DNA from: Chloroflexota bacterium
Lineage (GTDB): Bacteria; Chloroflexota; Dehalococcoidia; Lucifugimonadales; Lucifugimonadaceae
DNA length: 40,134 bases
Assembly (NCBI GenBank): GCA_002721675.1
Contig: PBLC01000005.1
Location: 9,019-49,152 of the forward strand
Reading direction: 5' to 3'
Shown here one piece after another: positions 1 through 40,134 of this stretch (its first letter is position 1; the number at the start of each line of letters is the position of its first letter). Made by a program: the position numbers and the translations under genes. The notes below the pieces were generated by a model. The model was not told the origin of the DNA. It did not search any database and saw only the letters and a program-made list of their open reading frames with translations.

Positions 1-586
1 CCCCTTGAGGGTTCTTTTTAAATATTCCAACCCTTTTATCCCCTCCATCTAAAATTTGATCAGTTTTAATTACAGAATATACAATCCATTCTCCATCTGA
101 AGACCAGTTACCTAATTTTTCTATTGCTGCATTGTTAGTGACTTCATTAATTAATTCATCAGTTACACTATAAACATTAATATCATGTTGCCCATCAGAA
201 TTTTTGCCTTTATATGAAATTTTTGTAGAATCTGGAGACCAAAAGAAATCCTCTACTGATTCCCCTTTTCTGCTTACTAATTTTTGTTGATTGCCCTCGA
301 AATCCATTATCCATAACTCTCTTATAGAGTTTCTTGTTGATATGAAAGAAATGCTATTTCCATCTGGAGATAGCTTAGGGATATCTTCTTCTTTAGAACT
401 ATTTGTAAGCCTAATATGATTATTACCGTTTTTATCCATGGAGTAAATTTCAGGATTTCCATCTTTTTCTGAAATATAAAGTATCGATGACTTTGATAGC
501 CCAGGTGACTCACAAGCGATAAAAAGTAAACTTAAAATCGTGATAAGCAATTTATATCTTATTATTAGTGCTAAGTTATTTTTCAT
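1..586 (-). CDS. TolB/WD40-like beta-propeller lipoprotein, partial (C-terminus outside window)
   Basis: Manual reverse-strand translation from ATG at 586: MKNNLALIIRYKLLITILSLLFIACESPGLSKSSILYISEKDGNPEIYSMDKNGNNHIRLTNSSKEEDIPKLSPDGNSISFISTRNSIRELWIMDFEGNQQKL... Signal peptide with lipobox-like FIAC and repeated 'DGNPEIYSMDKNG', 'LSPDGNSISFIS', 'WSPDSTKISY' propeller blades. Open to the window edge; absent from the ORF track. Confidence 0.85.
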   Translation of the reverse strand, partial: MKNNLALIIRYKLLITILSLLFIACESPGLSKSSILYISEKDGNPEIYSMDKNGNNHIRLTNSSKEEDIPKLSPDGNSISFISTRNSIRELWIMDFEGNQQKLVSRKGESVEDFFWSPDSTKISYKGKNSDGQHDINVYSVTDELINEVTNNAAIEKLGNWSSDGEWIVYSVIKTDQILDGGDKRVGIFKKNPQG

Positions 587-684
587 ATTAATAATTTAAT
601 TTTTAGATAATTATCGTATTAAAAGTTATCGTAGCAGTGATAAAAAACAATTAAAATGAATTTTGAGTATCTTTTTTTTGAATA

Positions 685-1446
685 ATGCCAAGTAGAACAT
701 CAAAAATGAATAAAGAACCTTTATCTGAAGGTAGAAGATCTGTTGCTGAGTCTTTAAAAAATCCTTCTAGCGTAGATAAAGTTCTGGTCAGTAAAAATCT
801 GACCAAATCTAGACCTATAAATGAGTTACTAGAAACGGCAAAAAAATATAATATCCCAATTGAATTTAAGAATGATGCCGATTTAGATAAAATTAGTCAT
901 ACTGGAAAACACCAAGGAATATTAGCTTATTTAGTTTCTGAAGGTTATTATCCTGAAATTCTTTTTTGGGAAACTTTAATTAATAATGATTCTAACTTTA
1001 GATTACTTATTCTTGACGGCATTCAAGATCCTCATAACTTCGGTGCAATTTCAAGATCCGCACTAGCTTTCGGTATCGACTATATAGTTATACCCAAGAA
1101 GAGATCTGTGGGAATTACTTCGGGTTCTATCAGGGCATCTTCAGGTGCTATCCATAATCTAAACATAATTAGGGTTCCAAATATCTCAAATTTTATAAAT
1201 AAATTGAAAAAATTTGATTTTTGGATAGTTGGCTTGAAGTCTGGCTCTGGAAAATCTGTAAAAGAGCATAAATTTTCTAAAAGAGTAAGTATTGTGATCG
1301 GTTCTGAACATGATGGAATATCTAAGAAAGTTGAGAGTCAAATTGATATATTTACTGAAATTACTATTAAAAAAGATAAGATAGAATCTTTAAATGCTTC
1401 TGTTGCTGCATCAATAGTAATGTTTGAATTATTTAATTCAGACTAA
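685..1446 (+). CDS. rlmB: TrmH/SpoU-family 23S rRNA 2'-O-ribose methyltransferase (RlmB-like)
   Basis: SpoU motifs: LILDGIQDPHNFGAISRSALAFGID, SSGAIHNL, IVIGSEHDGIS, IESLNASVAASIVMFE. Confidence 0.9.
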   Translation: MPSRTSKMNKEPLSEGRRSVAESLKNPSSVDKVLVSKNLTKSRPINELLETAKKYNIPIEFKNDADLDKISHTGKHQGILAYLVSEGYYPEILFWETLINNDSNFRLLILDGIQDPHNFGAISRSALAFGIDYIVIPKKRSVGITSGSIRASSGAIHNLNIIRVPNISNFINKLKKFDFWIVGLKSGSGKSVKEHKFSKRVSIVIGSEHDGISKKVESQIDIFTEITIKKDKIESLNASVAASIVMFELFNSD

Positions 1447-2453
1447 CTATATTTTGATAATTCTTCTACTACGTTAATTAGAGGTTTGTCGTTATAAAAG
1501 TTATTAATATTTTCTGCAACAATTTTCATTCTTCTTGAGGCTGTCCCGTATGTAGAGCCACAGATGTGAGGGGTTAGTATTACATTTTTAAGTTCATAGA
1601 ATGGGTATTCAGATGGTTTTGGGTTGTCTGATCCGCCCTTAGGATATGTGTACCAAGTATCGAGGCATGCACCAGCAATCCTATTAGATTTTAGCGCATG
1701 ATAAAGATGCTCTTCATTAATTATAGGTCCTCGGGCGGGATTTATTAAGAATGCATCATTCTTCATGGAATATATTTCTTTTTCTCCAATCATTCCTTTT
1801 GTCGATTCAATATATGGAACGCATACCACTACAAAGTCAGAAATTGAAATTAACTTTGTCATCTCATTTGATTTCACAACCTCTTTTATATTTAGCTGAT
1901 TAATAACTTCATCTTGAACATCAAATTCCTCTACTGCGTAATTATTCATTCCAAAAACATTAGTCATCTCAAGTACTTTTTTGCCAATTCTACCCAGTCC
2001 AATTACGGTTATATTTCTTCCAGTTAATTCTTTAAAGGGCCCAAATCTGGCTGGCCAATAGTCCCAGTTATTTTCTATAAAAGTGTTATGAGAATTTATT
2101 AATTCGCGATCTAGTGCGATCATTGACATTAAAACATACTCTGCTATACCAACTTCATGCTCATAACTATTGGTTACAACGCACCCTTCGGGAACAGCGT
2201 CTGAGGCAATTTTGTCCCAACCAGCACCAGGCATAAAAATTGCCTCCAAATTTTTAGCCTCATTTTTCCAAGATATATCCATAGATGTTGAAACTAAAAT
2301 ATTGAAATCTGGCAAAAGTTTTCTTATTTCTTCTTTTTTAGAAGCATCTGTTATATGCCAATCTATAGGCACATTTGTATTATTTTTCAAGTCATCAATA
2401 GAAAGGTTCAAAAACTTACTATTTAGAACTAATGCTTTAAGTTTCTTATTCAT
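1443..2453 (-). CDS. D-2-hydroxyacid dehydrogenase family protein (NAD-binding)
   Basis: ELTGRNITVIGLGRIGKKV Rossmann motif, INPARGPIINEEHL, ILTPHICGSTYG; matches 2-hydroxyacid dehydrogenase C-terminal signatures. Confidence 0.88.
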   Translation of the reverse strand: MNKKLKALVLNSKFLNLSIDDLKNNTNVPIDWHITDASKKEEIRKLLPDFNILVSTSMDISWKNEAKNLEAIFMPGAGWDKIASDAVPEGCVVTNSYEHEVGIAEYVLMSMIALDRELINSHNTFIENNWDYWPARFGPFKELTGRNITVIGLGRIGKKVLEMTNVFGMNNYAVEEFDVQDEVINQLNIKEVVKSNEMTKLISISDFVVVCVPYIESTKGMIGEKEIYSMKNDAFLINPARGPIINEEHLYHALKSNRIAGACLDTWYTYPKGGSDNPKPSEYPFYELKNVILTPHICGSTYGTASRRMKIVAENINNFYNDKPLINVVEELSKYS

Positions 2454-2549
2454 ATTTCACCTCGTTAATTCAATCTTCTAGCAGAAAAGTTTTTAATGCA
2501 ATATTATTTAAAATAAATTAATTTGATACAAATTTATTATGGAGACAAT

Positions 2550-3317
2550 ATGACAAAAGATAATGGAAAAGTTGCAATAGTTACAGGAGGTGGATCAGGC
2601 ATTGGAAAAGCATCTGCAATAGCACTTTTAAATGATGGTTATTCGGTAGTAATTTCAGGAAGAAGAGAAGATCCGCTTAAAAAAACAATTGAAGAATGTG
2701 GTGAAATGGATAATCATGAGAAAATTTTAGGAATTACTTGTGATGTTGGAGATCCAAATTCTGTCAAAAACCTTTTTAAAAGTACTATTGAAGAATTTGG
2801 AAGGCTAGATGTACTTTTTAATAATGCTGGTGGTGGAGCCCCCAAAAAACTCATAGAAGATTTAACATATGAAGAATGGCAAAATGTAGTTGATGCAAAT
2901 CTAACAGGAACCTTTTTGTGTTCTCAGGAAGCGATAAATATTATGAAAAGCCAAAACCCTATGGGAGGCAGGATAATAAATAATGGTTCAATTTCTGCAT
3001 ATGCACCTAGGCCAGACTCAGCCCCTTACACTGCTACCAAGCATGGAGTTAGCGGATTAACAAAATCTATTTCTTTAGATGGAAGAAAATATAATATTGC
3101 ATGCAGTCAAATAGATATTGGAAATGCTGCAACAGACATGACGGAAAGAATGAAGAATGGGGTTCCCCAAGCTAATGGATCAACGATGGTAGAGCCTACA
3201 TTTGATGTAAACCATGTTGCAGAGGTCGTTGTAAATATTTCTAATTTTCCTTTAGAAACTAATGTTCAATTTATTACAATAATGGCCACCAAAATGCCTT
3301 TCATTGGAAGAGGTTAG
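2550..3317 (+). CDS. Short-chain dehydrogenase/reductase (SDR)
   Basis: [16 protein letters not shown] (TGxxxGIG), NNAGGG, YTATKHG (YxxxK). Start refined to ATG 2550, preceded by TGGAG RBS, rather than ORF-track 2523. Confidence 0.92.
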
Positions 3318-3318
3318 T

Positions 3319-4821
3319 ATGAAAATTGGCTTAACATGCTTCATGCATGAGTCAAATAATTTTATTAAAAAAACCACGCCATTAGAAAATTTCAAGGATC
3401 CTTCCTTTGGTGATTTTCTACACGGTGATCATATAGTTGATCATTTTAGAGGTGGGAATCATGAACTTAGTGGTTGTATTGATGAAATAGAGAAACAGGG
3501 TAATACTTTTATTCCAAAATTTTGCGGTATAGCAACTCCTTCTGGGACTGTTGAAAAGTATGCTTTTGACTATATTGTAAACAGAATAGTGGATGAAATA
3601 AATAAAGACGAAATGGATGGCTTAATAATTAATCTTCATGGAGCTACAGTATCAGAAGAGTATCTTGATGTAGATGGAGAAGTTTTATTTAGATTAAGAA
3701 ATAAAATGGGGTCCAAATTTCCAATAATTTGTACTTTGGATAAACATGCAAATATTTCTACTAAAATGTTTGAAAATGCAGATATATTAGTTGTTTTTAG
3801 GACATGTCCCCACCTCGATACTTATGATAGAGGTGTAGAGGCAGCCAAGCTAATGAAGCAGATGTTGAATAATGAATTGAGACCAACTGGGACATTTATT
3901 GCTCCTCCTATGATGATAAACATGACAAAGCAAAATACTTTTGAAGAGCCTGTGTCTAAAATAATAGAAGATATGGAATTTTTATCTAATGACTCTTCAG
4001 TAGTATCTGCAAGTTTTGCTTTAGGTTTCCAATTTGCAGATGTGCCCGAACTTGGAGCCTCCTTTATTGTTTATACAAATGATAATTCCGTACTTTCTAG
4101 AGAAAAGTGCGAATGGGTTTCAAGTAGAGCTTGGAAGAATAGGGAAAAGTATAATTTGGATGCTTATGAGGTAGAAGAAGCTGTAAAAATAGCTAGAGAA
4201 TCTAGAGAATCTCCAGTTGTCCTTAATGACGTTGGGGACAACACTGGAGGAGGTAGTTCAGCAGATTCTACTTTTCTTTTGCATGAGATAGTTAGGCAGA
4301 ATGTAGAAAATTATTGCACTGTATTTTTTGATCCTGAATCAGTATCAATGTGTGTAGATTCTGGAATAGGCTCCACTTTAAAATTAAGGATAGGCGGAAA
4401 AGTTGATGCCCAACATGGTTCTCCAGTTGAATTAGAAGGCAAAGTAATTAATATAACTGATGGTACATGGGAAGATAGCCAGATAAGGCATGGTGGTTAT
4501 ACAAAATATAATCAAGGTCCTACAGTATTATTTGAAACACAAAATAAAGGTTCAATTATCTTGACTTCACTTAGACAGCCACCGCAAAGTATTGGTCAAA
4601 TTACTCACATTGGAATTGATCCGTCTAAAAAGAAACTAATTACAACTAGAGGTGTTATTCTTCCTCGGCCTGCATATGATCCATTTGCTGCTAAAACAAT
4701 GTTAGTAAACACAAAAGGGACAACAACTGCTGATTTAAAAAATCTAAGTTTTAAAAATATAAAGAGAGATCTTTACCCTTTACAGAACCCTTCTTTTCAG
4801 CCTGGATTAAATGAAGTTTAA
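3319..4821 (+). CDS. M81 family metallopeptidase / MlrC-like protein
   Basis: MKIGLTCFMHESNNF N-terminus, LHGATVSEEY, TLDKHANIS, RTCPHLDTYDRG, DVGDNTGGGSSADST, typical of MlrC/M81. ATG at 3319 abuts the SDR stop. Confidence 0.9.
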   Translation: MKIGLTCFMHESNNFIKKTTPLENFKDPSFGDFLHGDHIVDHFRGGNHELSGCIDEIEKQGNTFIPKFCGIATPSGTVEKYAFDYIVNRIVDEINKDEMDGLIINLHGATVSEEYLDVDGEVLFRLRNKMGSKFPIICTLDKHANISTKMFENADILVVFRTCPHLDTYDRGVEAAKLMKQMLNNELRPTGTFIAPPMMINMTKQNTFEEPVSKIIEDMEFLSNDSSVVSASFALGFQFADVPELGASFIVYTNDNSVLSREKCEWVSSRAWKNREKYNLDAYEVEEAVKIARESRESPVVLNDVGDNTGGGSSADSTFLLHEIVRQNVENYCTVFFDPESVSMCVDSGIGSTLKLRIGGKVDAQHGSPVELEGKVINITDGTWEDSQIRHGGYTKYNQGPTVLFETQNKGSIILTSLRQPPQSIGQITHIGIDPSKKKLITTRGVILPRPAYDPFAAKTMLVNTKGTTTADLKNLSFKNIKRDLYPLQNPSFQPGLNEV

Positions 4822-5657
4822 ACTTTATAAAAATCTGACCCATTATTAAAGAAAAAATCTTCTCTTTCATCATCAGAAAATTTTTCAGTAATATTTTTTG
4901 CTAAATTTAATACATATTCATAAGAATTCTTAATTAAACATACTGGCCAATTGCTTCCGTACATTATCCTTTTTTTTCCAAAAGAATTTATAATTTGAGA
5001 AGAATATTTATCTACCACACCTAAAGATTGGTTATCATTCATCTCTTCAATTATCCCTGAAATTTTGCATGTTAATTTATTTATTTTTGCAAGTTCATTA
5101 ATTTCTGTGGCCCATGGTTCAAACTTATTTGTTGCTATTTCAGGCTTAGCAATATGATCAATTACTCCATTTAGGTCAGGAATTTTATCGTATACTTGGT
5201 GGATATATTTTAGATGGTTTGGTCTCACTAAAAAATCAAAATTGATTTTTCTTTTTGATAGCACTTTTAAACCATTTAGTACTTTAGGATCAATAATCCA
5301 ACTTTCATCTTCTTCATCGTGCCATACATGCCTTATACCAACAAATTTTTTATTTTTTTGGAATTTATCTAATTTATATTCAATTTTTGGACTTTTTAAG
5401 TCAATCCAGCCTACAATTCCACTAATTATTGAAGAATTATTGGCTATATTTAAGAGCCATTCCGCTTCACCTTCTGACTGATGGGCTTGGACACAAATAG
5501 TGCCCACCACTCCATTTCTTTCAATCTCATTAACTAGATCCTCATATAGAAAATTCTTGTTAATCTTTTTAGATTCATTAGAAGGTAGTTCTTTTATCCA
5601 ATCGTATGATCTTAGAGAAAGATCCCATAAGTGATGGTGAGTATCAAGAATTTTCAT
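4818..5657 (-). CDS. Amidohydrolase-2 family (COG3618-like metal-dependent hydrolase)
   Basis: MKILDTHHHLWDL N-terminal HxH motif, FVGIRHVWHDEEDESW, GVIDHIAKPE, MYGSNWPVCL (D/N-W-P motif). Confidence 0.88.
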   Translation of the reverse strand: MKILDTHHHLWDLSLRSYDWIKELPSNESKKINKNFLYEDLVNEIERNGVVGTICVQAHQSEGEAEWLLNIANNSSIISGIVGWIDLKSPKIEYKLDKFQKNKKFVGIRHVWHDEEDESWIIDPKVLNGLKVLSKRKINFDFLVRPNHLKYIHQVYDKIPDLNGVIDHIAKPEIATNKFEPWATEINELAKINKLTCKISGIIEEMNDNQSLGVVDKYSSQIINSFGKKRIMYGSNWPVCLIKNSYEYVLNLAKNITEKFSDDEREDFFFNNGSDFYKV

Positions 5658-6346
5658 GAATTAATTTTTATATAACCTATTTCTGGATAAGGTCTTACTG
5701 GATTTGGAAAAGCTGCATCTGAATACCAAAGTACTCCATTATTAATAGAAAGACCATGAGGATCCGGGCCCCCATCTGGAACATCAATTTGTTCCAGTTT
5801 ATCTCCTGTAACTTTATTATATTTTACGATATTCCTATCCACTCTGTCAGAGCACCATATTGATTCCCCTTCTATCGCAAGTCCATGAGGAGATTGATCA
5901 ATATCAAACTTGAATAATTCTTTAAACGAGTTAGGATCTACTAAAATCAACGCTGTAGGATTGAATGCAGTGATCCATAGTTTGCCTTGGTCCCATTCAA
6001 GTCCGTGAACCCCGCCACCATCAGGAGTTGGAAACCTAGAAACTATTTCCCCAGAATCTAAATTAACTTTTAGAATCCAGTTCATATGCGTATCTGTTCC
6101 TCTGAATGTTCGTGCATCAGTACGACCATTTGAAGCAAGCCACATATAACCATCTCCAATAGTAATGCCAGACCCATTTTCGCAAGTCGTAGGAATACTT
6201 TTTTTTGATGTTCCTTGTCGATCTACAATGAAAACATTATCGGTTTTTTGATCTATAACAAAAAGGTCATCTTCAAACCATTGCAATCCATTTGGCATAT
6301 CAATGCCACATTCGAAAGCCGGTATAAAATCTACTAAGTTTTTCAT
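5654..6346 (-). CDS. SMP-30/NHL/Vgb-like beta-propeller protein
   Basis: Repeated propeller segments: MPNGLQWFEDDLFVIDQKTDNVFIVD, HGLEWDQGKLWITAF, SPHGLAIEGESIWCSDRVDRNIVKYN, DPHGLSINNGVLWYSDA. Overlaps the amidohydrolase by 4 bp. Confidence 0.75.
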   Translation of the reverse strand: MKNLVDFIPAFECGIDMPNGLQWFEDDLFVIDQKTDNVFIVDRQGTSKKSIPTTCENGSGITIGDGYMWLASNGRTDARTFRGTDTHMNWILKVNLDSGEIVSRFPTPDGGGVHGLEWDQGKLWITAFNPTALILVDPNSFKELFKFDIDQSPHGLAIEGESIWCSDRVDRNIVKYNKVTGDKLEQIDVPDGGPDPHGLSINNGVLWYSDAAFPNPVRPYPEIGYIKINS

Positions 6347-6459
6347 TTTTATATTTTTTGTGCCCTGAAATGCTGTAATCTAATGTTTAAATTCATTTAT
6401 AATAACAATATTATTTATTTAAATTTTCATCAAATAAGTCTTATAGGCTTGGAGTTATT

Positions 6460-7344
6460 ATGTCAGAATCATCAGAGTCAGAACCTCAAATAAAAAAAGA
6501 AAGAGCATCAGAATCATCAGAGTCAGAACCTCAAATAAAAAAAGAAAGAGTAATGGTTTTTATAGATGGTAGCAATTTATACCATGTACTAAACCAGCAT
6601 TTTTCTCGTAATGACATTAAATTTGGAAAATTCGCTGAGAAATTATCTGGAGATAGAGAGTTAGTAAGAACATATTATTACAACATCAAACAGGAATCTA
6701 ATGGAAAAGGAGCAGAAGAACAAGAGAAATTCCTTTCTGCTTTATATGAGATTCCATATCTTGAAGTTAAATTGGGAATAGTTAAGCAGCGTGGCGATGC
6801 AATGGTAGAAAAAGGTGTAGATATGATGATAGGTGTTGATATATTAAAAAACGCTTATGAGGATCTTTACGATTCAGCTATCTTGGTAAGTGGCGACGGG
6901 GATTTCTATCCTGCATTACAAGCCGCAAAAGATCAAGGCAAGCATGTAGAGATTGCAGCATTTGATTCAAACATTTCACCTGAAACTGCAAGAATTGCAG
7001 ATTTACATATTAAATTGAATAAAACTTTTTTCTCAAATTTATGGATGACTAAGTCTGATATTAAGAAAGCATCAAAATCATATAATAAAGAAGAAGTAAC
7101 TGATGAATTATCTTCTCCTGAAGGAGAAAATAAAAAACCTAAAAAAAGGAAAGTATTAAAAACTTCAACCGCTAAAAGAAGTAGTTTCAAATCCAGTAGC
7201 AAAAAGTCATTTAGTAAAGGCAAATCTCGATCGAATTCAAAAAGAACCGAAATGTCCCCATCTACTGAGCCTCCTAAGTTGAATGGTTCGAGAGCATCAT
7301 CCTCAAAAAAGAAGGGCTGGATTAAAAAGTTGGTAGGAAAATAA
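6460..7344 (+). CDS. NYN-domain (LabA/DUF88-like) protein with a Ser/Lys-rich C-terminal tail
   Basis: VMVFIDGSNLYH, KGVDMMIGVDILKNAYEDLYDSAILVSGDGDFYPALQAAKDQGKHVEIAAF: NYN/PIN-like acidic motifs. C-terminal basic, Ser-rich tail. Confidence 0.85.
   Translation: MSESSESEPQIKKERASESSESEPQIKKERVMVFIDGSNLYHVLNQHFSRNDIKFGKFAEKLSGDRELVRTYYYNIKQESNGKGAEEQEKFLSALYEIPYLEVKLGIVKQRGDAMVEKGVDMMIGVDILKNAYEDLYDSAILVSGDGDFYPALQAAKDQGKHVEIAAFDSNISPETARIADLHIKLNKTFFSNLWMTKSDIKKASKSYNKEEVTDELSSPEGENKKPKKRKVLKTSTAKRSSFKSSSKKSFSKGKSRSNSKRTEMSPSTEPPKLNGSRASSSKKKGWIKKLVGK
6463..6550 (+). repeat. Perfect 43-nt direct repeat, period 45 nt, within the NYN ORF
   Basis: tcagaatcatcagagtcagaacctcaaataaaaaaagaaagag at 6463-6505 and identically at 6508-6550; encodes (A)SESSESEPQIKKER twice. 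Confidence 0.97.
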
Positions 7345-7347
7345 AAG

Positions 7348-9048
7348 TTATCCGGTCACTGCACCTTTAGATGCAGGCTGAACAAGTTTAGTATATTTTC
7401 CAAGAACTCCGGTTTTGTATAATGGAACATGCTTTTCTAATTTGCTTAATCTAGACTTAATTTCTTTTGCAGATACATTTAAATTTAATTCAAAAGACTC
7501 TAAGTTTATTTCTATTTCATCTCCATTTTTTACTGCAGCAATAGGTCCCCCAACTGCTGCTTCGGGTCCAACATGGCCTATCATAGGTCCATGTGAAGCC
7601 CCTGAAAACCTTCCGTCTGTCATTAAAAATACTTTATCTCCAAGACCTTGGCCTACTATGGCACTAGTTATTGAGAGCATCTCTCTCATTCCTGGCCCAC
7701 CTTTGGGCCCCTCATACCTAATTACTACAAAATCACCTGGTTTAATTTCATGTTTTTTTAAAGACTCCATACATTCTTCTTCTTGATTGAAAACTTTTGC
7801 TGGTCCTGACCATGAATTGCCATAATTGTGCCCTGCAACTTTAAGAACTGCCCCGTCAGGAGCTAGATTTCCATGCAATATAACTAAACCTCCAGTTTCG
7901 CTAATAGGATTATCTGGCAATCTTACAACATCATTTTCGGTATTATTATCTTCGATTTTTGCTAGATTTTCTTCTATAGTTTTTCCAGTTACTGTCATAC
8001 AATCCCCATGAATAAGGCCGAGTTTTAATAACCTTTTCATTACTAATGGGACACCACCAACATTATCTAGATCATACATAATATATTTTCCGCCAGGTTT
8101 CATATCAGCTAAATGAGGAGTTCTCATTGATATTTCATGGATATCTTCTAGGGATAGATCTACGCCCATCTCGTGAGCTATTGCTGGAAGGTGTAATGCA
8201 GTATTTGTTGAGCCTCCCATTGCAGTCACCACTGTCACTGCATTTTCAAATGCTTTTTTTGTAAGTATGTCAGATGGCCTTATATCTTTTCTTAAAAGAT
8301 TTAAAACGGCTTCTCCGGCTTTTCTGCTTGATGCAGCTTTTCTCTGGTCTACTGCTGGTTCAGAAGCTGAACCTGGCAGACTTAACCCTAAAGCTTCTCC
8401 CACAGAAGACATTGTGTTTGCAGTAAACATTCCGCCACATGATCCTGGTCCTGGGCATGCACGAGATTCTATTTGGTATAATTCATTATCTGTCAGATCT
8501 CCTTTTTGGTGCTTTCCAACAGCCTCAAAGACATCTTGGATTTGAATTGTTTTCCCATTAAGGTTCCCTGGCAATATTGATCCACCATAAATAAATACTG
8601 ATGGTACGTTTAATCTTGCAATTGCCATCATTGCTCCAGGAAGGCTTTTATCACAACCTGCCACTGCAACTAAACCATCAAATCTCTCAGCAAATACAAC
8701 TGTTTCAATTGAATCAGCTATAACTTCCCTGCTAACTAAAGATCCTTTCATACCCACAGTATTCATAGAAATCGCATCACTAACTGTTATGGTTCCAAAA
8801 ACAAAAGGAGTGCCTTGGGCTGCAAAAACTCCCCTTTTTACTTGCTCTACAAGTGGCTCTATTCCAGCATTACATGGTGTAACTTCATTATGTGTGGATG
8901 CAATTCCCACGAACGGGGCATTAATATTTTCGTCGGTTAACCCCATTGCTTTCATCATAGATCTATGAGGTGCTCTTGCTGCTCCTTCAGTTGTCTCCCA
9001 ACTTGTATGCTTACCTAGAGCTCTTTTCTGTTCTCTTTTAGTTGCCAT
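7348..9048 (-). CDS. ilvD: Dihydroxy-acid dehydratase
   Basis: [83 protein letters not shown]. Start refined to [10 protein letters not shown] (ATG 9048, AAAAGGAGAAAAA RBS). Confidence 0.95.
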
Positions 9049-9532
9049 TTTTTCTCCTTTTATTGATGCAGTTAATAGCCAGAACAATCACATCTTCCGG
9101 AGGGTGTTTATACTTCCCTTCGTCTACTTCTAATTTACTTTTTTTAATTAGGTCTTGCTCATTAACCCATATCCATCCAGCCTTTAATCTTTCAGGATTG
9201 ATCGCTTCTGCAAAATATATCATATCTATATGGAAGTGTTTACCTTCTTTAGGATCATCGATAGGTTCTAGTAGTAGAGATTCAGGTTTTTCAAGTTCTT
9301 TTATATCCCCAATATTTTTAAATATTGATTTGTTTGAAAATAATTTAATTGATAAACCACTTTCCTCTCGCACCTCTCTAACAACCGCTTCTTCTGGAGA
9401 TTCATTTTTTTCAATATGCCCTCCTGGAGGTAACCATTCCATAACTTTTTTATGCCAATGCAATAGAATTTTATCTTGATCAGGATGTAATACAAAAGCA
9501 GTCGCAGTAAAATGCTTACGATTTAGAACCAT
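9038..9532 (-). CDS. NUDIX hydrolase
   Basis: [28 protein letters not shown] matches the NUDIX box Gx5Ex7REUxEExGU. Confidence 0.92.
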
Positions 9533-10518
9533 AGTTCTTTATCCACTATGTTGAAAAGTTCTTTTCCTTTTGAAAATAGTCGACAATTTTTTTCTATTAT
9601 TTCAAATCTTCTCTCGTCTAGGTAAGGCACATCATGTGCAGCAACATGAGGAGTGAGAATTACTTTTGGGTTGCCCCATAGTTCATGAGACTTTGGTAGA
9701 GGTTCTATTTCATAAACATCAAGACCAGCGCCACATATTTCCTCTTGATTTAGCGCTAATAAAAGATCATTTAGAATAGTAGTCATGCCCCTGCCTATGT
9801 TGATGAAAAAAGCACTTTTTTTCATTGATTTGAAAAAGTTTAAATTAAATTGACCTTCTGTTTCAGGGGTATGAGGAACAGTACTTACAACAAAATCAGC
9901 TTCTTTTGCCTTGTTTAGCAATTGGTCAGGTTTTTCTAACTCATGTATAAAAGAAGGCTTATCCTCCCTTTTTGAATCAATTCCAATAACTTTCATACCT
10001 AGCGTGGAACAGTAATATGCAGTTTCTTCTCCGATTCCTCCAATTCCAATTATTAGTATTGTTGATTCAGGTAAATATCTAGTAGATCCTAATGGTAGTT
10101 TTAATGGGTTCCAGTTCTTTTCGTATTGTTGTCTAATATATGTGTGCAGGCTTCTTGAAAATGATAAAATCATTGCTAATATATGACTAGATATATGATC
10201 GTTATATATCCCTTTAAAATTGGTAGCAATTAACGAATGATTTGCAAGATCATTAAAATAAAAATCAGCAGGAGGGGCGGCTTGAGGGGCTTGTAGCCAT
10301 TCTATTTTTTTGGCATACGGAAATAATTCCTCGGTCAATACGCCATATACTGCTTCAGAATCAGTCAATTCTATCTTGGCACCCTCTTTATTTTTAGGTA
10401 CTGCTACTTCTAAATATGGTTCAGAATCAGACAATTTTTTTGCCCAGTTCTCTAAAAGTTCATCATGTGAAAAATTGTCTTTAGTTGAAGGCAAAAAAGT
10501 AAGTTTAAAATTCCTCAT
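9523..10518 (-). CDS. D-2-hydroxyacid dehydrogenase (second paralog)
   Basis: TILIIGIGGIGEETAYYCSTLGMKVIGID, FINIGRGMTTILNDLL, GAGLDVYEIEPLPKSHELWGNPKVILTPHVAAH. Confidence 0.9.
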   Translation of the reverse strand: MRNFKLTFLPSTKDNFSHDELLENWAKKLSDSEPYLEVAVPKNKEGAKIELTDSEAVYGVLTEELFPYAKKIEWLQAPQAAPPADFYFNDLANHSLIATNFKGIYNDHISSHILAMILSFSRSLHTYIRQQYEKNWNPLKLPLGSTRYLPESTILIIGIGGIGEETAYYCSTLGMKVIGIDSKREDKPSFIHELEKPDQLLNKAKEADFVVSTVPHTPETEGQFNLNFFKSMKKSAFFINIGRGMTTILNDLLLALNQEEICGAGLDVYEIEPLPKSHELWGNPKVILTPHVAAHDVPYLDERRFEIIEKNCRLFSKGKELFNIVDKELWF

Positions 10519-11657
10519 ATTAATTGATCAATTTTTAATTCATTTGATGTTTTTTTGTACCATTCAACTACTTCAGGGTGTAGGGGGATACCTTCTTTCT
10601 TTCTTTTTTCTTGTTCATTGGCCTCTATATATCCAGCATAAACTACTTCTTTACCTTCAGAATTCGAAGGTAAGTCGAGCAAACTTTGAAGATATCTGTC
10701 CATAAGTTCCTTAAATTCTTTAGTATCTATAAATGCATCTATTGAGTATGCAGCCAAGAAGTGGCCCTGCCCTGTATGTCCACCTGTGGGAGCAGTTTTT
10801 GATCCGTTAAGTATTCCTGCAAGCACATCAACTACCATTGCCATAGAGTATGATTTATGAGAACCCATCTCTCTAGTTCCTCCGAAAGGAAGCAAATCAA
10901 CAGAACTAGAGATATAGCCACTGGCATACCTTTCTTCTAAGTTTTTAGATTCATCTTCATATTGGTCTAGGTCTTTCATATGCACTTTTTCCATGATTGG
11001 GTTGCCATTTTCGTCAGCAATCCAGCCAGGTTCTAAAGCAACTCCCAGCCTTGAAGCCAATACAATCTTATTACCAGCCACAGAAGTCATTGCAGCATCA
11101 AAAACAAAAGGAGGTAACTTATCTGCAGGAGCAGCATAAGCTATTGGATTGGTACCTATTGCTTTTTTCGAAGAAAAAGTAGGAACCATCCTTGGAGAAC
11201 ATGCTGCCATACAAGTACCTATCATGTCATGCTCTAAAGCCATCATAGCGTGATATGCAAGCATTCCAATGTGTCTTCCGTTTCCAAGAGTGACTAACCC
11301 AACGCCAGTTTTCTTTGCCTTTTCTATGGCAAGTTCCATAGCTTGAGGGGCTACTACTATTCCTAGTCCTGCATCAGAATCTACTGTGATGCAGGAAGGA
11401 GTTTCTTTTACAATTTTCCAATTAGGGATAGGGTTTAAATTTTTTGATTTGAATGCTCCTAAGTATGCTCTAACCATGTTAGACACGCCATGAGTTTCTA
11501 CGCCTCTAAGATCTGAAGAAATAAGAACATCAGTTGCCAACTTGCAGTCTTTTTCTGGCATTCCTTGGCTCATAAATATTTGCTCAGTTACATTTCTTAG
11601 ATTTTCCTCTGGAATTAGAATAATCTCTTGATCAGGAACATGGAATCTTTCTAGCAT
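10515..11657 (-). CDS. Ldh2-family (malate/L-lactate/ureidoglycolate-type) oxidoreductase, paralog A
   Basis: DLRGVETHGVSNM, GNGRHIGMLAYHAMMALEHDMIG, GTNPIAYAAP, GSHKSYSMAMVVDVLAGILNG: Ldh2 family signatures. Confidence 0.9.
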   Translation of the reverse strand: MLERFHVPDQEIILIPEENLRNVTEQIFMSQGMPEKDCKLATDVLISSDLRGVETHGVSNMVRAYLGAFKSKNLNPIPNWKIVKETPSCITVDSDAGLGIVVAPQAMELAIEKAKKTGVGLVTLGNGRHIGMLAYHAMMALEHDMIGTCMAACSPRMVPTFSSKKAIGTNPIAYAAPADKLPPFVFDAAMTSVAGNKIVLASRLGVALEPGWIADENGNPIMEKVHMKDLDQYEDESKNLEERYASGYISSSVDLLPFGGTREMGSHKSYSMAMVVDVLAGILNGSKTAPTGGHTGQGHFLAAYSIDAFIDTKEFKELMDRYLQSLLDLPSNSEGKEVVYAGYIEANEQEKRKKEGIPLHPEVVEWYKKTSNELKIDQLI

Positions 11658-12781
11658 TATCCTTTTCCTCCATTTTCAGTCATATCAAAGTCAACATTCA
11701 ATTCAGAACAAATATTTTTAAACCAATTTATTACTTCAGGGTGCAGGGGAATACCAATGTTTCTTCTCTCTGCTTCTGTTTCATATTCCATTAATCCTGC
11801 ATATAAAACTCTATCTTGACCTTCTACTGGAGGTAAATCCTCTAATGCTTGGAGATATTCGTCCATCATTTCTTTAAATTGCTGAATATTCGTAAATGCC
11901 TCAATAGAATATGCAGCCACGAAGTGATTTTGATGTTGTTTCATAGTCCTTAAAGGACCTGCAAGACTACCATTTAATATTGATCCTAATATATCAACTA
12001 CCATTCCCAGCGAATAACCTTTATGAGATCCTAATTCTCTGGTTGCGCCAAACGGTGTTTGGAGTAGATTGTCGACTTTATCAGGGTCTTCTTTAATATT
12101 AAGAGGTGTTTCTTCCATGATTGGATTGCCTTTTTCATCAGTTATCCATCCTGCTGCAAGTGGGACTCCTAATCTTTGCGCAACACGCACTTTATTGGTA
12201 GCTATTGCACTTGTTGCTGCATCGAAAACAAAAGGAGCTTTATTTAAAGCAGGCGCAGCTACAGCAATAGGATTTGTCCCTAGGCCAGCTTTAGCAGCAT
12301 AAGTAGGAACAACATTAGTGGTAGAGGATGTCATACAAGTTCCTATCATATCGTGCTCCAGCGCCATCATTGCATGATATCCAGCCATACCCAGATGTCT
12401 TCCATTTCCCATAGATACTAAACCAACGCCAGTTTTCTTTGCCTTTTCGATTGCAATATCCATTGCTTGAGGAGCAACCACCAGGCCTAGGCCCTCATCG
12501 CAATCTATTGTTGCACAAGATTCAGTTTCTCTTGTAATTTTCCAATTAGGATTAGCCTTGGCTGATCCCTCAGAAAGATAAAGCACGTAATTTCTTAGCA
12601 TATTAGAAACTCCATGGGTATCAACACCCCTAATATCTGCTGACAATAATACATCAGTAGCTATCTTGGAATTACCCTCATTCATTCCGCATTTTACAAA
12701 TATTTCTTCTGCGGTTTTTCTTAGTTTTTCTGGACTTACTCTTATTTCGTCTTCTTCAGGAACATGGAATCTTTCTAGCAT
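11657..12781 (-). CDS. Ldh2-family oxidoreductase, paralog B (tandem)
   Basis: DIRGVDTHGVSNML, GNGRHLGMAGYHAMMALEHDMIG, GTNPIAVAAP, GSHKGYSLGMVVDILGSILNG. Same MLERFHVP N-terminus as paralog A. Confidence 0.92.
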   Translation of the reverse strand: MLERFHVPEEDEIRVSPEKLRKTAEEIFVKCGMNEGNSKIATDVLLSADIRGVDTHGVSNMLRNYVLYLSEGSAKANPNWKITRETESCATIDCDEGLGLVVAPQAMDIAIEKAKKTGVGLVSMGNGRHLGMAGYHAMMALEHDMIGTCMTSSTTNVVPTYAAKAGLGTNPIAVAAPALNKAPFVFDAATSAIATNKVRVAQRLGVPLAAGWITDEKGNPIMEETPLNIKEDPDKVDNLLQTPFGATRELGSHKGYSLGMVVDILGSILNGSLAGPLRTMKQHQNHFVAAYSIEAFTNIQQFKEMMDEYLQALEDLPPVEGQDRVLYAGLMEYETEAERRNIGIPLHPEVINWFKNICSELNVDFDMTENGGKG

Positions 12782-13672
12782 TTATTTTTTTACTTCCACT
12801 CCTGATTGATTTTGTACGAATTTTAATATCCCAGAATGGTCATCTTTCCCGTTTCCTTCAATTACTAATGATTTTAAAACTTGATGTAGATTTGAAGTGA
12901 CTTGTAGAGGAAGTTGCAATTCATTGGCTGTTTCCATTGCGTTAGTAATATCCTTTAAATGCAATTCAATTCTAAATCCTGGCTTAAAGTTTCTCTCATA
13001 CATCATTGGAGCTTTTGTGTTCATAACGTTGCTTCCTGCTAATCCACCCTTTATTGCATTAAATACTGTTTCAGGATCTAATCCCGCTTTAGTAGTAAGT
13101 GTAAGTGCTTCAGCAAGTATATGAATATTTGCACCAACTATCATTTGGTTTGCAAGTTTAGTAAAATTTCCTGCCCCAACATCTCCGCATAAAACAGAAG
13201 AGGCTCCTAGTACATCAAATATAGGCTTAGCTCTTTCAAAATCTGAAGAATTTCCGCCTGTCATAATTGCCAATGTGCCTTCAATTGCTCCTGGTTCTCC
13301 TCCAGATACCGGGGCATCCAAAAACTTAACTCCTTTTGATTGACATTGTTCTGATATTTTTTGAGAAACTAATGGAGAAATTGAACTCATATCAATTATT
13401 AGGTCTCCACTGCTAGCACCTTCAAGAGCACCTTCTTTGCCAAGGACAGCTGTTTCAGATTGCGGTGAATTTTGTACCATAATTATTGTGATATCACTTT
13501 TTTCAGATACTTCTTTTGGGCAACAGGCTTTAAAGGCACCTTGACCAACAATTTTATCTAAATTTGACTCAACAATGTCATATGCTGAAACTTCATAACC
13601 TGCATCTATCATATTTTTAGCCATAGGTGCGCCCATAATTCCTAGGCCAACAAAACCTATCTTCTCTCCCAT
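12782..13672 (-). CDS. NAD(P)-dependent beta-hydroxyacid dehydrogenase (3-hydroxyisobutyrate dehydrogenase / tartronate semialdehyde reductase family)
   Basis: IGFVGLGIMGAPMAKNMIDAGYEVSAYD, FLDAPVSGGEPGAIEGTLAIMTGG, KLANQMIVGANI. Confidence 0.92.
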   Translation of the reverse strand: MGEKIGFVGLGIMGAPMAKNMIDAGYEVSAYDIVESNLDKIVGQGAFKACCPKEVSEKSDITIIMVQNSPQSETAVLGKEGALEGASSGDLIIDMSSISPLVSQKISEQCQSKGVKFLDAPVSGGEPGAIEGTLAIMTGGNSSDFERAKPIFDVLGASSVLCGDVGAGNFTKLANQMIVGANIHILAEALTLTTKAGLDPETVFNAIKGGLAGSNVMNTKAPMMYERNFKPGFRIELHLKDITNAMETANELQLPLQVTSNLHQVLKSLVIEGNGKDDHSGILKFVQNQSGVEVKK

Positions 13673-13758
13673 AATATCTTCTCCTTATTAAATCAATTTA
13701 TATACTAAGATTACTATATTTCATTTTTGGGTAGTTTTCTAGAAAAAGGTTATTTTGT

Positions 13759-14490
13759 TTAAGGTTTCCAGAATTTCTCTTCAATAAAATTGAATTTATT
13801 TGAATATTTTTTTTCAACATCACTAACCATATCTGGGTGACCACATGCATATAAAATAGTGTCCTCTTTTTCTATATTCTCGAGATCATAAATTGAACTA
13901 AATATTTTATTAACCCTTCCTGTTACGCCTTTCCAAGATGAATTTTTTGGATCATCAGGTCTACTACATGTGGGTGTAAAACTAATTTTCTCATTTGTTT
14001 TACTAACCGAAGTAAGTTCATTTGAGTAACCGAATTCGTCAATAAAACTAGCTCCTTCAAAAATCCAAATTTTATAATCTGTATTTTTAAAATCTATAGA
14101 TCTAATCATGCTTACGAATGGAGCAACACCGGTTACTGTAGAAATCATTATATGGTTTTTAAATTGAGACTGAAATTTAAAAATTCCTTTTGGTCTTTTT
14201 CTTAGTGTAATTTCTGCACCAACATTTAGTTTGTGTAATAACGGGGTTAAGTTGCCTAAAGGCTTAGGAACTAATTCTATAAATAATTCTATTAAATCTT
14301 CATCTGGAGATGAGGCAATTGAGTAAGGCCTTTCTATATCTTTATATCCAACAGTACAATATTGACCCGGGTCAAAATTAAATTTTTCTCCAGGCTCTAT
14401 CCAGACTTTCCATAGATCGCTTGTAAGATCTTCCCTCTTTCTTATTATTCCTTTAGTGAACCTTTTATTTTTATCTGTCATTGAGTACAA
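13759..14490 (-). CDS. Ferredoxin-NADP reductase-like FAD/NAD-binding oxidoreductase
   Basis: FDPGQYCTVGYKDIERPYSIASSPDED (FAD RxYS motif), STVTGVAPFVSMIRS, LYACGHPDMVSDVEKKY. Confidence 0.85.
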   Translation of the reverse strand: MYSMTDKNKRFTKGIIRKREDLTSDLWKVWIEPGEKFNFDPGQYCTVGYKDIERPYSIASSPDEDLIELFIELVPKPLGNLTPLLHKLNVGAEITLRKRPKGIFKFQSQFKNHIMISTVTGVAPFVSMIRSIDFKNTDYKIWIFEGASFIDEFGYSNELTSVSKTNEKISFTPTCSRPDDPKNSSWKGVTGRVNKIFSSIYDLENIEKEDTILYACGHPDMVSDVEKKYSNKFNFIEEKFWKP

Positions 14491-14561
14491 AAACTGAAAT
14501 CAAATTTATAAAATGTTAGTATACCAACCATTATACAAACAATAAGACCTAATAATATTAA

Positions 14562-14813
14562 ATGAGTGATGGAAATTTAGGTGGTGCTAACAGCACCGCT
14601 ATAAGACTTGAGTATAAAAACGAAAAAGGAATACTTGCTGAAATTTTAAAATCAGTGATTAGGACTAGTGGGGATATGGCAGGGATAGACGTTATTTCCA
14701 TAAAAGGCGAAACAATTGTTAAAGATTTAACAATAAATGCTTCAAGGCAAGGTCTTTCCAGAAGAAGAAGCATCCCTAGGTCGGGCTTTATTCCATTCAA
14801 GAGATTTCATTAA
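14562..14813 (+). pseudogene. Probable ACT-domain remnant of an NAD-dependent malic enzyme (or a small stand-alone ACT protein)
   Basis: AIRLEYKNEKGILAEILKSVIRTSGDMAGIDVISIKGETIVKDLTINAS has the pattern of N-terminal ACT domains of malic enzymes. The similarity ends near 14744 with a basic tail, and no catalytic domain follows. Confidence 0.5.
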
Positions 14814-14817
14814 TTTT

Positions 14818-15864
14818 ATGAAAGAATTTGACTTAGTAATTATTGGCTCTGGAATAGTTGGATCTTCTTTAGCTTATTATTCAGCAAAAAAAGAAAAGAA
14901 AGTATTGATTATTGAAAAAAACTTTGCTGGTTATAATTCTTCTGGAACTGCTCAAGGAGGATTATCTCCTTACCTAGGTGATGATAAAAAAATAAGAGAT
15001 TTACATGTAGAGTCGTTTAATCTTCACAAGGAACTTAAGTCTAATATTTTAGAAGAAAGCAATATAAACCCGCATTACACAGAAAAGAAACTTTTTCACA
15101 TTATTTCTAATAAGAATGAGATATCGACATTAGAGAATGCCATAAGTTACTACGAAGACCCCAGCAAATTTGAGTTTTTGGATGAAGAAGAAATTAGGAA
15201 GTTTGAGCCTAAATTAAAATCTGCAAGATTTGGGGCACTTGTATCTGATGACTATATGGAAGTAGATTCATTCAATCTCACTAATGCTCTTAAAGAAGCA
15301 TCAATTAATTTTGGGGCAGAATTTTTTATTAATAATTTTTCTTCTAAAAACATGATACTTAGAGATTCAAAATTTGTAGGAATAAATATTGAAGGAGAGA
15401 TTATTAATTCAAACAAGATAGCTTTTACATCAGGCCCATGGACAAAATTGATTTTAAAAGATCATATTGATGTAGATGTGAAACCTTTGAAAGGCCAAAT
15501 TATAAAGGCAAAAACAAATGAAGAATTTGAAAATTCATTTTACTGGCAAGGGGATTACGCTACCAAGAAGATCGATGATTATCTTTGGATTGGCACAACA
15601 GAAGAAGATGTAGGTTTTCTGGAAGGAAGAACAGATGAGGCAAAAAATAAAATTATAAATTCATTTAAAAAGATTTTTTCTGGCTTTTCTGACTTAGATA
15701 TTAAAGAACATACAGCCTGCTTTAGGCCATATAATGAAAGAAATGAACCAATTTTAAGAGAATCGACTGAAATTGAGGGTATTTATGTTGGAACGGGTGC
15801 AGGGAGAAATGGTATTAAACTTGGCCCTGGGATGGGAAAAAGATTGAGTAATATGATTTTCTAA
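14818..15864 (+). CDS. FAD-dependent oxidoreductase of the DAO family (glycine oxidase / D-amino acid dehydrogenase-like)
   Basis: MKEFDLVIIGSGIVGSSLAYYSAKKEKKVLIIEKN (GxGxxG), SSGTAQGGLSPYLG, LKGQIIKAK, GIYVGTGAGRNGIKLGPGMGK. Start refined to ATG 14818; the ORF-track start at 14737 overlaps the ACT fragment. Confidence 0.87.
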   Translation: MKEFDLVIIGSGIVGSSLAYYSAKKEKKVLIIEKNFAGYNSSGTAQGGLSPYLGDDKKIRDLHVESFNLHKELKSNILEESNINPHYTEKKLFHIISNKNEISTLENAISYYEDPSKFEFLDEEEIRKFEPKLKSARFGALVSDDYMEVDSFNLTNALKEASINFGAEFFINNFSSKNMILRDSKFVGINIEGEIINSNKIAFTSGPWTKLILKDHIDVDVKPLKGQIIKAKTNEEFENSFYWQGDYATKKIDDYLWIGTTEEDVGFLEGRTDEAKNKIINSFKKIFSGFSDLDIKEHTACFRPYNERNEPILRESTEIEGIYVGTGAGRNGIKLGPGMGKRLSNMIF

Positions 15865-15909
15865 AATAATGTTGTTATATGTTTAAAAAAATGCTAATTT
15901 ATAATTTTA

Positions 15910-16809
15910 GTGGACAATTTATTAAACATTGATCGATTAAATAAAACTCAAGTTGAGGAATTAATATATTTAGCCTCTTCTTTGAAGAAAGACTTTCCTA
16001 ATATTAATCCAGTTAACCCTCTTCAAAAAAAGATTATTCTTTTTCTCTTTTTGGAGCCTAGCACTAGAACAAAGACTTCTTTCAACTTTGCATGTTCAAT
16101 ATTGGGAGCAAATGTTATAGATATCTCCCCAATGACTTCCTCAATGACTAAAGGAGAGTCTTTTGAGAATACATTAAAAACTTTAGGTTCATATCCTGCA
16201 GATGCATTAGTCCTAAGAAGCGATGAAAATCATCATATTGATGTCGCCCAAAACCTTCTTGATTTTCCAGTGATTAATGCTGGATCTGGAACTAAATCTC
16301 ATCCTACCCAAACTTTGGCAGACCTAATGACATTAAAAGAACAGGGACTTTCAATAGAAAAGTTAAAGATATCTATTGTGGGAGATATAGAACATAGCAG
16401 AGTGGCAAGGTCATTAATCGAAGCGTTGAATTTCTTTGGATCAAAAATAAATATTTGTGCCCCAGAGTATTTTAAACCTACTGATTTAAGCAATATTTCT
16501 TATTTTGAAGATCTTTCTGAAGCGATAAAAGATGTAGATGTATTAATGACCTTAAGAATACAAAAAGAAAGAATTAAAAAATCAAAAATAAATTTTAATG
16601 AATATTCAAACAAGTACATGATAACAGGAAAAATAATGAATGAATTTAATATCAATTACTTAATGCATCCTGGCCCAGTTAATGAAGGAATAGAAATTGA
16701 CAGAGGACTCCAAGATTCAAGTAAATCCCTTATTTTAGAGCAAGTTAAAAATGGAACTTGGATTAGATGTGCTGTGCTTTTGAAGATCTTATTGGATGGA
16801 AAATCATGA
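15910..16809 (+). CDS. pyrB: Aspartate carbamoyltransferase, catalytic subunit
   Basis: FLEPSTRTKTSFNFA carbamoyl-phosphate motif, GSGTKSHPTQTLADLMTLKE, SIVGDIEHSRVARSL, LMHPGPVNEGIEID. GTG start. Confidence 0.95.
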   Translation: MDNLLNIDRLNKTQVEELIYLASSLKKDFPNINPVNPLQKKIILFLFLEPSTRTKTSFNFACSILGANVIDISPMTSSMTKGESFENTLKTLGSYPADALVLRSDENHHIDVAQNLLDFPVINAGSGTKSHPTQTLADLMTLKEQGLSIEKLKISIVGDIEHSRVARSLIEALNFFGSKINICAPEYFKPTDLSNISYFEDLSEAIKDVDVLMTLRIQKERIKKSKINFNEYSNKYMITGKIMNEFNINYLMHPGPVNEGIEIDRGLQDSSKSLILEQVKNGTWIRCAVLLKILLDGKS

Positions 16810-18122
16810 TAGCCATTAGAAATTGCATGATCGTTGATCCTATTAAAGGCCCTACATCTTATAAGCAAGACATAATCATTGAAGAAGATAAGATCTTAGA
16901 CATAATAAATTCCGATTCTTCTATTAACTACGAAAGTGAAATAGATACTGAAGGAAGACTATTGTTCCCTGGATTAATAGATATTCATTCTCATTTTAGA
17001 GAGCCAGGCCAAACTTACAAAGAAAGCATTGAAACTGGTTCTAACGCTGCAGCAAAAGGAGGTTTTACTACTGTGGTGGTAATGCCTAATACATTGCCTC
17101 CATTAGACTCAGTTTTAAATATTGCGAGAATTGAAAGTAGTATTAATAATTCAAAAATTAGAGTTTATTTAGCTCCTTCAATAACCAATAGAAGAGATGG
17201 ATCCAGCATAGTAGATATCGATGCAATTTTGAATAATTTTGAATCAATGATTTTTGGATTTTCTGATGATGGTGACTTTGTTCAAAATGGAGAAATTATA
17301 AAACAGGGGCTTTTAAAACTTGATGGAAAATTTCCTATAATGGAGCATTGTGAAGATTTAGGTATTGAGTATAAAAATGGAACGATAAATCATGGGCAAC
17401 TTTCAAAGAAATATAATCAAATTGGTAGGCCTGTTAAGGCGGAGTTAAATGCTGTAATAAGGGATCTGAAGTTAGCTAAAGAAGCAAATGGCTGGATACA
17501 TATACAACATGTATCCACTAAAGAAGCTATTGATCAAATAAATAATGCTAAATCTGATGGTATTAATGTCACCACAGAAGTTACTCCTCACCATATTTTT
17601 TTGAATGAAAACGAATTGATCAATAATTTAGACCCCACATTTAAAGTAAACCCTCCTCTAAGAACTCAAGAAGATATGCAGTATTGCCTCAAAGCTCTAA
17701 AAAGTGGAGTAATTGATGTAATTGCTACTGATCATGCACCACACTCCAGAGAAGATAAAATAGGAAAATTTATTGAATGTCAATCTGGAATTTCATGGTT
17801 AGAGAATGCTTTTGGGTTAGTCTCTGAGAGGTTAGGTTATAGAATTGCATGTGAAAAAATGTCTTACAATCCTGGTAAATTTTTTCAAAATCTAGGCTTA
17901 AATATCGGATTGATTGAGAAAGGATATCAGGCAGATTTCTTTATTATTGAAGATCAGAATTGGAACTTGGAAGCACAAAAAATAGAATCAAAAAGTTCGA
18001 ATTATATTTTTAAACACGGGAATGGAGATTTAGTTAATTTAAGAGGCAAGCCAATTTTGACATTTTCATGTGGGAAAGAAGTATACAATTCTGGGGAGGT
18101 AAAGTCAGACAATTATGCTTAA
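16806..18122 (+). CDS. pyrC: Dihydroorotase
   Basis: FPGLIDIHSHFREPGQTYKESIETGSNAAAKGGFTTVVVMPNT, GFSDDGDFV, VTPHHIFL, VIATDHAPHSREDK. ATGA overlap with pyrB; start refined to 16806. Confidence 0.95.
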   Translation: MIAIRNCMIVDPIKGPTSYKQDIIIEEDKILDIINSDSSINYESEIDTEGRLLFPGLIDIHSHFREPGQTYKESIETGSNAAAKGGFTTVVVMPNTLPPLDSVLNIARIESSINNSKIRVYLAPSITNRRDGSSIVDIDAILNNFESMIFGFSDDGDFVQNGEIIKQGLLKLDGKFPIMEHCEDLGIEYKNGTINHGQLSKKYNQIGRPVKAELNAVIRDLKLAKEANGWIHIQHVSTKEAIDQINNAKSDGINVTTEVTPHHIFLNENELINNLDPTFKVNPPLRTQEDMQYCLKALKSGVIDVIATDHAPHSREDKIGKFIECQSGISWLENAFGLVSERLGYRIACEKMSYNPGKFFQNLGLNIGLIEKGYQADFFIIEDQNWNLEAQKIESKSSNYIFKHGNGDLVNLRGKPILTFSCGKEVYNSGEVKSDNYA

Positions 18123-19203
18123 AGAAAGATATTTAATATTAAATGATGGATCTATATATCAAGGTTACGCTTTCGGACATGACAGTGAGTCAATTGGTGA
18201 GGTAGTTTTTAATACTTCTATGACCGGATATCAAGAAATGCTTACTGACCCTAGTTATAGGGGGCAAATATTAGTCTCAACTTATCCAATGATTGGCAAT
18301 TACGGAATAGATAGCAATTTTAGTGAATCAAACAAAGTACAAGTAAAAAGTTATGTTGTTAGAGATTTGTGTGATTATCCTTTTCATTTTTCAAATAATA
18401 AAGATCTGAATGAATTTTTAACCGAAAATGAAATACCTGGAATTCATTCTGTAGACACACGCTCTTTAACTAGGAAAATTAGAAGGTTTGGATCTAAGAT
18501 GGCCATCCTAACCGATAATCCAGATTTAAATGTTGCTTTAGAAAAAATAAATGAATTTGGTTCATATGAAGAAAATAATTATGTTGATCAAGTTTCAGTA
18601 AAAAAGATTGAAAATTATGTAGTTAAAAACAGTAATTTGAATATTGCATTAATTGATTTTGGAGTTAAAAAAAATATTATCAGGTTGTTAAATTCTAGAG
18701 GTTGCAATGTTGAAGTATATCCATGGAATTTTGATTTTAATAATTTAGATTTAAAAAAATTTGATGGTATTGTAATGTCTCCAGGCCCGGGTGACCCAAA
18801 AACCTTATTAAATGACATTAAAGGAATAAAAAAATGTATTGAAAGTGTTCCATCTTTAGGGATATGCCTTGGTCACCAAATTATTGCCCACATTTATAAC
18901 GGAGAGACATTTAAATTGCTCTTCGGTCATAGAGGAGGAAACCAGCCCGTAAAAGAAATTAATTCAGGAAGAGTATATCCAACTTCTCAAAACCATGGTT
19001 ATGCTGTTAGTGACAAAAAATTTCCACCAGAACTTGAAATAACCCACATAAATATTAATGATAATACCGTCTCAGGTTTAAAGCACAAAGAAAAACCTAT
19101 AATTTCTATTCAATATCACTCTGAAGCCTGCCCTGGACCAGTAGATTCAGAATATATATTTGATAACTTTCTAGAATTAATTAAAGGTAAAAATGAAAAA
19201 TAA
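18115..19203 (+). CDS. carA: Carbamoyl-phosphate synthase small subunit
   Basis: LILNDGSIYQGYAFG, VVFNTSMTGYQEMLTDPSYRGQI, VMSPGPGDP, LGICLGHQIIA, QYHSEACPGP (class I GATase triad). Confidence 0.96.
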   Translation: MLKERYLILNDGSIYQGYAFGHDSESIGEVVFNTSMTGYQEMLTDPSYRGQILVSTYPMIGNYGIDSNFSESNKVQVKSYVVRDLCDYPFHFSNNKDLNEFLTENEIPGIHSVDTRSLTRKIRRFGSKMAILTDNPDLNVALEKINEFGSYEENNYVDQVSVKKIENYVVKNSNLNIALIDFGVKKNIIRLLNSRGCNVEVYPWNFDFNNLDLKKFDGIVMSPGPGDPKTLLNDIKGIKKCIESVPSLGICLGHQIIAHIYNGETFKLLFGHRGGNQPVKEINSGRVYPTSQNHGYAVSDKKFPPELEITHININDNTVSGLKHKEKPIISIQYHSEACPGPVDSEYIFDNFLELIKGKNEK

Positions 19204-22200
19204 TAAAAGAATATTAGTTATAGGATCTGGCCCTATTGTAATTGGGCAAGCTGCAGAATTTGATTATGCAGGAACACAGGCTTGCAAATCTTTAAAAGAA
19301 GAAGGGTGTTATGTTATTTTAGTTAATTCAAATCCCGCAACCATAATGACGGACGTCGATACCGCAGATAAAGTTTATGTTGAGCCATTAACAATTGAAA
19401 TTATTGAAAAAATAATTATTAAAGAAAAACCTGATGGCATACTTGGTACTTTAGGTGGTCAAACTGGACTTAATCTTGTCAAAGACCTATATGATAAAAA
19501 AATACTTGAAAAACACAGCGTAGAGGTTCTTGGTACTTCAGTTGAATCGATTAATAAAGCTGAAGATAGATTACTTTTCAGGAATCTAATGGATGAACTT
19601 GGCGAACCCGTCCCTCCAAGTTTTAGTTGCAATACTGTTGATGAGGCAATTGATGCGGCAAAAAATATAAGTTACCCAGTAATAGTTAGGCCTGCCTTTA
19701 CTCTAGGAGGAACTGGAGGAGGTGTTGCCTATAATGATAATGAATTAAAGGAAATATCATATTCTGGAATAAATGCTAGTATGGTTGGTCAAATACTTGT
19801 TGAGAAATGTTTAGTGGGATGGAAAGAGGTTGAATATGAAGTGATTAGAGATTCAGATGATAATGCAATCACTGTTTGTAATATGGAAAATTTTGATCCG
19901 ATGGGTGTTCATACAGGAGATTCGATTGTTGTGGCTCCAAGTCAAACTTTAAGTGACAAGGATTATCAAGAATTAAGAACCTCATCGTTAAATATAATTA
20001 AAGGGCTCAAAATTGAAGGAGGCTGTAACGTTCAATTGGCTTTTAGACCTTATGATTCAAAAGATTATAAAGGCCCTAATTATTACGTAATTGAAGTTAA
20101 TCCAAGAGTTAGCAGATCTTCTGCTTTGGCTTCAAAAGCAACAGGATACCCTATAGCAAGAGTAGCAGCAAAAATTGCGCTTGGAAAAAAATTAGATGAA
20201 ATTAGTAATCAGGTAACAGGAGTTACAACGTCTGCTTTTGAACCTGCATTAGATTATTGTGTTGTAAAAATTCCAAGATGGCCATTCGATAAATTTGAAA
20301 AAGGTGACAGAAAAATAGGAACCCAAATGAAAGCGACTGGGGAAGTAATGTCTATTGAAAGAAATTTTGAAAGTGCTCTATTAAAAGCAGTGAGAGCTTT
20401 AGATATTTCCAATATTTCTCATTTAAATGACAAATCTGTTATTGCTAATGATGTATCTGACCTTCTGCCAGATGACACAAGATTATTTAAAATTTTGAAG
20501 CTTTTAAGAAAAGGAACTGAATTAGAAGAGATTTATAATTTTACAAAGATTGATAAATGGTTCTTAGTAAAACTAAAGAAGATTATAGACCAAGAAAAAA
20601 AATTAAGTAATGCAAAAGAAATTGACAAGGATATATTAAAAACTTCAAAAAAAATTGGTTTTTCTGATGAGAGTATTTCATTGTTAACTAAAAAAAGTGT
20701 TGAAGACATAAGATTGCTAAGGAAAAAATGGTCAATTTTACCAACTTATAAAATGGTAGATACATGTGCATCTGAATTTGAAGCATTAACACCTTATTAC
20801 TATTCAACTTATGAGACTGAAAATGAAGCTGTTCCAGATAAAACTAATAAAGCAGTCGTTCTTGGAAGTGGTCCAATTAGAATTGGGCAAGGTATAGAAT
20901 TTGATTACTGTTCTGTTCATGCTGCATGGTCCCTTCAAAAAAGAAAAATAGACTCAATTTTTATAAATTCAAACCCAGAAACTGTATCAACAGATTTTGA
21001 CACCTCAGATAGATTATATTTTGAACCAATTGACCAAGAATCAGTATTTGATATTTTGGAAAATGAAGAAACGACCAATTCATTTCCATCAACAATTGTT
21101 CAATTTGGCGGCCAAACAGCAATAAATTTAACTAAAGAATTAGAAAAAATTAACTATCCTATTTTAGGAACTTCTGCAAAATCAACTGAACTTGCATCTG
21201 ATAGAGGATATTTTGAAGAACTTACATCAAAAATTGGTGTTCCTCAGCCACCGGCAGGAACCTCTTTGAATTTTCAAGAAGCAAAAATAATTGCTGACAG
21301 AATAAAATATCCAGTTATTGTCAGACCAAGTTTTGTTTTAGGTGGCATGGCAATGAATATTATTGATAATGAGAATGACTTAGAAAGTTATTTTAAAGAA
21401 CATGATTTTTCTAATTTGATTAACCCTGAAATTTTAATTGATAAATATATAGAGGGCATTGAATTAGAAATTGATGCTGTTTCTGACGGAAAAGACATTT
21501 TAATTCCCGGAATAATGTTGCACTTAGAAAAGGCTGGTGTTCATAGTGGTGATTCTGTGGCAGTTTATCCAGCTAAAGGAATTACAGAGCAAGAAAAAGA
21601 AGTGATTCTAGAATATTCGAAAAAAATTGCACAAGAAATAAATATTGTAGGTTTAATGAATATTCAGTTTATTTTAGATAGAAGTGGTAAAGATCCTAAA
21701 GTTTACGTAATTGAAGTTAATCCTAGATCAAGTAGGACAGTTCCATTTATATCAAAAGCTACAGGAGTTCCGATGATTGATTTAGCAGTGGGTTGTATGC
21801 AGGGCGAAAAACTTATTGATTCAAAATTTGGAACTGGTGTTTATAAAGAAAGAAATATTACAGCTGTGAAAGCTCCTGTTTTTTCAATGTCAAAATTAAC
21901 TGATGTTGATACATTTCTAGGGCCAGAAATGAAATCAACAGGCGAAGTAATGGGAATGTCAGATAGTTATGAAGAAGCACTCTCTAAGGCTTTTATTAGT
22001 TCAGGTCTTTATATTCCAAAAAAAGGGTCCGTGTTACTTAGTATTGCTGATAAAGACAAAAAGATTAGTGAGAGTCTTATAAAATTAATTAATGAAAGAG
22101 GGTATAAAATGGTTGCTACTCCTGGGACTGCAAAATTGATTAATTCACTTGGATTTAAGGCTGAAATAATTGAAAAAAGACTAGATAAAAATCCAAATGT

Positions 22201-22417
22201 TTTGGATATGATTAAAGCAACAAAAGTTATTGCTGTTGTTAATACTGTTACTGGAGACAGAAAAACATTACAAGATGGCTTTAGAATTAGAAGAGCTGCT
22301 ACTGAAAGAAAATTGCCTTGCTTTACTTCTTTAGATACTGCAAAAGCAGTTTTTGGAGATAAAGTTTTAGAAGAAAATCTTAAGGTAAATTCTCTGGATG
22401 AATATCTAGCCTTTTAA
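19193..22417 (+). CDS. carB: Carbamoyl-phosphate synthase large subunit
   Basis: 1074 aa; ILVIGSGPIVIGQAAEFDYAGTQACKSLKEEG, two ATP-grasp halves, VLGSGPIRIGQGIEFDYCSVHA, C-terminal MGS-like domain. Confidence 0.97.
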   Translation: MKNNKRILVIGSGPIVIGQAAEFDYAGTQACKSLKEEGCYVILVNSNPATIMTDVDTADKVYVEPLTIEIIEKIIIKEKPDGILGTLGGQTGLNLVKDLYDKKILEKHSVEVLGTSVESINKAEDRLLFRNLMDELGEPVPPSFSCNTVDEAIDAAKNISYPVIVRPAFTLGGTGGGVAYNDNELKEISYSGINASMVGQILVEKCLVGWKEVEYEVIRDSDDNAITVCNMENFDPMGVHTGDSIVVAPSQTLSDKDYQELRTSSLNIIKGLKIEGGCNVQLAFRPYDSKDYKGPNYYVIEVNPRVSRSSALASKATGYPIARVAAKIALGKKLDEISNQVTGVTTSAFEPALDYCVVKIPRWPFDKFEKGDRKIGTQMKATGEVMSIERNFESALLKAVRALDISNISHLNDKSVIANDVSDLLPDDTRLFKILKLLRKGTELEEIYNFTKIDKWFLVKLKKIIDQEKKLSNAKEIDKDILKTSKKIGFSDESISLLTKKSVEDIRLLRKKWSILPTYKMVDTCASEFEALTPYYYSTYETENEAVPDKTNKAVVLGSGPIRIGQGIEFDYCSVHAAWSLQKRKIDSIFINSNPETVSTDFDTSDRLYFEPIDQESVFDILENEETTNSFPSTIVQFGGQTAINLTKELEKINYPILGTSAKSTELASDRGYFEELTSKIGVPQPPAGTSLNFQEAKIIADRIKYPVIVRPSFVLGGMAMNIIDNENDLESYFKEHDFSNLINPEILIDKYIEGIELEIDAVSDGKDILIPGIMLHLEKAGVHSGDSVAVYPAKGITEQEKEVILEYSKKIAQEINIVGLMNIQFILDRSGKDPKVYVIEVNPRSSRTVPFISKATGVPMIDLAVGCMQGEKLIDSKFGTGVYKERNITAVKAPVFSMSKLTDVDTFLGPEMKSTGEVMGMSDSYEEALSKAFISSGLYIPKKGSVLLSIADKDKKISESLIKLINERGYKMVATPGTAKLINSLGFKAEIIEKRLDKNPNVLDMIKATKVIAVVNTVTGDRKTLQDGFRIRRAATERKLPCFTSLDTAKAVFGDKVLEENLKVNSLDEYLAF

Positions 22418-23230
22418 GGCAACGATTGATAGCCATTTCCTATCTAAAGTTTTGATATTAAGTTCTTTAAATAAGGATGAAACTGTCTCTTGAAGAACTT
22501 TTTTGCCAATGTCTAATGGAATTCCGGGCAATACACCCTCAATCCAATCCTTGAAACTGCTTATTTCATACCAACCATCAAGAGGCACGTTTACATTTTC
22601 TATTTCCTTCTCCACTATTTTAAATCCACTTTTATTGAGTAATTCTTCATAATTTTCAGGAGTTAACTGTATTCTAGATTGAACTTTATCTCTGATAGGT
22701 TTTAAATCATACTCTTTTTTGAGCAATCTTAAACTCTTCATCATCCATTTTCTTAGGAATAATTCTGTTTCCTTTGGATGAGACCCTAAAAAGAAAGAGG
22801 TATTAAAAGCCAATTTGCCTCCATCTTTTAATCCATTTCCAATATGTTTAAGTACTTCTTCTTTTTCTGGAACATAGTGTATGGAATTGCAATATACAAC
22901 AGTATCTACCTTTTCCTTTAAATTTTCATGTAAATTTTGTGCTTCTGATTGAATATAATTTATGATGACATCTTTTCTATCACTAAATCTTTTTAGAGCT
23001 AGAGATATAGCTGTAGAAGAACTATCAACAGCATAAATAGCAATTTTACTCACATCTTTAACTTTACTTAAAATCATTTCAGTAATACCGCCATTTCCAC
23101 AGCCTAAATCTAGTATTTTGGTACTACTATTTATATCTGCAAGATCTAACAAATTTGAGTTTACAGTTCTGTAAAATTCTAAGTTAGAAAAACTATCAAA
23201 ATTGAATTTTTTTGCTTCATCCATTTTCAT
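22406..23230 (-). CDS. SAM-dependent methyltransferase (class I)
   Basis: TKILDLGCGNGGITEMIL (motif I), VDTVVYCNSIHYVPEKEEVLKHIGNGLKDGGKLAFNTS. Likely start MKMDEAKK at 23230 rather than 23245. Confidence 0.85.
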   Translation of the reverse strand: MKMDEAKKFNFDSFSNLEFYRTVNSNLLDLADINSSTKILDLGCGNGGITEMILSKVKDVSKIAIYAVDSSSTAISLALKRFSDRKDVIINYIQSEAQNLHENLKEKVDTVVYCNSIHYVPEKEEVLKHIGNGLKDGGKLAFNTSFFLGSHPKETELFLRKWMMKSLRLLKKEYDLKPIRDKVQSRIQLTPENYEELLNKSGFKIVEKEIENVNVPLDGWYEISSFKDWIEGVLPGIPLDIGKKVLQETVSSLFKELNIKTLDRKWLSIVALKG

Positions 23231-23294
23231 AAATAAATTATACACTAAGATATCAATATCTAAAAAATATTAATATAATTAGATTAGGTAATAA

Positions 23295-24089
23295 ATGAAT
23301 GAGTTAAATTATAATTCAAATAGAATATTTTTATTATTATTTATTATTTTCCCCTTTCTATTAAATAGTTGTTTTAACCCCGACGATGGCCAAGAACTTA
23401 ATATATTTGCAGCCGCTTCATTAAGTGAACCGTTTAACGCGATAAAAGATGGATATAAAGAATCTATTAATATTGATTATGATGGATCTTTTTCTTTGAT
23501 TAATAAGATTAATTTAGGCGCAACCCCAGATATAGTTATAATTGCTGGATTGGAAAATATAGAGTTAATAAATCAGAATTTTATTGAGATAAGTTCAATT
23601 AGGCCTTTAATAAAGAATGAATTGGTTTTGCTTCATAAGAATAAACTTGGTAATTCTTTATCTTTAAGTGAAGTATGTTTAAATCAAGATATTATATTTG
23701 GAGTTGCGGATCCTTTCCTTGCCCCTCTCGGTAAACAATCGAATCTTGCTATGAATAAATATGAAGACTGTAAGAAAATTATGGCTGAAGGTAATATTAG
23801 AATTTCTAGCAATGCGAGGGCATTAATTAGTGCATTGAATTATGGACACCTGGACGCAGCCATAATTTATAAATCTGATTATATAAATAGTATTGGTAAT
23901 AATAATTCGTTTAGAATATCTGAAGAAAATTTTAATGAAATAATTTATTATCCAGTCTTAATAATGAGTAACGATAACGATAATAAATTATCTATGAAAG
24001 AAAATTTTGTTAAACACTTGTTTTCTGATGATACTAAAGAATTATTTGATAGATTTGGATTTGAAATGGTGACAAATGATATTAAATGA
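23295..24089 (+). CDS. modA: Molybdate-type ABC transporter substrate-binding lipoprotein (ModA-like)
   Basis: Lipobox LLNSC; LNIFAAASLSEPFNAIKDGYKESINIDYDGSFSLINKINLGATPDIVIIA; FGVADPFLAPLGKQSNLAMNKY; typical ModA architecture. Confidence 0.82.
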   Translation: MNELNYNSNRIFLLLFIIFPFLLNSCFNPDDGQELNIFAAASLSEPFNAIKDGYKESINIDYDGSFSLINKINLGATPDIVIIAGLENIELINQNFIEISSIRPLIKNELVLLHKNKLGNSLSLSEVCLNQDIIFGVADPFLAPLGKQSNLAMNKYEDCKKIMAEGNIRISSNARALISALNYGHLDAAIIYKSDYINSIGNNNSFRISEENFNEIIYYPVLIMSNDNDNKLSMKENFVKHLFSDDTKELFDRFGFEMVTNDIK

Positions 24090-24744
24090 TCTTGAATTAG
24101 TAGTTTTTTCAATTCGAGGAGCTTTAGTAGCTACAGTAATTGCTGGCTTGGTCGCATTGCCAGTCGCTTATATTCTTGAATTTAAAAAATTTTGGTGGAA
24201 GCCTATATTGGAAGTTTTATCTATCCTTCCATTAGGTGTACCACCAGTAATAATTGGATATTTACTATTAGTAATGTTAAGCCCAAAATATTTTTTTGGT
24301 TCATTCATTTATTCCATTATTGGAAGCAGTTTAGTTTTTACTTGGATAGCAGGCTCGTTAGCAGCAGCAATAGTATCATTCCCTCTTATAGTAAGATCAT
24401 TCCAATTAGGATTTTCTAGCGTAGATAATAATTTAATAAACACTGCTAAAAGTTTAGGTTTATCATTCCCTTATATATTTACCAAAATAATCTATCCCCT
24501 TTCAAAAAAAGGAATATTTGCTGGCTTATTAATCTGTTTTGCAAGAAGTATTTCTGAATTTGGTGCTACTATTGTTGTTTCAGGAAATATGCCTGGAAAG
24601 ACTCAAAATATTTCTACCGCAATATATACTTCCATTTCATCTTCAGATAATAGTTCGGTGATAAGGCTATCGATTTATTCCATTTTGATGGCTATATTAT
24701 CAATAACAGTTCATAATATATTGGTAAATAGAAAATCGAAATGA
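24076..24744 (+). CDS. modB: Molybdate-type ABC transporter permease (ModB-like)
   Basis: Multi-TM protein with EAA-loop-like INTAKSLGLSFPYIFTKIIYPLSKKGIFAGLLICFARSISEFGATIVVSGNMPGKTQNISTAIYT, characteristic of ModB. Confidence 0.88.
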   Translation: MILNDLELVVFSIRGALVATVIAGLVALPVAYILEFKKFWWKPILEVLSILPLGVPPVIIGYLLLVMLSPKYFFGSFIYSIIGSSLVFTWIAGSLAAAIVSFPLIVRSFQLGFSSVDNNLINTAKSLGLSFPYIFTKIIYPLSKKGIFAGLLICFARSISEFGATIVVSGNMPGKTQNISTAIYTSISSSDNSSVIRLSIYSILMAILSITVHNILVNRKSK

Positions 24745-25550
24745 ATTTAAATTGGGTAGAAAAGTTAGAAAAACTTAATCAGGAATTTGTAGTTTGCGTA
24801 GGTGTTGATCCAATTTATGAAAAAATTAGAGAATTAAAATTTAACAGCATATATGAATGGTGCGAGTTTTTAATAGAACATACATCAGAAAAAGCAAATG
24901 TTTATAAATTTCAAATGGCTTATTTCGAAAAATCTGGAATTGAAGGCCTTGAAGATCTAAAGAAGATAATAGATTATTTAAAATCAAATTTCCCTGAGAA
25001 AATTATCATTGGTGATGGTAAAAGATCTGATATTGGGTCTACTGCAAATGCTTATGCTGAGGCGATGTATTCATATTGGAAATTTGATGTTGTAACTATT
25101 AACCCGTATATGGGTTCTGATTCAATAATACCTTTTTCTGAAAAAGAGGGAGCGCTAGTCATATGCAAGACCTCCAATCCTAGTTCAGGCGAGATACAAA
25201 ACTTAATTGTTGATAATGGCCAAAAAGTTTATAAAAAAGTATTAGAGATTGTTGAAAAGAACAATGAGGGGAATAATTTAGGTTTAGTAGTGGGTGCTAC
25301 TTTTCCAAAAGAGTTAACAGAAATTAGAGAAATGAATAGCCAAATCCCAATATTGATTCCGGGGTTAGGATTTCAAGGGGGAGATTTAAAAAAGACCATA
25401 AATTCAGCAAAAGGGGATGGGATAAATATTATAAACTCATCAAGAGGGATAAGCTTCCCAAGTGAAACTTTTAATTCATCGCAACAGTATCAAGATTTTA
25501 TAATAAAATCTTTGAATGATTTTGTAATTTCTGTCGGTGAACATGTTTGA
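24741..25550 (+). CDS. pyrF: Orotidine-5'-phosphate decarboxylase (type 2)
   Basis: FVVCVGVDPIYEKIRE, IIGDGKRSDIGSTANAYAEAMY (DxKxxDI-type motif), TINPYMGSDSIIPF, ILIPGLGFQGGD. ATGA overlap with modB. Confidence 0.93.
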   Translation: MNLNWVEKLEKLNQEFVVCVGVDPIYEKIRELKFNSIYEWCEFLIEHTSEKANVYKFQMAYFEKSGIEGLEDLKKIIDYLKSNFPEKIIIGDGKRSDIGSTANAYAEAMYSYWKFDVVTINPYMGSDSIIPFSEKEGALVICKTSNPSSGEIQNLIVDNGQKVYKKVLEIVEKNNEGNNLGLVVGATFPKELTEIREMNSQIPILIPGLGFQGGDLKKTINSAKGDGINIINSSRGISFPSETFNSSQQYQDFIIKSLNDFVISVGEHV

Positions 25551-25592
25551 CATAGCACTTATCCTGAATAAACTTGAAATAGGAGTAGTTAA

Positions 25593-26129
25593 ATGGAAGA
25601 GTTAAGCATAGATAGTATTAGAGTTAGTCTTTCGAATTATCAAAGAGTTGTAATTCTTAAATTGAAATCTAAAGAAATGTTTATCCCAATTTGGGTTGGG
25701 CCCAGCGAAGCTGATGCAATCGCAATAAAACTTCAGAAAGTTTCTCTGCCTAGGCCTTTAACTCATGATTTAGTTATTTCTTTACTTGATTCACTTTCAG
25801 TATCTGTAGAATATGTATTAATTGAATCCATGAAAGAAGAAACATTTTTTGCAAAAGTTGCAATAAAAAGTAATGACAAAATTATTATGATTGATTCAAG
25901 AGCATCAGATGCAATTGCTCTTGCTGTAAGGGTATCATGCCCTATATATGCCAATGATGATGTTGTTGAAAAAGTATCCGTTTCTTTAGATCATGACAAT
26001 CAGACTGTTAACAAAAAAAATAAAGAAAATATCGAATCTAGCAGTATGGATTACAAACAAGAAACTGACCTAAGCCAATTTGTTGATTTTATCGATACTC
26101 TCGATTTAGAAAGTTTGGGAGATAATTAG
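25593..26129 (+). CDS. Bifunctional nuclease (BFN/DUF151) domain protein
   Basis: VVILKLKSKEMFIPIWVGPSEADAIAIKLQ, RPLTHDLVISLLDSL, IDSRASDAIALAVRVSCPIYANDDVVEK: DUF151 signatures. Confidence 0.9.
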   Translation: MEELSIDSIRVSLSNYQRVVILKLKSKEMFIPIWVGPSEADAIAIKLQKVSLPRPLTHDLVISLLDSLSVSVEYVLIESMKEETFFAKVAIKSNDKIIMIDSRASDAIALAVRVSCPIYANDDVVEKVSVSLDHDNQTVNKKNKENIESSSMDYKQETDLSQFVDFIDTLDLESLGDN

Positions 26130-26240
26130 TTTCATTAGTAAAGATCGCTTAAATAAATTTCTCTTGTCTTGCAAAATTCAATATGTTAGATTTATGATGG
26201 TTCATTTCTTGAAAAGAAATATTAAAGAATCGGCTTAATT

Positions 26241-26462
26241 ATGAAAAAGAATTTCATAATTTTTGGAAAAATAACTGGCCTCGGGTGGTTTGTTGTAATT
26301 ATAACTATAGGTTTAGTTTTGGTGGGAAGATGGATTGGGAGTTTTATTGGTTCGCCCATCCTTTTTGCATCAATTGGAGGCTTAATTGGAATAGTGGTTT
26401 CTTATTTAGGTATAAGATCAAGCATTAGGGAAATACTAAATAATAATGGAAGAGATAAATGA
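26241..26462 (+). CDS. Small membrane protein, AtpI/AtpZ-like
   Basis: 73 aa with two hydrophobic helices, GxxxGxxLG-type motifs, immediately upstream of atpB. Confidence 0.65.
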   Translation: MKKNFIIFGKITGLGWFVVIITIGLVLVGRWIGSFIGSPILFASIGGLIGIVVSYLGIRSSIREILNNNGRDK

Positions 26463-27607
26463 ATAAATCAATAATATTGCCCTTCTTTATTATTTTATTT
26501 ATTACTTCTATATTAGGTGGCGCAATTGGCGGCGCTTTCCCATTCGGCGGTTTTTTTCAAAGTCCGATCGCTCACATACAATTACCTGCTGAAAAAATTC
26601 CAGGATTAGGCGTTTTTAATACATCTTTAACTCTCTGGATAGGTATGATTATTTTAATGACATTTGTATTGTTGGCAACAAGAAATATGAAAAATGTGCC
26701 TGATGGTAGACTTCAAAATATAGCCGAAGTGATTGTTGAGTTCTTTGTTAATTTGGCTCAAACTATATCTGGAAGTGAAAAAGGTAGAAGATTTGTTCCC
26801 TTAGTGCTTTCAATATTTTTGTGTGTAGTTGTTTCAAATTGGGTTGGAGTTTTGCCAGGCGTAGGTACTGTAGGAATAGTAGAATCTGCTGAAGTTGTTT
26901 ATTCGCATAAAGAACATAAAGTTGATTCATGTCACAGTTCAGATCATAGTTCAGATCATGGTTCAGATCACAAAGACTTTAATTGCAAAGAAGCTTTAAA
27001 AGAGCATTTAGTTGTTTTCGAAAGTATTCCAGGTACTGGCATAAAATATCTACCTCCTGGAAGAGGTGAATCCAAAGTAGAAAAAGGTGGAGGCGTAGTG
27101 TTGGTAGAAGATGTTATCCATAGTCATAGTAAATTAGAAAGCAAGACATATGATCAAAAGCATGAGAAGCCACTTTCTTCAAACCTAGAAGGAAAGTATG
27201 CGGGTAGGTTATTGCCGCTACTTAGAGGTGCAAATACTGATCTTAATACTACTCTTGCAATCGCGATTGTAGCTATGGTAGCAGTTCAGTTTTGGGGTAT
27301 TAGTGCATTAGGTATAAGAAAATATGGAGGTAAATTTTTTAACTTTTCTTCACCTATAATGCTTTTCGTTGGCTTGCTTGAATTTATAGCAGAATTAGCA
27401 AGAGTTGTAAGTTTTACCTTTAGATTATTTGGAAACATGTTTGCTGGAGAAGTTCTGCTTGTCGCAATGATGTTCTTGTTGCCATTTATTGGTATTATTC
27501 CATTTATGGGTCTTGAATTATTTGTAGGAGTAATTCAAGCATTTATATTTTCAATACTAACCCTGATTTTTGGTATTACAGCCATATCAGATCACAGTGA
27601 ACATTAA
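26459..27607 (+). CDS. atpB: ATP synthase F0 subunit a
   Basis: LRGANTDLNTTLAIAIVAM, FNFSSPIMLFVGLLEFIAELARVVSFTFRLFGNMFAGEVLL (conserved Arg helix), ELFVGVIQAFIFSILTLIF. Long His-rich insertion before LLPLLRGANTD. Confidence 0.95.
   Translation: MNKSIILPFFIILFITSILGGAIGGAFPFGGFFQSPIAHIQLPAEKIPGLGVFNTSLTLWIGMIILMTFVLLATRNMKNVPDGRLQNIAEVIVEFFVNLAQTISGSEKGRRFVPLVLSIFLCVVVSNWVGVLPGVGTVGIVESAEVVYSHKEHKVDSCHSSDHSSDHGSDHKDFNCKEALKEHLVVFESIPGTGIKYLPPGRGESKVEKGGGVVLVEDVIHSHSKLESKTYDQKHEKPLSSNLEGKYAGRLLPLLRGANTDLNTTLAIAIVAMVAVQFWGISALGIRKYGGKFFNFSSPIMLFVGLLEFIAELARVVSFTFRLFGNMFAGEVLLVAMMFLLPFIGIIPFMGLELFVGVIQAFIFSILTLIFGITAISDHSEH
26936..26971 (+). repeat. 12-nt tandem repeat x3 (agttcagatcat) encoding SSDH-SSDH-GSDH within atpB
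   Basis: agttcagatcat / agttcagatcat / ggttcagatcac read directly from sequence. Confidence 0.95.
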
Positions 27608-27629
27608 ATATGAAAAATAAAATTATTAA

Positions 27630-27917
<288 letters not shown>

Positions 27918-27941
27918 GAAAGGTTAAAAAATAGGAGTATT

Positions 27942-28421
27942 ATGGGTATAAATTTACCAGGTTTAATAACTCAATTAATTAGCTTTGCTATCTTGGTATT
28001 TCTTCTTACAAGGTTTCTTTACAAACCTGTAGTGAAACTTTTAGATGAAAGAGCCGAAAAGATAAAAAAAGGATTGAGCGATGCAGAATCTGCTTCAAAA
28101 GGTGCGGAAGAAGCTGCTAGCAAAATTGAAGAAGAACTTTCTCAAGCCAGATTAGAAGGCAAGAAATTGATTGAGGCTGCTAGAGATGCTTCGAATAGAT
28201 TAAGAGAGGATGAAAAAGAGAAAATAACTTCTGAAATTTCTCAGATGATGGATAAGGCAAAAAAGGAAATTAATAGTGAACGAGATAGTGCGATTCTCGA
28301 ATTAAAAAATAGATTTGGAGAATTAGTAGTAGATGCGGCGGGCAAAGTAATTGAAAAAGAAATTGACGAAAAATCTCATTCTGAATTAATTAAGAAAGCT
28401 TTGGAGGAGAAGTCACTTTGA
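27942..28421 (+). CDS. atpF: ATP synthase F0 subunit b
   Basis: LPGLITQLISFAILVFLLTRFLYKPVVKLLDERAEKIKKGLSDAESA; coiled-coil tail; position in operon. Confidence 0.94.
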   Translation: MGINLPGLITQLISFAILVFLLTRFLYKPVVKLLDERAEKIKKGLSDAESASKGAEEAASKIEEELSQARLEGKKLIEAARDASNRLREDEKEKITSEISQMMDKAKKEINSERDSAILELKNRFGELVVDAAGKVIEKEIDEKSHSELIKKALEEKSL

Positions 28422-28435
28422 TTAGGTAACAGTTT

Positions 28436-28966
28436 ATGAAAAATTCTTCGACAACAAATAGGTATTCTGACGCAATTTTTGAAATTGCTAGAGAGGATGG
28501 GGAATTAGATTCTTGGAAAAATTTCTTAGAGGATTTAACTGATGTATTTAGTGACTCTGGGACAGTTGATTTTTTTCAAGATCCGAAGATTAGTAATAAA
28601 GATAAACTCAAATTGATCAGCAATTCAGAAATCAAATCCAATAGTCGTCAGTTAAATTTTTTAAGAATAATTGTAGAAAAAGGGAATGTATATCTTTTTG
28701 ATTCTATACTTATAAGATTTAATAAACTTGTTGATAGTTTTAATGGGATAAAAAGAGCAGATGTTATTACCGCTTTTAAACTCGAGCAAGAAGAATTGGA
28801 TAAAATTAATGAAAAACTAAGCGATTTAGTTGGATCTAAAGTTGTGAGTGTTAACTCGGTTGACAAGACTATCTTAGGAGGTTTTGTAGCCAAGTTTGAT
28901 GACCAAATGTTAGATATGAGTACTAAAGGAAAATTAAATAGATTAAAGGAATCAATTATTGATTAA
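28436..28966 (+). CDS. atpH: ATP synthase F1 subunit delta
   Basis: NRYSDAIFEIAREDGELDSWKNFLEDL ... VNSVDKTILGGFVAKFDDQMLDMSTKGKLNRLKESI: OSCP/delta signature. Confidence 0.93.
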   Translation: MKNSSTTNRYSDAIFEIAREDGELDSWKNFLEDLTDVFSDSGTVDFFQDPKISNKDKLKLISNSEIKSNSRQLNFLRIIVEKGNVYLFDSILIRFNKLVDSFNGIKRADVITAFKLEQEELDKINEKLSDLVGSKVVSVNSVDKTILGGFVAKFDDQMLDMSTKGKLNRLKESIID

Positions 28967-28984
28967 TTAGATTTAGGAGAAAAA

Positions 28985-30490
28985 ATGGCTTCACAAGATA
29001 TATCTTCAGTGATAAAAAAACAAATTCAAGACTATGGTGATAAATCATCATTGGTTGATGTAGGCACAGTAGTTGAGGCAGGTGATGGAATTGCACAGAT
29101 TCATGGATTGTCTAATGTAAAATATAGTGAATTACTTGAATTTCCGAATGGTACTTTAGGTATGGCTCTCAACCTTGAAGAAGATAGTGTAGGGACAGTG
29201 GTATTAGGAGATTACTTAGATATCAAAGAAGGCGATGAAGTAAAAGCAACAGGAAGGATTGTTGAAGTCCCTGTTGGCGAAGAGTTAATAGGAAGAGTAG
29301 TCGATCCTCTTGGTATGCCTATAGATGGAAAAGGATCTATTAAAACTAATTCAACAGCACCTGTTGAGAAACCAGCACCAAACGTTGTAAGTAGGAAATC
29401 CGTAGATCAGCCAGTACAGTTTGGGGTTAAAGTAGTAGATGCATTGGTGCCAGTTGGAAGAGGGCAAAGAGAATTAATTATTGGGGATAGGAGTACTGGT
29501 AAAACTGCTGTAGCTATAGACTGCATAATAAATCAAAAAGGTGGAGATCTAGTCTGTATATATGTAGCGATAGGCCAAAAATCTTCTAAAGTTGCAAGTG
29601 TAGTAGACACTTTACAGAAATATGATGCAATGGAGCACACAATTGTTGTTGCCGCAAATGCTTCAGACTCTGCTCCACTTCAATATTTAGCCCCTTATTC
29701 AGGTTGTGCAATGGCTGAGTATTTTATGGATAAAGGTAAAGATGTTTTAATTGTATATGATGATTTAAGTAAACATGCTTGGGCATACAGACAGATGTCT
29801 CTTCTACTTAGAAGGCCTGCGGGAAGGGAAGCATATCCTGGAGATGTATTTTATCTTCATTCGAGACTTCTTGAGAGGGCTGCAAGAGTAGAGCAAGAAT
29901 ATGGAGGAGGCTCAATAACTGCTTTACCAGTAATTGAAACTCTTGCTGGAGATGTATCTGCATATGTGCCTACAAATGTGATCTCAATAACTGATGGTCA
30001 GATTTATTTAGAAGCAGATTTATTCAATTCGGGGGTAAGGCCAGCTCTTAATACAGGGCTATCAGTTAGTAGGGTAGGAGGGTCAGCTCAAGCAAAAGCG
30101 ATGAAAAAAGTTTCTGGTAGTTTAAAAATTGAGTTGGCTCAGTACAGAGAATTGGCAGCTTTTGCCCAATTTGGATCCGATGATTTAGATGATGTTACCA
30201 AAAAGCAATTGAGTAGAGGGGCTATAATTGTAGAGTTATTAAAGCAACCTCAATATGAACCAGTTCCTCTAGAAAATCAAGTGACATTATTATATTTGGC
30301 ATCAGAAGGTTTGCTTGATGATATTGATGTTTCTGATGTAGCAAAATACGAAATAGCTTGGAATGAATACGCCAACTCTAATGTCTCTGATGCATTAAAA
30401 AATATTAGAGAATCTGGAGACTTGAGCGATGAAGATATGCCTAAAATAAAGAAGGCAGCTGAAGACTTTAACAAAATTTTTAATACATAG
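28985..30490 (+). CDS. atpA: ATP synthase F1 subunit alpha
   Basis: [19 protein letters not shown] Walker [39 protein letters not shown]. Confidence 0.97.
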
Positions 30491-30492
30491 AT

Positions 30493-31338
30493 ATGCCAAA
30501 TTTAAGAGAATTAAGAAGTAGAATAAAAAGTGTAGAGAGTACTTCTAGGGTTACGAATGCACTGCAAATGATCGCGGCAGCTAAAATGAAAAAGGCTCAA
30601 GATAAGGTTCTTGATGGTAGGTCATATGGTGAAAAGTTAAACTCTATTCTTTCAAATTTTTATCTAAGTAATCCGGAAATTTTTAATTCAGAAGATACTA
30701 AAGGAGATAAAAATTTGGTTATCCTGGTAACACCTGACAGAGGTCTCTGTGGAGCGTTGGTATCTAATGTCCTAAAATTAGCTTCTAATTATTTTGAAGA
30801 TCATAATTCAGATAGAGAAATTGTAGTGATTGGTAAGAAAGGCAATAGTTATATTGCAAGGACAACCAACAATGAACCTAAATTTTATCAAGTATCTGAT
30901 ATGCCTGCTTTTGATGAAGTGTCTGACATTACTAAATTTATTATTGAAAAATATTCTAGTGGAGAATTTGGTGAGATAAATATTATTTATTCTGAGTTTA
31001 TAAGCACTGCTGTACAAAAAGCTAAAATTAAAAAACTGATGCCAATTCAAATTGATGAAGACTCAGAGGGAAAAGTTTCTTCAGAATTCTTGTATGAACC
31101 AAGCCTTGAAGAAGTATCAAATGCCTTAATTCCTAGATACGTAGAGGTTAATATATTTAATGCAGTGTTGGATTCTATAGCTAGCGAACATTCTGCAAGA
31201 TTAGTAGCAATGCAAAATGCTACAGATAATGCTAATGAATTAAAGGAAGATTTAACATTAGATTTAAATAAAGCAAGGCAACAAACCGTTACATCTGAAA
31301 TATTAGATATTATTGGAGGAGCTCTCGCCTTAGAATAA
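30493..31338 (+). CDS. atpG: ATP synthase F1 subunit gamma
   Basis: RELRSRIKSVESTSRVTNALQMIAAAKMKKAQ, TPDRGLCGALVSNV, ARQQTVTSEILDIIGGALAL. Confidence 0.96.
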   Translation: MPNLRELRSRIKSVESTSRVTNALQMIAAAKMKKAQDKVLDGRSYGEKLNSILSNFYLSNPEIFNSEDTKGDKNLVILVTPDRGLCGALVSNVLKLASNYFEDHNSDREIVVIGKKGNSYIARTTNNEPKFYQVSDMPAFDEVSDITKFIIEKYSSGEFGEINIIYSEFISTAVQKAKIKKLMPIQIDEDSEGKVSSEFLYEPSLEEVSNALIPRYVEVNIFNAVLDSIASEHSARLVAMQNATDNANELKEDLTLDLNKARQQTVTSEILDIIGGALALE

Positions 31339-31353
31339 TGAAACTTAAACTAA

Positions 31354-32778
<1,425 letters not shown>

Positions 32779-32780
32779 TC

Positions 32781-33029
32781 ATGAGCCTAAAACTTGAAAT
32801 AGTAACATCTGAAAAAAATGTGTTTTCTGGGGATGTAGATTATGTCGGAGTCAAAAGTTCTGATGGGGAGTTAGGAATATTGCCTCAACATGTCCCATTA
32901 GTAACTGAACTTGTTGAAGGCAAAGTAACTTGGAGACTTAACAATAAGAGTCAAGAAGTTAATATATCTGGAGGATTTCTAGAAGTTATTAATAATAAAG
33001 TTACTATACTTGCTGATAAAGTAGACTAA
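32781..33029 (+). CDS. atpC: ATP synthase F1 subunit epsilon, short form
   Basis: 82 aa: LKLEIVTSEKNVFSGDVDYVGVKSSDGELGILPQHVPLVTELVEGKV ... ISGGFLEVINNKVTILADKVD*. The beta-sandwich is present; the C-terminal helical pair is absent. Confidence 0.92.
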   Translation: MSLKLEIVTSEKNVFSGDVDYVGVKSSDGELGILPQHVPLVTELVEGKVTWRLNNKSQEVNISGGFLEVINNKVTILADKVD

Positions 33030-33703
33030 CTTGTTACCTTGCTTAACCTTCTTTGTCTTAGATGATAAGTCATAGATTCAATTTCTAATCCAGGATCTAA
33101 ATTCTTTACAATTACATAATCAGGTATTTTTGGTGTGAAACTAGAAAAATTAATTATATAAAATAAATCATTACCAATTAATGTATCTGCTACAAATTGA
33201 GTAATATTATTAGGTGTAGCAATTATTCCAATTTTTATATTCCTTGTTTTTATCGTTCTTTGAAGGTCCTTTATATCTTGAATTTTTAAATTTGAAATTT
33301 TTTTACCAATCATTCTTAAATTAGGATCGAATGCTGCGACTATTCTGTATGTTTGTGATCTTTTTTGTCTCATAAATTCCATGGCTGATCTTCCTAATGT
33401 GCTACCTCCAATTAATACAGCATTCCAACTAGCATCAAGACCTAGTAATTTTTGTAAACTTTTTTTTAATACCTTTACGTTATACCCTTTGCCATTAATT
33501 CCGTTTATACCAAGTGATGTCAAATCTTTCCTAATTTGACTTGATTCTACAGGCATATACAAAGAAAGTTCTTTAGAACTCGTAATTTTTATTTCTTCTT
33601 GTTGGAGTTGAGATAATATTCTTAAATATATTGGCAGTCTATCTAATACAACCCTAGGAATATCTGAACTCAAATATGATTGTTTAATTATATCTTTAGC
33701 CAT
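33026..33703 (-). CDS. rex: Redox-sensing transcriptional repressor Rex
   Basis: IPRVVLDRLPIYLRILSQLQ, SSQIRKDLTSLGINGINGKGYNV, NAVLIGGSTLGRSAMEF, YRIVAAFD, NLDPGLEIESMTYHL: Rex winged helix plus Rossmann domain. Confidence 0.9.
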   Translation of the reverse strand: MAKDIIKQSYLSSDIPRVVLDRLPIYLRILSQLQQEEIKITSSKELSLYMPVESSQIRKDLTSLGINGINGKGYNVKVLKKSLQKLLGLDASWNAVLIGGSTLGRSAMEFMRQKRSQTYRIVAAFDPNLRMIGKKISNLKIQDIKDLQRTIKTRNIKIGIIATPNNITQFVADTLIGNDLFYIINFSSFTPKIPDYVIVKNLDPGLEIESMTYHLRQRRLSKVTS

Positions 33704-33751
33704 AAAAGCAATATTAAACTATAAAAGTCTAAATCTAAAATAAAAATTTAT

Positions 33752-33772
33752 GTTGACATGATCTGTATCAAG
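33752..33772 (+). promoter_or_regulatory. HAIR-like inverted repeat (putative HspR operator) overlapping the -35 of a promoter (TTGACA 33753-33758; TATAAT 33774-33779 or TAATAT 33776-33781)
   Basis: GTTGACA-TGATCTG-TATCAAG: core TTGA-N11-TCAA has the same geometry as the HAIR consensus CTTGAGT-N7-ACTCAAG and lies just upstream of hspR. Confidence 0.6.
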
Positions 33773-33819
33773 TTATAATATACCCAATGTTATAAGAAAC
33801 AGAATATAAGATATATAAA

Positions 33820-34161
33820 TTGGAAAGCGGAGTATACATAATAAGCGTTGCAGCAAGATTACTCGAAGTTCATCCTCAAACATTAAGAAAATATGAGAAA
33901 TATGGGCTTGTGAGTCCTTCGAGGTCTGTGGGTATGCTTAGGCTGTATTCTGAAGAAGATTTAATTAGACTCAAGATTATAAAAACATTAGTGGATGATT
34001 TTGGGGTTAATTTGGCAGGCATAGCGATAATTATGGAATTTGTTGAAGGTTTAGATGAAGTTTCAATGATTGTAAATAGTATTAATGAAACCAATCTTAG
34101 ATCTAGAAAGAATATGCTTGATGAAAAATTGAAATCTTTGTTGTCAAAAGTTATAGGCTAA
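33820..34161 (+). CDS. hspR: MerR-family heat-shock repressor HspR-like
   Basis: YIISVAARLLEVHPQTLRKYEKYGLVSPSRSVGMLRLYSEEDLIRLKIIKTLVDDFGVNLAGIAIIM; HPQTLRxYE..GL motif of HspR. TTG start in this ORF call. Confidence 0.85.
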   Translation: MESGVYIISVAARLLEVHPQTLRKYEKYGLVSPSRSVGMLRLYSEEDLIRLKIIKTLVDDFGVNLAGIAIIMEFVEGLDEVSMIVNSINETNLRSRKNMLDEKLKSLLSKVIG

Positions 34162-34695
34162 ATGAGTAACAAAAAGAAAGAAAAAAAACTATCAAAATCT
34201 GAAGTTGAAATTAATGATTTAAAAAAAGAAAGGGATGATTTTAAAAATATTGCAGCCAGAGCTCAGGCTGATTTAGTAAATTATCGAAATAGAATGAAGG
34301 TGGAATTAAGTGAAATAGAAAGCAGAGGTAAGAAAACTGTATCTCTTAAGGTTCTTTCAGTGATTGATGAATTCGATTTAGCATTAGAAGGTATAGTGCC
34401 AATTATAGGCCAAGCTGCTAATAGTGAAGCTGCAGATATAGTAATAGATGGATTAGATATTATAAGAGAGAAATTTAAAACAACTTTTGAATCTGAAAAT
34501 ATAAGTGAGATCACAGAAGTAAAAATTTTCGATCCTGTTTATCATGAGGCATTAATTACTACAGAGACTGATAAATATGAACCTGGTGCAATAATAAAAA
34601 TTTTGAGAAAAGGTTACATAATGAATGATGAAGTTATAAGGCCAGCTCAAGTAGAAATTGCTAAAGAAAAAAATGAAGAAAAGGAGAAAAAATAA
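34162..34695 (+). CDS. grpE: Nucleotide exchange factor GrpE
   Basis: [82 protein letters not shown]. Confidence 0.95.
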
Positions 34696-36590
34696 TGGCA
34701 AAAATAATCGGAATTGATCTTGGAACAACTAACTCTGCAGTTGCAGTAATGGAGGCTGGAGAGCCTATAATATTGGAGAATAAAGAAGGGAAAAGGACCA
34801 CCCCTTCTGTAGTTGGTGTAAATACTAAAACACAAGAGAGATTTGTTGGAGAACTTGCAAGGCGACAGAGTGTAACTAATGCAGAGAATACTATTTATTC
34901 TGCAAAAAGATTTATTGGCAGACGATTTGATGATACTTCTGTAAAAGAGGATGCATCTAGAATTTCTTATAAACTTGCTAAAGCCAAAAATGGGGATGTT
35001 GAAATACTTCTTTCTGAAAAAAAACATTCTCCACCAGAAATTTCTGCAATGGTATTACAAAAGTTAAAAGAAGATGCTGAACATAAGTTAGGGGATAAAG
35101 TTACTCAGGCAGTTATTACAGTTCCTGCTTATTTTAGTGATAGCCAAAGAGAAGCCACAAAGGTTGCCGGTAAGATAGCCGGATTGGAAGTTATGAGGAT
35201 AATTAATGAGCCTACTGCAGCATCATTAGCGTATGGACTAGATTCTAAAGGGGACAAGACAATTGCTGTTTATGATCTAGGAGGAGGAACATTTGATATA
35301 ACTATATTGCAATTAGGAGAAGGTGTTTTTGAGGTAAAATCAACTAATGGAGATACTCATCTCGGTGGAGATGATTTTGACAATCTTCTTTTGGACAATG
35401 TTGCTGAAGAATTTAAGAAAAATGAAGGAATTGATTTAAAAAAAGATCCTGCAGCATTACAGAGATTAAGAGTAGAGGTAGAGAGAGCAAAAATTGAATT
35501 ATCTACAGTTACTCAAACCGAGATAAATTTACCATTTATAACGGCTGATGCTAATGGACCTAAGCATTTAGTTTCAAATATAAATAGAGCCAAGTTAGAA
35601 GAAATTACCGCTGGCCTTATTGAAAGGACAGTACAACCTTGCAAGCAGGCTATAAAAGATGCCGAATTAGATACTAAATCTATTTCTGACATCATATTAG
35701 TTGGTGGAATGACAAGAATGCCAGCAGTAATCAATAAAGTTAAAGAAATATTTGGAAAAGATGCTTCTGCAGGGATTAACCCTGATGAGGTGGTTGCCAT
35801 GGGAGCAGCTATTCAAGCAGGAGTATTAGAAGGTGATGTAAAAGATGTTTTGCTATTAGATGTGACTCCTCTTTCTGTAGGAATTGAAACTCTTGGTGGA
35901 GTTAGAACTACTTTAATTGAAAGGAATACAACTATTCCAACATCAAAAAGTGAAACATTTACTACCGCTGCAGATAACCAGACAAGTGTTGAAATTCATG
36001 TATTGCAAGGGGAAAGAGAAATGGCTTCCGATAATGTTTCTATAGGAAGATTCAATCTTGATGGAATAGCTCCAGCCCAGAGAGGGGTTCCTCAAGTTGA
36101 AGTAACATTTGATATAGATGCTGATGGGATTCTTAAGGTTTCAGCCAAAGATAAAGGAACTGGGAAAGAGCAGCATATAACTATAACTGGTAGATCTGGA
36201 TTGGATGAAAAGGAAATAGATAATTTAGTTAATGAAGCATCCCAGTATGCAGAAGAAGATAAGGCAAAAAAAGAGAAAGTTGAGGCAAGAAATAATGCAG
36301 AAAGTACTATTTATGCTGCTGAAAAATTGCTTAATGAGAACGGAGATAAGATTCTAGAAGATAAAAAATCAGAGATAAATGAATTAAAAGAGAAGTTAAA
36401 TTCATTGTTATCTAGCGAAGAAGAAAGCGCTGAAGAGATTACTAATTTAACTAACGAACTTCAATCAAAGATGCAGGAAGTTGGTCAGGAGATTTATTCT
36501 GAAGCGCAACCTGAACAATCAGATAATGATAATGATGATTCTAAAGAGGATGATTCAGATACAATAGAAGGGGAGTACAAGGAGGTTTAA
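34695..36590 (+). CDS. dnaK: Molecular chaperone DnaK (Hsp70)
   Basis: [79 protein letters not shown]. Confidence 0.99.
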
Positions 36591-37466
36591 TTGAAATATT
36601 TTAGGAAGCAGAATTCAATAATAAATGACGAATGGTACTCATCTTTAATTGCCTTTAATGAGAAATCATATTATGAATTAGGGCTAGACGATTTCAGGGA
36701 ATTATATTTAATGGCTAAGGAATTAAATATTACTCCAGATCAGTATGTTAATAATTTAATATCCGATAATAAGTTATCAGTTTTTGATAGTGATATTGAT
36801 GAGTTATCAATGTTATCTCCAATATTTCCACAAGAAGTGTGGGCTGCGGGAGTAACTTATAGTGATAGCATGAGAGAACGTCAAGCTGAAAGTGATACGC
36901 CTGATGTATATGCAAAAGTATACTCTGCAGATAGACCAGAAATATTTTTTAAAGGAACTGGGGAAAGAATGCAAGGCCCTAATGAAGAATTGGGTATAAG
37001 AGAAGATTCTGGATGGGATGTTCCTGAGTCAGAATTAGCAGTAGTAATTATCGATGGAGAAATAGCAGGATATACTATAGGAAATGATATGAGTAGCAGA
37101 TCAATAGAAGGAGAAAATCCTTTATATCTTCCTCAAGCAAAAGTTTACAATAAGTCTTTTTCATTGGGTCCTTGTATTGTCTCTGCAGAACAAATTGGAG
37201 ACCCTCAGAATCTAAAAGTAGAACTTATGATTACTAGAAAAGGTGACATTGTTTTTCAAGGTGAATCATCAACATCTCAGATGAAAAGGAATGTGTTTGA
37301 ATTAACAGAATGGCTTCAAAAGAGTAATGATTTACCTCCAGTTGCTGTTTTAATGACTGGCACTGGAATAATTCCTCCACAAGATTTTACTTTACAAGAA
37401 GAGGACATCGTGAGTATTAATATAGAAAAAATAGGCACATTAACAAATAAAATAGTATTAGTTTAG
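36591..37466 (+). CDS. Fumarylacetoacetate hydrolase (FAH) family protein
   Basis: EVWAAGVTYSDSMRER, PEIFFKGTGERMQGPNEELGIREDSGWDVPESELAVVIIDGEIAGYTIGNDMSSRSIEGENPLYLPQAKVYNKSFSLGP. TTG start abutting the dnaK stop. Confidence 0.88.
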   Translation: MKYFRKQNSIINDEWYSSLIAFNEKSYYELGLDDFRELYLMAKELNITPDQYVNNLISDNKLSVFDSDIDELSMLSPIFPQEVWAAGVTYSDSMRERQAESDTPDVYAKVYSADRPEIFFKGTGERMQGPNEELGIREDSGWDVPESELAVVIIDGEIAGYTIGNDMSSRSIEGENPLYLPQAKVYNKSFSLGPCIVSAEQIGDPQNLKVELMITRKGDIVFQGESSTSQMKRNVFELTEWLQKSNDLPPVAVLMTGTGIIPPQDFTLQEEDIVSINIEKIGTLTNKIVLV

Positions 37467-38473
37467 ATTTTCTTCCATTTTGATCCTTCAGAGTTATCTT
37501 CTATTTCAATATTATTTGCTATTAATATATCCCTGATTTGATCAGACATACCCCAATCTTTTTTTAGCCTAGCCTCATTTCTAATATCAATTAGCAAATC
37601 TATTTCTACATTAACTTTTTCATCTTTTTTTTCATCTAATTCAATTTTTAAAATTTCTTCAGCCTCTCCTAAAGGTTTATATTCTGAATTTATTTCATTA
37701 ATGCTCATAGTCTCTCCATTATTTATTTCGATTACACCTTTTAGAGATTTAAGTAAAACTTTCCCTTTTCCGTCAACTCTTATGGAGGAATCATTTAGAT
37801 CAAAAGTAATAGAGGTGTGCTCTTCAATGCCAATCATTAACACATCTTTATTTTTTATTAAATTATCAAATCTCTTTTTTCCAATAAAACAATGAGAAGT
37901 ATCATGATCTCCTCCCTCCTTATTGTTAAAATGGGGTACAACAATAGTTTTTTTATCAAGAAAACTTAGTAAGTCTAGTCCAGGAATTAATTTAGGTGTT
38001 TCTCCAACTTTATAAATTTCATATACAGGAATTACATAGGACCCAAAAGTTAGAGCCGCTGCACTTGAAAAAGCTAATATTCCACCATTCTTTATTTTTG
38101 ATTCTAATAGTGAATTTATTCCATATTTATTCCAAATTTTTAAAGCATATGTAGGACTTCCTGGTCCAGAAAAAATAAAATCAGAATTAATTATATTTTT
38201 TTTAATATTTTCATCATACGAATTTTCATCAGGAAAATTTATTGGTTCTATTTTTAAATTAACTTTTTCTTGAAAATATTTAATTATTTTATTGGATAAA
38301 ATATTGTGATTCTCCTGAAAGCCAAAGGGAGTATCTAATAAAAAATTATTATTTGATTTGGAATCAGAATTATTTATTAGATTTCTGTATAATTTGGCCA
38401 TATGTGGAGATGTTTCTCCAGATCCAAACAGAGTTATAATCCTAGATTTAGTAGTTATTCTATTTTCTTTCAA
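37463..38473 (-). CDS. Peptidase S51/cyanophycinase-like (class I GATase-fold) protein with a CysRS C-terminal-like domain
   Basis: N-terminal part: IITLFGSGETSPHM, LDTPFGFQEN, SDFIFSGPGSPTYAL, GGILAFSSAAALTFGSYVIPVYEIYK, VVPHFNN. C-terminal 48 aa: VEIDLLIDIRNEARLKKDWGMSDQIRDILIANNIEIEDNSEGSKWKKI, resembling the end of cysteinyl-tRNA synthetase. Confidence 0.8.
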   Translation of the reverse strand: MKENRITTKSRIITLFGSGETSPHMAKLYRNLINNSDSKSNNNFLLDTPFGFQENHNILSNKIIKYFQEKVNLKIEPINFPDENSYDENIKKNIINSDFIFSGPGSPTYALKIWNKYGINSLLESKIKNGGILAFSSAAALTFGSYVIPVYEIYKVGETPKLIPGLDLLSFLDKKTIVVPHFNNKEGGDHDTSHCFIGKKRFDNLIKNKDVLMIGIEEHTSITFDLNDSSIRVDGKGKVLLKSLKGVIEINNGETMSINEINSEYKPLGEAEEILKIELDEKKDEKVNVEIDLLIDIRNEARLKKDWGMSDQIRDILIANNIEIEDNSEGSKWKKI

Positions 38474-39308
38474 AAAACTTCCCCTCTATCCTTTGATTAA
38501 TTATTTTATAGACTAATTTTGGCTTTTGAGCATGAATATCATGATCGCCATTTAATCTTTCAATATCAATCGTAACATCACTATCATAGATGAATGTTAA
38601 ATCTGTGTTGTACTTTACTAATATTAGCAGCAAGGGAACTTTGATATTTTTTAAATTTGAAATGTAGTCATTTTCCCATAAACTCTCAAGTATTTTGATA
38701 TGATTATCTAAACTTAATCTTTTGGTAATCTTATTATTCTCATCTACAGAAAATATACTGAATTGGCCCAATATTGCTTCTTCTGACCAATCAGGCCAAT
38801 TTTTTCTTAATCTATCCAACATAATATCTTTATCCATGCCGTCTAAATCAGGTGGTCTTAATTTTTCCAATGCCTCTTTTTTAGATTCAAAATTTCCTTT
38901 TAAATTAATTGCACCCCCATCTATTCCTATACATCCTATTATTCTTTCATTAGCGTGCTGACAAATTGATACCCCAAGGTCACCACCCATAGACTGACCA
39001 ATTATAATGATATTTTTTAAATTTTTCTTTTTAATAAAATTTAGTACATCACAAGATAGGGACTCTATAGAATATATACCTTTAGGCTTATCAGTTAATC
39101 CGTGCCCTCTTAAATCCAAGCAATAAATGTCAAATTTATTGTTATTAAATTCTTTAACTAATGGAATCCATAGATATGCTGATGAAGACAATCCGTGTAA
39201 TAATAATAGAGTAAAATCAGGATTTTTAACTTTTCTTTCTAAGTAATGGAATTTTATTGAAAGTTCAGATGACTGATCAGAAGGAAGATATATATACTTA
39301 GAAATCAA
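38460..39308 (-). CDS. Alpha/beta hydrolase
   Basis: LLLLHGLSSSAYLW, CLDLRGHGLTDKP, IIGQSMGGDLGVSI nucleophile elbow, GDHDIHAQKP catalytic His. TTG start. Confidence 0.88.
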   Translation of the reverse strand: MISKYIYLPSDQSSELSIKFHYLERKVKNPDFTLLLLHGLSSSAYLWIPLVKEFNNNKFDIYCLDLRGHGLTDKPKGIYSIESLSCDVLNFIKKKNLKNIIIIGQSMGGDLGVSICQHANERIIGCIGIDGGAINLKGNFESKKEALEKLRPPDLDGMDKDIMLDRLRKNWPDWSEEAILGQFSIFSVDENNKITKRLSLDNHIKILESLWENDYISNLKNIKVPLLLILVKYNTDLTFIYDSDVTIDIERLNGDHDIHAQKPKLVYKIINQRIEGKFFERK

Positions 39309-39312
39309 CCTA

Positions 39313-40134
39313 TTATTTGGGCTCAGGAACCTGTATGACCCTTAACAAATTGGTATTGCCTGGTATTCCAATAGGCATTCCTGCCACAACAACAACATAA
39401 TCTTTATTTTTTGCTATTCCAGTTTGAATAGATACATCAGACCCCAATTTAAACATTCCTTGAACTCTCTTAAATTGAGGTGCAGATATAGGAATTACCC
39501 CCCACCTTAAAAGTAACTTTTCTACATTTTTTTCATGAATTAATCCTATGATTGGCGCTTTTGGCCTAAAAGATGAGACTCTTCCAGCAGTACTCCCAGA
39601 TTCTGTGAAGGCTATTATTGCTTTTGATTCTACTAAATTAGATGTTTTACAAGCGTTATAGGCAATTGCATCATCTATAGATGAAAAACCTTTACCTGAA
39701 AATCTTTTTTCAAGATAATCTTCAAAATTAAAATAATTCTCTGCCTCAATAGAGATTTTTGCCATATTTTTAACTGTTTCTATAGGATATTTTCCAATAG
39801 AAGTTTCTGCAGAAAGCATTATTGCATCTGTTCCGTCCATGACTGCATTATGAATATCTGTTGCTTCTGCTCTCGTAGGTGTTGGAGATTCAATCATTGA
39901 TTCAAGCATCTGTGTTGCAGTAATTACTGGTTTTCCTTGATGATTTGCCTCTTCAATAATAATTTTTTGAATTCTTGGAACCTTTTCCAGTGGTAGTTGC
40001 ACACCGAGGTCACCTCTTGCCACCATAACTCCGTCAGATTCTTCTATAATTTCTTTTAAATGTGGCACAGAACTTGGAAGTTCAATCTTTGATATAAGTT
40101 CTGGTTCAAAATTATTTTTTTTATAATATTCTTT
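39313..40134 (-). CDS. pyk: Pyruvate kinase, partial (N-terminus beyond window)
   Basis: Upstream codons up to the window edge are open (KEYYKKNNFEPELISKIELPSSVPHLKEIIEESDGVMVARGDLGVQLPLEKVPRIQKIIIEEANHQGKPVITATQMLESMIESPTPTRAEATDIHNAVMDGTDAIMLSAETSIGKYP). Confidence 0.97.
   Translation of the reverse strand, partial: KEYYKKNNFEPELISKIELPSSVPHLKEIIEESDGVMVARGDLGVQLPLEKVPRIQKIIIEEANHQGKPVITATQMLESMIESPTPTRAEATDIHNAVMDGTDAIMLSAETSIGKYPIETVKNMAKISIEAENYFNFEDYLEKRFSGKGFSSIDDAIAYNACKTSNLVESKAIIAFTESGSTAGRVSSFRPKAPIIGLIHEKNVEKLLLRWGVIPISAPQFKRVQGMFKLGSDVSIQTGIAKNKDYVVVVAGMPIGIPGNTNLLRVIQVPEPK

Follow-up and report, generated by a model that had tools for sequence, protein, structure and literature searches.

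An S51-type serine hydrolase with the anticodon-binding tail of cysteinyl-tRNA synthetase: a putative tRNA-Cys-addressed enzyme in Chloroflexota and Actinomycetota

A gene of a Chloroflexota bacterium encodes a protein that starts with a peptidase S51/cyanophycinase fold, continues through a disordered linker and ends with a 48-aa C-terminus of the type found in cysteinyl-tRNA synthetase (CysRS). Our main reading is that this protein is an S51 serine hydrolase addressed to tRNA-Cys, most likely one that deacylates aberrant aminoacyl- or peptidyl-tRNA-Cys, and we put its probability at roughly 0.45. The tRNA-Cys address is well supported, while the reaction is one that we infer; the protein probably acts on tRNA-Cys or is controlled by it. 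A link to tRNA-Cys through an S51-type hydrolase joined to a CysRS anticodon module had been proposed from the DNA letters by an earlier reader (hereafter, the original prediction). Homology, the predicted fold and the recurrence of the fusion across many genomes now support it, and the strongest support comes from the selective retention of the anticodon-reading residues.

Gene and Domain Organization

The gene lies in a window of 40,134 nucleotides, which is the whole stretch of DNA that was analysed, and the open reading frame was confirmed there at the position first proposed for it (Table 1). An assembly artefact or a frameshift joining two genes is ruled out by the same open frame in many independent genomes. 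An AlphaFold2 (AF2) model of the full protein has a mean pLDDT of 79 and a pTM of 0.73. The tail might have been the canonical end of the S51 fold; instead, it is predicted to be a separately folding module beyond the disordered linker. The linker evolves faster than both domains and under relaxed selection in most of the pairs compared (dN/dS), its length varies widely among lineages, and in many relatives it is replaced by a helical region of about 100 aa. The dN/dS values are 0.04-0.16 for the S51 domain and 0.12-0.31 for the tail, and both are, as judged from these substitution rates, under purifying selection.

The helical region was seen between the S51 domain and the tail in L087, L092, L126, L148 and other long members of the family, where it carries the pattern ...LExxIxxWSxDTxxSDExDRARxxLRxMIVRLG.... 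An hhalign comparison (P = 0.006, collinear) is suggestive of a decayed CysRS helical-bundle domain in this middle region.

Table 1. Features of the fusion gene, its product and the adjacent hydrolase gene, in window coordinates
Feature	Coordinates	Strand	Basis or remark
Alpha/beta hydrolase gene, 282 aa	38460..39308	(-)	Pfam Abhydrolase_1; 14 nt shared with the start of the fusion gene
Shine-Dalgarno-like GAGGGG	38481..38486	(-)	7 nt upstream of the TTG of the fusion gene; read directly
S51-CysS_C fusion gene	37463..38473	(-)	336 aa, TTG start; frame also open in many independent genomes
S51/cyanophycinase-like hydrolase domain, residues ~10-264	37682..38446	(-)	Pfam PF03575 and AF2 model matches
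GPGSP loop, residues 103-107, predicted oxyanion/substrate loop	38153..38167	(-)	G103, G105, S106 and P107 invariant in 94/94; role inferred from the S51 fold
Presumed nucleophile Ser137 (SSAAA)	38063..38065	(-)	Invariant in 94/94; aligns with the Ser of SAG in other S51 proteins
Family-specific YE[IV][YF]KxG insert, residues 151-157	38003..38023	(-)	Y151, E152, K155 and G157 invariant in 94/94
Presumed catalytic His181	37931..37933	(-)	Invariant in 94/94 members
Glu217-Glu218, candidate third triad residue	37820..37825	(-)	217 is D/E in 93/94; 218 is E in 79/94
Variable linker, residues 265-288	37610..37681	(-)	Predicted disordered; pLDDT <50 over 268-288
CysS_C, CysRS-type anticodon-binding domain, residues 289-336	37466..37609	(-)	Sequence, profile and fold matches
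R298, R302, W307, D311 (E. coli CysRS R423, R427, W432, D436), predicted to read G34	37541..37582	(-)	Alignment; contacts from PMC12684709
R314, D326 (E. coli R439, D451)	37496..37534	(-)	Invariant in 88/88 (alignment)

The CysRS-Type Tail

The last 48 aa had been read as the extreme C-terminus of CysRS, and sequence, profile and predicted-fold comparisons all find CysRS there; the possibility that the last ~50 aa bear no similarity to it, which the original prediction had raised against itself, falls away. In a phmmer search, residues 282-335 matched the C-termini of CysRS entries in the PDB (E 8e-9 for 3tqo, 4e-8 for 6ujd), and the C-terminus matched the NCBIfam cysS model with an E of 3e-8. 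With Pfam CysS_C, the tail of the window protein scores 16.1 bits, below the cut-off of 23; this cut-off is passed by orthologues of the same genus, 34 of 50 family members match CysS_C, and a profile built from 50 members retrieves five CysRS sequences at 3e-12 to 8e-7. Modelled alone by AF2, the tail reaches a pLDDT of 91. The best PDB match of this model is 1u0b_B, from the E. coli CysRS:tRNA-Cys complex (TMq 0.84, rmsd 1.3 Å, 40% identity, Foldseek E 4.5e-3), and the second best is again a CysRS, 3sp1. On sequence and model together, the tail is homologous to the CysRS anticodon-binding domain, and chance or low-complexity similarity is ruled out by the E-values, the fold and the conservation among 88 members. 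The coordinates originally assigned to the 48 aa (37463-37609, with the stop codon) stand, but the amino acid string quoted for them does not, as it corresponds to residues 292-336.

The protein itself is not a cysteinyl-tRNA synthetase: the cysS models match solely its C-terminal part, from about residue 250 onward, and find in it no class I catalytic domain with HIGH and KMSKS. It is like the C-terminal anticodon domain of CysRS (E. coli 1u0b, Coxiella 3tqo, Pfam CysS_C) in sequence, fold and all published G34-contact residues; it differs from CysRS in having no Rossmann catalytic domain, zinc site or HIGH/KMSKS, and in carrying the module on a hydrolase. Nor does it replace CysRS, because the genome contains a complete cysS at another locus, a point that the original prediction had left to be checked. 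The gene was found at G000:C6:1158-2501 (490 bits against a cut-off of 340) and carries HLGH, KMSKS and a C-terminal domain of its own. With a complete cysS also in most of the relatives searched, the fusion as a replacement for a missing cysS is ruled out. Two full-length cysS genes were seen in one genome of the window's genus (G002:C33:824-2203 and G002:C46:20157-21497).

Some other CysS_C matches of odd length near the window's clade were rejected as relatives of the fusion. Those in G063 (L072 542-2827) and G065 (L071 509-2725) are CysRS of about 740-760 aa with, by eye, a glycosyltransferase-2-like C-terminal extension beyond the anticodon domain, and the match in G091:C2 is a cysS fragment at a contig end. 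A free-standing CysS_C ORF of 62 aa (L073 1697-1885, in G072:C195) lies downstream of a glutamate-synthase-like FAD oxidoreductase, and most of its anticodon-contact residues look kept by eye. RNA-dependent cysteine synthesis (SepRS/SepCysS) occurs in some Chloroflexota (PMC5424206), but a role linked to it was rejected because its reported distribution is far narrower than that of the fusion family.

Retention of the Anticodon-Reading Residues

In 1u0b, G34 of tRNA-Cys is contacted by hydrogen bonds from Arg427 and Asp436, by stacking of Trp432 and by a water network at Arg423 (PMC12684709, citing Hauenstein et al. 2004). The tails of 88 non-redundant tailed members, thinned at about 85% identity, were aligned with E. 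coli CysRS. All published G34-contact positions are retained in the window protein; among the 88 tails, the three charged ones are always kept, and position 432 is always aromatic (33 W, 32 Y, 23 F). The tails have a mean pairwise identity of 37%, and their only invariant positions (88/88) are R423, R427, D436, R439 and D451 in E. coli numbering. The overlap of these invariant positions with the four published G34 contacts has a P of 0.002 (hypergeometric). R439 and D451 presumably face C35 and A36 of the tRNA-Cys anticodon.

The same residue set is found in the CysRS of the relatives, a comparison that is illustrative because those sequences were picked by a loose motif already containing most of these residues; on that evidence alone, the retention could be a requirement of the fold. 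A control is offered by a Bacillota family of membrane proteins, which we take to be YqeB-like (after an InterPro label) and which, like the fusion, carry a CysS_C tail without being synthetases. In this family (11 sequences, many of them close relatives), R423, R439 and D451 are kept, whereas R427, the aromatic residue at 432 (W432 in E. coli) and D436 are lost. A membrane-protein architecture ahead of CysS_C was not found in the window protein, where the S51 domain takes that place (Pfam, AF2 model). Since the membrane-protein family keeps the domain without R427, aromatic 432 and D436, the G34-reading trio is no requirement of the CysS_C fold. That all of the S51 fusions retain this trio points to genuine binding of the tRNA-Cys anticodon. 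From this pattern of conservation, it is likely that the tail binds tRNA-Cys(GCA).

The Hydrolase Domain

The N-terminal domain matches Pfam Peptidase_S51 (PF03575) with 32.8 bits against a cut-off of 23.9 (E 7e-8) and thus belongs to S51. Its identity had been recognized correctly in the original prediction, but not its extent: the domain does not stop at ~230 aa but runs to about residue 264. The significant Foldseek matches of the AF2 model are all S51 structures (from E 2e-14), among them 6nqc, the cyanophycinases 3en0, 7uqw and 7uqv, and PepE-type dipeptidases including PepE (6a4r). The fold of residues 10-264 is like that of 6nqc, a cyanophycinase-like exopeptidase of an acI-B1 actinobacterium (TM to target 0.77), and of the cyanophycinase CphB (3en0, 7uqw; TM to target ~0.70), and shares with them the nucleophile Ser, the His and the Asn/Pro loop. 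Identity to these proteins is 15-19%, and the fusion family differs from them by SAAA in place of SAGA, by the YEIYKxG insert, by the linker and by the tRNA-Cys anticodon domain. A true cyanophycinase is ruled out, with 20.6 bits for TIGR02069 against an equivalog cut-off of 126.6.

The SSAAA context of the presumed nucleophile, pointed out earlier as a departure from the usual xSAGA, is real and family-wide: the motif reads S-A-A-A/T/S instead of S-A-G-A, and A139 is present in 92 of 94 members. The YE[IV][YF]KxG motif is absent from two outgroup S51 proteins, one of which aligns a Tyr at position 151. Known catalytic triads are Ser120-His157-Glu192 in PepE and Ser133-His168-Asp196 in MccG (PMC9239234). 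With the Ser and the His kept and Glu217 or Glu218 as the candidate third residue, the fusion family looks catalytically competent from its sequences.

Distribution and Evolution

A search for the domain pair across genomes, suggested in the original prediction, found that the fusion is widespread in Chloroflexota and Actinomycetota and not a one-off. The family profile at E <= 1e-20 matched 100 of 399 genomes of Chloroflexota and 29 of 398 of Actinomycetota (the phylum of L016), tallies that count profile matches and include tailless members; at the same threshold, it matched 0 of 150 genomes in the Bacillota sample. Eight genomes of the window's genus, its own included, share this architecture (the other seven proteins are 50-79% identical to the window protein), as do four further families of the order (28-34% identity) and MAGs of Ca. 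Actinomarina and Acidimicrobiales. In the window's genus the gene is stable, syntenic and single-copy, and the fusion is kept in small genomes (0.6-1.3 Mb). In a plasmid search, tailed members also turned up on large replicons of Streptomyces and Nonomuraea, for which two public records list the protein as 'hypothetical protein'. The sole match of a phage search was a cysS-like tail in an Enterococcus phage. This CysRS-like C-terminal tail of phage Efs 1-1-1 (OR846600.1 45629-45775, match H10) has 41% identity over 49 aa.

In a quick FastTree analysis of the S51 domain, the window's genus groups with Ca. Actinomarina, apart from the other families of its order; horizontal transfer between the two lineages is suggested, tentatively, by this placement. 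In one Chloroflexota subgroup (L154-L160, L172), the protein ends directly after the S51 domain. Because this subgroup is nested inside tailed members in the tree, its tail was probably lost.

A Conserved Operon Partner

The alpha/beta-hydrolase gene next to the fusion gene recurs elsewhere. A profile search placed such a gene on the same strand as the fusion gene, either overlapping it or no more than about 65 nt away, at 29 of the 94 non-redundant family loci; it lies upstream at 28 of them and downstream at L168. Of the linked loci, 7 belong to the window's genus, 1 to another family of its order (L031), 13 to other Chloroflexota and 8 to Actinomycetota; among them are L126, L128-L130, L092, L099, L103, L110, L144 and L147. 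The control was about 300 kb of DNA surrounding cysS and other loci, in which the hydrolase profile matched solely two loci, both themselves family members. The partner retains a GQSxG nucleophile elbow and a conserved His near the C-terminus. By this comparison of loci, the alpha/beta hydrolase is a conserved operon partner of the fusion gene in two phyla.

The gene order pyruvate kinase - hydrolase - fusion // FAH-family hydrolase - dnaK - grpE is conserved in the window's genus. Genes beyond the hydrolase-fusion pair differ between loci, and tRNA, thiol-synthesis or translation genes were not consistently present near the family loci. ZnuABC genes were seen near the family in four Actinomycetota loci and in one Chloroflexota locus, the latter with a FUR-family regulator, and FUR, CbiQ and an ABC ATPase were seen in Actinomarina. 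Such metal-uptake neighbours, at L078 (G082) 2747-5937, L231, L232, L238, L239 and L005 2967-4947, may be due to chance; CysRS is a zinc enzyme.

Proposed Function and Alternatives

In the proposed mechanism, the captured CysRS anticodon-binding tail would grip the GCA anticodon of tRNA-Cys, and the flexible linker would give the hydrolase access to that tRNA's 3' end. Ser137 and His181 would hydrolyse the ester or amide of the aminoacyl or peptidyl group at this end, and wrong, damaged or blocked Cys-tRNA-Cys would be deacylated, possibly with the co-transcribed alpha/beta hydrolase taking part. The proposed action is like that of the freestanding deacylases YbaK, ProXp-ala, AlaX and DTD, which hydrolyse aminoacyl-tRNA in trans; these differ in having folds unrelated to S51 and in recognizing the tRNA mainly by its acceptor end (ProXp-ala, for example; PMC10164551) instead of by a captured anticodon domain. 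MccG is an S51 peptidase that gives resistance to microcin C and hydrolyses the amide between Asp and a nucleotide phosphoramide (PMC9239234). Because it hydrolyses aminoacyl-nucleotides, the S51 fold can act next to a nucleotide; MccG differs in that no tRNA-binding domain is reported for it, in an Asp as the third triad residue and in its isoaspartyl-nucleotide substrate.

Some points count against a deacylase. One Chloroflexota clade has the hydrolase without the tail, so that its catalysis need not involve tRNA-Cys. The lack of consistent tRNA, thiol-synthesis or translation neighbours also weighs against the proposal. The S51 enzymes of known activity that we are aware of cut amide bonds after Asp, not tRNA esters. 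Moreover, CysRS is an enzyme with little requirement for editing, which leaves the need for a deacylase of tRNA-Cys unproven. We propose hydrolysis at the tRNA 3' end, with deacylation of aberrant aminoacyl- or peptidyl-tRNA-Cys, only tentatively. To speculate further, the acyl group could be oxidised or persulfidated cysteine, and the Asp-like preference of S51 would, also speculatively, suit cysteine sulfinate. The link to 'aminoacyl-linked peptide metabolism' named in the original prediction is likewise putative. A wider picture, in which an ancient two-enzyme system of Chloroflexota and Actinomycetota has a hydrolase that finds tRNA-Cys via a CysRS reader and clears a specific aberrant product together with its partner alpha/beta hydrolase, is doubtful; the product might, for instance, be stalled peptidyl-tRNA-Cys or a modified cysteine, such as an oxidised or persulfidated one.

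The tRNA-Cys may instead be a regulator and not the substrate. The tail would then sense tRNA-Cys (or its charging, hence the cysteine supply) and switch an ordinary S51 peptidase or amidase that acts on a small peptide or a cysteine-containing metabolite. The kept anticodon-reading residues would fit this too, as would the dipeptidases and exopeptidases among S51 relatives, the existence of tailless relatives and the widely differing linker length across lineages. However, the tail alone contacts solely the anticodon loop, which by itself does not report charging, and cysteine-metabolism neighbours were not found at the family loci; we regard such regulation as unlikely. Alternatively, the tail could have been reused as a structural or protein-binding module and have lost its contact with tRNA, as may hold for the CysS_C membrane proteins, which keep the domain after losing the G34 contacts; the tail is also dispensable in one Chloroflexota clade. 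Against this stand R423, R427, D436, R439, D451 and the aromatic 432, present in 88/88 although the tails otherwise diverge to a mean identity of 37%. Compared with a sensing peptidase or a transferase, loss of tRNA binding is the rival least compatible with these conservation data, and we consider it improbable.

Still somewhat less probable is a Cys-tRNA-dependent transferase, in which Ser137 would take the cysteinyl or peptidyl group as an acyl-enzyme and transfer it to an amine as part of a biosynthesis whose product would be handled by the alpha/beta hydrolase. A serine nucleophile with a tRNA-Cys address would suit this chemistry, aminoacyl-tRNA-dependent ligases and cyclodipeptide synthases are known kinds of enzyme, and the constant pairing with a second hydrolase gene resembles a small pathway; yet S51 proteins are hydrolases, and no further biosynthetic genes travel with the pair. 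Finally, MccG-like detoxification of aminoacyl-nucleotide antibiotics, with an incidental tail, is very improbable: MccG and standalone S51 homologues do cleave isoaspartyl-nucleotides (PMC9239234), but an anticodon reader would be useless to a small-molecule detoxifier, and the gene is stable, syntenic and single-copy in the window's genus, not accessory-like there.

Implications of a tRNA-Cys-Addressed Hydrolase

Both halves of the protein are of known kinds; the combination, its conservation and its operon partner are new on the open-access literature searched, in which no description of an S51-CysRS fusion was found. Trans-acting quality-control enzymes for tRNA are known for Ala, Pro, Thr, Ser and D-amino acids, and to our knowledge none of them is dedicated to tRNA-Cys. 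Cysteine is the most easily oxidised and modified of the coded amino acids. If the two-enzyme system outlined above is real, the fusion protein would be the first quality-control enzyme dedicated to tRNA-Cys, and the first tRNA-specific one on the cyanophycinase/class I amidotransferase fold. A tRNA-Cys-specific checkpoint, or a tRNA-Cys-dependent reaction, becomes directly testable with one purified protein, and a large family recorded publicly as hypothetical protein gains a lead to its function.
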